IMG/VR virus record: IMGVR_UViG_3300048835_001014
Span: 1-54,893 of that record
Origin: a virus
Strand: one strand, 5' to 3'
DNA length: 54,893 nucleotides
The notes under the pieces are model-generated. The model was not told the DNA's origin, did not search any database, and worked only from the letters and a program-made list of their open reading frames with translations. The translations under genes were made by a program, and so were the position numbers. Positions 1-54,893 of the stretch are shown one piece after another. How positions within the stretch are numbered: the stretch's first letter is position 1; each line of letters begins with the position of its first letter.

Positions 1-1395
1 TCACACCCAGGCGTAGGTCAGATCCTTTTGCCAGAGGACCGACTCGATACCGTCACAGATGGCGTACGCGCTTGCCACGGCCACGGCGTGCTCGTGAAAC
101 ATCCTCGCGATTGTGACAACCTCTCGGACAACAGGTTCGGCGCCTGCAACCTCTCGAATAACAGCGATGTGCGAGATGTCGTTGGCACGGTCCTGTCCAA
201 TCTCTTCGGTGATCGCGAGAACGTATCGTGCAGGCAGGATTGTGTTCCGCGTTCGCTCACGTGCTGACGTCGCGGTTGCGCGGACCTGCGTGTCGAAGAG
301 ATCTGTCGCATAGCTGAAAACTGACGTTGGCTCGGTTGGTTCACCGTTGATGGCACGCCAATCCTCCCAGCCTTCGAAAGTCACAGCCATTGGCACGTAC
401 CGTCTCAACACATCACCTGAGGCAATTGCCACGGCGCGCTCCTGCTGCCAGTGGCGATAGTCGTCGAATAGAGGGCCAATCCCGCAAAACGCCTTGCTGA
501 ACCGACTCCATTCGTTTGCGTCCATCTCTGGAAAGACGAATCCTACCGGCGGGCACCGTGAAAGCCCGGTGGAATTCTCGCGTGGCCGACCCTTCTGAAA
601 GAAGTCGGATGGAATCCCCATCGGCGGCGCGGGTTTGACAAAGGTGACTCCGTCGTAGTCAAACTGTGCGTCGACGACCGGGCCCTTGATTGTGCTGGGC
701 ACAAGCGTTCCCCGCACTACGTCCGTCATGAATGCTTCGGCAAACTCATTCCATGCGCGTTTCAGCTTGTCGAATGACTTAAATGGTCGGTCCAGATTGA
801 TGGGGACGTAATCCATTGGCCAGAGAAAATAGCTATCGAATGTATCGCTGTAGAAATAACACCCTGCAACGACCACACCATCGATCCGGCTCGTGTCATT
901 GCGAACGCGGTGGGCGACCATGCGACTGAGGGAGTCATGATCAATCGCCGTGTAGCCGTTGTTGATCACAAGCAGCACTGACGCATTTGCCGATGGATGT
1001 TCTTTTTGTGACTGTTCGAGTTGTTTCCTGGCTTTTGCGACACCTGTCTTGATCGGTCCCTCCAGAATTCGATCGTACTCTCGCTGCCCTTCGCGAGGGA
1101 GCTTTTCTCGGTCCAGTACGATAACGGGGCGGTCCTCCATGTGCTGCCGAAAAAACGCCGCTAGCTTTACTTGGCGTTCCGGTTTTGCCAGTCCCTCGTC
1201 ATCGAGCGATTTCAACTCAAGCAGTGTCTCGTTGAGCAGGTAGTCTGATCCGGGCTTCTCTCGTCGATCAGCATCCGGGTGCGCACGACTTCCCCCGGCG
1301 GCAATGATTATTGCGTCGATGTCGACCTCGCTCAGCGGCCGTATCTGGAAGTGCTCCATTGAATGCTCGGCAAAGAAAAAAAGCCGTTCGGACAT
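1..1395 (-). CDS. Unrecognised 464-aa protein with PD-(D/E)XK-like motif
   Basis: I do not recognise the family. Near the N-terminus there is GSD51 followed by E60-L61-K62 inside a predicted strand, the spacing expected for the core of a PD-(D/E)XK nuclease fold. The rest looks globular, with hydrophobic strands around residues 140-190. The start was placed at an ATG at 1393-1395 (MSERLFFF); the frame is open further upstream, with ATGs up to 1512, but those extra residues are Cys/Trp/Pro-rich and not protein-like. The stop is at the first bases of the window. It is transcribed away from the recombinase operon, so it may be host DNA flanking the element or an accessory gene. The nuclease assignment is inference from one motif. 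Confidence 0.6.
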   Translation of the reverse strand: MSERLFFFAEHSMEHFQIRPLSEVDIDAIIIAAGGSRAHPDADRREKPGSDYLLNETLLELKSLDDEGLAKPERQVKLAAFFRQHMEDRPVIVLDREKLPREGQREYDRILEGPIKTGVAKARKQLEQSQKEHPSANASVLLVINNGYTAIDHDSLSRMVAHRVRNDTSRIDGVVVAGCYFYSDTFDSYFLWPMDYVPINLDRPFKSFDKLKRAWNEFAEAFMTDVVRGTLVPSTIKGPVVDAQFDYDGVTFVKPAPPMGIPSDFFQKGRPRENSTGLSRCPPVGFVFPEMDANEWSRFSKAFCGIGPLFDDYRHWQQERAVAIASGDVLRRYVPMAVTFEGWEDWRAINGEPTEPTSVFSYATDLFDTQVRATATSARERTRNTILPARYVLAITEEIGQDRANDISHIAVIREVAGAEPVVREVVTIARMFHEHAVAVASAYAICDGIESVLWQKDLTYAWV

Positions 1396-1685
1396 CGGCG
1401 GCTGTCGTGGCATACATAACCGGCAGGTCACTCCCCAAGGAGCCTGTCGCATGCCGAATTCGCCGATCACTGATCTGACGCCGGACCAACGATTCAAACA
1501 GGTTTCCGCCATTCTCGCAAAAGGCGTCCTTCGCCACCAGCGGAGCGTGCGGCGCGGCGAATCTCGCTCCGGCGAAGAATCCTCCGAGACTTACCCCGCT
1601 GGCCTTGAGGTTCCCGGCAAAACGAGGCTCAGTGTGTCTCGTTGTATCGGTGGTTAACGAACCCCAAGTACCAGAGAGGTTTGCC

Positions 1686-2162
1686 ATGAAAATTGACATT
1701 GACCGCGAAGTGGCGGCGCTGGAAGGGATGTCCACGGGACAGCTCTGCGAGCGTTACGCCGAACTGTTTGGCCAGCCGGTTCGCACTCGGCACCGGGCCT
1801 ACCTGATTCGCAAGATCGCCTGGCGACTGCAGGCCGTGGCGGAAGGCGACCTGACCGAGCGGGCGCGGCGGCGGGCCGAGGAATTGGCCGACGACGCCGA
1901 AGTTCGCGTCATGCCGCCCAAGGCGGCAACGCCGCAGCCGGCCACGCTGAAAGTGACAGACGCGGCGGCCGACCCGCGACTTCCCGCCCCCGGCACCGCG
2001 ATCGTCCGCAAGTACAAGGGGCGCACGCTGCGGGTGCTCGTCGTCGCAGATGGGTTTGAATGCGAAGGCCAACGGTACACATCGCTGTCCGCCGTGGCGA
2101 AGGCCATCACGGGATCGCACTGTAACGGCTTTCGGTTCTTCAACTTGGAGGCCGCGAAATGA
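1686..2162 (+). CDS. DUF2924 family protein
   Basis: A 158-aa protein of the DUF2924 type, a family typically encoded directly upstream of large serine recombinases in prophages and other integrated elements. The N-terminal half is helical with a basic segment (RTRHRAYLIRKIAWRLQ). The C-terminal half carries the typical strand-rich block in which G-x-x-YTSLSAVAKAITG and NGFRFF are visible. The start is the ATG preceded by AGAGAGG at 1673-1679. It overlaps the next gene by four bases (ATGA), so the two are probably translated together. Its function is unknown; an accessory role in recombination is inferred from the constant neighbourhood. Confidence 0.85.
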   Translation: MKIDIDREVAALEGMSTGQLCERYAELFGQPVRTRHRAYLIRKIAWRLQAVAEGDLTERARRRAEELADDAEVRVMPPKAATPQPATLKVTDAAADPRLPAPGTAIVRKYKGRTLRVLVVADGFECEGQRYTSLSAVAKAITGSHCNGFRFFNLEAAK

Positions 2163-3727
2163 GCCGCACAAAACCAAAATCGCCCGCCGGCCCCGTTGTG
2201 CGATGCGCCATCTACACGCGGAAATCGACCGAGGAGGGACTCGAGCAGGAATTCAATACGCTTGACGCCCAGCGCGAATCTGGCGAGGCGTACATCGTCA
2301 GCCAGAAGAACGAAGGCTGGGAGTGCCTGGCCGAGCACTACGACGACGGCGGATTCACCGGCGGAAATATGGATCGGCCTGCGCTTCGCCGGCTGCTGGC
2401 GGACATCGAGGCCGGCAAGGTTGACTGTGTCGTGGTCTACAAAGTGGACCGGCTCAGTCGGTCGCTGTTGGACTTCGCCAAGATCATGGAAGTGTTCGAC
2501 CAGCGTAAGGTCGCCTTCGTCTCCGTCACGCAGCAGTTCAACACTTCCACGCCGATGGGTCGGCTGGTGCTGAACGTGCTCTTGTCGTTCGCCCAGTTTG
2601 AGCGCGAGATCATCGGCGAGCGCATCCGCGACAAGATCGCCGCCCAGCGCCGCAGGGGAAAGTGGACGGGCGGCTTTCCCGTCCTGGGCTACGACGTCGA
2701 CCGAAGCGGCGGTAGTCCCAAGCTTGTGGTCAACTCCGGCGAGGCTCGCCGCGTCCACGAGGTTTTCGAGCTGTACCTGTCGCTCGGTTCGATGTTGCCA
2801 GTCGTCGAGGAACTCGAACGCCGCGGCTGGCTCAACAAGCAATGGACGACGAAGAAGGGCGCGATCAAAGGCGGCGGCCCGTTCGACCGAGGCAGCCTGT
2901 ACGCCCTTCTGACCAACCCGCTGTACATCGGCAAGGTGAAGCACAAGGACGACGTGTTCGCGGGCGAGCACGAAGCAATCATCGCGGCCGATATCTTTCA
3001 GAAGGTGCAGGCGTTGCTCCAACGCAACGGCCGCACGGGCGGCGTCGAAGTGCGGAACAAGTACGGCGCACTACTGCGGGGTTTGCTGATCTGCGGGAAT
3101 TGCGACCACACGATGGTCCACAACTTCACGGGGCGCGGAGGTAAGCGATACCGCTACTACACTTGCACGCACGCCATCAAGAACGGCCGCAAGAAGTGCC
3201 AGTCGGGATCGCTGCCCGCCGCTGAGATTGAACGGGTGGTCGTCGATCAAATCCGCTGCATCGCGGACGATCCGGCCTTGCGCAACGAGGTGCTCCAACA
3301 GGCCCAAGCAAAACTCGACGCCGAACTGAACGAACTCGGCACGGAGCGCCGTCGGGTCGAGAAGGAACTGGCGTGGCATCACGCAGAGATTCTGAAGCTG
3401 GCGGTCGACGGGGCGGCCAGCAGCGCGACCACCGCCCGCATCGCCGACCTGCACGACCAGGTAGCCCGCGGCGAAACCCGCTTGGCAGAATTGCGCAACG
3501 ACATCGCCGAACGCGAGAAGGACCAGCTCAATGCGGCGGACATCGAGGCGGCATTCGCCGACTTCGACAGCATCTGGGAATCCCTCACTCCACGTGAACA
3601 GGCCCAACTCATCGCCCTGCTCGTAGCCCGTGTCGAATTCGACGCCGCCGGGAGCACGATCGAGATTTCGTTTCACCCGTCGGCCATCAAGGCGTTGGCC
3701 GAACGCCAGCACGGAGAGGCAGCATGA
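2159..3727 (+). CDS. Large serine recombinase (integrase)
   Basis: A 522-aa site-specific recombinase of the large serine (resolvase/invertase) family that would integrate and excise the element. Residues 13-165 form the resolvase catalytic domain with nucleophile Ser23 in YTRKSTEE and the conserved VYKVDRLSR and ERE..GERIRDK segments. A recombinase domain follows (about 170-290). Then comes a zinc ribbon with Cys312, Cys315, Cys336 and Cys347, and a coiled-coil rich region (about 370-470). Length and domain order are normal for the family. It overlaps both the DUF2924 gene and the following HTH gene by four bases. Its position near the left end suggests an attachment site nearby, but none could be recognised. 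Confidence 0.95.
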   Translation: MSRTKPKSPAGPVVRCAIYTRKSTEEGLEQEFNTLDAQRESGEAYIVSQKNEGWECLAEHYDDGGFTGGNMDRPALRRLLADIEAGKVDCVVVYKVDRLSRSLLDFAKIMEVFDQRKVAFVSVTQQFNTSTPMGRLVLNVLLSFAQFEREIIGERIRDKIAAQRRRGKWTGGFPVLGYDVDRSGGSPKLVVNSGEARRVHEVFELYLSLGSMLPVVEELERRGWLNKQWTTKKGAIKGGGPFDRGSLYALLTNPLYIGKVKHKDDVFAGEHEAIIAADIFQKVQALLQRNGRTGGVEVRNKYGALLRGLLICGNCDHTMVHNFTGRGGKRYRYYTCTHAIKNGRKKCQSGSLPAAEIERVVVDQIRCIADDPALRNEVLQQAQAKLDAELNELGTERRRVEKELAWHHAEILKLAVDGAASSATTARIADLHDQVARGETRLAELRNDIAEREKDQLNAADIEAAFADFDSIWESLTPREQAQLIALLVARVEFDAAGSTIEISFHPSAIKALAERQHGEAA

Positions 3728-4128
3728 TCAAGGTCAAGCAGAAGGTCCGATTCACCCGCAGCAACGCCGGTCGCCGCCGCATTGTGGACTCGCCCCCTGG
3801 GGAGTCGCCGACACCCGCTGGCCGCGTCCCCCGCGTGGCCAAGCTGATGGCACTGGCGATCCGGTTCGACGACCTGCTGCGCGACGGCGTGGTTTCTGAC
3901 CAAAGCGAATTGGCGCGGCTGGCCAAGGTGACACAGCCGCGCATGACCCAGATAATGAATTTGCTGCATCTGGATGCCCGAATCCAGGAAGAACTGTTGT
4001 TTCTCCCAAAGGTGGAGGCCGGTCGGGACCCAATTCACGAGAAGCTGCTGCGACCGATTGCGGCCGAGGTCAGTTGGCGGAAGCAACGCGAAATGTGGGC
4101 GAAACTGCGAGCGGAACGCGGGGCCTGA
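3724..4128 (+). CDS. Small helix-turn-helix protein coupled to the recombinase
   Basis: A 134-aa basic protein translationally coupled to the recombinase (ATGA overlap). Residues 1-35 are Arg/Lys-rich and probably unstructured. The middle contains a clear helix-turn-helix (about residues 55-85; SELARLAKVTQPRMTQIMNL) of the kind seen in ParB/KorB-like and phage regulators. This HTH protein often follows DUF2924-linked recombinases, so a role as recombination directionality or regulatory partner is plausible, but that is inference. The C-terminus is helical and charged. Confidence 0.75.
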   Translation: MIKVKQKVRFTRSNAGRRRIVDSPPGESPTPAGRVPRVAKLMALAIRFDDLLRDGVVSDQSELARLAKVTQPRMTQIMNLLHLDARIQEELLFLPKVEAGRDPIHEKLLRPIAAEVSWRKQREMWAKLRAERGA

Positions 4129-4205
4129 GTTGGCGACGATCCGGAATTGATCTGGGCAAGCTCGCCGTAAGTCGTTACCAATCAACCAGAAAGCGTCAAG
4201 ATCGC

Positions 4206-4235
4206 TTGTCGATTCATACAATTGTTCACTACGAT
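4206..4235 (+). promoter_or_regulatory. Candidate promoter before the DUF5131-TcmP pair
   Basis: In the 130-base gap before the DUF5131 gene, TTGTCG (4206-4211) and TACGAT (4230-4235) are separated by 18 bases, a weak match to a sigma-70 promoter. It ends 23 bases before the start codon. This gap is also the first real break after the recombinase operon, so a promoter here is reasonable. The match is only four of six bases in each box. Confidence 0.3.
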
Positions 4236-4258
4236 GCAAGAAAACGTGGAGGCGACCG

Positions 4259-5086
4259 ATGAGCGCGAACTCCAAAATCGAATGGACGGACGCGACCTGG
4301 AACCCCGTCCGCGGTTGCACCAAGATCAGCCCTGGCTGCGCCCACTGCTACGCCGAGACGTTTGCCGAACGGTTCCGTGGCGTGCTGGGACACCCCTACG
4401 AGCAAGGCTTTGATCTGCGGCTCGTGCCCGAAAAACTGACCGAGCCCATTTCCTGGTCGAAGCAGCGGATGGTGTTCGTGAACTCCATGAGCGATCTCTT
4501 CCACAAAGATGTGCCCGACGACTACATCGTGCTGGTCGCGAAGATCATGGCGGCGGCGGACTGGCACGTCTACCAGGTGCTTACCAAACGGTCGGAACGT
4601 CTGCGCGACATGCTCCAGACGAAACTTCGCTTCGCGGCGGAACTGCCTCATATCTGGTGGGGCGTGAGCGTGGAGAACCGCCGCCACGGCGTGCCAAGAA
4701 TCGGGCACCTGCGCGACGCAAACCCGGCGATGGCGTTCCTTTCGATCGAGCCGCTTCTCGAAGCCCTCGGAACGATTGACTTACGCGGGATGAACTGGGT
4801 TATCGTTGGTGGCGAGAGTGGACCAGGTGCGCGGCCAATGCTGCGCGAATGGGTGGTGAGCATCCGCAGCCAATGCGACGAGGCCGACGTGCCCTTCTTC
4901 TTCAAACAGTGGGGCGGGGTCAGGAAGAAGGCAACTGGCCGTGAGCTCGACGACCACACGTATGACGACTATCCTCGCGTTACGCGCAACGCGGTGCCTG
5001 CCGCGTCAACTAGAAAAGAGCTGGTCGAGCAGTATCAGGCTGCGTGGCCGCAAATCTCGCGGTCCAACTGTAAACAGACGGCTTGA
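4259..5086 (+). CDS. DUF5131 (phage Gp37/Gp68) three-cysteine protein
   Basis: A 275-aa protein of the phage Gp37/Gp68 family (Pfam PF07505, now DUF5131). The N-terminus shows the family signature W-N-P-x-x-G-C20-x6-C27-x2-C30-Y, a three-cysteine motif resembling a radical-SAM cluster site. The family members IEWTDATWNP, FVNSMSDLFH, WGVSVEN and VIVGGESGPGARP are all visible. The reaction is unknown. The next gene encodes TcmP, the regular partner of this family, starting immediately after this stop codon. A ribosome binding site (GTGGAGG) precedes the ATG. The pair is found in phages and mobile elements, so it may modify a nucleic acid or protein or act in inter-element conflict; both are inference. 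Confidence 0.9.
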   Translation: MSANSKIEWTDATWNPVRGCTKISPGCAHCYAETFAERFRGVLGHPYEQGFDLRLVPEKLTEPISWSKQRMVFVNSMSDLFHKDVPDDYIVLVAKIMAAADWHVYQVLTKRSERLRDMLQTKLRFAAELPHIWWGVSVENRRHGVPRIGHLRDANPAMAFLSIEPLLEALGTIDLRGMNWVIVGGESGPGARPMLREWVVSIRSQCDEADVPFFFKQWGGVRKKATGRELDDHTYDDYPRVTRNAVPAASTRKELVEQYQAAWPQISRSNCKQTA

Positions 5087-6355
5087 GTGTCGACCATGAG
5101 CCACGAGCACCATGACTGGAAGCTTGGTAGTGATCCCCCGCTGATTCGGCCACACAGTCAAGCCAAGCATCGTGTCCTCAGAGCTTATCTTGAACGCTAC
5201 GTGTCGGTGCTGACCGCACGAATCCAGCAAGACAGTTTTCGACTGACTCTGATTGACGGTTTTGCCGGTGGCGGGCGCTACCTGGATTCGCGCACCAAAG
5301 AAGAACGTCCGGGTTCTCCGCTGATCATGCTCGAGGCTATGGAGCAGGCGGCCGAAGACGCCCAGAAGATCAGGACGAAGCCGTTTAACCTCGATGTGCA
5401 GTACATCTTCATTGAAAAGGATCGCGAGGCGCTCGACTATCTGCAGCAGGTCCTCGCAGAATCGAAGTACGCGCCGCTGATTGGCGACCGAGTCCAACTG
5501 ATCCACGGAGAATTTACGGCGCAGGTACCGGAAATCGCGAAGTTCGTGAAGAAACGCGGACGGGCGGGTCGTGCAATCTTTGCGCTCGATCAGTTTGGTT
5601 ACAGCGCAGTGCCGCTACCCACCATCCGCGACATTCTTGCCACGCTCGACAATGCCGAGGTGATCCTCACGTTTGCAACGGATTCGCTGATCGACTACTT
5701 GAGCGAGAACGAGCCAACGCAGAAGATCCTCGAGAAAGTCGGCATCACACTTCCTTCGAAAGACATTCGGACAGCCAAAGAGGAGCGGGAGTGGAAACGG
5801 ACGATTCAGTTCGCGCTGCACCGCGAAATCCCCGCGAGGACCGAAGCCAAGTTCTACACACCCTTCTTTATCCGGTCGACCGATGCCCACCGCGACTTCT
5901 GGCTGATCCATCTCTCAGGACACTTCCGCGCTCGCGATGTGATGGTCGGGCTGCACTGGCAGGAAAGCACTTCGTTCGCACATTATGGCCGTTCCGGTTT
6001 ACGAATGCTTGGATATGACCAAGAGCACGACGCCGAATGGACGGGGCAGAAGATGTTGCCCGGCTTCTTCTTCGACGAGACGGCGCGCGTTTCCAGCCAA
6101 GAGGAACTTTTGGAACAGTTGCCCGAAAGGATCTTCCACCACAGCGACGGCATTCAGTTCACCGAGTTGTTCTCGACTCTGACGAATGAATGTCCGGTCA
6201 CTGCCGAGATCATGAAGGGCGTCTTAAGCGATCTTACCAAGCAGGGAGTAATCCAAGTCAAAGACAAGACCGGTGCGAAGTCTCGCCGCGTGGGCATTCA
6301 ACACGACTCCGACATCATCATCCCCAGTCGCCAGTTGCGGCTGTTCTTGAAATGA
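5087..6355 (+). CDS. tcmP: Three-Cys-motif partner protein TcmP
   Basis: A 422-aa member of the TcmP family (TIGR04474), named for its constant pairing with the three-Cys-motif DUF5131 protein, which lies directly upstream. The N-terminal half has a methyltransferase-like nucleotide-binding look (LTLIDGFAGGGRYLD near residue 60, then FIEKDREALDYL and FALDQFGY), typical of the family. The C-terminal quarter looks like a winged-helix segment (FTELFSTLTNE through KQGVIQVKDKTG). The start may be the GTG directly after the upstream TGA, or the ATG at 5096, which gives three fewer residues. The substrate is unknown. Confidence 0.9.
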   Translation: MSTMSHEHHDWKLGSDPPLIRPHSQAKHRVLRAYLERYVSVLTARIQQDSFRLTLIDGFAGGGRYLDSRTKEERPGSPLIMLEAMEQAAEDAQKIRTKPFNLDVQYIFIEKDREALDYLQQVLAESKYAPLIGDRVQLIHGEFTAQVPEIAKFVKKRGRAGRAIFALDQFGYSAVPLPTIRDILATLDNAEVILTFATDSLIDYLSENEPTQKILEKVGITLPSKDIRTAKEEREWKRTIQFALHREIPARTEAKFYTPFFIRSTDAHRDFWLIHLSGHFRARDVMVGLHWQESTSFAHYGRSGLRMLGYDQEHDAEWTGQKMLPGFFFDETARVSSQEELLEQLPERIFHHSDGIQFTELFSTLTNECPVTAEIMKGVLSDLTKQGVIQVKDKTGAKSRRVGIQHDSDIIIPSRQLRLFLK

Positions 6356-6461
6356 CGCCGGCCGTAACCCATTGATGCCGCATGGGTAGCACACCGTCGA
6401 ACATTTTTCTTTCCGGGAGCATTGCCAAACAGGTGACCCGCGGGTTATGCTATCGCACGTC

Positions 6462-6479
6462 GTTTACTGGACAGCAAAC
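6462..6479. promoter_or_regulatory. 18-bp dyad, candidate XRE operator
   Basis: GTTTACTG-GA-CAGCAAAC is an inverted repeat with seven of eight positions paired. It lies 15 bases before the start of the HsdM remnant and upstream of the XRE gene. A 13-base core, GTTTACTRGACAG, recurs with one mismatch at 7918-7930 after the ImmA gene. The XRE regulator encoded between the two copies is the obvious candidate ligand, but this is inference. Confidence 0.4.
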
Positions 6480-6493
6480 AAGGCGAGCGGGCG

Positions 6494-6754
6494 ATGGCCA
6501 AAAAGAAGGCAAGCAGGAAGGCGAAATCTGCGGCAAACCAACGGAGTCGCGGACCTCATCAAGGAACTCTGGCAGGCGGCGGTCAACTGCCGGGGTCGAT
6601 CGAGCCGGCGGATTACAAGCGGTACGCTCTACCGATCATCTTTCTCCGGTTCTTCTCCCTGCGATACGAGCGGCAAGGCCCTTTACGCAGACTGGCCAGC
6701 GACGGTGGCCGCATAGCCGTCTCGACCGTCGTTGCCATAACATGGAAGCCATAG
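6494..6754 (+). pseudogene. hsdM: Remnant of a type I restriction HsdM gene
   Basis: Two reading frames here together spell the start of a type I methyltransferase subunit. The first frame gives MAKKKASRKAKSAAN. The +1 frame gives TNGVADLIKELWQAAVN (from 6537). The first frame then resumes with GSIEPADYKRYALPIIFLRF and SLRYER. The order and wording match the N-terminus of HsdM, which normally runs on for about 400 more residues. Two compensating frameshifts (around 6537 and 6595) and a lost C-terminal part make it non-functional. It ends three bases before the XRE gene. Confidence 0.7.
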
Positions 6755-6757
6755 TCG

Positions 6758-7120
6758 ATGGGAAAGACAACAGAAACCTTTGGCCAGTACATCCGCCGGC
6801 GGCGAATGGACAAGCAATTCACGCTGCGAGCGTTTGCCCGCCGGGTCGGCGTGAGCCCAACCTATATGTCGCAAGTCGAGCAGGATGTCGCCGATCCGCC
6901 GACGGCCGAACGTGTACAGAAGATGGCTGAACTCCTGGATGAAGATGCCGATGAGTTGATCGCGATGGCAGGACGGCTGCCGGAGGATTTGCCGGAGATC
7001 ATTCAAAGCCGCGCGTCGGAAATGCCGAAGCTGCTCCGCGAGGCAAGCGGATTGACGCCGGCCCAATTGGAACAAGTGCAAGAGCAGATTCGGAAACTTA
7101 AGGAGAAGGGGGACGAATGA
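6758..7120 (+). CDS. XRE-family transcriptional regulator
   Basis: A 120-aa DNA-binding protein. Residues 8-65 form a Cro/CI-type helix-turn-helix (FGQYIRRRRMDKQFTLRAFA, then VGVSPTYMSQVEQD). The C-terminal 40 residues are helical and acidic and probably dimerise. It overlaps the ImmA/IrrE-type peptidase gene by four bases (ATGA). That pairing is the ICEBs1-type switch, in which the peptidase cleaves the regulator to induce the element. Dyads with a common core lie upstream at 6462 and after the ImmA gene at 7914. A role as the lysogeny repressor is inferred. Confidence 0.88.
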   Translation: MGKTTETFGQYIRRRRMDKQFTLRAFARRVGVSPTYMSQVEQDVADPPTAERVQKMAELLDEDADELIAMAGRLPEDLPEIIQSRASEMPKLLREASGLTPAQLEQVQEQIRKLKEKGDE

Positions 7121-7881
7121 TGGCGCGTCGTGTTGCCGCTCCGCGTGGTGAAGTTCCGTTTCTTCATGAAAAGTCGATTGAGGCTGAGGCCGAGTTGGTG
7201 CTTGGCGAATATGCTGAGAAATTCGGCCCGATCGTGGTCCCTCCGACTCCAATCGAGCAGATCGCGGAGATGCTCCTGCAGCTCGTGCTCGAGTTCAAGG
7301 ACATGAAGGCGCTGTTTCCCTTTGCCGACGTGCATGGGGCGATCTGGTTCACCGAGGGGCGGATCGGCATCGAGCAGCGGTTGGAGCCGCAGGCGAATCC
7401 CTCACGGCGGGGCCGTTACCATTTCACGCTGGCGCACGAAGTCGGCCATTGGCGGTTGCACCGCAGCCACTACCAGCAGAACCCGGCCGAGCGCCGGTTG
7501 TTCGACGACGGAACGCCCAAGCCGGACGTCGTCTGCCGGTCCAGCGAACGAAAAAAGCCGGTGGAATGGCAGGCAGACAACTTCGCGAGTTGCCTGCTGA
7601 TGCCGCGCAAGCTGATCTACGATGCCTGGCATCGGTTCCGCAGTAGCGACGGCCCCGTGACGATTGCGGAAATCCGCCGCCAATACGTGAGCTTGTTGGC
7701 AGTCGAGCCGTTTGTGCATCGCGGGAAGCTGGTGACCACCGAGGCTGAGAAAGACAACGCGGTCAAAGAGGAGTTTAGCCGTCCGCTTGCTGACGAATTC
7801 CAGGTTTCCCCAGAAGCCATGCGCATTCGCTTGGAGACATTGAAACTGATCGTGAATGAGAAACCCACGATGCTGTTCTAG
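7117..7881 (+). CDS. ImmA/IrrE-family metallopeptidase
   Basis: A 254-aa zinc peptidase of the ImmA/IrrE (DUF955) family. The zinc site H107-E108-V-G-H111 is in FTLAHEVGHWRLH, and the downstream segment EWQADNFASCLLMP supplies the usual third ligand. Family members cleave a partner XRE repressor after DNA damage or another signal, and here the XRE gene is directly upstream with a four-base overlap. The coding region ends at TAG 7879-7881, immediately before a small hairpin and T-run. The length is typical when a C-terminal extension is present. Confidence 0.9.
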   Translation: MMARRVAAPRGEVPFLHEKSIEAEAELVLGEYAEKFGPIVVPPTPIEQIAEMLLQLVLEFKDMKALFPFADVHGAIWFTEGRIGIEQRLEPQANPSRRGRYHFTLAHEVGHWRLHRSHYQQNPAERRLFDDGTPKPDVVCRSSERKKPVEWQADNFASCLLMPRKLIYDAWHRFRSSDGPVTIAEIRRQYVSLLAVEPFVHRGKLVTTEAEKDNAVKEEFSRPLADEFQVSPEAMRIRLETLKLIVNEKPTMLF

Positions 7882-7901
7882 GGAACGGCGTCCCTTTTTT
7901 T
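7881..7901 (+). terminator. Weak candidate terminator after ImmA
   Basis: GGGA (7881-7884) pairs with TCCC (7891-7894), followed directly by seven T residues. The four-pair stem is short, but the T-run and the position right at the stop codon of the XRE-ImmA operon support a terminator or attenuator. Confidence 0.35.
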
Positions 7902-7913
7902 GCACCCGGCGTC

Positions 7914-7932
7914 CACTGTTTACTAGACAGTG
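7914..7932. promoter_or_regulatory. Inverted repeat, second candidate XRE operator
   Basis: CACTGT (7914-7919) and ACAGTG (7927-7932) are a perfect inverted repeat around TTACTAG. Bases 7918-7930 repeat the GTTTACTRGACAG core of the dyad at 6462. It sits 28 bases before the start of the next gene and 15 bases before its AAGGAGG, so it may control that gene pair. Confidence 0.4.
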
Positions 7933-7960
7933 TTTCGCCCTAACACAAGGAGGCCAACGA

Positions 7961-9148
7961 ATGGCCAAGGCATTTGATTTGAGGAAACAACTTAAGCTCC
8001 ACGACAACGGTCTCCTGCGGCGATTGTTCGGCGACCAAGAGGAGATGTCAACCATTGATTGGCAGGCGCTCAAGAAGCACGATGTCGAACCGATCGCCGA
8101 GGCGTGGGAAGCGATGCCGGACCCTCGCCGCCGGCACTTCCAGGTCATCCTGCAGGACGTCAACGAACTGTCCGACCCGCGCGGCCAGAAGGTTCTCATC
8201 GAAGAACTGGAATGGCAGTCGCCGGAAAAGATGGTGGCGTTCCAGGCATGTGCGAGCCCGGCTGACAAGGCGCTTTGGACTTACTTCGAGTCCCGTGATG
8301 CATTTGATTCGGCAGCCATTTTCGCCAGAGCCGAGGCCATGCGCGGTGGGCAATACTCCAATCGCTGGAACAGCCTGCCGGCAGATCCGATCATCGTCAC
8401 GGAGGCGATGAAGTCTGCATTGCAGAACGAAGTACGTGATTACTACTGGAAGAAAGAATTGCGAGGCCAGGTTTGCCGTGTACATCACTACGCGCGTGCC
8501 GGCGGCGCGGAGTTCTTCTTCGCCTACCTGCCGGACTGGCCCGACAAGCTGCTGATTTTCGACGAGGAAGGTAATCTCACGCCGCGCGAGGAGAGCTACA
8601 CGTTCAACAACGTGTTCGTCTATGTTCCGGCCGAGGGTGCCGTCGAACTGATCGCCAAAGGCGGCAAGCCCGTTCAAAAGGAGCTCCGCAAGGCATTTTG
8701 CCGAGCGGTGTTGGGCATCGAGGTCGACGACGCTGAGCCGGACAAGCCGAGCTATCAGCTTGATCACCTGCTCGATCCCGACTTCGCGTTCACCACGGAG
8801 ACCGCGGATCGCATCGCCTATGTGCGACTGCGGCGCATTCGCCTGCTGCCGAAGGTGAACGTGCCGGCCATCGAACACCTGGAACCGAAGTTCTCCGAAC
8901 ATGCGAACCGCTCTGAAGTGATGGACGCCATCCAGCGGTTGCTCGGGGCCTATGCCTTGGACCGCACTCAGGTCCGCGTGATGCAGGTGGGCATTCAATT
9001 GGTGTTCATCAGCGACGGAGGCAAGAAGCCAAAGACGATGACATTCAACGTCACTTGCCCGAATACATCCGACCTGAGAACTCGGCCGGATGATGTTCGC
9101 GTCATCGGCGAGCGGTGCGTCAAGCGATGGGGGATTCTCTGTGAATGA
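7961..9148 (+). CDS. Unrecognised 395-aa protein, third gene of the XRE-ImmA cluster
   Basis: I do not recognise this protein. It is a well-formed coding region with a strong ribosome binding site AAGGAGG (7947-7953) seven bases before its ATG. No signal peptide or membrane segment is visible. Residues 1-110 are helical and charged; the middle contains mixed strand-helix sequence with FFFAYLPDWPDKLLIF; the C-terminal third ends in a strand-rich block (VQVG..LVFISDGGKKPKTMTF). Its stop overlaps the GTG start of the next gene, so the two are co-translated. Its place behind XRE/ImmA suggests a regulatory or defence-linked role, which is only inference. Confidence 0.75.
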   Translation: MAKAFDLRKQLKLHDNGLLRRLFGDQEEMSTIDWQALKKHDVEPIAEAWEAMPDPRRRHFQVILQDVNELSDPRGQKVLIEELEWQSPEKMVAFQACASPADKALWTYFESRDAFDSAAIFARAEAMRGGQYSNRWNSLPADPIIVTEAMKSALQNEVRDYYWKKELRGQVCRVHHYARAGGAEFFFAYLPDWPDKLLIFDEEGNLTPREESYTFNNVFVYVPAEGAVELIAKGGKPVQKELRKAFCRAVLGIEVDDAEPDKPSYQLDHLLDPDFAFTTETADRIAYVRLRRIRLLPKVNVPAIEHLEPKFSEHANRSEVMDAIQRLLGAYALDRTQVRVMQVGIQLVFISDGGKKPKTMTFNVTCPNTSDLRTRPDDVRVIGERCVKRWGILCE

Positions 9149-10121
9149 TCCATTGCAACTGATCTGGCCGCTGATGGAGTTTCGGCACGCGATTGTCACG
9201 GATTCCATCGTGACGGGCTGGCCGACCGGCTTTCGCCAGCGGCTGGTCGACCTGGAATTCATGATTTCGGCCGAGCACGCCAGCCGAGTGCTCTGTCCGG
9301 AGTGCGGCGAGCATGAAGAGGAAGTCATTGCTGCGGATGGGCCCGATGACGATCCGCGCTTCTTCATCCCGTGTCCGGAAATCCTTCGCGCTCATGTGCC
9401 GCCGGACGCCCTTCGTCAGTGGGAGGTCCACTCCGGCGGCATTGCGTGCGCGCTGGCTGCAACATTAGGGCTGACTGGTCGCCGCACGGAGCTGGTGGCC
9501 GATCGGTTGTGGCGACTGGGTCGCACCGATTGGCACGGCAAATCGCGGGACGTGCTGTTTGCACGGGGCCTCCATTGGGATGACGCCGCGACCGTGCGGG
9601 CGGAAATCGTCCGTGGCCGGAAACCGATCGTATTCGTGCCAAGCCGACTGCCGCCCGACGGATTCTGGCTTCGTCGTGTACCCCCGGTAATCGTGCTGTC
9701 GCAGTACGCAGCTCTTTGCGAGGACCAGATCGAGGTTGAAGCGCTGGCCATCGCGACGGCGATTCACGACGCCGACGCCGCCGGTTCGTCGGACGGTCTG
9801 ATAACGGTCACCGAGCAGCAACTGAAGCTGATGATCCGTCAGCAGATCAAGGCCGAAACCAAGACCGAGCTGACCGACGACATCCTCATCGCCGCCTATC
9901 GACATCACGGCGCGTACCGATCGGCCGCGGAGTACCTCAGCCAAGAGACCGAGCAGACCGTCTCGAAGGACGCGGTTTACCGGGCCGTGCAGCGCGCCGG
10001 TGGGGTGCTGGCAATTCTCAATAGCGAGGACAGCAACTCGGTCGTGCGCGGTGTCGCGTCGCAACGCCGCGACAAGAAAGGGAAAACTCTCCTTCAGTCC
10101 AAACCCATTGAAGGGGAATGA
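9141..10121 (+). CDS. Unrecognised 326-aa protein with CxxC and C-terminal HTH-like segment
   Basis: The start was placed at GTG 9141, eight bases inside the previous gene; an in-frame ATG upstream (9090) would add 17 Ser-rich residues and looks less likely. The N-terminal half holds a single CPEC pair and a second hydrophobic block. Residues around 245-295 (LTDDILIAAYRHHGAYRSAA to SKDAVYRAVQRAGG) look like a helix-turn-helix of the kind that reads DNA. The family is not recognised. It is coupled to the gene before it and ends 196 bases before the sigma factor gene. Confidence 0.75.
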   Translation: MNDPLQLIWPLMEFRHAIVTDSIVTGWPTGFRQRLVDLEFMISAEHASRVLCPECGEHEEEVIAADGPDDDPRFFIPCPEILRAHVPPDALRQWEVHSGGIACALAATLGLTGRRTELVADRLWRLGRTDWHGKSRDVLFARGLHWDDAATVRAEIVRGRKPIVFVPSRLPPDGFWLRRVPPVIVLSQYAALCEDQIEVEALAIATAIHDADAAGSSDGLITVTEQQLKLMIRQQIKAETKTELTDDILIAAYRHHGAYRSAAEYLSQETEQTVSKDAVYRAVQRAGGVLAILNSEDSNSVVRGVASQRRDKKGKTLLQSKPIEGE

Positions 10122-10186
10122 CTTACGCCGCAATGTCGCGGCCTTCGATCCGTGCGGGATTGTCGCCGGATGCGACACGGCTGCCG

Positions 10187-10255
10187 CCTCTCGACCGAGA
10201 GGACAAAACCCGGCAGTCACAGTCACGTGTTGATTCCGCGGTAACGCAACCGCGG
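10187..10255 (+). promoter_or_regulatory. Two hairpins in the leader of the sigma factor gene
   Basis: CCTCTCG (10187-10193) and CGAGAGG (10196-10202) are perfectly complementary. So are CCGCGGT (10236-10242) and ACCGCGG (10249-10255), with a six-base loop. With the ribosome-site hairpin at 10296 they make three consecutive stems in the 196-base gap before the sigma factor gene. None is followed by a T-run, so they look like RNA structure or protein sites and not like terminators. Confidence 0.45.
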
Positions 10256-10295
10256 CACGTCGCTCTCGCCCGCTTCTGGGCACTGCGTGGTTCGC

Positions 10296-10314
10296 AGCCT
10301 CCGGTCCGGAGGCT
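10296..10314 (+). promoter_or_regulatory. Hairpin masking the ribosome binding site of the sigma gene
   Basis: AGCCTCCGG (10296-10304) and CCGGAGGCT (10306-10314) are a perfect nine-base inverted repeat around a single T. The right arm contains GGAGG (10308-10312), the Shine-Dalgarno sequence five bases before the ATG at 10318. In a folded leader the site would be closed, so translation of the sigma factor would need an opening event such as an upstream ribosome, a temperature change or a protein. The structure is seen; the control is inferred. Confidence 0.55.
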
Positions 10315-10317
10315 TCC

Positions 10318-10902
10318 ATGTCCAGTTCCCAGGGGAACGACTTTGTACTGACGGATTACGCCCGCAAACTCATCCGCTTCAAGGCCCGCCAACTCTGCCG
10401 GCTGCACAGCTTCAGCAAATCCGACGAGGAGGATCTGCAGCAGGAACTGTGGCTGGCCGTCGTCAACCAGGCCGCCAAATTCGACCCGGCGCGGGCCTCG
10501 CTCGACACGTTCATCGACCGCGTGGTCAACACGGCCGTGGCGATGGTTCTCCGCGACCGCCAGCGGCAGAAGCGGTCAAACGGATTCCAGGCCATGTCTC
10601 TCGACCGCACTCCAGCGGATGGTCACGGCAACGAGCCGCTGTCGGCCAAGGTGTCCGAGGACGATCTGGCACGTCGCGTCGGCACCGAACCCGCCGACGA
10701 GACCGACCGCCGGGAAACGGCCGAGGCGGTGGCGTCCGCACTGGCCAAGCTGCCGGACGAGCTGCGTGACGTCTGCCGGCGCGTGATGGGCGGCAGCATT
10801 TCGTCCGCGGCGCAAGATCTGGAAACGTCGCGCCGGCAAATCCGCAACGCACTCGCGGCCGCTCGCCCCTTCTTCGAGCAGGCGGGCGTGGATGCAGGCT
10901 AA
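10318..10902 (+). CDS. Sigma-70 family RNA polymerase sigma factor
   Basis: A 194-aa small sigma factor. Region 2 is clear (about residues 15-85: EEDLQQELWLAVVNQAAKF, then the conserved helix RASLDTFIDRVVNTAVAMVL followed by a basic segment). Region 4 (about 135-185) is recognisable (ALAKLPDELRDVCRRVMGGS, then the DNA-reading helix ETSRRQIRNALA) but is shorter and more divergent than in housekeeping factors. The linker (90-130) is hydrophilic. It may direct host polymerase to phage promoters. The start codon follows a GGAGG that lies inside a strong hairpin. It opens the recombination and replication region. Confidence 0.85.
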   Translation: MSSSQGNDFVLTDYARKLIRFKARQLCRLHSFSKSDEEDLQQELWLAVVNQAAKFDPARASLDTFIDRVVNTAVAMVLRDRQRQKRSNGFQAMSLDRTPADGHGNEPLSAKVSEDDLARRVGTEPADETDRRETAEAVASALAKLPDELRDVCRRVMGGSISSAAQDLETSRRQIRNALAAARPFFEQAGVDAG

Positions 10903-10981
10903 TCGCCGGACAGGTTGGCTCACCGCGGCATAGGTAACAAACGCGGCAGTCAACACTCACGCGACTCCCAGGAGTGAAACC

Positions 10982-11281
10982 ATGAGCGGCGTATTTCGAT
11001 TTGTCTTCCAAGAGGATGTGTCGCTCGTGGACGCCGAATTGTCCTTGCACCTGGCGATCTTCGCCGTCGAGGGACTCTTCGGCGTGGCCCGTGTGCGACT
11101 CGAGGTGAGCTATCACGTCGAGGAATCGCGGCGCGTGATCATCGTGGACGGCAGCAACGAGGTTGGTGGAGCGCTGGTTCGCGTCTTCGCCAACCTGCTG
11201 CTGCGCGAATTCGGCGAGGACTCGTTCCGGGTCGACCGGGTTGACTCGCGCCCCACGCCTCCCGTGAAAGCCGCCGCGTGA
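10982..11281 (+). CDS. Unrecognised 99-aa protein
   Basis: A short protein with a good ribosome binding site (AGGAG at 10970-10974) before its ATG. It alternates strands and helices (VRLEVSYHVEESRRVIIVDG), with no cysteines and no membrane segment. It lies 79 bases after the sigma factor gene, in the same direction. I do not recognise it and give no function; the position suggests an early phage protein. Confidence 0.7.
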   Translation: MSGVFRFVFQEDVSLVDAELSLHLAIFAVEGLFGVARVRLEVSYHVEESRRVIIVDGSNEVGGALVRVFANLLLREFGEDSFRVDRVDSRPTPPVKAAA

Positions 11282-11348
11282 GATCGCGGGAACGCCCTGA
11301 ATCCGTGGGCAATCACCGGAAGTAATCGGAAGCCTGGAGCACTGTCAC

Positions 11349-11543
11349 ATGAACACGCAACGAAAGAAACGCACCTGCCTGAAGTGTGATCGGCTTTTCG
11401 ATTCGGCAGGTCCCGGAAACCGCATCTGCCGGCGCTGTCAGCAAATCAACGACCGACTGCCAGTCTCGGAGGCGCAGCTGCAGAAACAGCGCGGAGCCAA
11501 ACGGCGCAACGGAGACCCACTGGAACCTCGTGCGGATGACTGA
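11349..11543 (+). CDS. Small zinc-ribbon protein (64 aa)
   Basis: A very basic protein with two cysteine pairs, CLKC near residue 10 and CRRC near residue 27. The spacing between them is about the size of a zinc ribbon or zinc knuckle. The C-terminal half is Arg/Lys/Gln-rich and probably disordered. Such small metal-binding proteins are common between phage early genes and may bind nucleic acid. The start is the ATG after GAGCACTGTCAC, with no strong ribosome site, so the start is less certain than the frame. Confidence 0.6.
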   Translation: MNTQRKKRTCLKCDRLFDSAGPGNRICRRCQQINDRLPVSEAQLQKQRGAKRRNGDPLEPRADD

Positions 11544-11573
11544 TCGTTTCGAGCACTACCCGGATGAACCAAA

Positions 11574-12614
11574 ATGACCGCACCCGAACAAACGTCGCCG
11601 GATAAAGGCGTCCTGACCTTCTCGGCGCTCAATACGTTTCGCAATTGCCCGCGGAAGTACAAGCATCGCTACGTCGATTGTCTGCGACCGCGGGAAAAAC
11701 CCGATGCCTTGTCGTTCGGCAGCGTGGTGCATGGCGGGATCGAACTCTGGTATCGATCCGAGCCGAACGAGAACCGCCTTTGGTCGGTGCTCGACTACAT
11801 CGATCAGCAATTTCCGTTGCGGGCGGGCGACGATGACCAGAAGGCGGCGTGGAACCTGGCCCGCGCCATGCTCACCGGCTATGCCGCCCGCTACGAAACA
11901 GAAGACTTCGAGATCGTCGAAGTCGAGAAGCCGTTTAGGGGCGAAATCCGCAACCCCGACACGGGCCGCCCCAGCCAGACGTTTGTGATGGCCGGCAAGG
12001 CGGACGCCATCGTCGAGCGATCGGATGGCACGTATCTGCTGGAACACAAGACGGCGTCGTCGATCGACGCGAGTTACCTGGACAAGCTGTGGACCGACAC
12101 GCAGATCGCGCTCTACTCGTTCTACCTGCGGCAGCTTGGCTATCCGATTGTGGGAGTGATCTACAACATCCTGCTCAAGTCGCGACTGAAGCAGAAGGCG
12201 GGTGAGACGGAGGCTGAATACGAAGCGCGACGCATGGAACTGGCTGCCAAAAACAAGAGCGGCCGTTCGACCGCCAAGCGGCAGATGCCAGAGTCGGATG
12301 AGGAATTTCTGGCTCGGCTTGCCGAATGGTACGCCCGCCCTGACGCCTTCCATCGTGAGCACATTTATCTGTCCGAAGACCGCCTGGCCATGTTGCAGGA
12401 AGAGGTCTGGGAGATCACGCAGCAGTATCTCGATGCCCGCCGTCGCGGCAAGTGGCTGCTCAACACTTCGAACTGCTTCTCGTACCAGCGGCCCTGCGAG
12501 TACCTGCCTTACTGCCAATCGGGCTTCAACCCGAACGTGGCTGACAACCTGTACGACATCGCGCTGCCACACGAGGAACTGACACCGGCCGATTCCGAAG
12601 CACCCATTTTCTAA
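11574..12614 (+). CDS. PD-(D/E)XK nuclease of the RecB/Cas4 type
   Basis: A 346-aa nuclease. The N-terminus reads LTFSALNTFRNCPRKYK, the usual start of RecB-family nucleases, with Cys25. The active-site residues are Asp144 (GKADAI) and Glu157-x-Lys159 (LLEHKT), followed by the QxxxY-type helix DTQIALYSFYL. Three further cysteines, Cys301, Cys308 and Cys314, together with Cys25, match the 4Fe-4S cluster arrangement of Cas4 and AddB nucleases. It is followed 11 bases later by a Sak4-like ATPase and DUF669 protein, the usual phage recombination set, so it probably processes DNA ends for annealing. Confidence 0.9.
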   Translation: MTAPEQTSPDKGVLTFSALNTFRNCPRKYKHRYVDCLRPREKPDALSFGSVVHGGIELWYRSEPNENRLWSVLDYIDQQFPLRAGDDDQKAAWNLARAMLTGYAARYETEDFEIVEVEKPFRGEIRNPDTGRPSQTFVMAGKADAIVERSDGTYLLEHKTASSIDASYLDKLWTDTQIALYSFYLRQLGYPIVGVIYNILLKSRLKQKAGETEAEYEARRMELAAKNKSGRSTAKRQMPESDEEFLARLAEWYARPDAFHREHIYLSEDRLAMLQEEVWEITQQYLDARRRGKWLLNTSNCFSYQRPCEYLPYCQSGFNPNVADNLYDIALPHEELTPADSEAPIF

Positions 12615-12625
12615 GGAGCAGCCCC

Positions 12626-13411
12626 ATGACTTTGACGTTGCCCACGCAGCGCACCAAACCGATCACCGACCTCAGCAAACAGACCATCCTGCTGTACTCG
12701 GCGCCCAAGCTCGGCAAGTCGACGTTTGCGAGTCGTTTCCCCGAAGCCGTCTTCTTCGAATGCGAGCCTGGCCTCAGTCATTTGGAAGTATTCAAGGTGC
12801 CAACCTACACCTGGGACGACTTCCTGGCCGCGTGCAAGCTGGTCGCGCAAGGCAACCATTCGTTCAAGACGATCGTGATCGACACCGCCGACAACGCGTT
12901 CAAGTTTTGCAGCGAACACGTCTGCTCGAAGCATAACATCGAATACGAAGGCGACATGGGGCACGGCAAGGGCTGGGCACTCGTCAAGAACGAGTGGCAT
13001 CGCGTGCTCACACGGTTGGCCAGTCTGCCCTACGGTCTCGTTCTCATCTCGCACGCCCAGGACAAAACGATCGAGACGCGGACCGGCGAGTTCACCAAGA
13101 CACAGCCGAGCCTGCCGGATCGCGCTCGTGGTGTCGTGCTCGGCCTGGTCGACATGATCCTGTACGGCGACGCAATTCCCCGCAAGGACGCGGCCGGCAA
13201 CGTGACGATCGAACGGGTCATCCGCACCAAGCCCCATCCGACCTACGAGGCAGGCGACCGCACCGGCCGCCTGCCCGACCTGTTGCCCCTGGATTACGAC
13301 GCCTTCGTCAAAGCGTTCACTTCCGCTGCCCCCGGCACAGTTCCCGGCACCGGCGCCGCGGCGGAGCGTTCTCAGCCGGGAAGCACCCCCAACGGAAAGG
13401 CCAAGCGATGA
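12626..13411 (+). CDS. Sak4-like RecA-family ATPase
   Basis: A 261-aa ATP-binding protein of the phage AAA_24/Sak4 type, small RecA-like single-strand annealing proteins. The Walker A motif is YSAPKLGKST (Lys31, Ser32) and Walker B is KTIVIDTADN (Asp86). LISHAQDK is the sensor-like strand. The last 25 residues are Pro/Gly/Ala-rich and probably disordered. It is flanked by the RecB-type nuclease and a DUF669 protein, both usual partners of Sak4 in phage recombination modules, and overlaps the DUF669 gene by four bases. An alternative reading, a general phage nucleotide-binding protein, would not change its place in the module. Confidence 0.85.
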   Translation: MTLTLPTQRTKPITDLSKQTILLYSAPKLGKSTFASRFPEAVFFECEPGLSHLEVFKVPTYTWDDFLAACKLVAQGNHSFKTIVIDTADNAFKFCSEHVCSKHNIEYEGDMGHGKGWALVKNEWHRVLTRLASLPYGLVLISHAQDKTIETRTGEFTKTQPSLPDRARGVVLGLVDMILYGDAIPRKDAAGNVTIERVIRTKPHPTYEAGDRTGRLPDLLPLDYDAFVKAFTSAAPGTVPGTGAAAERSQPGSTPNGKAKR

Positions 13412-13872
13412 GCCAATACGACGACAGCTTTGCTCCCGACAACGCGGACATTGACCTGAGCGCCTTTGACGACGACTTCTCGTCGGCCGAGACGCCGAGT
13501 TTTGAGGAAGTGCCCGACGGCAAGTACCAGGCGCGGATCGACGAGGTGCGGCTGGACCGCAGCCAGAAAGGCGACCCGATGATCAAGTGGGATTTGATCG
13601 TGATCGCCGGGTCGCAGGCAGGACGGCACATCTTCAAGAACTCGGTGATCACGCCAGCGGCCCTGCCGTTCGTGAAGGGCGACCTGAAGACCGTGGGACT
13701 GGAACTGGCCAAGTTCAGCGACTTGGCAGGACGTCTCGAGGAACTGCTCGACGTGACGTTGGAGGTCACCAAGCGGACGCGCGGCGAGTACACGAACGTG
13801 TATTTCAACAAGCGCATCCAGATCGCGGCGGCTGCTGCCGGTCGACCGTCCGCCGACGAGACACCGTTTTGA
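13408..13872 (+). CDS. DUF669 family protein (probable ssDNA-binding partner)
   Basis: A 154-aa protein starting at the ATG that overlaps the Sak4-like gene stop. The N-terminal 35 residues are acidic (DDDFSSAETPSF). The core VPDGKYQARIDEVR, then KWDLIVIAGSQAGRHIFKN and the C-terminal VTKRTRGEYTNVYFNKRIQI, matches the DUF669 family. DUF669 proteins accompany phage annealing or RecA-like proteins and are thought to bind single-stranded DNA with an OB-like fold. A longer frame exists upstream but is only the shadow of the ATPase gene. Confidence 0.85.
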   Translation: MSQYDDSFAPDNADIDLSAFDDDFSSAETPSFEEVPDGKYQARIDEVRLDRSQKGDPMIKWDLIVIAGSQAGRHIFKNSVITPAALPFVKGDLKTVGLELAKFSDLAGRLEELLDVTLEVTKRTRGEYTNVYFNKRIQIAAAAAGRPSADETPF

Positions 13873-13954
13873 TCAGGGATGAAACCGGCACCAAAGCACT
13901 CCTGTGACCACGGGTGCGGCCGAGGCGGGATGGCGTGCCCTGCCGGCAATCAAC

Positions 13955-14002
13955 GATGCGGCATCGCCGGGTCCGCATCATGCCGGTGGGGAAAGACTCC
14001 CC
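13955..14002 (+). promoter_or_regulatory. Structured leader before the HNH gene
   Basis: In the 173-base gap between the DUF669 and HNH genes, GATGCGG (13955-13961) pairs with CCGCATC (13973-13979). GGGGA then pairs with TCCCC about ten bases later. A run of five T follows at about 14019-14023, too far downstream for a standard terminator. The two stems could be an attenuator or a processing site; this is only a structural observation. Confidence 0.3.
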
Positions 14003-14045
14003 GTGCCCGCCTCGGCTCTTTTTCGTTTCACGGAGGAGAGAGGGA

Positions 14046-14567
14046 ATGCGAGTCAATCTCAAGGAGTGGATGCAATCGCAACAGGGGCGGCACACTTGTC
14101 AGTGCGGTTGCGGTGCCGAAATCCGGATCCTTCCACACTATCACGCTCGTGGAATACCAACATTTCGCAAGGGTCACGTGTCGCGAGTGGCAAATTCAAT
14201 GCGCGGTCGTCGGCTGGACCAGAACCCGAACTACAAGGGCGGACGGTTCATTGACCAAAAGGGATATGTCGTCGTGCTGAACCCCCGACGTACATGCCAT
14301 CGCGACAGATACATCTACGAGCACCGGCTACTGATGGAGCAGCACCTAGGGCGCGAGCTCACACCCGAGGAACAGATCCATCACCGCAATGGAATCAAGA
14401 CGGACAATCGAATCGAAAACCTCCAGCTCACGAACGTCAGTGAGCACGCCGGTTTGCATCAGGAGGAATTGCGTAAGCAGTTTGGTGAGGAGGTCTACCT
14501 GCTCGCAAAGCGTCGAATCCACCGTGGACTGCCATATCGGGAGATTCTCACATGTTCCAGATCGTGA
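14046..14567 (+). CDS. HNH homing-type endonuclease
   Basis: A 173-aa nuclease. The N-terminus has a small cysteine cluster (Cys18, Cys20, Cys22). The catalytic part contains His93 in YEHRLLMEQHLGREL, then H112-H113-x-N115-G-x5-N121 and the NRIENLQL motif. This is the classical HNH arrangement of phage freestanding homing nucleases with the H-x-x-x-G(R)xL-x-x-x-E-x-x-HH pattern. The start is the ATG after GGAGGAGAGAGGG at 14032-14044. The last 16 bases overlap the ERCC4 nuclease gene. Freestanding HNH genes are often selfish insertions, so it may not serve the phage. Confidence 0.88.
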   Translation: MRVNLKEWMQSQQGRHTCQCGCGAEIRILPHYHARGIPTFRKGHVSRVANSMRGRRLDQNPNYKGGRFIDQKGYVVVLNPRRTCHRDRYIYEHRLLMEQHLGRELTPEEQIHHRNGIKTDNRIENLQLTNVSEHAGLHQEELRKQFGEEVYLLAKRRIHRGLPYREILTCSRS

Positions 14568-15001
14568 TTGATACGCGGGAGCAGGCGGAGTACTCCTTCG
14601 ATTGTGACATCGTGCGGCGCAAGCTGGACGCGGGCGACTATTCGGTCGCTGGCTTCGAGCATCGCGTGGCGGTTGAACGCAAGAGCCTGTCCGACTTCGT
14701 CCATACCGTGATCCACGATGCGACTCGGTTTGCGGCCGAGTTGCAGAAGCTGGCTGGCATGGATGCCGCCGGCGTCGTGGTTGAAGCCAACCTGGACGAC
14801 GTGCTGCGCGGCCGCCACGAAGATGTACTGCGATCCGTCGCTCCGCAGGCAGTCTTGGGTGCGGCACTGCATATCGCGCTGCATTGGGGCGTCCCCGTCT
14901 ACTGGTGCGGCTCCCGCCAGGCTGCCTGCGCGTTCACGGATGCCTACCTTCGGATGTTCGTGCGGACGCTGGTCGCACAGGGAGGTGCGCTCGATGCCTA
15001 A
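14552..15001 (+). CDS. ERCC4-domain nuclease
   Basis: A 149-aa protein that is little more than an ERCC4 (XPF/Mus81-type) nuclease domain. Asp7 in VIDTRE, Gly28-Asp29 in LDAGDY and the hallmark V-E42-R43-K44-S-L-S-D48 are all present. Phage members of this family are thought to cut branched or flapped DNA. It overlaps the HNH gene by 16 bases and the RecD2-like helicase gene by eight, so nuclease and helicase are probably made together and may act on the same recombination intermediates. Confidence 0.88.
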   Translation: MFQIVIDTREQAEYSFDCDIVRRKLDAGDYSVAGFEHRVAVERKSLSDFVHTVIHDATRFAAELQKLAGMDAAGVVVEANLDDVLRGRHEDVLRSVAPQAVLGAALHIALHWGVPVYWCGSRQAACAFTDAYLRMFVRTLVAQGGALDA

Positions 15002-17159
15002 CAGAATCAGCGGCACCGTGGACCGCACGTATTTCACGAGTCCCAAGTTCACCGCCGGCGTTCTCCTGTCCGACACCGGTGATCGTGTCCGGTTCCGAGG
15101 TCCATTCTGCGCCAACGAAGGCGACCTGGTCACGCTGGTCGGTCGCTGGAAGGTTGATCCCAAGTACGGTCCGCAGTTCGCCGTCGACAGTCTCAGTTAC
15201 GAATTGCCCAATAGCCCCGAGGGGTTGGTTCAGTACTTGGCCAAGCATCCGGCATTCGTGGGCATTGGAGAGGCGACAGCACGCAAGATCGTGGCTCATG
15301 CTGCCAGCGCGGCGCATCTCGATCGTTTGATCCGCCAGGACATCGACGAGCTGCACCGGGAACTGCGCATTCGCAAGTCCACGCTCGAGTCGCTCCGCGA
15401 AGCCTGGATCGCCCACAGTGCTGACAACGAGATTCGCTCCTACCTGGCCAGCTTCGGCCTGACCCATCATCAGATGGAGACGCTACTACAGACGTTCGGC
15501 AACTCGGTGGTCGGCGTGCTCCGCGCCGACCCGTACCAACTGATCCGTTACGTGAAAGGATACGGCTTCAAGAAGGTCGACAAGATCGCCCGCGCCATGG
15601 GCACGCCCAAGGACCACGCCGGACGAATCGAAGCGGGTCTGCTGTATGTCGTCAGCGATGAATTGTCTTCTGGTCACACATGGACAGCGGGTGCGGACCT
15701 GCTCGACAAGGCCAACGACCTGCTGCTGTTGGATACGCTCGATAGCCGCGACGTCATTCGGGCAGCCGCTGAGCGATTGCTGCAGGAGCGGCAGTTGATC
15801 GCAGACGGCAACGCCGTCACGACACCGTGGTGTCTGGAGACGGAACGGTTTATCCAGTCCGTATTCGACCTGCAGGGTTGGAGTGAGCGCCCGCTCGCCG
15901 GAGTTCGATTGCAGCTTGCTGGGCTACGAGACAAGCAGGCGGAAGCCTATCGCGCTGCGCTACGTTACGCGATCGTCGTCATCTCCGGCGGTGCCGGTAC
16001 CGGCAAGACGTATGTGCTGGCCCGACTGGCGAGGTCCTTTCAAGACTCCCGGCTTCGCGTTGCCCTTTGTTCTCCGACCGGTAAGGCGGCCAAGCGGATC
16101 GAGGAATCCCTCCGCGCTCAGGGACTCGACCTCGAAGCAAAGACAATCCACCGGCTGCTGGAGTACGACGGCCACGAGTTTCATCGGGAAATCCTGTCGC
16201 AGCCAAGCGGTGACGACGATGACGCCGATCCCGGTTACGACGTCGTGATCGTCGATGAGGTCTCGATGGTGGATGTGTCGCTGATGGCTGAACTGCTGCG
16301 GCGCATCGATTTCTCACGAACGCGATTGATCCTGGTCGGCGACCACAACCAGTTGCCACCGGTCGGGCCCGGCAATGTGCTGCGGGACGTGATCCAGCAC
16401 CGTCTCGTGCCGACCGTGATTCTCGATGAAGTCGTCCGCCAGGCCGGTGTGCTCAAGACCAACAGCATGGCAGTGTTGTCCGGCGCGATCGCTCCTACAG
16501 CCGTGGACGATCCAGCCTGGTCGGTCGTCGACGTCTTTCAGGATCCTCAGCAGATCCAGGTCTACTTGCGGGAACTCGTCCTGCAGAAGATCCCCGATCG
16601 GTTGCGGTTGGACCCGATCAATGATGTCCAGATCATCACCCCCACGCACATCGGTCCGCTTGGCACAAAAGCCATCAACCAAATGATGCAGCGGCTGCTG
16701 CACGGCGAGGTTGCGCGGAAGTTTGCGGTTGCCGACAAGGTCATCCAAACCGTCAACGACTATGGCCTCGGTGTGATGAACGGCACGATCGGGCGCGTCG
16801 TCGAGATCGAGCCTGGACCGGGCGGCGGCTACTGGATCGAGTTCGACGGCTGCGGTGTGCGGCACATCAGGGACGAGCACGTGCTCAACGTCCAGCTCGC
16901 CTACGCACTGACCGCGCACAAGGCCCAAGGGAGCGAGTTCCCCTGCGTCGTGGTGCTGTGCCACAAGTCGCACTACTTCGCCGACCGCAACTGGCTCTAC
17001 ACCGCCGTCACGCGCGCGGCACGGTACTGCATCTTGATGGGCGACCGCTGGGGCCTGCGCAACGCCGTCAAGAAGAACAACACGATCCGGCGGCGGACGT
17101 TTCTCAACCTGTGGGCATCCTCCGGCGAACCGGCTTCGCCGCTGGAGGTGCCCGCATGA
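14994..17159 (+). CDS. RecD2-like ATP-dependent DNA helicase
   Basis: A 721-aa superfamily 1B helicase. The N-terminal half (to about residue 310) has the OB-like and helix-hairpin-helix segments of RecD2 (PAFVGIGEATARKIV, then KGYGFKKVDKIARAMG). Walker A is GGAGTGKT (332-339), and motif II is DEVSMVD with Asp421-Glu422. Motif III follows in LVGDHNQLPPVGPGNVL. Motifs V and VI are LTAHKAQGSEF and RNWLYTAVTRA near the C-terminus. The length matches RecD2 without RecB or RecC partners. It starts eight bases inside the ERCC4 gene; an upstream open stretch is only a shadow of that gene. The likely role is recombination or replication restart in the phage. Confidence 0.92.
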   Translation: MPNRISGTVDRTYFTSPKFTAGVLLSDTGDRVRFRGPFCANEGDLVTLVGRWKVDPKYGPQFAVDSLSYELPNSPEGLVQYLAKHPAFVGIGEATARKIVAHAASAAHLDRLIRQDIDELHRELRIRKSTLESLREAWIAHSADNEIRSYLASFGLTHHQMETLLQTFGNSVVGVLRADPYQLIRYVKGYGFKKVDKIARAMGTPKDHAGRIEAGLLYVVSDELSSGHTWTAGADLLDKANDLLLLDTLDSRDVIRAAAERLLQERQLIADGNAVTTPWCLETERFIQSVFDLQGWSERPLAGVRLQLAGLRDKQAEAYRAALRYAIVVISGGAGTGKTYVLARLARSFQDSRLRVALCSPTGKAAKRIEESLRAQGLDLEAKTIHRLLEYDGHEFHREILSQPSGDDDDADPGYDVVIVDEVSMVDVSLMAELLRRIDFSRTRLILVGDHNQLPPVGPGNVLRDVIQHRLVPTVILDEVVRQAGVLKTNSMAVLSGAIAPTAVDDPAWSVVDVFQDPQQIQVYLRELVLQKIPDRLRLDPINDVQIITPTHIGPLGTKAINQMMQRLLHGEVARKFAVADKVIQTVNDYGLGVMNGTIGRVVEIEPGPGGGYWIEFDGCGVRHIRDEHVLNVQLAYALTAHKAQGSEFPCVVVLCHKSHYFADRNWLYTAVTRAARYCILMGDRWGLRNAVKKNNTIRRRTFLNLWASSGEPASPLEVPA

Positions 17160-17431
17160 CGCCGCAGCCGCAAGTCACTCACGATCCAGTCGATCGTCCT
17201 CGCCATTACACGTTCGGCGGCATCGAAGTGATCGATGCAATCGAAGCGTGGGGATGCGATTTTGTAGAGGGCAACATCATCAAGTACGTAGCTCGTTGGA
17301 AACACAAAGATGGAGTGACGGATTTACGAAAGGCGGCATGGTATCTGAATCGACTTATCGACCGGGAGATCGAGCGACGAACGGCTGAGCAAGAGCCAGT
17401 CACAGACACACCGCGGGAGATCGAAACATGA
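17156..17431 (+). CDS. DUF3310 family protein
   Basis: A 91-aa protein of the DUF3310 family, common in phages and sometimes named protein of unknown function near nucleotide-metabolism genes. The diagnostic run is D-P-V-x-R-P-x-H-Y, then GIEVIDAIEAWG and NIIKYVARWKHKDG with LRKAAWYL. It overlaps the helicase gene (ATGA) and the primase gene (ATGA), so the three form a tight translation unit. The function is not established. Confidence 0.88.
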   Translation: MTPQPQVTHDPVDRPRHYTFGGIEVIDAIEAWGCDFVEGNIIKYVARWKHKDGVTDLRKAAWYLNRLIDREIERRTAEQEPVTDTPREIET

Positions 17432-20007
17432 GCTCCGCGGCTTCCGTTGACCTCCATCTGATACATGCCAACGCGCCGGCCGGCGTGCGCGACAGCCCGC
17501 AGTGGGTCGCGTGGAAATACATTGAGCGGGACGGCAAGCCGACAAAGTCGCCGATCAATCCGCACACAGGCGAATTCGCCAGTTCGACGGACGCATCCAC
17601 CTGGGGAACATTCGACGAAGCAATTGCCGCCTGCAGCAATGACTCCAGCCTCGCCGGCGTGGGATTCGTGTTCACTGCCGACGACCCGTACTGCGGCGTC
17701 GATCTGGACGATTGCCGCGATCCCGAAAGCGGCCAGCTCAAGGACTGGGCGCGTGAGATCGTCGAGCAGCTTGCCAGCTACAGCGAAGTCAGCCCCTCGG
17801 GTACCGGCGTCAAAGTGTTCCTGAAAGCGACCAAACCGGGATCGCGCTGTCGCAAAGCCTATCACGACGGCGAAGTCGAGATTTACGACCGCGACCGGTT
17901 CTTCACGGTCACCGGGGAGCGTCTCGACGAAACGCCGGCCAGCATTGAGGAGCGGCAGGACCAGCTTGACACACTCTACCTGGCCGTGTTCGGCGACGAT
18001 GGCCACAGTGATGGACCGCCAGTGCCGTCGGGAACACCGGGGCCAAAGCCCAGCAACAACGGTCACGTCCATCTCGACGACAACGAAATTGTCGAGCTTG
18101 CGTCAAACCAACGACGCAGCGGAGCGAAGTTTGCGGCGCTCTGGTCGGGCGACTGGAACTCCCATTTCAATTCCGCCAGCGAGGCGGATTCGTCGGTCGT
18201 GTTCACGCTGGCGTTCTACACGAAGGATGCCGCGCAAATCGACCGGCTGTTCCGCAGCTCGGGACTGATGCGTCCCAAGTGGGACGAGCAACATGGAGAG
18301 CAAACCTACGGCCAGATGACGGTCGCCAAGGCCCTGGGCAAGGTCACCAAGCAATACAAGCCGAAGGGCAAAAGAAACGGCAAATCGAAAAAGCCACGTC
18401 CAGCACCACCCCCGCCAAGCAACCCGAGCCTGCCGGCAATCCTGATTGATGACCGGCAACTCAGCGAATTGACTGATGAGGCGATGGCGGCTGTCGCGCT
18501 TGGCAACGATCCGCCCTCCGTCTTTGTCCGGGGCGGCACATTGGCACGAGTCGTAAAAGACGAGCACGGCCAACCCAAGATTGAATCCTTCGACCGCGCG
18601 CGGGTGCGATGCCGTCTCAGCGAGGTGGCCAACTTCTTCACCATGCGGAAGGGAGAAGACGGGTTTGAACCTGTCGGCACCAACCCGCCGCTCTCACTGG
18701 CCGAGAACGTCTTGGCGCTCGGGCGATGGAGTCTACCGCCCCTGGTCGGTATCACATGCGCGCCCATCTTGCGAGTTGACGGCACGATTTGCACGTCGCC
18801 CGGATACGACGCGACTTCCAAGTTGATGTATTGCCCCGATCCGGGCCTCACACTGACACCAATCCCGGAGTATCCGGACAGCAACGAGACGCAGGCGTGC
18901 GTGGACATCCTGCTGAACGTTATCGGCGAGTTTCCGTTTGCCGATGACGCCAGCCGCGCCAACGCTCTGGCGATTCTGTTCTCGATCCTGATGCGGCCAG
19001 TGATTGCGGGCCACGTCCCGCTGGCGATCGTCGACGCTCCCATGCAGGGAACAGGCAAGACGTTGCTCGTTACGGCGCTGGCCACGATCGCGGTTGGCAA
19101 CGTGGCTGCCGAATCGATCCCGACCAAACAAAACGAGGACGAATGGCGGAAGAAGATTACGTCCATCCTGCTGGCCGCCTCGCCGTTCGTCATGTTGGAG
19201 AACATCCCCGACAACACCAACATCGATTCACCGTCGTTGGCTGCGGCTCTCACATCCAACGAGTGGTCCGACCGGCTTCTCGGTCGGAACGAAACGGTCC
19301 GCCTGCCCGCTCGAGCTGTGTGGGCGGCCACGGGCAATAACCTGCGAGTCACCGGCGACATGCCGCGACGCAGTTACAGTATCCGCCTGGATGCCAACAA
19401 CGAACGACCGTGGGAACGAACGGGATTTCACATCAAACAATTGGAATCCTACGTCAAGGCACAACGCGGCGACCTGCTGTCGGCCGCTCTCACGATCATT
19501 CGCGCCTGGTACACGAACGGTAAGCCGCATGCGGACGTTCCGACTCTCGGTAGCTTCGAGGAGTGGGCCAATACCGTCGGCAGTGTGCTGGCGTTTGCAG
19601 GCCTCCCAGACTTTCTCGGTAACCTCTCCAATACACAGGTCGTGCAGGACGACGACACGCAGCAGTGGAAAGCCTTCTTCGTGGCCTGGTGGGACCGCTT
19701 TGAAAACGAGCAGGTTGCGGCCAGCGACATTTGCAGCTTGGTCCTGCCACCCAAAGACGCCCTCTCGCAAACCGTGGACCAGACGTTTCTTGATGCACTC
19801 CCCGAGCCGTTTCTGGTCAACAGGGACCGTGGCGAAGGCTCGCTCAAACGGTCGATCGGAAGGCATCTGTCGCGCCTGACGGGGCGCATCTTCAACGGCC
19901 GAAAGCTGCGCGACGCGGGCACTGACGGCCACAAACACGTCCGCAAGTGGAAGCTGGAACCGGTGGTCACAACTGACGGTTCTCCGGCGCCAGGAGGTGA
20001 ATGGTGA
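17428..20007 (+). CDS. Phage primase-polymerase/helicase protein
   Basis: An 859-aa replication protein. The N-terminal domain (about 15-170) resembles bifunctional primase-polymerases: G-V-D92-L-D94-D95 gives the metal-binding acids and SPSGTGVKVFLK the usual nucleotide strand. A helical linker domain (about 210-320) contains DSSVVFTLAFYTKDAAQID and a basic stretch. The C-terminal ATPase has Walker A at MQGTGKT (539-545) and the LRVTGDMPRRSYSIRLD arginine segment. The last 100 residues form a separate domain that recurs as the free protein at 20522-20887. It overlaps the DUF3310 gene by four bases and lies directly upstream of the repeats proposed as the origin. Confidence 0.88.
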   Translation: MSSAASVDLHLIHANAPAGVRDSPQWVAWKYIERDGKPTKSPINPHTGEFASSTDASTWGTFDEAIAACSNDSSLAGVGFVFTADDPYCGVDLDDCRDPESGQLKDWAREIVEQLASYSEVSPSGTGVKVFLKATKPGSRCRKAYHDGEVEIYDRDRFFTVTGERLDETPASIEERQDQLDTLYLAVFGDDGHSDGPPVPSGTPGPKPSNNGHVHLDDNEIVELASNQRRSGAKFAALWSGDWNSHFNSASEADSSVVFTLAFYTKDAAQIDRLFRSSGLMRPKWDEQHGEQTYGQMTVAKALGKVTKQYKPKGKRNGKSKKPRPAPPPPSNPSLPAILIDDRQLSELTDEAMAAVALGNDPPSVFVRGGTLARVVKDEHGQPKIESFDRARVRCRLSEVANFFTMRKGEDGFEPVGTNPPLSLAENVLALGRWSLPPLVGITCAPILRVDGTICTSPGYDATSKLMYCPDPGLTLTPIPEYPDSNETQACVDILLNVIGEFPFADDASRANALAILFSILMRPVIAGHVPLAIVDAPMQGTGKTLLVTALATIAVGNVAAESIPTKQNEDEWRKKITSILLAASPFVMLENIPDNTNIDSPSLAAALTSNEWSDRLLGRNETVRLPARAVWAATGNNLRVTGDMPRRSYSIRLDANNERPWERTGFHIKQLESYVKAQRGDLLSAALTIIRAWYTNGKPHADVPTLGSFEEWANTVGSVLAFAGLPDFLGNLSNTQVVQDDDTQQWKAFFVAWWDRFENEQVAASDICSLVLPPKDALSQTVDQTFLDALPEPFLVNRDRGEGSLKRSIGRHLSRLTGRIFNGRKLRDAGTDGHKHVRKWKLEPVVTTDGSPAPGGEW

Positions 20008-20531
20008 TGCTCCAGATCGGTCGTCACGACGACATGACAACCGCCAGCGAGGCGCGCGCGCAGACCATGTACAAGGGCGCGTACATGGCCACGTACAACG
20101 CGATGTACATGGCCTTGTACATGGTGTTGCGCGCGGATGTACATGTACGCCACGTCGGCTACGGAAATCGCAGCATCATCGGACACCACAACACCTTAGT
20201 TGCTGCTGGGGTCAGTTCCGACCTCCGAATCCGTAACCTCGCATTCGAGTCCGTAACCGCGCATTTTTGGAACCGTAACCTCGCATTTTTGGGGTCAGAC
20301 GCGTGCCGTAACCTCGCAACCGTTTCCGTAACCTCGCAGCCGTTTTCAAGGGGCATAAGGACTTACGGCAATTCTGCGAGGTTACGAGCCCGATTTTGTC
20401 TATGCCTTACGCGTGTGCGGGCGCGCACGTGCGCACGCGCAGGAACAAAAAACGGCGCACATGAAAGTAGCGGGAAAATAATTTCGCGTAACCTCGTAAC
20501 CTCGCATTCAAAGGCACCGACATGGAAGTGA
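20007..20531 (+). CDS. Doubtful ORF running through the repeat region
   Basis: An open frame starts just after the primase gene, at ATG 20001 or ATG 20007, with AGGAGG at 19992-19997. Its first 50 residues contain five Tyr-led tetrads (YKGA, YMAT, YNAM, YMAL, YMVL) that come directly from a 12-bp DNA repeat. Later it is Arg/Asn/Cys-rich and changes character as it crosses the other repeats, which fall in different frames. The ribosome site argues for at least initiation; the composition argues against a folded product. It may be translated only briefly. Confidence 0.25.
   Translation: MLQIGRHDDMTTASEARAQTMYKGAYMATYNAMYMALYMVLRADVHVRHVGYGNRSIIGHHNTLVAAGVSSDLRIRNLAFESVTAHFWNRNLAFLGSDACRNLATVSVTSQPFSRGIRTYGNSARLRARFCLCLTRVRARTCARAGTKNGAHESSGKIISRNLVTSHSKAPTWK
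20069..20148. repeat. 12-bp tandem repeat beginning GTAC
   Basis: GTAC occurs at 20069, 20081, 20093, 20105 and 20117, exactly 12 bases apart, then at 20139 and 20145. The units are GTACAAGGGCGC, GTACATGGCCAC, GTACAACGCGAT, GTACATGGCCTT and GTACATGGTGTT. Several are centred on the palindrome TGTACA. The spacing is close to one helical turn, so a protein could bind one face. It lies 62 bases downstream of the primase stop. Confidence 0.85.
20232..20506. repeat. Iteron-like repeats CGTAACCTCGCA, candidate replication origin
   Basis: Eight copies of a 12-mer are present. Perfect CGTAACCTCGCA copies start at 20232, 20274, 20307, 20327 and 20495. A perfect inverted copy is at 20375-20386. One-mismatch copies start at 20252 and 20487. 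The first five are spaced 20, 22, 33 and 20 bases, near whole helical turns. An AT-rich stretch (about 20472-20485) lies before the last pair and a 12-base palindrome lies in the middle. Iterons next to a primase-helicase gene are the usual picture of a phage or plasmid origin. The repeats are seen directly; origin function is inferred. Confidence 0.8.
20423..20434. repeat. Palindrome GCGCACGTGCGC in alternating purine-pyrimidine DNA
   Basis: GCGCACGTGCGC is a perfect 12-base palindrome. The 20 bases from 20421 to 20440 alternate purine and pyrimidine without a break, a pattern that favours left-handed DNA under torsion. It lies between the inverted and the last direct iteron. Confidence 0.7.
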
Positions 20532-20887
20532 TATGCACGACTCGCCGGCCGCTTGTCGGTGATGAACAGCTTGACGAATGGCTACCGCTCCTCACCGCTT
20601 GGTGGAGGCATTTTCGCGATGAACCTGTCACGGTGGACGAATTGCGAATCTCGCTCTCTCTCGATGTGCCGGGCGACGCAGTCGTGATTCCGACTTCGCT
20701 GATGAGACCTCGCCGCAAGGGACCTGGAGCATTGAAACGGTCTCTGGGCAGGCGCCTGGCCGCACTCGTCGGTTGGACGATTGGTCCGTTCATCGTGTGC
20801 GACGGCGGACGAGACACTCGGCACAACGTTCGTGTGTGGCGATTGCGGTGCATCTGGTCGTCTACGCAACAGGGAGCCGACCAATGA
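20522..20887 (+). CDS. Free copy of the primase C-terminal domain
   Basis: A 121-aa protein that resembles the last 100 residues of the primase-helicase encoded at 17428-20007. Both share a W-x5-F/L-x-x-AWW opening. Later both carry a G-x-L-K-R-S-[IL]-G-R-x-L-x-x-L-x-G run and a D-G-x(4)-[HN]-x-V-R-x-W-[KR]-L ending. It begins right after the last iteron. The domain probably adopts a winged-helix fold, so the free copy could bind the origin or compete with the primase. The similarity is read by eye, and function is inferred. Confidence 0.7.
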   Translation: MEVICTTRRPLVGDEQLDEWLPLLTAWWRHFRDEPVTVDELRISLSLDVPGDAVVIPTSLMRPRRKGPGALKRSLGRRLAALVGWTIGPFIVCDGGRDTRHNVRVWRLRCIWSSTQQGADQ

Positions 20888-21025
20888 CACACGACCACGA
20901 GGCTCCGACGCGTGGCATCACGCTTACGTGCGGGATAACGCAATGCCGGGTACCGCGGGACTGTGCGGGACTAACCGGAACCCGGTTGTACACCGATTCG
21001 ATACCGAACCCACAGGAGACCTGCC

Positions 21026-21238
21026 ATGCAACCACTCGGACCATCACGATACAAGATCGCAACGAAAAGCGATTGGTGTCACGTTTGTGGCCGTCGCCGA
21101 CGAATCACGTTTGCCGAGATCTGGCGCCCGCGAAATGCGGAACACGAAAGCAATCTCGGCAAGCACGCGTCCTACGTTCGCATTTGCGGCGCATGCCTCC
21201 AGACTCTGGCCGACGCGGTCAGTCGCAGCGAGCAGTGA
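21026..21238 (+). CDS. Small zinc-ribbon protein (70 aa)
   Basis: A basic protein with CHVC near residue 18 and CGAC near residue 52, the two halves of a possible zinc ribbon. AGGAG at 21014-21018 lies eight bases before the ATG. The 138 bases before it hold no better start. It belongs to a run of short metal-binding proteins (also at 21509 and 21893). The function is not known; binding of nucleic acid or a host protein is possible. Confidence 0.65.
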   Translation: MQPLGPSRYKIATKSDWCHVCGRRRRITFAEIWRPRNAEHESNLGKHASYVRICGACLQTLADAVSRSEQ

Positions 21239-21508
21239 GGCCAACGGGCGAACGTCGACACCACAGTTGGCCAACGTTCGCGGCAAGTGCTGGATGGCGT
21301 CAAACGATCCCACTTCGCCACCGAACGCGACACGCGGCCACCCGTTGGCCCATGTCGCCTCTGCCAAAGTGGCAGAGCCAAAGACCAGCGGCCAGCCGGC
21401 CAATGGTTCCTTCCCGGCGAAATCTCGCAGGAGAGGCCCGCGGGAACAGTCGCCAAGCTAACGACAGTTTTATTTTCCAGTCCGAAAACCCGTCCCGGAG
21501 CATAACCC
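21239..21508. other. Non-coding gap with a 7-bp hairpin and TTGGCCAAC-like repeats
   Basis: This 270-base stretch has no convincing gene. It contains CTCTGCC (21359-21365) and GGCAGAG (21371-21377) as a perfect stem with loop AAAGT but without a T-run. Near its start are two related words, GGCCAACGGGCGAACG and TTGGCCAACGTTCG. An A/T-rich segment (TTTTATTTTCC, about 21468-21478) lies 40 bases before the next gene and could be part of a promoter. Confidence 0.4.
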
Positions 21509-21712
21509 ATGGAAAAGTGCATGTGGTGCAACGAGCCGCTCGAGCTGGGCGACACCGACTACACGTGCGATCGCTGTTTCAAGTGGCGGCAACGCATCCT
21601 CGAAGACAGCGACGAACTGACCGAAGCCGAACTGCGCGAATTGGAAGATTACTCCCGGTTCATTTACACGCGGTTGCCCACCGAGGCCGAGCTTGAGATC
21701 GAAACCATCTGA
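21509..21712 (+). CDS. Small acidic zinc-ribbon protein (67 aa)
   Basis: The N-terminus carries CMWC (Cys4, Cys7) and CDRC (near residue 20), a compact four-cysteine zinc site, followed by an acidic helix (DELTEAELRELEDYSRF). It resembles many small phage proteins of unknown role. The ATG follows GGAGCATAACCC. The next gene begins 14 bases after the stop behind AGAAGGAG. Confidence 0.7.
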   Translation: MEKCMWCNEPLELGDTDYTCDRCFKWRQRILEDSDELTEAELRELEDYSRFIYTRLPTEAELEIETI

Positions 21713-21726
21713 GAAGGAGCCAACGC

Positions 21727-21975
21727 ATGACCTCCCTGCCAAACACACCCCGCGACCGCTGGAACGACATCGTTGTGCCAACCGCCAAGGGCCTGGAGAA
21801 GTTCTTTTGGAACCTGGCCTGGTTCGCAGTGATCGTCGTCCTGCTTTTCGGCGGGCCGTGCCTGAACCGCTCAACCCAACATGGAGGTCATTATGACGAG
21901 CAGCACCGCGATGATTCTGCCGGACAAACGGATCTGCCTGATTTGCAACACGAGACCGAAGTCGGGGAACGATGA
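21727..21975 (+). CDS. Small single-span membrane protein (82 aa)
   Basis: After about 22 hydrophilic residues there is one strong membrane segment (about 27-46, FWNLAWFAVIVVLLFGG). The rest is hydrophilic and overlaps the next gene in another frame, so a natural protein may be shorter in its folded part. AGAAGGAG lies a few bases before the ATG. The overlap of 83 bases with the next gene is unusual and lowers confidence. A role as an early membrane protein, for instance superinfection exclusion, is possible but unsupported. Confidence 0.5.
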   Translation: MTSLPNTPRDRWNDIVVPTAKGLEKFFWNLAWFAVIVVLLFGGPCLNRSTQHGGHYDEQHRDDSAGQTDLPDLQHETEVGER

Positions 21976-22126
21976 TCTGTGCGACGGTTGCTCGTGGCGG
22001 CTTCTAACTCGCCACGCCACGATCCGCCCGTTCACTCTGGACCCCATCGAAGTACCACCGTCAGGCAACGAAGCCGACGGCTTACAAGCGATTGCGATTC
22101 GCATTTTGGAGGAGGACTGCAGATGA
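21893..22126 (+). CDS. Small zinc-ribbon protein (77 aa)
   Basis: Contains CLIC near residue 18 and CDGC near residue 33 (ICLICNTRPKSGNDDLCDGC), a compact zinc site. The start was set at the ATG at 21893 because GGAGG lies directly before it; an in-frame ATG at 21881 contains that ribosome site. It overlaps the methyltransferase gene by four bases, so it may be made together with it. Confidence 0.65.
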   Translation: MTSSTAMILPDKRICLICNTRPKSGNDDLCDGCSWRLLTRHATIRPFTLDPIEVPPSGNEADGLQAIAIRILEEDCR

Positions 22127-23520
22127 AGATCGAACTGAAGAACATCGCCGACATCAAACCGTATCCGAACAACCCACGCATCAACGACGATGCAGTCGAC
22201 GCCGTGGTCGCATCGATCCGCGAGTTCGGCTTCCGCCAACCAATCGTTGTGGATACGGAGCTGGTGATCGTCTGCGGGCACACTCGGTACAAGGCCGCGC
22301 TGAAGCTGGGTCTGAAGAAAGTGCCGGTTCACATCGCCAAGGATCTGACGCCCGAGCAGATCAAGGCGTATCGGATCGCAGATAACAAGACGGCCGAGTT
22401 GGCCGAGTGGAATTACGATCTGCTGCCCATCGAGTTGGGTGAACTGCAGGCCCTCAACTATGACATGACCTTGCTGGGCTTCGATCCCGATGACCTGGCG
22501 CAGCTGCTCGATCCGGGCGTTACCGAAGGACTCACCGATCCGGACGATGTCCCGGAGCCGCCCGACGAAGCGATTACCCAAGTTGGCGACCTCTGGATAC
22601 TCGGTGATCATCGTTTGCTATGTGCAGACAGCAGCAAACCGGAGGACGTGGATCGGCTGCTCGATGGGGCGGTGATCCATTTGGTGAACACCGACCCTCC
22701 GTACAATGTCCGCGTGGAGCCGCGCAGCAACAACGCCATCGCCGCAGGTCTCAGTTCGTTCTCGAATGATGCAGCGGCCAAGAAACTGAAAGCTGGCCAG
22801 GGCAACGCCTCGTTCGATGTCGCTCGTGGCAAGAAGAAGTCTGGCAACGAGCATCATCAGAAGTTCGACCTGGCTCGCCATCCTGAGAAGGCGAAGCCGA
22901 CACAGAAAAAGATGCGGGCCAAGGACCGTCCGCTGGCGAACGACTTTGTGAGCGACGAAGAGTTCGACCGATTGCTGATGGCGTGGTTCGGCAACATCGC
23001 CCGCGTGCTGCTGCCTGGGCATGGGTTCTATGTGTGGGGCGGGTACGCCAACGTCGCGAATTATCCGCCCGTGTTCAAGCGGTGCTCCATGTATTTCTCG
23101 CAGGCGGTGATCTGGCACAAGATGCACCCCGTGTTGACTCGCAAGGATTTTATGGGCGACCACGAGTGGTGCTTCTATGGCTGGCGCGAGGGCGCGGCGC
23201 ATCGTTACTTCGGTCCGAACAATGTGCCTGACGTATGGTCGATTAAGAAGGTCAACCCTCAGTCAATGATTCATTTGACCGAGAAGCCTGTCGAGTTGGC
23301 TGTGCGTGCGATTCAGTATTCGTCGCTCGCCGGTGAGAATGTTCTCGACCTCTTCGGCGGCAGTGGATCGACCTTGATTGCGTGCGAGCAGACTGGCCGC
23401 AAGGCGTTCTTAATGGAACTGGACCCACCGTATTGTGACGTGATTGTCCAGCGTTGGGAAAAGTTCACTGGCAAGAAGGCGCAGCGAGTCGAGGCAGTTG
23501 TGCAGGAGGCCAACGTGTGA
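22123..23520 (+). CDS. ParB-domain DNA methyltransferase (beta class)
   Basis: A 465-aa fusion. Residues 1-120 are a ParB/Srx-like domain (ADIKPYPNNPRIN, then VDTELVIVCGHTRYKAAL and IKAYRIADNKTAEL). Residues 155-460 are an N4-cytosine/N6-adenine methyltransferase. The catalytic motif D191-P-P-Y194 precedes the AdoMet motif F411-G-G-S-G-S, which is the beta-class order. An insert between them (about 205-275) is Lys/Ala-rich. This fusion is common in phages and usually methylates a short DNA site, protecting phage DNA from host restriction. No cognate nuclease is seen here. It begins behind GGAGGAGG and overlaps both neighbours by a few bases. Confidence 0.92.
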   Translation: MKIELKNIADIKPYPNNPRINDDAVDAVVASIREFGFRQPIVVDTELVIVCGHTRYKAALKLGLKKVPVHIAKDLTPEQIKAYRIADNKTAELAEWNYDLLPIELGELQALNYDMTLLGFDPDDLAQLLDPGVTEGLTDPDDVPEPPDEAITQVGDLWILGDHRLLCADSSKPEDVDRLLDGAVIHLVNTDPPYNVRVEPRSNNAIAAGLSSFSNDAAAKKLKAGQGNASFDVARGKKKSGNEHHQKFDLARHPEKAKPTQKKMRAKDRPLANDFVSDEEFDRLLMAWFGNIARVLLPGHGFYVWGGYANVANYPPVFKRCSMYFSQAVIWHKMHPVLTRKDFMGDHEWCFYGWREGAAHRYFGPNNVPDVWSIKKVNPQSMIHLTEKPVELAVRAIQYSSLAGENVLDLFGGSGSTLIACEQTGRKAFLMELDPPYCDVIVQRWEKFTGKKAQRVEAVVQEANV

Positions 23521-23870
23521 TCTACCTTGCCAGTCCGTACACGCATCCCGACCCGGCCGTGCGTGCCGCCCGCTTTCGAGCGACCTGCCAGGCGGCTGCG
23601 AAGCTGATCCGGAAAGGCCGAGTCGTCTTCGCGCCGATCGCGCATAGCCATCCCATGACCGAGTTCGGGCTGCCGGCCGATTGGCGGTTTTGGGAACGCC
23701 ACGATGTGGAGTTCCTACGTCGGTGCAACGAACTGGTTGTGCTGAAGCTCGACGGCTGGCGGGAGAGCCGCGGTGTGCAGGCCGAGATCGACCTGGCGTT
23801 GGAAATGGACCTGCCGATTCGCTACCTGGATGCGGCGTGGGCAAACGAATCAACGGAGGTCACCGCGTGA
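23517..23870 (+). CDS. DUF1937 family protein
   Basis: A 117-aa protein starting at a GTG that overlaps the methyltransferase stop. VIYLASPYTHPDPAVRAARF at the N-terminus, HSHPMTEFGLP in the middle and SRGVQAEIDLA near the end match DUF1937. These proteins share a fold with nucleoside 2-deoxyribosyltransferases. A role in nucleotide salvage or DNA modification is therefore plausible but not shown. Its stop faces the stop of the first minus-strand gene with eight bases between. Confidence 0.85.
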   Translation: MIYLASPYTHPDPAVRAARFRATCQAAAKLIRKGRVVFAPIAHSHPMTEFGLPADWRFWERHDVEFLRRCNELVVLKLDGWRESRGVQAEIDLALEMDLPIRYLDAAWANESTEVTA

Positions 23871-23878
23871 GAGAGACA

Positions 23879-24109
23879 CTACGACTTCGAGGGACTGCCA
23901 CGAACGATCTCGAACCGGTCGGGCGGCGACACCAGCATGAGAGTCCGGCCGTTGTCCCAAGCGACGTCGATTTGGTTCCAGGCGTCCTTTCCGCCGCCGT
24001 GACGAGAGACAGACACGACCGTACCAAGCTGCCCGACCTGGATCGGGTCGGGATCGTCGGACATCGCCAGCAACCGTATTCGGTCGCCTTTGCGTGGAGT
24101 TCGGTTCAT
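23879..24109 (-). CDS. DUF4314 domain protein
   Basis: A 76-aa protein with the DUF4314 pattern: K-G-D-R-I-R-L-L near residue 7, then DPDPIQVGQLGTVVSVS and IDVAWDNGRTLMLV. The sequence suggests an SH3-like small barrel. The start was set at the ATG 24107-24109, which overlaps the stop of the upstream gene by four bases; upstream residues in the frame are poor. Function is unknown. It is the last gene of the minus-strand block. Confidence 0.75.
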   Translation of the reverse strand: MNRTPRKGDRIRLLAMSDDPDPIQVGQLGTVVSVSRHGGGKDAWNQIDVAWDNGRTLMLVSPPDRFEIVRGSPSKS

Positions 24110-24339
24110 CGTTGTGATTCCTGCTCGAGCATTTTGTGATGCCAATTCCAAAGATCAATCTCGTCCTGCGTGGCTTCGCGAACGGTGCGGATCTCGATCG
24201 GCATCTCCTTGCCGAGGCGTTCGCGCACATCGGCGTAAAGAGCGTGCAACGCGGGCTGCCCGAGTCGTCTGGCCTCGCTTTCGGATTCGGCGTCCACCAA
24301 AACGTATCGGGCGAGCGTGGCGACAAGGTAGGTGGTCAT
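24106..24339 (-). CDS. Unrecognised 77-aa protein
   Basis: A short protein with an N-terminal strand (TTYLVATLARYVLVDA), then a helical charged part ending in Trp/His-rich LWNWHHKMLEQ. On the minus strand AAAGGAA precedes the ATG. It is coupled to the DUF4314 gene by a four-base overlap. A conserved upstream element lies about 40 bases before the start (24379-24402). Function not known. Confidence 0.65.
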   Translation of the reverse strand: MTTYLVATLARYVLVDAESESEARRLGQPALHALYADVRERLGKEMPIEIRTVREATQDEIDLWNWHHKMLEQESQR

Positions 24340-24378
24340 GGCGAGTTCCTTTCGTTGTTGGTTTTCAAACGCCCCACC

Positions 24379-24402
24379 TGTGACAGAGAGCCATTATTTC
24401 CG
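24379..24402 (-). promoter_or_regulatory. Shared upstream element, copy 3
   Basis: Third copy of an element found in front of three minus-strand transcription units. On the plus strand it contains GAGCCA-NN-A-N-TTCCG, the same as in the other two copies, followed on the gene side by a divergent TGTGACA. It starts 40 bases before the 77-aa gene. A promoter or operator is the natural reading. Confidence 0.5.
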
Positions 24403-24500
24403 CCAAAGATCAATAGGCGTGGAGCGCGTTGGCGGCACGTCGCGACGTTTGCGCCGTGTCGCGGCCGGCGGACGTGCTTGGCCAGCGGGCCAACCAACGA

Positions 24501-24523
24501 GAAAACGCCCCACGTGGGGGCGT
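24501..24523 (-). terminator. Rho-independent terminator candidate
   Basis: On the minus strand ACGCCCC-CACGT-GGGGCGT forms a seven-pair GC-rich stem followed by TTTTCTC. It lies 24 bases after the stop of the 176-aa gene, in the right direction to end that operon. This is the best terminator seen in the window. Confidence 0.65.
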
Positions 24524-24546
24524 GTGTGGCGACGACGTGGCGAACG

Positions 24547-25077
24547 TTACGATTGCTCGCCAGTTTCGTTGACCAAAACGGCCATGTCATGGCACCAGGC
24601 GGCCTGCTTGGCGAACCATTCAGACTGTTTGGCGTCTTCGGTCGCCTCAGCGGCCTCGCGCCAAATCGCGGCGGCCCGACGCCAGTTGCCGGCCCGCTGC
24701 GCCACTTCGGCCTCGCGGGCCAGGCGGTCAGCGGTAACGTGCTCCAGCGCGTGGTACTCTGTCATCGCGTCCTCGTAGAAGAAACGCGACGTCGGGAACA
24801 TGCGGCGGTGTCGAACGACCAGGCAGCCGCGTTCCTTCATAAAGGCGACTGCCACCGACACCTGCGTGCAGGGAACGTCGGGGGCGGCTTCCCAAAGCAC
24901 GCCGGTTGTTACGCCTTGGCCGGCGTTCTCTTCGATGAAGTGTGCGACCGCCTTGTACGACTCCTGCGAGCAGCGGTGGCTATACGTGCTGCCATCGCGT
25001 TTGGCCACAGTGCGAACCAGGTGGCCAAGTTCGACCGTGAACGATTGTCGTTCGTCAACGGGCTGCGTGCGAGTCAT
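24547..25077 (-). CDS. Unrecognised 176-aa protein
   Basis: The middle part (about residues 35-100: ESYKAVAHFIEENAGQGVTT, then TQVSVAVAFMKERGCLVVRHRR) looks like a winged-helix domain. The C-terminal half is helical with Ala/Glu/Trp-rich repeats resembling tetratricopeptide helices (RAGNWRRAAAIWREAAEA). It begins three bases after the stop of the 67-aa gene and ends before a strong terminator. Function is unknown; DNA binding is inferred from the winged-helix look. Confidence 0.65.
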   Translation of the reverse strand: MTRTQPVDERQSFTVELGHLVRTVAKRDGSTYSHRCSQESYKAVAHFIEENAGQGVTTGVLWEAAPDVPCTQVSVAVAFMKERGCLVVRHRRMFPTSRFFYEDAMTEYHALEHVTADRLAREAEVAQRAGNWRRAAAIWREAAEATEDAKQSEWFAKQAAWCHDMAVLVNETGEQS

Positions 25078-25080
25078 CGG

Positions 25081-25284
25081 TTAACCCTCCACGCGGCTGC
25101 GCAGCCGTTGAGCCGACCGGATTGTAATGCGCCGGCCAGTGCTTTCGTTCACGGCGACAATCGTCGTGCGGTAACGCCCGCCGAACGTCGAAGTCTCCTT
25201 CAGGTCCAGTACGTGAACGGTGGTCAAGCTGCCGGAGACTTTGGCGCGGTAGCGCCCGCCAACTTCGATGTCTTTCAGTTTCAT
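25081..25284 (-). CDS. Unrecognised 67-aa protein
   Basis: A small basic, strand-rich protein (KLKDIEVGGRYRAKVSGSL, then TTIVAVNESTGRRITIRSA) that may be a small barrel. AAAGGA precedes the ATG on the minus strand, as for several neighbours. It starts an operon with the 176-aa gene. Function not known. Confidence 0.6.
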   Translation of the reverse strand: MKLKDIEVGGRYRAKVSGSLTTVHVLDLKETSTFGGRYRTTIVAVNESTGRRITIRSAQRLRSRVEG

Positions 25285-25302
25285 GGTGTTGTCCTTTCGT
25301 CG

Positions 25303-25336
25303 TTGAGAAATGAAAACAGCCGCCGTTGCCGGCGGC
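25303..25336 (-). terminator. Terminator candidate after the HARE-HTH gene
   Basis: On the minus strand GCCGCCG-GCAA-CGGCGGC forms a perfect seven-pair stem 20 bases after the HARE-HTH stop, followed by TGTTTTCATTTC. It would end transcription before the 67-aa gene. Confidence 0.55.
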
Positions 25337-25356
25337 CGTTGCGAGTGAGGGTTGAT

Positions 25357-25731
25357 CTAGCCGTTGGCGGCGAACTTGCCGCGCTCGGTCTTTTTGAAGC
25401 GGGCGTCGTTTCCCTTCGTATTGATCTCCCGCAGGATGGCGCTGTACAGCGTCGCGTGCGGCGTCTTGCCTCCGGGGCTGGTCCAAAGGTTCTTGGCGGC
25501 CATCGCTTCGACCAGTTCCTTCGCGTTCATCGCCTGCTTCGTGTCGGTCAGCACCTTGGCCGCCGCGTCGATGGCGCTCAGCTTCTTGTCCTTCGCCTCG
25601 CCGTTGCCGCTGGCGGCCTTGGCCTTCGGCGTGGTCTTCTTCTTCGGCGCGGCCTTCTTGGTGGCGGCCTTCGCGCCCGAGGCCTTCTTCGCGGTCGTTG
25701 CCTTCTTCGTCGTGGTCTTCTTGGTTGCCAT
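25357..25731 (-). CDS. HARE-HTH protein with histone H1-like tail
   Basis: A 124-aa protein. Residues 1-50 are almost only Lys, Ala, Thr and Gly, like the tails of histone H1 or bacterial HU-type extensions. Residues 52-120 match the HB1/ASXL/restriction-endonuclease HTH (HARE-HTH) domain: SAIDAAAKVLTDTKQAMNAK, ELVEAMAAKNLW, and HATLYSAILREINTKG before RFKKTERGKF. The start is the ATG at 25729-25731; upstream residues in the frame are not typical. It probably binds DNA and could shape phage or host chromatin. A hairpin terminator follows. Confidence 0.8.
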   Translation of the reverse strand: MATKKTTTKKATTAKKASGAKAATKKAAPKKKTTPKAKAASGNGEAKDKKLSAIDAAAKVLTDTKQAMNAKELVEAMAAKNLWTSPGGKTPHATLYSAILREINTKGNDARFKKTERGKFAANG

Positions 25732-25827
25732 GATCTGGCTCCTCGTGAAAAACGGTCGCGATGGTTGGGCTGCCATCATCAGGCGGCGGGAACCACCCGC
25801 CACGACGCCCGCGTGGGCGTTTCGGCT

Positions 25828-26091
25828 TTAGTGGGCGGCGTCCCAGGCCCGCTTGGTCCCGTAGCAAAGCTGCTGGCCTTCGCAGATGTAGACCACCTGG
25901 TCGGCTTCAACGTCTCCGTCGTCGTTCGGGTCGTCATCGTCGGCCTCGTCGTTGATCTCTTGGCCCGACGCCAATCCGAAGATGTCGTTCTCGAAGGGCC
26001 AATTGCTCTGCGTCATCAGTCGCACTTCGGCGTCGCCGCCGAGCTCGTCGCGATAGTCTTCCAGGCGTTCGATCAATTCGTCGATGGTCAT
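25828..26091 (-). CDS. Unrecognised acidic 87-aa protein
   Basis: The N-terminus TIDELIERLEDYRDELGGDA is a short helical motif found in many small phage proteins; a strand (AEVRLMTQ) and a highly acidic stretch follow (ten Asp/Glu/Asn residues around 50-60). GAAAGGAG precedes the ATG. It could be a DNA mimic because of its acidity, but this is speculation. Confidence 0.65.
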   Translation of the reverse strand: MTIDELIERLEDYRDELGGDAEVRLMTQSNWPFENDIFGLASGQEINDEADDDDPNDDGDVEADQVVYICEGQQLCYGTKRAWDAAH

Positions 26092-26118
26092 GGTTGGGGC
26101 TCCTTTCGTGGTGGGTGG

Positions 26119-26346
26119 TTACTCTTCGGTGCCGTCGAGAAAGGCGACGATCGAAGAGAGGCGGTTGTTGACTTCGTTGACGCTGCCGACGTCGGCCCAG
26201 TTGATCGGGTGTTCGTCGTTGCCGGGCGCGGGCAGGTCGAACAGCAGCTCGCGGATGCGTTCGACCAGGTCCTGGGCGACCAGGTGGGCGTTCTCGTAGG
26301 CGGCCTCGGCAGTCAGGTTCGGTTTCTTCTTTCGGTTGGCGTTCAT
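26119..26346 (-). CDS. Unrecognised 75-aa helical protein
   Basis: A short basic start (MNANRKKKP) is followed by two or three helices (AAYENAHLVAQDLVERIREL and NRLSSIVAFL). No cysteine or membrane segment. It begins 44 bases after one copy of the shared upstream element. Its first codons (MNAN) are the same as in the amidoligase gene, perhaps because the leader regions share an origin. Confidence 0.6.
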   Translation of the reverse strand: MNANRKKKPNLTAEAAYENAHLVAQDLVERIRELLFDLPAPGNDEHPINWADVGSVNEVNNRLSSIVAFLDGTEE

Positions 26347-26625
26347 CGTTGTTCTCCGTTTGGTTGGCGTTTCGGAATCGCGTTACGACAGTCACACATG
26401 AGCCATCAATTCCGAAACACAGCAAGCGCTGTGGGGGAACATTCCGCCGGAATTCAGCAGCTTTTTCCTGCTCTCAAACGGGGTAAGGTTGGCCCGGGTT
26501 GGCCCCCGTTGGCCGCGTGTCGCAACATGTCGCGGAAGTGGTCGCGTGAATCGCGACCCGCCAACGAAATACGCCACGTGGCCGACTGTGCGCCCGCGTG
26601 GCGTTTGTTGGCGAAGGGCTCCGCG
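26347..26625. other. Non-coding gap with shared element and inverted repeat
   Basis: This 279-base gap separates the amidoligase gene from the 75-aa gene on the minus strand. It holds one shared upstream element (26390-26414), a GCAGCTTTTT word also found in the gap after 27498, and a hairpin of ACGCCACG (26571-26578) with CGTGGCGT (26597-26604), 22 bases after the amidoligase stop. The hairpin may be a weak terminator. I see no gene here. Confidence 0.4.
26390..26414 (-). promoter_or_regulatory. Shared upstream element, copy 1
   Basis: On the plus strand AGTCACACATGAGCCA is followed by TCAATTCCG. Copy 2 at 27561 has the same AGTCACA-N-ATGAGCCA and TTCCG parts, and copy 3 at 24379 keeps GAGCCA-NN-A-N-TTCCG. 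This copy lies 44 bases upstream of the 75-aa gene. Read on the minus strand it starts CGGAA, which resembles the -35 box of some alternative sigma factors, and the phage encodes its own sigma factor. Confidence 0.55.
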
Positions 26626-27498
26626 TTAAGCGGCGCTACGGCTGGTCTCGTCGTACTTGCGGGCCATTTCGATCAGCTTCGTCTTGATCGCCTTGAGGTC
26701 GGGCGTAGCGTTCTCGCCCGTGAGTTGCCCGTAGACCTTGTCGCGAAGCGCTCCCTTGTACCAGCCTTTGGTCCATCCCAGCCGGTAGAAGAGGCGGTTG
26801 AGTTCCGTCTCGCCTTCGCCCGCGCCCGGTCGATCCCAGCAGCTTCGCGTCCCTTCGCGCTTCGTGTACTCCCAATCCGATCGGCGTTTCGTGTTGAGCG
26901 CGAGTTCTACCAATCCCAGGCACATCATCAGATAGCCGGCGACCTTGGTCTTGTTTGTGGTCCCTGCGAAGCAACGAAACTCGATCCGATTCTTCCCACG
27001 GGCCAGGTGCGTGAGGTTCAAGAGGTGATAGCGGTCCGCTTCGCAGTGTGCTTTAGCGCTGTCGTGGTTGCCGTAGTTCTTGATCTTCTTGCTGTAGCGG
27101 TTCTGTTCGCGGCGTCGCGTTCCCGTGCTGGCGTACAAGGCTCGTTCGTGGTTGCCGACGAGCGAAATCAATCGAGCCAAGGCGGCCGCGTCGCCGCGCC
27201 ACTCGACAGTCAGGTGGCAGCCACAACTAGGATTCACTTTCGCATTGCGGGCGTTGATCGCGTCGAGCGATTCTTCGACCTGTTTCAGGCCTTCGTACCC
27301 GCGGAGTTTCGGGCTGACGAATTCGCATCCCTTCCGTCCTGGCACCAACGTCTGAATCGAGCTATCGCGTTCCGCCTTCCAGCCTTCCGGCAACCAGGGA
27401 ACCTGGTATCCGCCGTGGTAGGGGCCAATTGGCGTCGTGTCGTTCGCCTTCAAAGTCGTTTCGAATTCCAGACCGAAAAGAATATCGTTGGCGTTCAT
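26626..27498 (-). CDS. Amidoligase family enzyme
   Basis: A 290-aa protein of the amidoligase (COOH-NH2 ligase-like) family, enzymes related to glutamine synthetase and glutamate-cysteine ligase. The family pattern FGLEFET at residue 8, then EFVSPKLRG, NPSCGCHLTVEW and NRIEFRCFAGTTNKTKV is visible. Family members in mobile elements are predicted to join amino acids or peptides, possibly in cell-wall or protein modification. The start is the ATG at 27496-27498 preceded by AAAGGA. A shared upstream element lies 63 bases before it. It is the first gene of the minus-strand accessory block. Confidence 0.82.
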   Translation of the reverse strand: MNANDILFGLEFETTLKANDTTPIGPYHGGYQVPWLPEGWKAERDSSIQTLVPGRKGCEFVSPKLRGYEGLKQVEESLDAINARNAKVNPSCGCHLTVEWRGDAAALARLISLVGNHERALYASTGTRRREQNRYSKKIKNYGNHDSAKAHCEADRYHLLNLTHLARGKNRIEFRCFAGTTNKTKVAGYLMMCLGLVELALNTKRRSDWEYTKREGTRSCWDRPGAGEGETELNRLFYRLGWTKGWYKGALRDKVYGQLTGENATPDLKAIKTKLIEMARKYDETSRSAA

Positions 27499-27775
27499 CG
27501 TGCGGTTGTCCTTTCTGTGCGTTGGTTGGTGTTGTCTGGCGGGGCGTCGTCCGCTTCGCGAGTCACAAATGAGCCAGGAGTTCCGCCGAGCCTCAAGCCA
27601 GGAAAAGCAGCTTTTTGCCGAGATTTCGCATGTTTTTCCGGGCGGCCACGTGTGGCCCCGTTCGGCCCCACGTCGCGTGGCAAAACCGGGCCAACAAGGA
27701 GGCAAACTTCGCCCAAAGCCGCCACAGTTCGCGCCGTGTTTCGCCAGCCGCCAAACGGGCGGAAGGGGGCCGTGG
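27499..27775. other. Divergent gap between the accessory block and packaging genes
   Basis: This 277-base region sits between genes pointing away from each other, so it should hold promoters for both. It contains the shared upstream element for the amidoligase gene, a GCAGCTTTTT word, T-rich runs, and the palindrome GGCCAC-GT-GTGGCC (27644-27657). No clear plus-strand promoter was found for the late genes. No gene is visible. Confidence 0.4.
27561..27585 (-). promoter_or_regulatory. Shared upstream element, copy 2
   Basis: AGTCACAAATGAGCCA followed by GGAGTTCCG on the plus strand, 63 bases upstream of the amidoligase start. It matches copy 1 at 26390 at all but a few positions and copy 3 in the GAGCCA-NN-A-N-TTCCG core. 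Confidence 0.55.
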
Positions 27776-27985
27776 ATGAGCGCTGACAACGCCCTGGTGG
27801 ACCCAAATCGGCTCACGCCAGAGCAAGCCGCCAAACTGCTGTCGGCCGCCGCCAAGGTGCGCGTCCCCGTCGAACAGATCGCGTCGGACCTCGAGGCCGG
27901 CGCGCCGCGGAACCCAGACAGCACGCTGAACCTTGTGCATTACTGCGCTTGGCTACTAAGGGAGATGGCGCGACGTGGCGAGTGA
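27776..27985 (+). CDS. Small protein resembling the terminase N-terminus
   Basis: A 69-aa protein directly before the large terminase, with an 11-base overlap. Its L-x-P-x5-LL opening and C-terminal HYCAWLL parallel the L-x-P-x5-LLN and RYVAWLIE parts in the first 60 residues of the terminase. Both may be the same small DNA-binding fold. The location fits a small terminase subunit, but it is short for that role. The upstream frame is open but not protein-like; the start ATG follows GGAAGGGGG. Confidence 0.6.
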   Translation: MSADNALVDPNRLTPEQAAKLLSAAAKVRVPVEQIASDLEAGAPRNPDSTLNLVHYCAWLLREMARRGE

Positions 27986-30245
27986 TCCCCGCAAACTACG
28001 ACCGAGCGAACTCTGCCGGCTGCTGAACTCGACACCTTTGGGCGAGGTCATCAACGAACGTCAGCTGTACCGCCATCGCACGCGAGCCGGCCTGCGGATT
28101 GGAGATGCACGCCACGTCGACTTGCTCCGGTATGTTGCGTGGCTGATCGAGATTCGGCACGAACCGCGCCCGGAGCCGGAAGGCGATCCTTATGAGAAGC
28201 TGAAGGAACGCGCCCGCGCTCGCAACGTGGCGATCGCCATCGCCGGCCGCGACATCGGCGAGTTGCCCGAGGTCGTCAACCCGGAGCGGAAGGCGCGAGC
28301 CGCCGCCGACTTTCAGTACTTCTGTGAATCGTACTTCCCGCTGACGTTCCACCTACCGTGGTCACCCGACCACTTGAAGGTGATTGCCAAGATCGAACAG
28401 GCCGTGTTGCGCGGCGGTCTGTTCGCGATGGCCACTCCGCGGGGGTTTGGAAAGAGCAGCCTCTGTGAATGCGCATGTATCTGGGCCGTCCTCAACGGCC
28501 ACCGGGAGTTCGTCTGCCTGATCGGTTCGGACGAAGGACACGCGATGGACATGCTCGACTCGATCAAGATGGAACTGGATGGCAATGATCTGCTACTGGA
28601 AGACTACCCCGAAGTCGTCTATCCGATCCAATGCCTCGACGGCATCGCCAACCGCTGCAACGGCCAGCTCTACAAAGGCGTGCGGACGCACATCGGCTGG
28701 ACGGCCCGCGAGATTGTCCTGCCCACGATGCCGGGCAGCGTGGCGAGCGCAGCGATCATCAAGGTCGCCGGGATCACCGGGCGTATTCGCGGGATGAAAT
28801 ACAAGCGGTCGGACGGCCACACGGTTCGTCCGTCGCTTGTGGTGCTCGACGATCCGCAGACCGACGAATCCGCCCGGTCCCTCTCGCAGTGTGCGACGCG
28901 GGAAGGCATTCTGGCCGGTGCGATTCTCGGCCTGGCGGGCCCCGGCAAGAAGATCTCCGGCATCATGCCCTGCACCGTCATTCGCCCCGGCGATATGGCG
29001 GACAACATCCTTTCGCGCGAACGACACCCGGAATGGAACGGCGAGCGAACTAAGATGGTCTACTCATTTCCGAGCGACGAAAGGCTGTGGCAACGTTATG
29101 GTGAACTTCGCGCCGAAAGCCTTCGCGCCCACGGCGACATTCGTCTGGCCACGGAGTTCTACGTCGCCCATCGCGACGCAATGGACGATAACGCGAAGAT
29201 CGCCTGGCCCGAGCGGTTCAATCATGACGAGGAGTCGGCAATCCAGCACGCCATGAATCTCAAGTTACAGGACGAGGCTGCCTTCTTCGCTGAGTACCAG
29301 AACGAGCCGCTGCCGACGGATGCCGGAACCGACGACGAGTTGACGCCCGACCAGATCGCCGGCAAGACGAACCGAATGCAGCGTCGTGTTATCCCAATCG
29401 GCTGCAATCATGTGACGATGTTCATCGACGTCCAGGCCAACTTGCTGTTTTTCGTCGTGGCAGCGTGGGAGGACGACTTCACTGGCTATGTCGTGGACTA
29501 CGGAGCGTTTCCCGATCAGAAGCGCCCCTTCTTTACGCTCCGCGATGCTCGCAACACGCTCGCGCTGGTGACCAAGGCGAGTGGCCTCGAAGGTTCGATC
29601 TACGCCGGCCTGGAGCAGTTGACGCAGGAGTATCTCGGCCGCGAGTGGAAGCGCGACGACGGCGCGATGCTGCGGATCGAGCGTTGTCTGGTCGACGCCA
29701 ATTGGGGATCTTCAACCGACGTCGTCTACCAGTTCTGTCGACAGTCGGCACACGCCAGCGTGATCATGCCCAGCCACGGGCGTTTCGTCGGGGCGTCGAG
29801 TCAACCGTTCTCGGAGTACAAGCGTAAGCCGGGCGATCGCCTCGGGCACAACTGGCGGATGCCGAACGTGCATGGCAAACGGGCGGTGCGTCACGTGGTT
29901 TACGACACCAACTACTGGAAGTCCTTCATCCATGCTCGCCTGGCGGTCACGATGGGTGACAAAGGATGCTTGTCTCTATTCGGCGATAGCCCGGATCAAC
30001 ATCGATTGTTTGCCGAGCACCTCTCTGCCGAATACCGCGTCAAAACGGAAGGGCGTGGCCGGACGGTGGACGAGTGGAAGATGCGACCCGAGCGCGGTGA
30101 CAACCACTGGTTCGACTGTCTGGTTGGTTGCAGTGTGGCTGCGTCCATCCAAGGCGCGGTGCTTGCCGGAACTGGTAGTGTTGCACCGCCGGCCACCCGT
30201 GAGCGAATCAGCTTCGCCGAGTTGCAGCGGAGACGCCGTGGATGA
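27975..30245 (+). CDS. Phage terminase large subunit
   Basis: A 756-aa DNA-packaging motor. An N-terminal DNA-binding-like segment (1-65) precedes the ATPase. Walker A is TPRGFGKSS with Lys160 and Ser161, and Walker B with its acid is SLVVLDDPQTDE (Asp292, Asp293). The C-terminal nuclease part starts around MFIDVQANLLFFVVAAW and contains the later acidic residues, with DNHWFDCLVG near the end. The GTG start overlaps the preceding gene by 11 bases, and the stop overlaps the zinc-ribbon gene by four. The protein is longer than lambda gpA because of the N-terminal segment. Confidence 0.92.
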   Translation: MASDPRKLRPSELCRLLNSTPLGEVINERQLYRHRTRAGLRIGDARHVDLLRYVAWLIEIRHEPRPEPEGDPYEKLKERARARNVAIAIAGRDIGELPEVVNPERKARAAADFQYFCESYFPLTFHLPWSPDHLKVIAKIEQAVLRGGLFAMATPRGFGKSSLCECACIWAVLNGHREFVCLIGSDEGHAMDMLDSIKMELDGNDLLLEDYPEVVYPIQCLDGIANRCNGQLYKGVRTHIGWTAREIVLPTMPGSVASAAIIKVAGITGRIRGMKYKRSDGHTVRPSLVVLDDPQTDESARSLSQCATREGILAGAILGLAGPGKKISGIMPCTVIRPGDMADNILSRERHPEWNGERTKMVYSFPSDERLWQRYGELRAESLRAHGDIRLATEFYVAHRDAMDDNAKIAWPERFNHDEESAIQHAMNLKLQDEAAFFAEYQNEPLPTDAGTDDELTPDQIAGKTNRMQRRVIPIGCNHVTMFIDVQANLLFFVVAAWEDDFTGYVVDYGAFPDQKRPFFTLRDARNTLALVTKASGLEGSIYAGLEQLTQEYLGREWKRDDGAMLRIERCLVDANWGSSTDVVYQFCRQSAHASVIMPSHGRFVGASSQPFSEYKRKPGDRLGHNWRMPNVHGKRAVRHVVYDTNYWKSFIHARLAVTMGDKGCLSLFGDSPDQHRLFAEHLSAEYRVKTEGRGRTVDEWKMRPERGDNHWFDCLVGCSVAASIQGAVLAGTGSVAPPATRERISFAELQRRRRG

Positions 30246-30436
30246 AGCAAGCTAAACCTCCTCGCTCGGAGCTCGGAATCTCCTGTCCCCAATGCGGTTG
30301 CCGGCACTTCCAAACCACACACACCGAGCCGCTCCGCGATGGTCGGATTCGCCGCCGCAAGACATGCCGCCACTGCGGTCGAAAGGTCGTCACCCATGAG
30401 GCTTCGCTGAGCAGCTCGAGCAATACATCCGAATGA
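30242..30436 (+). CDS. Small zinc-ribbon protein (64 aa)
   Basis: A basic protein with C15-PQ-C18 and C42-RH-C45 separated by a 23-residue loop, a zinc ribbon like that of Ogr/NrdR-type phage regulators. It overlaps the terminase stop by four bases and ends before a hairpin that separates it from the antisense peptidase gene. A role in late-gene control is possible by analogy with Ogr but is unproven. Confidence 0.7.
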   Translation: MKQAKPPRSELGISCPQCGCRHFQTTHTEPLRDGRIRRRKTCRHCGRKVVTHEASLSSSSNTSE

Positions 30437-30439
30437 TTG

Positions 30440-30456
30440 CGCCAGTAGTGGCGTTT
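30440..30456. terminator. Hairpin between convergent genes
   Basis: CGCCA (30440-30444) and TGGCG (30449-30453) form a stem with loop GTAG, followed by TTT on the plus strand. It lies between the stops of the zinc-ribbon gene and the antisense metallopeptidase gene. Short but well placed for termination of the upstream transcript. Confidence 0.4.
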
Positions 30457-30492
30457 GCGTGCGTGGCACCCGAAGTATGCGGGCTTTACCGA

Positions 30493-31323
30493 CTACCGCT
30501 GCTGAGTTTTCAGCGTCTCGATGACGGTGCGCAGGCGGCTAACGATTTCATCCGTCTTGTCACCAAACAGGCCGGGCCGAACAGGCGGCTGGTCGACTAC
30601 TCTTCGAATCCCGCCGGCGAAAAGGCGATACGTTTCAGCACGCACCGTCTCAACTCCCGCTTCCGGAAGCAGTGCGATCCTTACAGACGGATGGCCGCTT
30701 GGTGCGGACCTGATCAGGCTCTCTGGTTCGCATTCGTCCCAGCCAATCATCTTGTCTCCACGCATCCAATCCTCAAATAGGTTGGCGAACAGTTCCGACG
30801 ACGCGTGCCACCAAACCAAGACGGCACTGGCGGCGTCTGCGTTCGACTCGAATCGCCGTGCGTCTGCATTGTCCTTTGGGAAGCCGCGCGAAGCTCGCTC
30901 GCCGACTTGGTAAAAGCGGGAAAACCAGCGAAAAGAAAACCCGATATCCTGATCGTCTCCCGACCAAGTGCGGTCAACATGGTGGCCCCATTCGTGATAC
31001 AGGGTGGATTCCCCTGGTGCGACGAGGAATGGAGGCGATGGCGGCTCCATGCCCAACGCCTGCATCTCTCGCATTACCTCGCCGCTATACGTGTTTTCTC
31101 GATGCACGTACCTGCCACCAGCGTGTGTGATGCCACTTTGGGTTCCATTTTGGGTCTTAACCACCACACATGTCGGGGCGGCGAAGCCTCGCTCGGCAAG
31201 CCGCTTGAGCCCCTTCTTGAAGCCGGGCGAGACTGGCTGTCCGTAGGACTGGACTCGAAAGCCGTGAATCGTGACCAACGAGGAACGGCCACGGTTGCTT
31301 GTCGCGGAAACTTCAACGTCCAT
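30493..31323 (-). CDS. Putative zincin metallopeptidase, antisense in the head cluster
   Basis: A 276-aa protein on the strand opposite to its neighbours. H110-E111-W-G-H114-H115 is a zinc-peptidase HExxH motif, and SSE177LFANLFEDW supplies the downstream Glu expected in the E-x-F-A pattern of many phage-borne and toxin-like zincins. There is no signal peptide. The start was set at the ATG 31321-31323; a longer frame exists. It sits between terminase and portal genes, interrupting the packaging operon, which marks it as an added cargo gene. Substrate and timing are unknown. Confidence 0.75.
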   Translation of the reverse strand: MDVEVSATSNRGRSSLVTIHGFRVQSYGQPVSPGFKKGLKRLAERGFAAPTCVVVKTQNGTQSGITHAGGRYVHRENTYSGEVMREMQALGMEPPSPPFLVAPGESTLYHEWGHHVDRTWSGDDQDIGFSFRWFSRFYQVGERASRGFPKDNADARRFESNADAASAVLVWWHASSELFANLFEDWMRGDKMIGWDECEPESLIRSAPSGHPSVRIALLPEAGVETVRAETYRLFAGGIRRVVDQPPVRPGLFGDKTDEIVSRLRTVIETLKTQQR

Positions 31324-31550
31324 CGTTTGCCTTCGGCGAGTATCGTTATCGTTGCTTGACACGCTGCTCGTAGTGGGAATCGTACCACCGAGTCGTAGAT
31401 CCGCAAAATGTAACACTGTCCAGACACTCCGTTGCTATATGTAGCACATCTCGCCCTCTTTTTTCACGTCTGCGGACAGCTGCCGCGCGGCGAGCATAAG
31501 TAACCCACATCCCCATTCTGCATTGGCAGCAAGCTGTTGTGGGTTTCAGC
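31324..31550. other. Divergent intergenic region
   Basis: This 227-base gap lies between the antisense peptidase and the portal cluster, so both should have promoters here. It contains TTGACA at 31354-31359 on the plus strand without a good -10 box, a small stem TGCTA-TATG-TAGCA (31433-31446) and a T-run of six. I see no gene. Confidence 0.3.
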
Positions 31551-31748
31551 ATGGCCGACGACCTCAAAGACAAGATCCGTGAAAACGCCGAAGGACCGGC
31601 CAAGGCCTCCGGTGACGCAGGCAGTGTCGAGCAGCACAAGCTGGCCGACCAAATCGAGGCCGACAAGTATCTGGCCTCGAAAGAGGCCGCAAAGTCCAAG
31701 AGTCGTGGATTGCGATTTAACAAGCTCGTGCCTCCGGGAATCGACTGA
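31551..31748 (+). CDS. Small conserved protein upstream of portal (65 aa)
   Basis: A charged protein (MADDLKDKIRENAEGP) with a mid part rich in Gln, Ala and Asp (EQHKLADQIEADKYLAS), of the kind encoded between terminase and portal in many siphoviruses; some of these are head-tail connectors (gpW). Its identity is inferred from position and general similarity. GTG 31539 is an alternative start. It ends one base before the portal GTG. Confidence 0.6.
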   Translation: MADDLKDKIRENAEGPAKASGDAGSVEQHKLADQIEADKYLASKEAAKSKSRGLRFNKLVPPGID

Positions 31749-31749
31749 C

Positions 31750-33234
31750 GTGTGGAACTGGCTCGCCAAGATGCTTCGCCCATCGCCGGTGAACACCGGT
31801 GGTCGGTTCCTGCGCCGGCGGGTGCTTCGTGCCCGGTACGATGCGGCCGCCACCACGGTGGACAACCGGCGGCACTGGGCCAACGCGGATGGACTCAGCG
31901 CCAACGCGGCCAACAGCCCCGATGTTCGTTGCACGCTTCGCAACCGGGCCCGCTATGAGGTGGCCAACAACAGCTACGCCCGAGGAATCGTGCTCACGCT
32001 GGCCAACGATGTCGTGGGGACCGGTCCGCGATTGCAGATGCTGACGTCCGACGCCGAAGCAAACCGGATCGTGGAACGGGAGTTTGCAAAATGGTCCGCG
32101 GCCGTGAGCCTCCCCGAAAAGCTCCGCACGATGCGGATGGCGCGGGCCAGTGACGGCGAGGCTTTCGCCATCCTCACTAGCAACGAAGGTTCGCCTTCGC
32201 CGATCAACCTCGACATGCGACTCGTTGAAGCGGAACAGGTCTGCACGCCGGACTTATCTCCCCATCAACTCAATGCCGTCGATGGAATTGTCTTCGATGC
32301 CTTCGGCAATCCGTTGACCTACCACGTCCTCAAGGAACATCCGGGCAGCGACCGGTTCGTGGTGAACAGCCTGTCGTATGACCCATATCCGGCTGCCGGA
32401 GTAATTCACTACTTTCGTTGCGATCGTCCGGGCCAGGCGCGTGGTATTCCCGACATCACGCCCGCACTGCCGCTGTTTGCACAACTGCGTCGCTTTACGC
32501 TCGCGGTGTTGGCTGCCGCCGAGACGGCGGCCGACTTCGCCGGCATTCTTTACACCGACGCACCTGCCGGTGGAGAAGCCGACGCTGCTGAGCCATTCGA
32601 ACCGATCGAGTTGGAGAAGCGAGCACTGCTCACCATGCCGGGCGGCTGGAAGATGGCCCAAATGCATGCGGAGCAGCCTTCGACCGGGTACACGGAGTTC
32701 AAGAAGGAAATCCTCAACGAGATCGCCCGTTGCTTGAACATGCCGTTCAACGTGGCTGCCGGGAATTCCTCTGGATACAACTACGCCTCCGGCCGCCTCG
32801 ATCATCAGACGTACTTCAAATCTATCCGCGTCGAGCAGCAACACATCGCCGCGGTCGTGCTGGATCGCATCCTCGCTGCTTGGCTCGACGAGGCGGTCCT
32901 GGTGGAAGGATTCCTGCCGGCCAGTCTGCGAACTCTCGACGCGGACTTTTCACACCAATGGATGTTCGATGGTCACGAGCATGTCGATCCTGCCAAGGAA
33001 GCCAACGCGCAGGCGACTCGTTTGGCCAATCACACGACCACGCTGGCCACGGAATACGCACGGCAGGGGCGTGACTGGGAAGCCGAACTACGGCAGCGAG
33101 CCAAGGAACGCCAGCTCATGACCGAACTCGGCCTGTCCCCGGCCGAGTCGATCCCCGCGGGCAACGTAAAGGACTCCGAACCCGAGGAAGACGATGTCGA
33201 AATCGACGACGAAAAACTCGCCGAAGCCGCTTGA
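31750..33234 (+). CDS. Phage portal protein (lambda family)
   Basis: A 494-aa portal protein of the lambda gpB type. The N-terminus RARYDAAATTVDNRRHWANA followed by NNSYARGIVLTLANDVVGTG is the usual opening. The middle has YHVLKEHPG and VIHYFRCDRPGQARGIPDI, and later EILNEIARCLNMPFNVAAG marks the portal core. The C-terminal 60 residues are acidic. Portal proteins form the ring through which DNA enters the head. The start was set at the GTG directly after the previous stop; the frame remains open upstream but is not coding-like. The last 41 bases overlap the capsid gene. Confidence 0.93.
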   Translation: MWNWLAKMLRPSPVNTGGRFLRRRVLRARYDAAATTVDNRRHWANADGLSANAANSPDVRCTLRNRARYEVANNSYARGIVLTLANDVVGTGPRLQMLTSDAEANRIVEREFAKWSAAVSLPEKLRTMRMARASDGEAFAILTSNEGSPSPINLDMRLVEAEQVCTPDLSPHQLNAVDGIVFDAFGNPLTYHVLKEHPGSDRFVVNSLSYDPYPAAGVIHYFRCDRPGQARGIPDITPALPLFAQLRRFTLAVLAAAETAADFAGILYTDAPAGGEADAAEPFEPIELEKRALLTMPGGWKMAQMHAEQPSTGYTEFKKEILNEIARCLNMPFNVAAGNSSGYNYASGRLDHQTYFKSIRVEQQHIAAVVLDRILAAWLDEAVLVEGFLPASLRTLDADFSHQWMFDGHEHVDPAKEANAQATRLANHTTTLATEYARQGRDWEAELRQRAKERQLMTELGLSPAESIPAGNVKDSEPEEDDVEIDDEKLAEAA

Positions 33235-35296
33235 CCAGGTTCCCAAGCGGCTCTGGATTCAAAGCGACGATGCCGGTGGCATTCACCTTGAGGCCGCAGT
33301 ACCGGTCGAAGGTGACAAGCCGCCACTGCGACGTTTCGCGATGACGGCCTACACGGGCGGCGCGATGCAGCTTTCCGGCTGGCGGTATCCGGTTGTCGTC
33401 GATTTGGCGGGCCTGCGTGTGCCCAAGAAGTCGCGGCCAATTCTCAAGGATCACGACGGCGGACAGATCGTCGGCCACACAAGCGAAATCGGTGCAACCG
33501 AACGAACGCTCGAAGTGAGCGGCGTCATCTCGGGCACGGGAGCGACCGCGCAGGAGATCATCGCCACCAGCGAGAACGGTTTTCCTTGGCAGGCATCGCT
33601 GGGAGCGACCGCCGACAAGGTCGTGTTCATCACGGAAGGAAAAACTGCGACCGCTAACGGCCGCGAGTTTACCGGTCCCCTCTACATCGCCCGCAAATCC
33701 ACGCTGGGCGAAATCAGCTTCGTCGCGCTCGGAGCCGACGACGACACCTGGGCGCACGTTGCGGCTGGGGCCGGTGGAGAACAGAACCAGGAGGTAAGCA
33801 CGATGGAATTCGAACAATGGGCCGCTGACAACAACCTGCCAATCGACGAGATGGATGACAAGCACGTCGCCAGTCTCAAGGCAATGTTCGCCAAACAGCA
33901 GGCCACGCCGCCTCCCGCTCCGCCCGTTCCTCCGCCGGCGCCCCCGGTTGGCAAGAACGACCCGCCGCTTGATCCAGTTGCGGAAATGCGGGCAGCTGCT
34001 GCCGCCGAAGCGAAGCGGATCGCGGCGGTGCGCAAAGTCTGCAACAACGAGTTTCCCGACATCGAGGCTCAGGCCATCGAAGAGGGCTGGGACGAAGCCA
34101 AGACGGAACTGGCCGTTTTGCGTGCCACGCGCCCCAAAGCGCCGGCGATCCACGCGACGCCAACCGTGCCGAGCGCCCGCGTGCTGGAAGCGGCTGCCTT
34201 TCTATCGCTCAACTTCGACGAGAACCAACTCGCTCGGCAGTACGGCGAACAGACGATGGAAGCCGCAAATCCGATGCGCAAGATCGGGCTGCGAGAGCTG
34301 GTGGCCGAGTGCGCTCGGCTGGAAGGTCACACTGTACCGCGTGTGTTCGGCGATGGAACTGGGACGATCCAAGCCGGTTTTTCCACGGTCAGCCTGCCGG
34401 GCATCCTGGAAAACGTGATGAACAAGACGCTGCTGGCCGCCTACGAGTCGACTGCCATCGCGGCGTTCGACCTCTGCTCGGTCGGTTCGGTGAGCGACTT
34501 CAAGGAAGTCAGCCGCTACCGGCTGCTGGGGACCGGAGGCTTCGAACGAGTCGCGCCGGACGGCGAGCTGAAACACGGCAAGCTAAGCGAGCAGAAGTAC
34601 ACGAACAAGGCCGAGACCTACGGCCAGATCGTGTTCCTGACGCGCGAGGCGATCATCAACGACGATCTCAGTGCCTTCATGGAAGTGCCCACGCAGATGG
34701 GTCGAGAGGGAGCGCAACTGGTCGACGAGCTGTTCTTCTCGCTGCTGCTGTCGAACCCGAACAGCTTCTTCAGTGCCGGCAACGGCAACTACCTGGAAGG
34801 AGCGACGACCGCGTTCGGACCCGACTCGCTGACGACGGCAAAGACTCAGTTCCGCAAGCAGAAGGCGGGACCGGGGACGAACCCGAAGGATCAGAAGCCG
34901 ATCAACATTCGGCCCGAGTCGCTGGTGGTTCCGGTCGAGCTCGAAACGGACGCCGAACTGCTGATGGGATCGGCCCAATTGATGATCGACGCTTCGGGTA
35001 CGAAGACGAAGATCCCGGTCGACAACCCACACCGCAACAAGTACCGCGTGATCTCCGCGCCGCACTTGTCGGACACCTACTTCAGCGGTGCCAGCGGCAA
35101 GGCGTGGTACCTGTTTGCCAACCCGAACACGATCTCGGCGTTCGAGATCGTGTTCCTCAACGGCCGACGCACGCCTGTGATCGAGCGAGTGGAGACGCCG
35201 CCCAACAACATGGGCATGGGTTTCCGCGGCTATCTCGACGTCGGCGTCAAGGAACAAGACCCGCGCGGCGCGCTGCTGGTGAAAGGCGAAGCATAG
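33194..35296 (+). CDS. Prohead protease / major capsid protein fusion
   Basis: A 700-aa fusion of the two proteins usually made separately. Residues 1-200 are a prohead-protease-like domain with the HDGGQIVGHTSEIG and GFPWQASLGATADK strands. Residues 204-310 are a scaffold-like, Ala/Pro-rich helical stretch. Residues about 340-700 are the HK97-fold capsid (NVMNKTLLAAYEST, FLTREAIINDDLSAFME, LSNPNSFFSAGNGNY). Such fusions are a known type in planctomycete and other phages. It begins 41 bases inside the portal gene. An internal AGGAGGT and ATG at 33803 may give a separate 497-aa capsid. Confidence 0.93.
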   Translation: MSKSTTKNSPKPLDQVPKRLWIQSDDAGGIHLEAAVPVEGDKPPLRRFAMTAYTGGAMQLSGWRYPVVVDLAGLRVPKKSRPILKDHDGGQIVGHTSEIGATERTLEVSGVISGTGATAQEIIATSENGFPWQASLGATADKVVFITEGKTATANGREFTGPLYIARKSTLGEISFVALGADDDTWAHVAAGAGGEQNQEVSTMEFEQWAADNNLPIDEMDDKHVASLKAMFAKQQATPPPAPPVPPPAPPVGKNDPPLDPVAEMRAAAAAEAKRIAAVRKVCNNEFPDIEAQAIEEGWDEAKTELAVLRATRPKAPAIHATPTVPSARVLEAAAFLSLNFDENQLARQYGEQTMEAANPMRKIGLRELVAECARLEGHTVPRVFGDGTGTIQAGFSTVSLPGILENVMNKTLLAAYESTAIAAFDLCSVGSVSDFKEVSRYRLLGTGGFERVAPDGELKHGKLSEQKYTNKAETYGQIVFLTREAIINDDLSAFMEVPTQMGREGAQLVDELFFSLLLSNPNSFFSAGNGNYLEGATTAFGPDSLTTAKTQFRKQKAGPGTNPKDQKPINIRPESLVVPVELETDAELLMGSAQLMIDASGTKTKIPVDNPHRNKYRVISAPHLSDTYFSGASGKAWYLFANPNTISAFEIVFLNGRRTPVIERVETPPNNMGMGFRGYLDVGVKEQDPRGALLVKGEA
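33789..33805 (+). promoter_or_regulatory. Internal ribosome binding site and start in the capsid gene
   Basis: AGGAGGT (33789-33795) lies seven bases before an in-frame ATG (33803-33805) within the fusion gene. The product would begin MEFEQWAADN and lack the protease part. It would supply the many capsid subunits needed against few protease copies. The signal is clear; use in the cell is inferred. Confidence 0.6.
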
Positions 35297-35357
35297 CGAA
35301 CCTGACCGCTTGTAGGTCACACACAACTCGACAGTTATCTCCGAGAGAGGAAGTCCA

Positions 35358-35699
35358 ATGGCTCAAGCTCAATTCATTCAGGAAGGCGACGCGATCGACT
35401 ACACGCCGGGAGCCGATGTGGCCGCCGGCGAAGTTGTGGTGCTCAGTGATCTGGTCGGCGTCACCAAACTCGACATCAAGGCCAACGTGCTGGGAGCGCT
35501 CGCCGTCAAAGGCGTATTCGATGTTGCGAAGGAAGGTGGCGCGGGCGTCACGTTCGCCATCGGTGACAAGGTGTACTGGGACGACGGCAATGACTTTGCG
35601 GTCGCCACGGATGGTGCCGGCGCCAACAAGCTGATGGGCAAGGCGGTCTTGGCCGCGGCCGACGCGGATACGACGGTTCGCGTCCGGCTAAGCCAGTAG
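35358..35699 (+). CDS. DUF2190 family protein (capsid decoration type)
   Basis: A 113-aa protein of DUF2190, often annotated as capsid cement or decoration. The N-terminus AQFIQEGDAIDYTPGADVAA, then VAAGEVVVLSDLVGV and GDKVYWDD, is characteristic. A ribosome site AGAGAGGAAG precedes the ATG. It follows the capsid gene, the usual location for such a stabilising protein. Confidence 0.88.
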   Translation: MAQAQFIQEGDAIDYTPGADVAAGEVVVLSDLVGVTKLDIKANVLGALAVKGVFDVAKEGGAGVTFAIGDKVYWDDGNDFAVATDGAGANKLMGKAVLAAADADTTVRVRLSQ

Positions 35700-35710
35700 G
35701 AGGCTTGCCC

Positions 35711-36094
35711 TTGACCAACCTGCTGCAGATCGGCGCCTCGTGGCTGGCGGACCAGATGAAAACGCATGCGTCCATCGACGTCACCTACGAACGCGGCGCG
35801 GAGCAGGTGCCAGTTAAGGCGACGGTTGGCAAGACGGAATTCGAGATCGACGACGGGTCGGGAGTGATCGAGCGATTTCAGTCACGCGATTACCTGATCC
35901 ACGCGGCGGACCTGGTGCTTGGTGGCGTCGAAACGCTGCCTGTCGCGGGTGACCTGATCCGCGAGACGCAAGGAGCAAAAACGTTTGTTTACGAAGTCAT
36001 GGCACCGGGTGATGAGCCGCATTACCGGTACAGCGATCCATTCCGAACACTACTCAGGATTCATTCGAAGCATGTGGCGACAGAAGGTCCTTAG
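35711..36094 (+). CDS. Probable head-tail connector (127 aa)
   Basis: Start set at TTG 35711 because AGGAGG (35698-35703) lies seven bases before it; a second TTG at 35705 is too close to the ribosome site. The protein is strand-rich (IDVTYERGAEQVPVKATVGK, then FEIDDGSGVIERFQSRDYL, and a YRYSDPFR end). Its size and place between the decoration protein and tail genes suggest a head completion or head-tail joining protein. I do not recognise a specific family. It overlaps the next gene by 23 bases. Confidence 0.6.
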   Translation: MTNLLQIGASWLADQMKTHASIDVTYERGAEQVPVKATVGKTEFEIDDGSGVIERFQSRDYLIHAADLVLGGVETLPVAGDLIRETQGAKTFVYEVMAPGDEPHYRYSDPFRTLLRIHSKHVATEGP

Positions 36095-36638
36095 CATCTC
36101 CGTTCTCTTGGCAACTACGGTTGCAGCCAGCTCGGTGCTTCAAGCACAAGAGATGATGGAACTGCCGACGCAAGTGCGCGTCTGGTTTCGCAACCAACAG
36201 GGGAGTTGTGTACAGGCATCGCTGGGTATGACGGGCGCATGGAACAACGTCCCAGCCGCTACGACATTGATGTGGGATACCGAATACGGCAACGCCGTGC
36301 GCGGCGGATCGTGGCCCAGCCGCGTGGCCGACTATTGCAGCCAGCGGGGCATTCGCGCGTTCAACGTCACAGGCGATTCGACGTTCGAGTGGATGGAGTG
36401 GGCAGCCAAGACGGGTCGCTTCGCAGCGATCGGTGCGGGCACCCGGCACTTCCAGACCGAGTACGGCCGCGATCGCCCCGCTGGCCTCTGGTACGTCTGC
36501 AACAACAACTCGCCGCATCGGATCGACGAGTACACGAACGACGGCTATCGCCGTCTGCACCTGGCCAGCGGGAACTGGGTCGTGATCCTCGACGGTCCCG
36601 CACCGCCGCCTCCGCCTCGCTACGTCCGCTGGTGGTAA
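36072..36638 (+). CDS. Secreted papain-like (C39-type) peptidase candidate
   Basis: A 188-aa protein. Residues 1-26 are a signal peptide (MWRQKVLSISVLLATTVAAS, with a likely cut after LQA). The mature part begins near VRVWFRNQQG-S-C46-V-Q-A, a QxxxC-like active-site opening, and later has HFQTEYGRD (His126) and a WYVCNNNSPHRIDEY strand with Asn/His. That order, Cys then His then Asn, fits a papain-like or C39-type peptidase. The Pro-rich C-terminus ends in YVRWW. It would act outside the inner membrane, for example on peptidoglycan or proteins. It lies within the head-tail cluster, which is odd. The peptidase reading is inference. Confidence 0.6.
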   Translation: MWRQKVLSISVLLATTVAASSVLQAQEMMELPTQVRVWFRNQQGSCVQASLGMTGAWNNVPAATTLMWDTEYGNAVRGGSWPSRVADYCSQRGIRAFNVTGDSTFEWMEWAAKTGRFAAIGAGTRHFQTEYGRDRPAGLWYVCNNNSPHRIDEYTNDGYRRLHLASGNWVVILDGPAPPPPPRYVRWW

Positions 36639-36667
36639 CAACCTCATTTTGCAAGGAGCATCACAAC

Positions 36668-45145: not shown

Positions 45146-47023
45146 ATGGCCAAAAAGGTAACCGCCGGTCAGCCGTTTCGGCCCAGTGCCCGCGAGTGGA
45201 ACACGCTCGTGGACGCAGCGCGCGCGCTGGAGACCGGCGAGTTGGACCAGGCGTTCGACGTCGATCTGCCCGAGTTGTCTCAGACAAAGATCCTGGTCAA
45301 GAACGAGACGGGCTATCCGCTGCCGCTGTTCTCGATCCTCGCGCTGGGCGAACCGTGGAAGACGCCCGACGAAGATCTACCCCAATTCAAGCGACAGATC
45401 GTGTTCCGAGGCGTCACGCCTCAGAAGTACGAATGCCACGAGCCAAAACATCCTTACATCATCCTGCTGGAGCCGCTGCAGCCCAACGGCATCGGCGAAG
45501 CGGTCCTGGCCGGCGTGGCGATCACGAAGGTCAACGTCGTCCGCGAGATTGATCCGTTCGCCGAGGTCGTCGAAGGGAACACGACGTCGCTACGAAGCGC
45601 TCCTCATGGCCGCACTCGAATTCTCTGGAAACCGCCCGGCACCGGCATGAAGTGGTGCGTGGTGCGGATCAGCGATCGCCCGCGCTTTGCGGTGTTCGAG
45701 CTGCCGACCACCAAGTGGAAGACGGGCGACGCGTCGGCCTATCCGCCCGAACCGGATGGCTGGGCCAAGATGCCCGGCTGCAAACCGGTTTTTTACTTTT
45801 CGGACGGTTACACTTATGTTGCGGACGGCAACGAGGATCCGGAAACGATCTGGCACCAGGTCGGCTACCCGCCCAAAGAACGCGACGACGTCATCGCGCT
45901 GCATACGAGCTCGGGACTCTGGCCGGCGAAGTTTGGCGACAAGGATTGGGCCTGGTGTTTTTGGAACGACCACGAATGCCGCTGGCAGATCCTGGCGTCG
46001 TATGAAGACCATTGGCGGTTTCAATTACTTGAGCCGCTCCCGCGCTGCGGTTCGGCATTGGCCAAGCTCGTCCTGTACGACGGTGTCTACTGTCCGGTCG
46101 ACCTGACGTTCACCGTCGTCGATTCGATCGGCATTCTGTGGCCTGAAGAATCGGACAACGGCAGCAGCGGCGGACCCGTTGTGATCCCGGCGGGCACGTA
46201 CGGCTTCGCCAAGCGGTTCGCCGACAGCGATGCGTGGGAAGTCCTCGCGCTGGGCGAAGGGTGCTGTCCGAAGTCGAGTAGCAGTAGCGGGTCGTCGTCC
46301 TCCCCATCGTCGCCATCATCGTCCCCGTCTTCGTCGCCTTCGTCATCGCCGAGTAGTAAGCCGTCCTCGCCCAGCAGCAAACCGTCGTCTCCTAGTAGCC
46401 CGTCTCCTCCGAGCAGCCGACCGCCGTCGTCCGTTCCGAGCAGCAAACCATCTTCGGCTCCCAGCAGTCAACCGTCGTCCGCTCCCAGCAGCGAACCATC
46501 TGAAATACCACCGTCGCCGTCATCAACACCTTCCGAACAACCGTCGTCGCAACCATCCGAGTCGCCCGCATCGAAGTCGCCCAAGTCAAAGGCCTCCTCG
46601 ATGCAGTCGGAAAAGAGCACGGCCATCGTGCCGGCCAGCTGGTCGCCGACCGGTTATACCGCGCTCTTCATCCACGAAATGCCCGAGGTGCGGTTCGATG
46701 ACGTCGTGACCGCGACCGTGACAGACGACGAAACGCTGATCGCTATTGATCCCCGGTTCTTGGAAGTGTGTGAGCCGGGAACCGTGGAGGTCTGCGGCTG
46801 CGTGCCGGACCTGCCGATTCCGGTAGGTGCCGTTGTCGAAGATGACCAAGTACGTATCCGAACCTCACGCCTCAAGTCTCAGGCATCAAGCCTCCGTGTG
46901 GTGATCCGTCTCACCGGCATCCGCAAGGGATTCGGTTCGCAGCGATTCCCCAACCGCACCGAGGAACAGTTCCTCGCCAACGAAGCATTCATCCGTAGCG
47001 CGTATCCGGGAGGCAACGAATGA
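45146..47023 (+). CDS. Tail or fibre protein with Ser/Pro-rich middle (625 aa)
   Basis: Residues 1-370 are folded and globular, with Trp/Tyr-rich strands (PTTKWKTGDASAYPPEPDGW; FSDGYTYVADGNEDPETIW). Residues about 377-490 are nearly all Ser and Pro with Lys and Gln (SSSPSSSPSSSPSSKPSSPS style), clearly disordered or extended. Residues 500-625 are again folded. The Ser/Pro stretch matches the composition of the next gene, which it overlaps by four bases. Such linkers often carry sugars. The likely role is a baseplate or fibre adaptor. Confidence 0.7.
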   Translation: MAKKVTAGQPFRPSAREWNTLVDAARALETGELDQAFDVDLPELSQTKILVKNETGYPLPLFSILALGEPWKTPDEDLPQFKRQIVFRGVTPQKYECHEPKHPYIILLEPLQPNGIGEAVLAGVAITKVNVVREIDPFAEVVEGNTTSLRSAPHGRTRILWKPPGTGMKWCVVRISDRPRFAVFELPTTKWKTGDASAYPPEPDGWAKMPGCKPVFYFSDGYTYVADGNEDPETIWHQVGYPPKERDDVIALHTSSGLWPAKFGDKDWAWCFWNDHECRWQILASYEDHWRFQLLEPLPRCGSALAKLVLYDGVYCPVDLTFTVVDSIGILWPEESDNGSSGGPVVIPAGTYGFAKRFADSDAWEVLALGEGCCPKSSSSSGSSSSPSSPSSSPSSSPSSSPSSKPSSPSSKPSSPSSPSPPSSRPPSSVPSSKPSSAPSSQPSSAPSSEPSEIPPSPSSTPSEQPSSQPSESPASKSPKSKASSMQSEKSTAIVPASWSPTGYTALFIHEMPEVRFDDVVTATVTDDETLIAIDPRFLEVCEPGTVEVCGCVPDLPIPVGAVVEDDQVRIRTSRLKSQASSLRVVIRLTGIRKGFGSQRFPNRTEEQFLANEAFIRSAYPGGNE

Positions 47024-49608
47024 GTTCCTCATCGGTCATCTACGGATCGAGCAAATCGTTTTCGAGCGTCAGCGAATCCTCACGATCATCGCCCAGTTCG
47101 TCGAGCGATTCGTCCGAGAGCAGCCGTCCCAGTTCGCTGCTCAGCTCTTCAAAGAGCAGTGCAAGTAGCAGCCGACGCAGTTCCGGTTCGAGCGGGTCGG
47201 CGTCGTCGGATAGGTCTTCGAGCAGCCGACCGAGTTCCAGCGGCTCGTCGGGAAGCTCGTCAAAGAGCTCGCCCAGCAGTTCCGGCCGCAGCAGCTCCGA
47301 CAGTAGCTCTCGCCGCAGTTCTTCCGTTTCGTCCGACAGCAAATCGTCGGAGTCGAAGAGTTCGCTTTCGACGCCGTCCGCGCGTTCTTCTTCGCCATCG
47401 TTGAAGTCGCAAAGCAGCAGCGCGTCGGCTCCATCGTCTCCGTCGTCGGAAAGCCGATCCTCGAAGAGTGACGCGTCGTCGCTTTCCAGCGGTTCGCCGT
47501 CGAAGTCTTCGCTTGCGAGTCTATCTGGATCGTCGATCACCGCATCGAGTGATTCGCAATCTTCTGGAGAGCGATCCTCCGATGCATCGTCGAGCCTGGA
47601 CAGTCCGTCTTCGCAGTCGAGTGGATCGTCCGCGCCGAGCGATGCTTCCAGCAAGGCCTCTGCAGATTCGTCGTCGTTTGTTTCGCCGGTTTCATCCACA
47701 CCGTCCAGTCATCCATCAAGCGATGCCAGCGAAGCGTCGTCGCCCAGCCTCAAGTCATCGCTGGCATCGGACAAGTCGTCGCTTGCGAGCCCAGAATCGC
47801 CGGGTCTGAGCAGTGTAGGCAGCAGTCAGAGTCCTGCCAGCGAAAGCGTTTCCCTGACGAGCTCGATCGAATCGGGCAGCGGCCAAAGCAGCACCGTCCA
47901 ATCTGGCAGTTCCGCAATCTCGCCAAGCGCACCATCACCGTTATCGCCGTCGTCAGTGCCCAGCTCGGCGAGTGCGGACAGTGCCTCGGCAACATCATCG
48001 TTCGGCAAGAGTAGCGGACCGTCTGTGGAATCGAGCCCAACGACAAGCTCGGTATCGCTGCAATCAGGCAGTCCGCCTTCGAGCGAGGCCCGGCCATCCA
48101 GCGGAAGCGTCCAGTCACCTTCGCCACCATCGGCCAGCTCGGGCGGCTCGACCAGTCCAGTGGCTTCAAGCGTGCCGAGCCAAGCCGCTCCGTCCTCAAC
48201 CGGACCAAGCAGCGGTTCGCCTGCATCCAGCAGCGGCGATTCGCCGTCCAGCACAAGTCCAACCTCGGGTTCTCCGCCGTCGCCAGGTTCTGGCGCTTCG
48301 GGAAGCCCGGCGGGCTCGTCGGAAACGAGTCCCTTGTTATCGAGTGCACCAAGCGTCGCGCGGTCCAGCACGAGTCCAACATCTGGTTCGCAAGCATCCG
48401 GTTCACCGACGTCAGAAAGTCCCGGAGAGTCGGCGAGTGCCACTGCAAGTTCGCAACCTTCCGCGCCATCGACCAGCGGCGCTCCGTCCGCGCCGAGCAC
48501 GTCACCGACTTCGACACCCGGAAGCAGCCCGACATCGCCGCCGTCCGGTCAGGCCAGTTCTGGTTCGACACCGCCGGCGTCATCGACCACAGGCCCATCG
48601 AGTGTGACCGTACCGTCGTTCTCACCCATGTCGCTGCCATCAGCCGCGTCGACGAGCCCAACGTCGGACGCGCCGAGCGGCACCAGCACCACTCAAAGCT
48701 CCGTTGACGTTCCGCCGCTGCCCAGCGGATCGCCGCCGCCGTTTCCGAGCTTCTCGCCTGGATCGGTCGGTTCGCCAGGATCCGGTGCTTCCGGCGCGTC
48801 GCCATCGCCGACCAGCCTCGGTCCGTCGCCTGTGCCATCGCCGACGTCCCAGCCCAGCACACCAGCTCCGTCCAGCGGCGCACCGGTCAGTCCGGGTCCG
48901 TCGCCAGGTTCCTTCGTGCCCGGCAGCAGCGGCAACGGATCGTTGGGTCCACCCAGCGAGACGCAGTCGGAGATTTCGCAGACACCTCCTCCCGGTCCCA
49001 GCGGCACCAGCACGCCGCCACCGCCGACAAGCGCTTCACCGGCCAGCACGCCAAGCACTGTCGGACCGTCGAGTGACGCACCGCCGCAGCCCAGTCCCTT
49101 TCCCGGCAGCAGTGATCCAGGGCCCGTCTCGGGAACGCCGAGCGAAACGACGTCCACGACGTCGCAGACGCCTCCACCGCCACCGCCTGCTTCGAGCGGA
49201 ACGCCGCCGCCGCCTCCACCACCGCCAACGAGCGAGTCGCCGCAGCCAAGTGCGCCGAGCACGCCTAGTGTTCCCGGACCGGCGTCGAGCGACGTGCCGC
49301 CACCGCCTCCTCCGGGCAGCAGTAATCCCGGACCTGGTTCGCCTGAGCCACCTCCCACCAGCGAAACGCCGTCGGAAACGCCACCGCCACCGGACCCGAG
49401 TGACACGAGCAATCCGCCGCCACCACCGCCTCCACCTCCGCCCCCACCGGCGAGTATGGAATCGCCCATCCCGTTCTCGGAAGAGCCGTTCTCCGAAACA
49501 CCGCTTTCCGATGAACCCTATTCCGAACCGCCGATTTCCGACCAGCCAATTTCCGAACTGCCGCCTCCGCCCGAACCTCCACTCTCGGAAGAGAGCATCG
49601 TGCCATGA
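47020..49608 (+). CDS. Giant Ser-rich low-complexity protein, probable tail fibre
   Basis: An 862-aa protein made almost only of Ser, Pro, Thr, Ala and Gly. The first 320 residues are Ser-dominated with scattered Asp/Glu/Lys. The middle is Ser/Pro/Gly/Ala (PSSGSPASSSGDSPSSTSPT and similar). The last quarter is Pro-rich with poly-Pro runs up to 12. Residues 818-847 are six pentads P-[FLYI]-S-[DE]-x. There is no signal peptide or membrane segment. It overlaps the genes before and after by four bases. It may form a long rod or stalk. The shadow frames of this gene on the other strand are Gly- or Asp-rich and were dismissed. Confidence 0.7.
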   Translation: MSSSSVIYGSSKSFSSVSESSRSSPSSSSDSSESSRPSSLLSSSKSSASSSRRSSGSSGSASSDRSSSSRPSSSGSSGSSSKSSPSSSGRSSSDSSSRRSSSVSSDSKSSESKSSLSTPSARSSSPSLKSQSSSASAPSSPSSESRSSKSDASSLSSGSPSKSSLASLSGSSITASSDSQSSGERSSDASSSLDSPSSQSSGSSAPSDASSKASADSSSFVSPVSSTPSSHPSSDASEASSPSLKSSLASDKSSLASPESPGLSSVGSSQSPASESVSLTSSIESGSGQSSTVQSGSSAISPSAPSPLSPSSVPSSASADSASATSSFGKSSGPSVESSPTTSSVSLQSGSPPSSEARPSSGSVQSPSPPSASSGGSTSPVASSVPSQAAPSSTGPSSGSPASSSGDSPSSTSPTSGSPPSPGSGASGSPAGSSETSPLLSSAPSVARSSTSPTSGSQASGSPTSESPGESASATASSQPSAPSTSGAPSAPSTSPTSTPGSSPTSPPSGQASSGSTPPASSTTGPSSVTVPSFSPMSLPSAASTSPTSDAPSGTSTTQSSVDVPPLPSGSPPPFPSFSPGSVGSPGSGASGASPSPTSLGPSPVPSPTSQPSTPAPSSGAPVSPGPSPGSFVPGSSGNGSLGPPSETQSEISQTPPPGPSGTSTPPPPTSASPASTPSTVGPSSDAPPQPSPFPGSSDPGPVSGTPSETTSTTSQTPPPPPPASSGTPPPPPPPPTSESPQPSAPSTPSVPGPASSDVPPPPPPGSSNPGPGSPEPPPTSETPSETPPPPDPSDTSNPPPPPPPPPPPPASMESPIPFSEEPFSETPLSDEPYSEPPISDQPISELPPPPEPPLSEESIVP
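49471..49560 (+). repeat. Six 15-bp tandem repeats in the fibre gene
   Basis: Six 15-base units begin at 49471, 49486, 49501, 49516, 49531 and 49546, each of form CC(N)(N)TTCCGA-type and coding for P-[FLYI]-S-[DE]-x. Examples are CCGTTCTCGGAAGAG and CCGATTTCCGACCAG. They are near the end of the Ser-rich gene and may vary in number between phages. Confidence 0.85.
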
Positions 49609-49913
49609 ACGCAGTCCATGACAACCAGACAGAACGAGTCGGTGCCGGTACGCACCTGCATCGGTTGCTGGCCGCGTGGGGATTCACGCCGACCGAGGGC
49701 TGTTTCTGCGAAGATCGCGTGGCCGAGATGGACCGCCAGGGACCGCAGTGGTGCGGTGAGAACATCGACTTGATTGTCGAGTGGCTCGTCGAGGAGGCTC
49801 GCGACTGCCAGGCGCTCGGCGTGCTCGCTCGTATCGTTCCTGGTCCGACTCGCGTTGCCGTACGCCGGCTCGTGGTTCATGCCATCGTGTTGGCCGAAGG
49901 AGGAAGCGAATGA
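49605..49913 (+). CDS. Unrecognised 102-aa protein
   Basis: A protein with three cysteines near the centre (CFCEDRV; QWCGENIDLIVEWLVEEARD) and helical ends. It overlaps the fibre gene stop (ATGA) and the glycosyltransferase start (ATGA). Its middle helix resembles a small coupling or chaperone protein, for which there is no proof. I do not recognise a family. Its constant coupling implies joint synthesis with fibre and transferase. Confidence 0.6.
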   Translation: MNAVHDNQTERVGAGTHLHRLLAAWGFTPTEGCFCEDRVAEMDRQGPQWCGENIDLIVEWLVEEARDCQALGVLARIVPGPTRVAVRRLVVHAIVLAEGGSE

Positions 49914-50851
49914 AAAAGCTGATCCTCCGCGCCAACTTGTGTCCAGGCGACATCCTCACGATGACCGCCGCCGTGGAATCGCTGCACCTGACGTATCCGG
50001 GCGAGTACCAGACCGACGTTCGCACACCGGCCCTTGAAATCTGGCAGCACAACCCACGGATTTTCAAGGTGGACGACGACGATCCCGAAGCCCAGAAGAT
50101 CGACCTGCACTATCCGTCCATCAACCGCAGCAACCAGGAGCATATTCCGTTTCTCGGCGGCTACACCGACGACCTGGCCCGCAAGATCGAGCGGCCGCTG
50201 ACGCTGAAGGTCAATCGCCCCTGCCTGTACCTGAGCGACGATGAGAAGACGTGGATCGATCAGGTGCGCCACCATTTCACCGATGGCCGGAAGATTCCGT
50301 TCTGGCTCGTGAACGCCGGCATCAAAAGCGACTACACCGCCAAAGCCTGGCCCGTTGAGTACTACCAGGAAATCGTGTCGCGCACGCTTGGCCGCATTCA
50401 GTGGCTGCAGGTCGGCGCGAAGGAGCACGACCATCCTTCGCTCAACGGTGCGATCAACCTGGTCGGCAAGACCGACCATCGACAGTTGATCCGCCTGGCT
50501 TGGCACGCCCAGGGTGGGCTCGGCCCCGTCACGTACCTGCAGCATTTGTGCGCGGCGTGGGAGAAGCCATACATCTGCCTGTTAGGCGGCCGCGAGCCGG
50601 TCACGTGGACGCAGTATCCGCTCCAGCACACTCTGCACACGATCGGCATGTTTTCGTGTTGTCGGACGTCGGCGTGCTGGAAGTCTCGCATCGTTCCCGC
50701 TGGCGACGCCTCGACGAAAGACCAGAGTCTGTGCCAATGGCCGGTGCTTGGTCTCGCGCGGCCGGTCGCCCGCTGCATGGGCGCCATTCGTCCCGATGAA
50801 GTCATCGCTCTGCTTGAAAGGATTCTCGTATGCCAGCAACTCGCACATTGA
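49910..50851 (+). CDS. Glycosyltransferase family 9-like (heptosyltransferase) protein
   Basis: A 313-aa protein that resembles ADP-heptose-type glycosyltransferases. The N-terminus KKLILRANLCPGDILTMTAA is the family's first domain strand and turn. Later RIQWLQVGAKEHDHPSLNGA, then NLVGKTDHRQLIRL, and GGLGPVTYLQHLCAAW followed by PYICLLGGREP form the nucleotide-sugar binding half. The C-terminal half is Cys/Trp-rich. The start was set at ATG 49910 because it follows AAGGAGGAAG. The acceptor is unknown; the coupling to the Ser-rich fibre gene suggests that protein. Confidence 0.75.
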   Translation: MKKLILRANLCPGDILTMTAAVESLHLTYPGEYQTDVRTPALEIWQHNPRIFKVDDDDPEAQKIDLHYPSINRSNQEHIPFLGGYTDDLARKIERPLTLKVNRPCLYLSDDEKTWIDQVRHHFTDGRKIPFWLVNAGIKSDYTAKAWPVEYYQEIVSRTLGRIQWLQVGAKEHDHPSLNGAINLVGKTDHRQLIRLAWHAQGGLGPVTYLQHLCAAWEKPYICLLGGREPVTWTQYPLQHTLHTIGMFSCCRTSACWKSRIVPAGDASTKDQSLCQWPVLGLARPVARCMGAIRPDEVIALLERILVCQQLAH

Positions 50852-51618
50852 CCCCGCTGCCTCCCGGCGGCGTCTGCCACGCTCGCTCCGCACGTCGCGA
50901 CCGGCTGCAGCGACTGATGAAGGAACTGAAAGAGCCGGCTCGTATTCACCGCAAGCAGTGGGAATACGCGCTCGTGGTCGAGGCCCTGGAGGCGGCCGAC
51001 CTGGTTGGTCCCGGCAAACGCGGGCTTGGCTTTGGCGTGGGCGTCGAGCCGCTCGTCGCCTACTTCGCGTCGCGCGGCTGCGAGATCGTGGCCACGGACC
51101 TCGAGCACGGCTGGTACGAGAACTCGTTCGCCCGACTCAACGAGCGTCGGATCTGTCCGCCCGATCGTTTCGCCAGGCTAGTGACGACGCGCCACGTCGA
51201 CATGAACTGGATTCCGCAAGACTTGACCGACTTCGACTTCTGTTGGTCGTGCTGCTCGATGGACCATCTCGGCTCGATCCGCCTGGGAAAACGGTTCGTG
51301 TACCACTCGCTGCGCTGCCTGAAGCCCGGTGGCGTGGAGATTCATTCCGGCGAGTTCAATCTGCAGTCGCATTGGCACACGATCGACTACGAAGGCACGG
51401 TGTTGTGGACCCGCTACGACGTCGACGAAACGCTCGCCTACCTGCGCGAGCGCGGGCACGACGCGCCGTTCGATTGGACAACGGGCGACGAGCCAGAAGA
51501 CCAGATCGCCAACCAGGGGGACGGCGTCCACGTCCGCCTGTTTGTCGGAGAACTGTTAGCCACGTCGTTTGGACTTGTGATACGGAAAGGAGAGATGCCG
51601 GATGGAACTGACGAATGA
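50830..51618 (+). CDS. Class I SAM-dependent methyltransferase
   Basis: A 262-aa methyltransferase. The AdoMet motif is KRGLGFGVGVEPL, with the acid Asp90 at the end of the second strand (IVATDLEH). A DFCWSCCSMDHLGSI segment and the KPGGVEIHSGEF turn complete the fold. The first 40 residues are basic. It overlaps the transferase before by 22 bases and the next by 17. The substrate is unknown, but its place inside the transferase cluster suggests a sugar methyltransferase. Confidence 0.8.
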   Translation: MPATRTLTPLPPGGVCHARSARRDRLQRLMKELKEPARIHRKQWEYALVVEALEAADLVGPGKRGLGFGVGVEPLVAYFASRGCEIVATDLEHGWYENSFARLNERRICPPDRFARLVTTRHVDMNWIPQDLTDFDFCWSCCSMDHLGSIRLGKRFVYHSLRCLKPGGVEIHSGEFNLQSHWHTIDYEGTVLWTRYDVDETLAYLRERGHDAPFDWTTGDEPEDQIANQGDGVHVRLFVGELLATSFGLVIRKGEMPDGTDE

Positions 51619-52768
51619 AACCGCTGCCTATCTTGTGAATGAAGCGATCCCGACGCTGCGCGACGAGCCCGAAGAACCCAAGGAAGGCCGCGGCATCGTG
51701 ATGTCGGCCGGCGGCGTGAAGTACCAGATCAACGCCTGGGTCTGCATCCGCATGCTGCGGCGACTCGGTTGCGAGCTGCCGATTCAGTGTTGGTTCCTGG
51801 GTGATACCGAACGTAATCGAGCCTGGGAACAGGTGGTCGCGCCGTATGGTGTCGAGTGCGTCGACGCTTACGAGGTCCGTATACGTCACCCACACGCGCG
51901 GTTGCACGGCTGGGAATCCAAGCCCTACGTGATCCAGCATTCACCGTTCGCAGAGGTCCTGTTCCTCGACGCCGACAACGTGCCGGTCCGCGACCCGACG
52001 TTCTTGTTCGAGACACCTGAATACCGCGAGACGGGAACGATCTTCTGGCCCGACTTCGGACGGCTGGGACCCGAGCGACTAGCGTGGCGAGTGTTCGGCG
52101 AGATTCCGTTTCGCGATGAACCGGAGGTCGAGAGCGGACAGATCGTGGTCGACAAACGCCGTTGCTGGAAGGCACTGGAGCTCTGTCACTGGTACATGCA
52201 GAACTCCAACAACTTCTATTTCTTCCACGTACATGGCGACAAGGAAGTGTTCCACCTGGCGTGGCGGAAGCTCGAACAACCGTACGCCATGCCGCAGCGT
52301 GGCATCGACGCGTTGCCTGGCGTCATGTGCCAGCACGACTTTGAGGGAAACCGGATCTTCCAGCATCGCAACATGCGGAAATGGTCGTTTTACGAGAACC
52401 CGCAGACGAACGGCTTTCTCTACGAGAACGAATGCCGCGAGTACATCAATGAACTGAAACACGTCTGGTCGCCCGCGGCCGATTTGCCGGCAACGCCCGA
52501 AGACACGTCCGCCATCTCGCGGCTCGACGGGAAGATGTACGAATACCACCGCGTCGGCTACGACCACCGCACGGTTTGCCTACGGCGCGACGGCATCTTC
52601 GGGGAGGGCGCGGCCTCGTGCGAGTACTACTGGACGATCCGCGACGGCGTGATGATCGTCGCCGGCGAAAACGGCAACCGCACGATGGAACTGCGACCCG
52701 CCAAACACGGAATCTGGGAAGGACAATGGCTCAACCACGAGAAGATGCCGGTACTGCTCGTCCCCTGA
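51602..52768 (+). CDS. Glycosyltransferase with DxD motif and C-terminal module
   Basis: A 388-aa nucleotide-sugar transferase. The metal-binding motif is Asp123-Ala-Asp125 in FLDADNVPVRD. The N-terminal part has VKYQINAWVCIRMLRRLGCE and the later VESGQIVVDKRRCW segment, patterns of mannosyltransferase-like and family 8-type folds. Residues about 327-388 are a separate module (LRRDGIFGEGAA, then YYW and GIWEGQWLNH) that returns in the last gene of the window. The likely role is adding sugars to a phage protein or lipid. It overlaps both neighbours. Confidence 0.8.
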   Translation: MELTNETAAYLVNEAIPTLRDEPEEPKEGRGIVMSAGGVKYQINAWVCIRMLRRLGCELPIQCWFLGDTERNRAWEQVVAPYGVECVDAYEVRIRHPHARLHGWESKPYVIQHSPFAEVLFLDADNVPVRDPTFLFETPEYRETGTIFWPDFGRLGPERLAWRVFGEIPFRDEPEVESGQIVVDKRRCWKALELCHWYMQNSNNFYFFHVHGDKEVFHLAWRKLEQPYAMPQRGIDALPGVMCQHDFEGNRIFQHRNMRKWSFYENPQTNGFLYENECREYINELKHVWSPAADLPATPEDTSAISRLDGKMYEYHRVGYDHRTVCLRRDGIFGEGAASCEYYWTIRDGVMIVAGENGNRTMELRPAKHGIWEGQWLNHEKMPVLLVP

Positions 52769-53484
52769 CGCTGCGAGTGCTGGGCGATATCGATCACTTT
52801 CGGGGATCGACGCTGGCGTCGATGCTGGATTGCATCGGCGGTAGCGTGAGCCATCACGGCCGCGTTGGCATTGCGTGGCTCCCGCGTGGCGGCAGATCAC
52901 CGGACGAGCCTTGCATCAATCAAGCTGCGGAAGCAGACAAGCACCGTTTGGCTGATCACTTCTTTCGCGTCTTCCGTTATCCGCTCGGCGTCGATCCACG
53001 TCACTACGCCGGCGAGATCGTGCAGAAGTCGCTGCGAAACGGTGCTCACGACGGCCAAGTCGTGCGTGGCCCCATCCCAAACCCCATCCCGGACGGCGTC
53101 TACCAGCACCTGATCGCCAACCAAACCAGCGGCAACCGAATCATCGACCTTCGCGTTCCGTTCATCGGCGGCATGTCACCGGTCTGTTGGATCAAGTGTC
53201 GGCCGATGGAGAAGCGATTTGCCGCCCAATCCGAGTGGGCGCGGCTTGCTACGCCCGCGGAACTGTTCAGCCAAGGCGAGCAACCGTTGCTCACGCGCTT
53301 CTGCGAGGAGGTTCATCTCGACTACGGCGAACTGGACGTACTGCGCGACGTGCAGAGCGACTCCATTTACGTCGTCGACGTCAACCCGACGCCGTACCCG
53401 CTGACCATAGGCATCGAGCCCAGCGAATGGACGAAAGCCATCCGCGTGATGGCGAAGCGATTCAAGGAGGCGTTTCTGTCGTGA
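52726..53484 (+). CDS. ATP-grasp-like protein (252 aa)
   Basis: The C-terminal half has the signature of ATP-grasp enzymes: DYGELDVLRDVQSDSIYVVD followed by VNPTPYP, the usual metal-binding and nucleotide end. The middle includes IIDLRVPFIGGMSPVCWIK, another grasp-like strand. ATP-grasp proteins join carboxylates to amines or thiols and occur in capsule and peptide modification clusters. The ATG was set at 52726, 43 bases inside the previous gene; later starts are possible. It overlaps the next gene by four bases (GTGA). Confidence 0.6.
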   Translation: MAQPREDAGTARPLTLRVLGDIDHFRGSTLASMLDCIGGSVSHHGRVGIAWLPRGGRSPDEPCINQAAEADKHRLADHFFRVFRYPLGVDPRHYAGEIVQKSLRNGAHDGQVVRGPIPNPIPDGVYQHLIANQTSGNRIIDLRVPFIGGMSPVCWIKCRPMEKRFAAQSEWARLATPAELFSQGEQPLLTRFCEEVHLDYGELDVLRDVQSDSIYVVDVNPTPYPLTIGIEPSEWTKAIRVMAKRFKEAFLS

Positions 53485-54893
53485 GCATGCTCGCTGTCAC
53501 CATCGGAGTCGGTCGTTGCGCCTCGCTGGCTATTGAGGCAGCCTATCGCTGCCGCCATTTCACCGGCCTGGACGTCGTGATACTGAACGAGGCCCACCAG
53601 CACCGGTACCGCGTCGCCGAAGCGCACCATTTGAAGTTTCACCTCTTCGACATCCTGCCCGACGTAGATCGACTGTTGTACTTCGACGCTGACCTGTGGT
53701 TCGTCGCGGCTTGGAATCCAACGGAGTTCCCCAGCCTCTCGGCTGTTCGCGACAACGAACTTTACGAAGGGATGCGCCGTGAGTGTGAGCGATTTGGCTT
53801 GGCCTCCGACCGCTACTTCAACTCGGGACTGCTGATCATCGACCGGAAACACGCAGAAGTGCTTCGGGCCGCCGAACGACTGCGACAGCGACACGGTCCA
53901 TTGTCGATCTGGCGAGACCAGACGTGGCTGAACCTGGCGACGAAGGAATGCGGCACGCCGGTTCACTTGATCCACCGCGCGTACAACACGTTTCCGATCC
54001 CGCACGACGGCGAGGCACCGGTCGTCGGGGCGCATGCTGCCGGGACCGACGCGACGTTCGCTGATTTGATGAGAGCGGTCTCGCAACTTCGCCGGCGCGG
54101 CTTGCCCACCACCCTGCAGGACGCCGGCAAGCTTTTCCAGTACACCGTTCATGGTGTCGGGTCCCATCGGCTTCTGCTCCGGGCGGACGGAACGATCGGA
54201 GTCGGTGCCGCTCAGCTCGAACGCTACTGGTACGTCGCCGGCGATCGACTCGTCCTCTGCTCCTGGACCGAAGACGCCGTTCACCTTCGTGAGCAGCGAC
54301 CCGGTGTGTGGCAGGGAAAGTGGCTCGGCTTCGGCAAGCATGACGTAACACTGGAACTCCATCGGGCTCAGTCGATCGTCGATGCCCTGCGGTCGCGCGA
54401 CGGCGAGTGGCTTGTCGGAGCGGAAGTCGGAGTCTGGCACGGCGAGACATCCGAATACCTGCTGCGCTCGCTTCCCCACCTGCACCTCCACATGGTCGAC
54501 CGCTGGCGAAAGTATCCGCCCAGCGCGACACCGAGCTCGCTAAAGCAGGCCAGCCAGGCGACCTTCGACACAGCAAGCCGGCAGGCAATTCAGGCGACGG
54601 TTTTCGCAGCGGATCGAAGAACAATCCACCGCCAGGCCTCGTTGCAGGCTGCTGTGTCGTTTGAAAACGGTTCCTTGGACTTCGTCGTGATCGACGCCGA
54701 GCACGGCTACGAGTCGGTCGTCGCCGACATCACGGCCTGGCTGCCGAAACTGAAGCCGAACGGAATCCTGTTCGGTCACGATTACGGGCATCCTCGGTTC
54801 CCTGGGGTGAAACGGGCGTTCGATGAACTATTGCCCGGCCCACTGACACTGGCTCCGGACTATCTGGTGTTTCAATGTAAGGAGGCCGCATGA
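53481..54893 (+). CDS. Glycosyltransferase-methyltransferase fusion
   Basis: A 470-aa fusion. Residues 1-225 are a family 8-type glycosyltransferase with D69-A-D71 in LLYFDADLWF and the RYFNSGLLIIDRKHA and RDQTWLNLA segments. Residues 233-292 are the short module also found in the previous transferase (LRADGTIGVGAA, RYW, GVWQGKWLGF). Residues 311-470 are a class I methyltransferase (VGAEVGVWHGETSEYLL, Asp340 in MVDRW, IDAEHGYESV and KPNGILFGHDYG). AAGGAGG precedes the GTG start. Its stop is the last codon of the window. It would couple sugar transfer with methylation of the sugar. Confidence 0.85.
   Translation: MSMLAVTIGVGRCASLAIEAAYRCRHFTGLDVVILNEAHQHRYRVAEAHHLKFHLFDILPDVDRLLYFDADLWFVAAWNPTEFPSLSAVRDNELYEGMRRECERFGLASDRYFNSGLLIIDRKHAEVLRAAERLRQRHGPLSIWRDQTWLNLATKECGTPVHLIHRAYNTFPIPHDGEAPVVGAHAAGTDATFADLMRAVSQLRRRGLPTTLQDAGKLFQYTVHGVGSHRLLLRADGTIGVGAAQLERYWYVAGDRLVLCSWTEDAVHLREQRPGVWQGKWLGFGKHDVTLELHRAQSIVDALRSRDGEWLVGAEVGVWHGETSEYLLRSLPHLHLHMVDRWRKYPPSATPSSLKQASQATFDTASRQAIQATVFAADRRTIHRQASLQAAVSFENGSLDFVVIDAEHGYESVVADITAWLPKLKPNGILFGHDYGHPRFPGVKRAFDELLPGPLTLAPDYLVFQCKEAA

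Follow-up and report, generated by a model that had tools for sequence, protein, structure and literature searches.

Origins at which an SF3 helicase initiator is paired with iterons 3′ of its own gene are known from P4, SaPI and SCCmec. In the Rep proteins of SaPI/PICI elements and in SCCmec Cch2 the C-terminal domain recognises iterons directly 3′ of the helicase gene, and two iteron sets surround a melting region in SaPI and SCCmec origins, as described in passages of PMC6092414 and PMC7581432. Satellite phage P4 carries a repeat array (crr), with copies on both strands, just 3′ of the gene for its primase-helicase alpha, for which a passage of PMC4234260 describes a winged-helix reader. 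Proteins with AEP, SF3 and winged-helix parts are also encoded by the Sulfolobus plasmid pRN1 (ORF904) and Bordetella phage BIP-1, where inverted arms lie 3′ of the gene and are essential in pRN1. The relevant passages of PMC4234260 describe pRN1 without iterons, propose a stem-loop for BIP-1 after a search for repeats, and report no specific binding of the pRN1 protein to the downstream region in gel shifts or footprints. For NrS-1, passages of PMC8718748 and PMC7102993 give an 8-nt primase recognition site as a possible origin and make no mention of iterons: the site is TTTGGTTA (PMC8718748), present in two copies in the genome (PMC7102993). Judged by titles and the beginnings of abstracts, no report of iterons at NrS-1-type origins was found in the open-access papers covered by our searches. 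We describe here an array of the known kind in what appears from sequence to be a new setting, whole phages with an NrS-1-type PrimPol.

The window is the whole viral record of 54,893 bases. It carries a match to serine-type integrases, an exonuclease, a Sak4-like annealing protein and a RecD2-like helicase, and it encodes its own terminase, portal and head protease-capsid genes; because of this combination of integrase, replication and virion genes the record reads as a tailed, probably temperate phage. In this it is unlike the SaPI/PICI and SCCmec elements, which are satellites or islands, PICIs being defined as satellites without a full virion gene set. Relatives were found mostly in Planctomycetota assemblies, both as phages and as prophages. 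A DNA-level search with 7 kb gave matches only to the methylase and ParB, a scan for sigma-70 promoters and terminators returned nothing, and Rfam gave only microRNA models on simple repeats, far under their gathering scores.

The proposed initiator is a PrimPol-SF3 helicase of 859 aa encoded on the plus strand at 17428–20007, in which an AEP primase and a helix-bundle domain, as in NrS-1-type proteins, are followed by a helicase and a predicted C-terminal winged-helix domain. It matches PF22763 (E 1.5e-25), phrog_1829 and phrog_29234, as well as the NrS-1 PrimPol chain 6a9w (E 1.5e-47). We take 6a9w to be the NrS-1 entry; in sequence it matches the NrS-1 record at 100%, which fits. A GTGK motif occupies residues 541–544, and the assignment of the helicase to SF3 comes from the predicted fold: the model of residues 330–859 (mean pLDDT 83.4) finds its best match in the SaPI5 primase-helicase PriRep (7ola; Z 14.4, 324 residues, rmsd 5.7) and also matches poxvirus D5 and the crystallised C-terminal region of NrS-1 (6lrb; Z 11.2, 359 residues, rmsd 9.4). 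The final ∼110 residues form a separate domain, and residues 738–846 (19639–19965, plus strand) are the proposed iteron reader.

Downstream of this gene the 12-mer CGTAACCTCGCA occurs in six exact and two one-mismatch copies, one of them inverted, within 20232–20506, so that all eight copies counted in an earlier, sequence-only reading of this DNA were located. The array starts 225 bases past the primase stop. Five plus-strand iterons at 20232–20243, 20252–20263 (one mismatch), 20274–20285, 20307–20318 and 20327–20338 are followed by an exact minus-strand iteron at 20375–20386 and by two further plus-strand iterons at 20487–20498 (one mismatch) and 20495–20506, the latter exact and starting 8 bp past its neighbour. 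Spacing near whole helical turns had been claimed; this holds for the first five copies (20, 22, 33 and 20 bp) and fails for the remaining distances (about 48–49, 111–112 and 8 bp). The inverted iteron and iteron 7 form the left and right edges of a proposed origin core (20387–20486), which contains an alternating purine–pyrimidine run of 21 bases (20421–20441, ranking in the top 0.2% when compared with equally long stretches across the window) and, close to its right edge, a conserved GGGAAAATAA (20472–20481). The AT-rich stretch said to precede the last pair is present but mild: AT content is 57% at 20440–20486, compared with 45% in the whole core and 39% in the primase gene. GC skew across the window showed no turning point at the array.

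No further exact copy of CGTAACCTCGCA was found anywhere in the record, and five weaker matches lie outside the array: a single-mismatch copy at 40707 and four places with two mismatches. A loose count over the whole window (up to two mismatches) gives 13, a value also reached in 1 of 100 shuffles; the strength of the array is therefore its clustering. Within the 1,600 bases surrounding the primase stop the best 9-mer has six copies versus at most three in 40 Markov shuffles, far more clustering than chance would give.

Arrays at the same place were found in many relatives, with repeats that differ between them. Among the first relatives the core TAACCTCGC recurs directly past the primase in L008, L010, L011/L015 and L012/L014 (L numbers denote loci), and a de novo search on the 3′ side of the primase gave other repeats: TAACCCCGC in L023 (where only degenerate copies occur), L054–L056 and L060, TAACCCGGC in L053, AAGGTATGC in L029, L061 and L062, and AAGTCTGCC in L063 and L065. 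A helicase-profile scan supplied a wider set of 80 loci, of which 72 were passed on and fell into 40 clusters at 90% identity. Counting a cluster as positive when some 9-mer past the C-terminal domain reached five or more copies and exceeded the shuffles, we found arrays on the 3′ side of this DNA-binding domain for 31 of the 40 clusters versus none of 36 upstream controls; repeats in this set vary widely (AGGTTCACA, AGGTTCCCC, AGACCCCCA, ACGTTCCCC, AGATACACC and others). Nine clusters stayed under the threshold, and two loci among these, L105 (on the same contig as L023) and L107, show repeats on inspection. In a Phycisphaerales group the array falls within the 3′ coding tail of the primase itself. 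Where the downstream sequence sufficed, no array above the null was found in L032–L043, L069 and L070, which combine the same PrimPol with another helicase and C-terminus. Ten named phage records were searched near the primase stop as well: arrays were absent in KP1, Langgrundblatt1, Kmi2C, ctUnS216, TPWB-08 and phiAsp2, Marinobacter PS6 was borderline (four copies, null three), and the only repeats of Paracoccus R3 lie 1 kb away from the stop. Most of these phages had been chosen for their similarity to the N-terminal part of NrS-1. Arrays also stand beside primases related to that of the window in their N-terminal part only (L044 5192–5338, L045 7905–8032, L047 6110–6246 and L048 5401–5660); their repeats are quite different, and in L044, L045 and L047 no core is found under our rule, a hint of independent initiator–iteron pairings in these four loci.

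What the arrays share is their spacing. Iterons of one set follow each other on the same strand in 9-bp steps, a plus-strand copy is followed at 37 or 47 bp by a minus-strand copy that faces it, and minus and plus sets flank a core of 60–128 bp, as the two iteron sets of the window do; these rules hold across more than 20 different repeat sequences. When iterons were placed at random within the same spans, a 9-bp same-strand pair was reached in at most 12 of 36 arrays versus 27 observed, an opposite pair at 36–40 or 45–49 bp in at most 21 versus 31, and an opposite pair at 60–128 bp in at most 20 versus 35. The 9-bp and core rules come from the first set of loci and the 37/47-bp class was widened from 47 after the second, so that the spacing test is partly post hoc. 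In the nearest relative, L052, spacings are 21, 21, 21, 20, 48, 106 and 8 bp, and its repeats have changed together from CGTAACCTCGCA to CGTAACCTCGGT or near it. For every one of 21 planctomycete-group cores, the longest alternating purine–pyrimidine run ranks within the top 2.8% when set against equally long stretches from its locus; the cores of NrS-1, vir525 and L080–L082 do not follow this rule.

Similar arrays are present in the described systems. NrS-1 resembles the window in domain order, in fold class and in having an iteron array at the same place, and differs in its repeat: 11 exact copies of AAGTGTAAC stand at +11 to +326 past the primase stop, and none was found outside the array within 6919–37159. 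Within these limits TTTGGTTA occurs once, at 17198, inside the array. At the crr of P4 the annotated type 1 repeats are spaced 9, 43 and 18 bp, with tandems at 9–11 bp and facing pairs at 43 bp, but P4 has a Toprim bacterial-type primase, a second array at a distant ori and the repeat TGTTCACC. BIP-1 contains four copies of AAACGAGGCAA, arranged in two pairs of 9-bp spacing that are inverted relative to each other and enclose 64 bp, ∼470 bases from the end of the replication gene as given in a passage of PMC4234260. The arms of pRN1 hold TGTCCATAGTGTCCA and those of pRN2 GGACCGATAGGACA, each short motif recurring 9 bp apart when judged by eye; as iteron-like spacing this is only suggestive.

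Comparison of the domains with the repeats indicates which part of the protein the repeat follows. L023 shares 94% identity with the window in PrimPol and 50% in the C-terminal domain, and has TAACCCCG in place of TAACCTCG; the same holds for L053 (90% and 59%, repeat TAACCCGG) and L055 (87% and 52%, repeat different). L026, L027, L030 and L057–L059 are only 60–68% identical in PrimPol and 56–58% in the C-terminal domain, yet they carry TAACCTCG. Repeat labels change six times on the PrimPol tree versus four times on the C-domain tree, with a possible minimum of three; the helicase tree likewise requires four changes, so that this test does not separate helicase and C-terminal domain. The window's starred five-row clade in the PrimPol tree spans three repeat classes, and four of the five CCC rows form one starred clade in the C-domain tree. 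The repeat sequence follows the C-terminal domain rather than the primase. Only one alignment column, residue 837 (codon 19936–19938, plus strand), is invariant inside each of the two large repeat classes and tells them apart: all 10 CTC loci, including the window, have His, all five CCC loci have Lys, and the single CGG row has Asn. This residue is predicted to lie in the wing loop in both models. Near relatives checked afterwards agree (L106 and L107, CTC with His; L111, CCC with Lys), and the more distant L114 (CCC) apparently has Lys when judged by eye. On the PrimPol tree just two independent starred pairs connect the repeat with this residue, which is not enough for significance, and we therefore regard position 837 as a lead and not as proof.

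A second version of the C-terminal domain is encoded beyond the array. P0002 (20522–20887, plus strand, 121 aa) is 32% identical to residues 738–846 of the primase (E 1e-13), which bears out the earlier description of the array as flanked by the primase-helicase gene and a free copy of its C-terminal domain. Its model (pLDDT 82.8) consists of helices 58–66 and 68–82, a predicted helix-turn-helix, followed by strands 90–98 and 103–110, the predicted wing, and resembles generic winged-helix domains (best VIA Z 6.3); Foldseek matches, mostly to ribosomal proteins, had E-values of 0.2 or worse and were set aside. Its wing residue is Asn102, unlike the His of the primase. The L052 copy is 70% identical, with dN 0.215 versus dS 1.14, so that it is under protein-level constraint as the primase C domain is. 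Among 113 loci with a domain hit, duplicates included, a second copy is present only in the window and in L052, and a search with P0002 alone found no relatives in phages or IMG/VR. This free protein had been proposed as the origin binder. It is less likely to be the main one, since arrays of the same kind occur at loci without P0002 and the repeat sequence tracks the primase's own C-terminal domain; its presence in just two of 113 loci makes it probably an accessory factor or antagonist. By analogy with plasmid pIGRK, where a truncated Rep acts as a negative regulator and both full-length and truncated Rep repress their own gene (PMC6854812), we infer a competitor limiting initiation or an autorepressor.

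The idea of a replication origin, which the sequence-only reading had put forward, has good and unusually clear comparative support from the position of the arrays, their shared layout, the way in which repeats change along with the DNA-binding domain, the NrS-1 array and the annotated P4 repeats; it is still a prediction at the level of sequence. We consider it quite likely that the array is a phage origin bound by the C-terminal domain of the primase-helicase itself, with two helicase rings loaded. The winged helix would bind the repeats as double-stranded DNA, and the inverted sets flanking the ∼100-bp core would load two SF3 rings head to head. Once these rings had melted the core, both strands would be primed by the PrimPol parts of these proteins and bidirectional theta replication would follow; the free domain copy may compete for the same sites and in this way limit initiation or repress the operon. 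Points against this reading are the modest AT content of the core, a GC skew that does not turn at the array, the six named phages without an array and the lack of specific binding reported for the pRN1 protein. Most phage origins are unknown, and if this reading is true any phage with an initiator of this type has an origin that can be found, the published recognition site of NrS-1 comes to lie inside an origin, and dozens of natural initiator–iteron pairs of differing sequence become available for learning how an SF3 initiator reads DNA.

If the essential element were a large stem-loop or cruciform, of the kind put forward for pRN1 and BIP-1, the repeats would matter through pairing only. 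The core of the window together with its inverted iterons does fold better than 200 of 200 shuffles (z −3.6), and a changed pRN1 stem replicated only with its symmetry restored (passage of PMC4234260). However, most copies are direct repeats outside any stem, with one sequence per locus and fixed spacing across loci, their sequence follows a DNA-binding domain, and the inverted arms of BIP-1 are themselves tandem repeats 9 bp apart. We regard pairing as the sole role of the repeats as unlikely.

The array could instead be an operator for the downstream operon, repressed by the free domain or the primase and without origin function. Its last iteron ends 15 bases before the start codon of the free copy, and self-repression of the pIGRK kind would fit this reading. 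Against it, no sigma-70-like promoter was found in 19900–20700 (a result of little weight if the host is not E. coli-like), the array is kept where the free copy is absent, in the Phycisphaerales group it lies inside coding sequence of the primase, and inverted sets around a core exceed what an operator needs. Operator function alone seems to us distinctly improbable, although the array could serve as an operator in addition to being an origin.

We also considered single-stranded priming sites read by the PrimPol and helix-bundle domains in place of a duplex-binding array, given that TTTGGTTA falls inside the NrS-1 array and that GGTTA is common to TTTGGTTA and the complement of the window repeat. 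The changed repeats beside PrimPol domains of 94% and 90% identity, and the unchanged repeat beside those of 60–68%, make this very improbable, but priming may be a second use of the same DNA. A partition or methylase site for the neighbouring ParB_N–methyltransferase (21979–23520) has next to no plausibility: the gene does lie downstream in 21 of 23 loci checked, but its ParB_N part is 92% identical in L023, where the repeat differs, and 67–69% identical in six loci sharing the window repeat (L026, L030 and L057–L059 among them), and the annotation next to the NrS-1 array shows no gene of this type.

The origin reading can be extended, tentatively, to a joint one that we hold to be possible but less likely than not. 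One origin grammar, of 9-bp tandem iterons, facing sets 37–47 bp apart and a core of 60–130 bp, would be read by the initiator's own C-terminal winged helix, often with the array kept inside an open frame, and replicons of the AEP-SF3 type in phages, in satellites and perhaps in archaeal plasmids would have it in common. pRN1 and BIP-1, with their stem-loop origins, would show this grammar in degenerate form, a change at one wing residue (837, for example) could shift its specificity, and the free copy would be a self-made origin antagonist. If true, stem-loop and iteron models, now held apart, would become linked.

An open frame on the plus strand (20001–20531) runs through the whole array, sharing bases with the primase stop at one end and with the beginning of the free copy at the other, the latter overlap being seen in L052 as well. 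Of 22 loci, 17 have the corresponding frame open where shuffles predict 3.2, the exceptions being L053, L080, L081, L048 and L086. It is open in all 10 loci of the window repeat class (P ≤ 0.02 for each when the iterons are left unshuffled), which is very unlikely by chance, and noise was dropped as an explanation. Substitutions in eight pairs showed no codon-position bias, so we make no claim of a conserved protein; a translatable origin might perhaps be maintained to let transcription pass on to the downstream genes. The NrS-1 array likewise lies within an open frame (L090 10137–10538), annotated as a CDS. In L189 (1862–4777) the protein sequence of the primase tail contains NTANTANTAN-like runs, which are apparently translated repeats.

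Across the loci with the ParB_N–DNA methyltransferase fusion downstream of the array, ParB_N identity goes down to 37%. Between the primase stop and the array of the window lie TGTACA-rich alternating purine–pyrimidine repeats with 12-bp spacing (20062–20145), where four of the window's 11 TGTACA sites are packed into ∼75 bases. Similar stretches precede or fill the arrays of L026, L052 and L057.

Follow-up and report, generated by a model that had tools for sequence, protein, structure and literature searches.

We propose that the DNA described here holds a late phage operon for a mucin-like, O-glycosylated virion fibre with an exchangeable glycan cassette. We put the probability of this reading at roughly 70%, and within it we infer the attachment of sugars. 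The pairing of a Ser-rich fibre with differing enzyme sets in dozens of related viruses points to phages that make, and vary, a sugar coat of their own. A preliminary description of this DNA had proposed, as its core idea, that a Ser-rich phage virion protein is served by the phage's own transferases. That idea is now strongly supported by a linkage that holds from either partner, by turnover of the enzymes, and by selection for serine. The description also proposed that the fibre is methylated and that the system serves receptor disguise or binding, both of which are conceivable.

Organization of the fibre and enzyme genes

The window, i.e., the whole stretch of DNA that was analysed, is an entire IMG/VR record (54,893 bases), and its 3' end falls inside the enzyme cassette. 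It represents a temperate tailed phage, with DUF2924 and serine integrase genes at the left end and, further along, replication genes, terminase, portal, a head/protease gene, and a tape measure; it is a virus of planctomycete bacteria. All features given below lie on the plus strand. The tail module is marked by the tape-measure protein (40613..44260; PF10145, E 1e-45, and many PHROG tape-measure models). It is followed by a conserved 289-amino-acid protein (44273..45142), distal-tail-like by position only, with no Pfam or PHROG match and with related proteins in at least 573 viral stretches. The next protein, P625 (45146-47023), has an N-terminal anchor domain (residues 1-171; 45146..45658), a middle domain (45659..46273) that in alignments of relatives ends in a conserved GEGCC right before the Ser-rich stretch, a Ser/Pro-rich stretch defined by composition (residues about 377-495; 46274..46630), and a C-terminal folded part (46631..47023) that is kept in the related loci L002 and L011 and partly in L015. 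The Ser/Pro stretch spans ~120 residues with up to 26 Ser and 15 Pro per 50, and relatives of P625 are Ser-rich at the same position. L011 is a Gemmatales MAG, and its P625 is shortened at the N-terminus.

The anchor of ~171 residues occurs in 37 of 392 sampled Planctomycetota genomes, where it is joined to unrelated C-termini that are tail-fibre-like, collagen-like, or Ser-rich. By sequence comparison, it is an exchangeable unit of many Planctomycetota (pro)phages, and its fusion to such different C-termini supports both a role in the virion and a modular fibre. P625 is likely located on the tail, as judged from gene order only. A predicted structure of residues 1-377 (mean pLDDT 77) gave only weak matches, several of them to head-fibre bases or capsid chains of decoration size (phi29 gp8.5, T1, FCWL1, BB1; E 0.06-0.5) and others to viral fibre-like proteins. 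Given the weak resemblance of the modelled anchor fold to head-fibre and capsid-decoration bases, P625 may instead sit on the head.

P862 (47020..49608), the presumed glycan acceptor, starts in a 4-bp overlap (ATGA) with the end of P625 and is Ser/Pro-rich throughout, with 334 Ser (39%) and 173 Pro (20%) among its 862 residues and no Pfam match. The long Ser/Pro-rich stretches in two proteins, one of them 862 residues long, which had been noted before, are thus both present. P862 is a real gene by sequence criteria, i.e., its codon use, its 4-bp overlap, and a reading frame preserved in relatives (L002 and L011); its preference among Ser codons (TCG over AGC) resembles that of other genes in the window. 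A wrong frame was considered, since a simple codon model also gives good scores to antisense ORFs, but the conservation of serine relative to codon identity and the gene overlaps favour the forward frame.

P862 is under selection for serine itself rather than for hydrophilic residues in general, as its pattern of sequence change indicates. Between the window and L002, P862 evolves far faster than its neighbours, with 78% identity and 112 gap columns compared to 88-99% protein identity for the neighbouring genes. In ungapped blocks anchored by nucleotide alignment, 222 of 231 serines (96%) are kept, yet their codons are identical in only 57% of cases, and the other non-Pro residues are kept at 126 of 222 positions (57%). 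Length varies as well, from 862 residues in the window to 894 in a relative and about 555-590 in L011. Within the long Ser runs, five or six different Ser codons are used, so the runs are not microsatellites. Serine kept in a sequence that is otherwise free to change is what one would expect if the hydroxyls of an acceptor are important, and P862 is probably a long disordered polypeptide made almost purely of Ser, Pro, Thr, and Gly. An argument from switches between TCN and AGY codons was dropped, since 13 switches in a protein-guided alignment fell to 1 in the nucleotide-anchored blocks.

Behind P862 lies a 102-amino-acid Cys-containing protein (49605..49913) that also precedes the GT9 gene in L002 and L011. 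This gene was overlooked in the preliminary description, and a similar small gene is present in L006. The cassette continues with a GT9-like (heptosyltransferase-like) transferase (49910..50851; PF01075, E 7e-7), a class I SAM methyltransferase (50830..51618; Methyltransf_11, PF08241, E 2.5e-5), a putative DxD glycosyltransferase of the Mannosyl_trans3 family (51602..52768; PF11051, E 9e-33; motif FLDADN), a protein with no family assignment (52777..53484), and a fusion of a GT8-like glycosyltransferase (PF01501, E 4e-6; motif YFDADLW) with a methyltransferase (53481..54893; Methyltransf_24, PF13578, E 1.8e-19). From P625 on, the spacing between genes is -4, -4, -4, -22, -17, +8, and -4 bp. 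These overlaps and the Pfam matches bear out the earlier account of a family-9-like transferase, a methyltransferase, and two DxD transferases, one of them fused, with overlapping starts. However, the label "ATP-grasp-like" once given to the product of 52777-53484 was a motif impression, for which Pfam (E<=0.1), NCBIfam, and PDB searches gave no match. A scan of 44200-54893 found no sigma-70-like promoter match, and terminator-like sites there are no commoner than in shuffled sequence.

Pairing of Ser-rich proteins with transferases

The preliminary description had called for a search for the same gene order in other planctomycete prophages, and the pairing does recur. In Planctomycetota genomes, an anchor with a Ser/Thr-rich tail is followed by glycosyltransferases at all eight loci, each with downstream sequence (L060, L063, L068, L074, L078, L080, L081, and L113). 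Anchors with other C-termini have them in only 5 of 26 dereplicated loci, i.e., L066, L071, and L085 (GT9), L083 (GT1), and L073 (GT2). The contrast has a Fisher p of 7e-5 (1.5e-4 without L113), uncorrected for kinship. A test on the anchor tree counted four changes of the Ser-rich state and only one supported independent pair, too few for this test by itself to exclude shared descent. Chance occurrence was also considered and rejected, as Ser-rich ORFs in about 0.9 Mb of genome loci were confined to the fibre region (12/60 loci).

The linkage also holds when the search starts from the enzymes. Homologues of the GT9 protein have a Ser-rich ORF upstream in 8 of 8 viral loci (gap 12-1199 bp), and the GT1-like enzyme of other cassettes has one in 29 of 42, with a gap of 4-29 bp in 26 of the 29. 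Among GT1 homologues with at least 53% identity the figure is 28 of 31, and the remaining three have shorter Ser runs (19-21 per 60); at about 52% identity or below, nearly all lack a Ser-rich partner. Thus, the same transferases without such a partner, which had been named as a finding that would count against the idea, did not turn up among close homologues. Ser-rich proteins that have no anchor still adjoin the same transferases (L122-L124, L127, L155, and L167), which indicates that the enzymes and the Ser stretch travel together across carriers.

At least six distinct enzyme sets stand behind Ser-rich proteins: GT1, radical SAM, methyltransferase, and GT2; GT1, pyruvyl transferase, and GT2; GT9, PF11051, and GT8, with sulfotransferase-like or methyltransferase genes; GT25; GT2-type sets in L081 and L113; and GT32-like pairs of PF04488 DxD enzymes that overlap by 4 bp. 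That enzymes without homology to one another surround a constant type of acceptor speaks for a functional link more than for common ancestry. A second clade differs: its anchor protein is not rich in Ser, and about 2 kb further on there is a gene for a separate Ser/Gly-rich protein. In 12 loci that protein has one C-terminal form, with the PF04488 pair, or the first enzyme of it, encoded directly behind; the other form, often ending in GTGTFSI or GTYSI, has no recognised transferase after it. The loci with no adjacent transferase number about 11 of the 23 with a separate Ser-rich protein (L084, L101, L108, L181, L195, L207, L216, L217, L228, L235, and L247). With about half of the second-clade Ser-rich proteins in this situation, Ser-richness evidently does not demand a transferase. 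Those proteins may be unmodified, or they may be served from elsewhere.

Proposed pathway and alternative explanations

In the pathway that we envisage, P625 would be held to the virion by its exchangeable N-terminal anchor and would carry its Ser-rich stretch with it, while soluble transferases would glycosylate serines of P625 and P862 in the cytoplasm, either ahead of virion assembly or in its course. No membrane segment is predicted in any of 84 proteins from the cassette regions. The acceptor is therefore expected in the cytosol, as would fit virion proteins, which are put together inside the cell. The GT9-type enzyme is the natural candidate for priming here, because ADP-heptose transferases are its best structural relatives and, in relatives of the phage, HldE-like genes are close by; other cassettes would presumably use other primers. 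The 313-amino-acid protein has four conserved Cys near its C-terminus in an alignment of homologues, its best PDB profile match is weak (WaaF 1psw, E 0.013), and its structure prediction reached a pLDDT of only 50. ADP-heptose is a plausible donor, because an HldE-like nucleotidyltransferase is encoded just past the window's end in relatives: in L002, the next gene beyond that point encodes an HldE adenylyltransferase domain (TIGR02199), and in L011, HldE-C follows the cassette along with an HldE kinase piece. The PF11051 and GT8 enzymes could then elongate the glycan, and the methyltransferases could decorate it. The finished glycan would serve adsorption or shielding. Since the cassette of enzymes is swapped and the Ser-rich tail on the anchor stays, the glycan would differ from phage to phage. 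It is tempting to go further and, for a large lineage of planctomycete phages, regard the sugar on a constant Ser-rich fibre, and not a protein tip, as the determinant of adsorption, with host range or evasion evolving by the swapping of transferase sets and not of receptor-binding domains, but we hold this idea only tentatively and think the odds are against it.

The cassette might instead act in lysogenic conversion, modifying a host surface glycan and so blocking superinfection, with the Ser-rich neighbour a coincidence. We consider this unlikely. It would fit the LPS-type families GT9 and GT25, the serine integrase at the window's opposite end, and L060, where the fibre gene is on one side of the cassette and a resolvase gene on the other, close to the edge of the prophage. 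However, the families listed include no GtrA/B, flippase, or polymerase, and the lack of membrane segments across the 84 proteins points the same way. The enzyme genes are also tied to the Ser-rich gene by 4-bp overlaps or gaps of 4-29 bp in a region with no sigma-70-like promoter match, and Ser-poor anchors at the same position mostly have no cassette. More doubtful still is a reading in which the Ser-rich stretches serve, without modification, as flexible linkers or spacers, and some other virion protein or a small molecule is the substrate of the transferases. The SSG and SSP repeats do look linker-like, and some second-clade Ser-rich proteins have no transferase nearby, but selection acts on serine itself, 862 residues is long for a linker, and transferase genes accompany the Ser-rich gene even where a different anchor is present.

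A very improbable alternative is that the transferases glycosylate the phage's own DNA to give hypermodified bases. This is described as a common job of phage glycosyltransferases in the account of Pyle et al. 2024 given in PMC12619734, and radical SAM and methyltransferase genes occur in the cassettes. The cassettes, however, adjoin the fibre gene rather than replication genes, and no thymidylate-synthase or hydroxymethylase homologue was found in the window, where positive controls were detected and the contig may be incomplete. In the corresponding Tet_JBP search, the control was silent.

Comparison with known systems

If the glycosylated-fibre reading is true, it would reveal a kind of virion surface that is new, supply protein O-glycosyltransferases active on simple Ser repeats, and allow a clear test of sugars as potential phage ligands. 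The system is testable, because close prophage relatives exist in sequenced Planctomycetota genomes. To our knowledge, few phages have been documented to encode the glycosylation of proteins. A tblastn search of cultured phages with the P625, GT1, and GT9 proteins gave no match in 50,697 phage records, and in the open-licence literature we found no paper on Ser-rich planctomycete phage proteins with transferases and no description of a Ser-rich protein that is dedicated to accepting glycans and paired with enzyme cassettes that are exchanged.

A similar arrangement in bacteria is that of the Gram-positive SRR glycoproteins (GspB/Fap1/SraP type), in which a very long Ser-rich acceptor is encoded beside glycosyltransferases, as it is in the window. 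The analogy, drawn already in the preliminary description, holds as a mechanism and fails for the defining features: P862 has no LPXTG motif, and no Sec family, including the accessory SecA2/SecY2, occurs in the window cassette or among the first 25 of 36 cassette families listed. The transferase families differ as well, and the product would enter virion assembly rather than export. The BAHT enzymes (TibC/AAH) are cytoplasmic, of GT-B type with a WaaC-related fold, and place heptose on many serines (PMC4358343). The window GT9 protein shares a GT9/WaaC-like catalytic domain, as seen in its PF01075 and weak WaaF matches, although TibC is not among its profile matches. The window protein has four conserved Cys, but their spacing is x5-x18-x13, as against C-x2-C-x15-C-x11-C in the BAHT iron finger. 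The N-terminal beta-barrel of BAHT (about 97 residues) appears to be absent, and the window enzyme apparently starts directly with the catalytic N-lobe.

Temperate phages also carry serotype-converting gtr cassettes, i.e., prophage-encoded glycosyltransferases near the prophage end. In contrast to these, the cassettes described here include no GtrA/GtrB among the families listed and no membrane proteins, and they are coupled to fibre genes. A close phage parallel is virion glycosylation in mycobacteriophages, where Che8 and Rita use their own glycosyltransferases to modify structural proteins (Freeman et al. 2023, as recounted in PMC11256854 and PMC12619734), and where the glycans are said, in these accounts, to shield particles from anti-phage responses. 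The window phage likewise encodes glycosyltransferases. In these accounts, capsid and tail-tube subunits of the mycobacteriophages accept the glycans at their C-termini, whereas the window has a dedicated, very long Ser-rich protein, and the window phages are set apart, on the same descriptions, by a larger and exchanged enzyme set. Thus, phage virion glycosylation is known; what appears to be new, judging from gene content and order, is a mucin-like acceptor that travels as a unit with its enzymes through many uncultured planctomycete phages.

A small protein ahead of the GT9 gene

The gene for a 102-aa protein with a CFCED...MDRQGPQWC motif (window:49605-49913) is kept ahead of the GT9-like glycosyltransferase gene in two of the related loci fetched for comparison, L002 and L011, and a similar small gene precedes GT9 in L006. 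This protein is possibly an adaptor. L127 encodes a nearly pure poly-serine protein (L127:3917-4802; 56 of 60 residues Ser in places), in which all six Ser codons are mixed, with a distant GT9 homologue downstream. In L066, L071, and L085, a different GT9 enzyme lies two genes after an anchor with a tail-fibre-like C-terminus, and these loci have no Ser-rich protein at all.

Ser-rich proteins of the second clade

In loci of the second clade, the anchor protein is not Ser-rich and a separate Ser/Gly-rich protein is encoded in the tail region (L182:12122-13868, L184:12122-13838, L103:5819-7403, L174:8196-9750). A Hint/intein-like stretch (CVLAGTPVxLxxGxxxPIExLxPGDRxxALD) lies within it in these four loci, and genes for two DxD transferases (PF04488) come next, with an overlap of 4 bp. 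No recognised transferase lies behind the Ser-rich protein of L195, L207, L216, L217, L228, L181, L247, L084, L101, or L108; the C-terminus of such transferase-less proteins is often of a different type, GTGTFSI/GTYSI.

Other genes of the window

Beside the integrase, the gene for a DUF5131 protein and the next one, whose product has a GMT-like wHTH domain (window:4259-6355), possibly form a two-gene cargo or defence module. The phage also encodes an ECF-type sigma factor (window:10318-10902; PF07638, PF04542), a fusion protein that combines a ParB-N domain with an N6/N4 DNA methyltransferase (window:21979-23520), and a 1216-aa protein (window:24136-27786) with no match in Pfam or PHROGs.

Variants of P625

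The P625 homologue of L011, a Gemmatales MAG, has no anchor domain (L011:9998-11377), while P862 and the cassette are retained; this reflects either a prophage remnant or an assembly join. In L015 (9977-11749), the position matching the P625 Ser-rich stretch is Ser-Glu/Ser-Asp-rich (SESESQSDSESE), and the genes behind it include one for a Stealth-like protein. This Ser-Glu/Ser-Asp-rich stretch recalls Sdr repeat regions.
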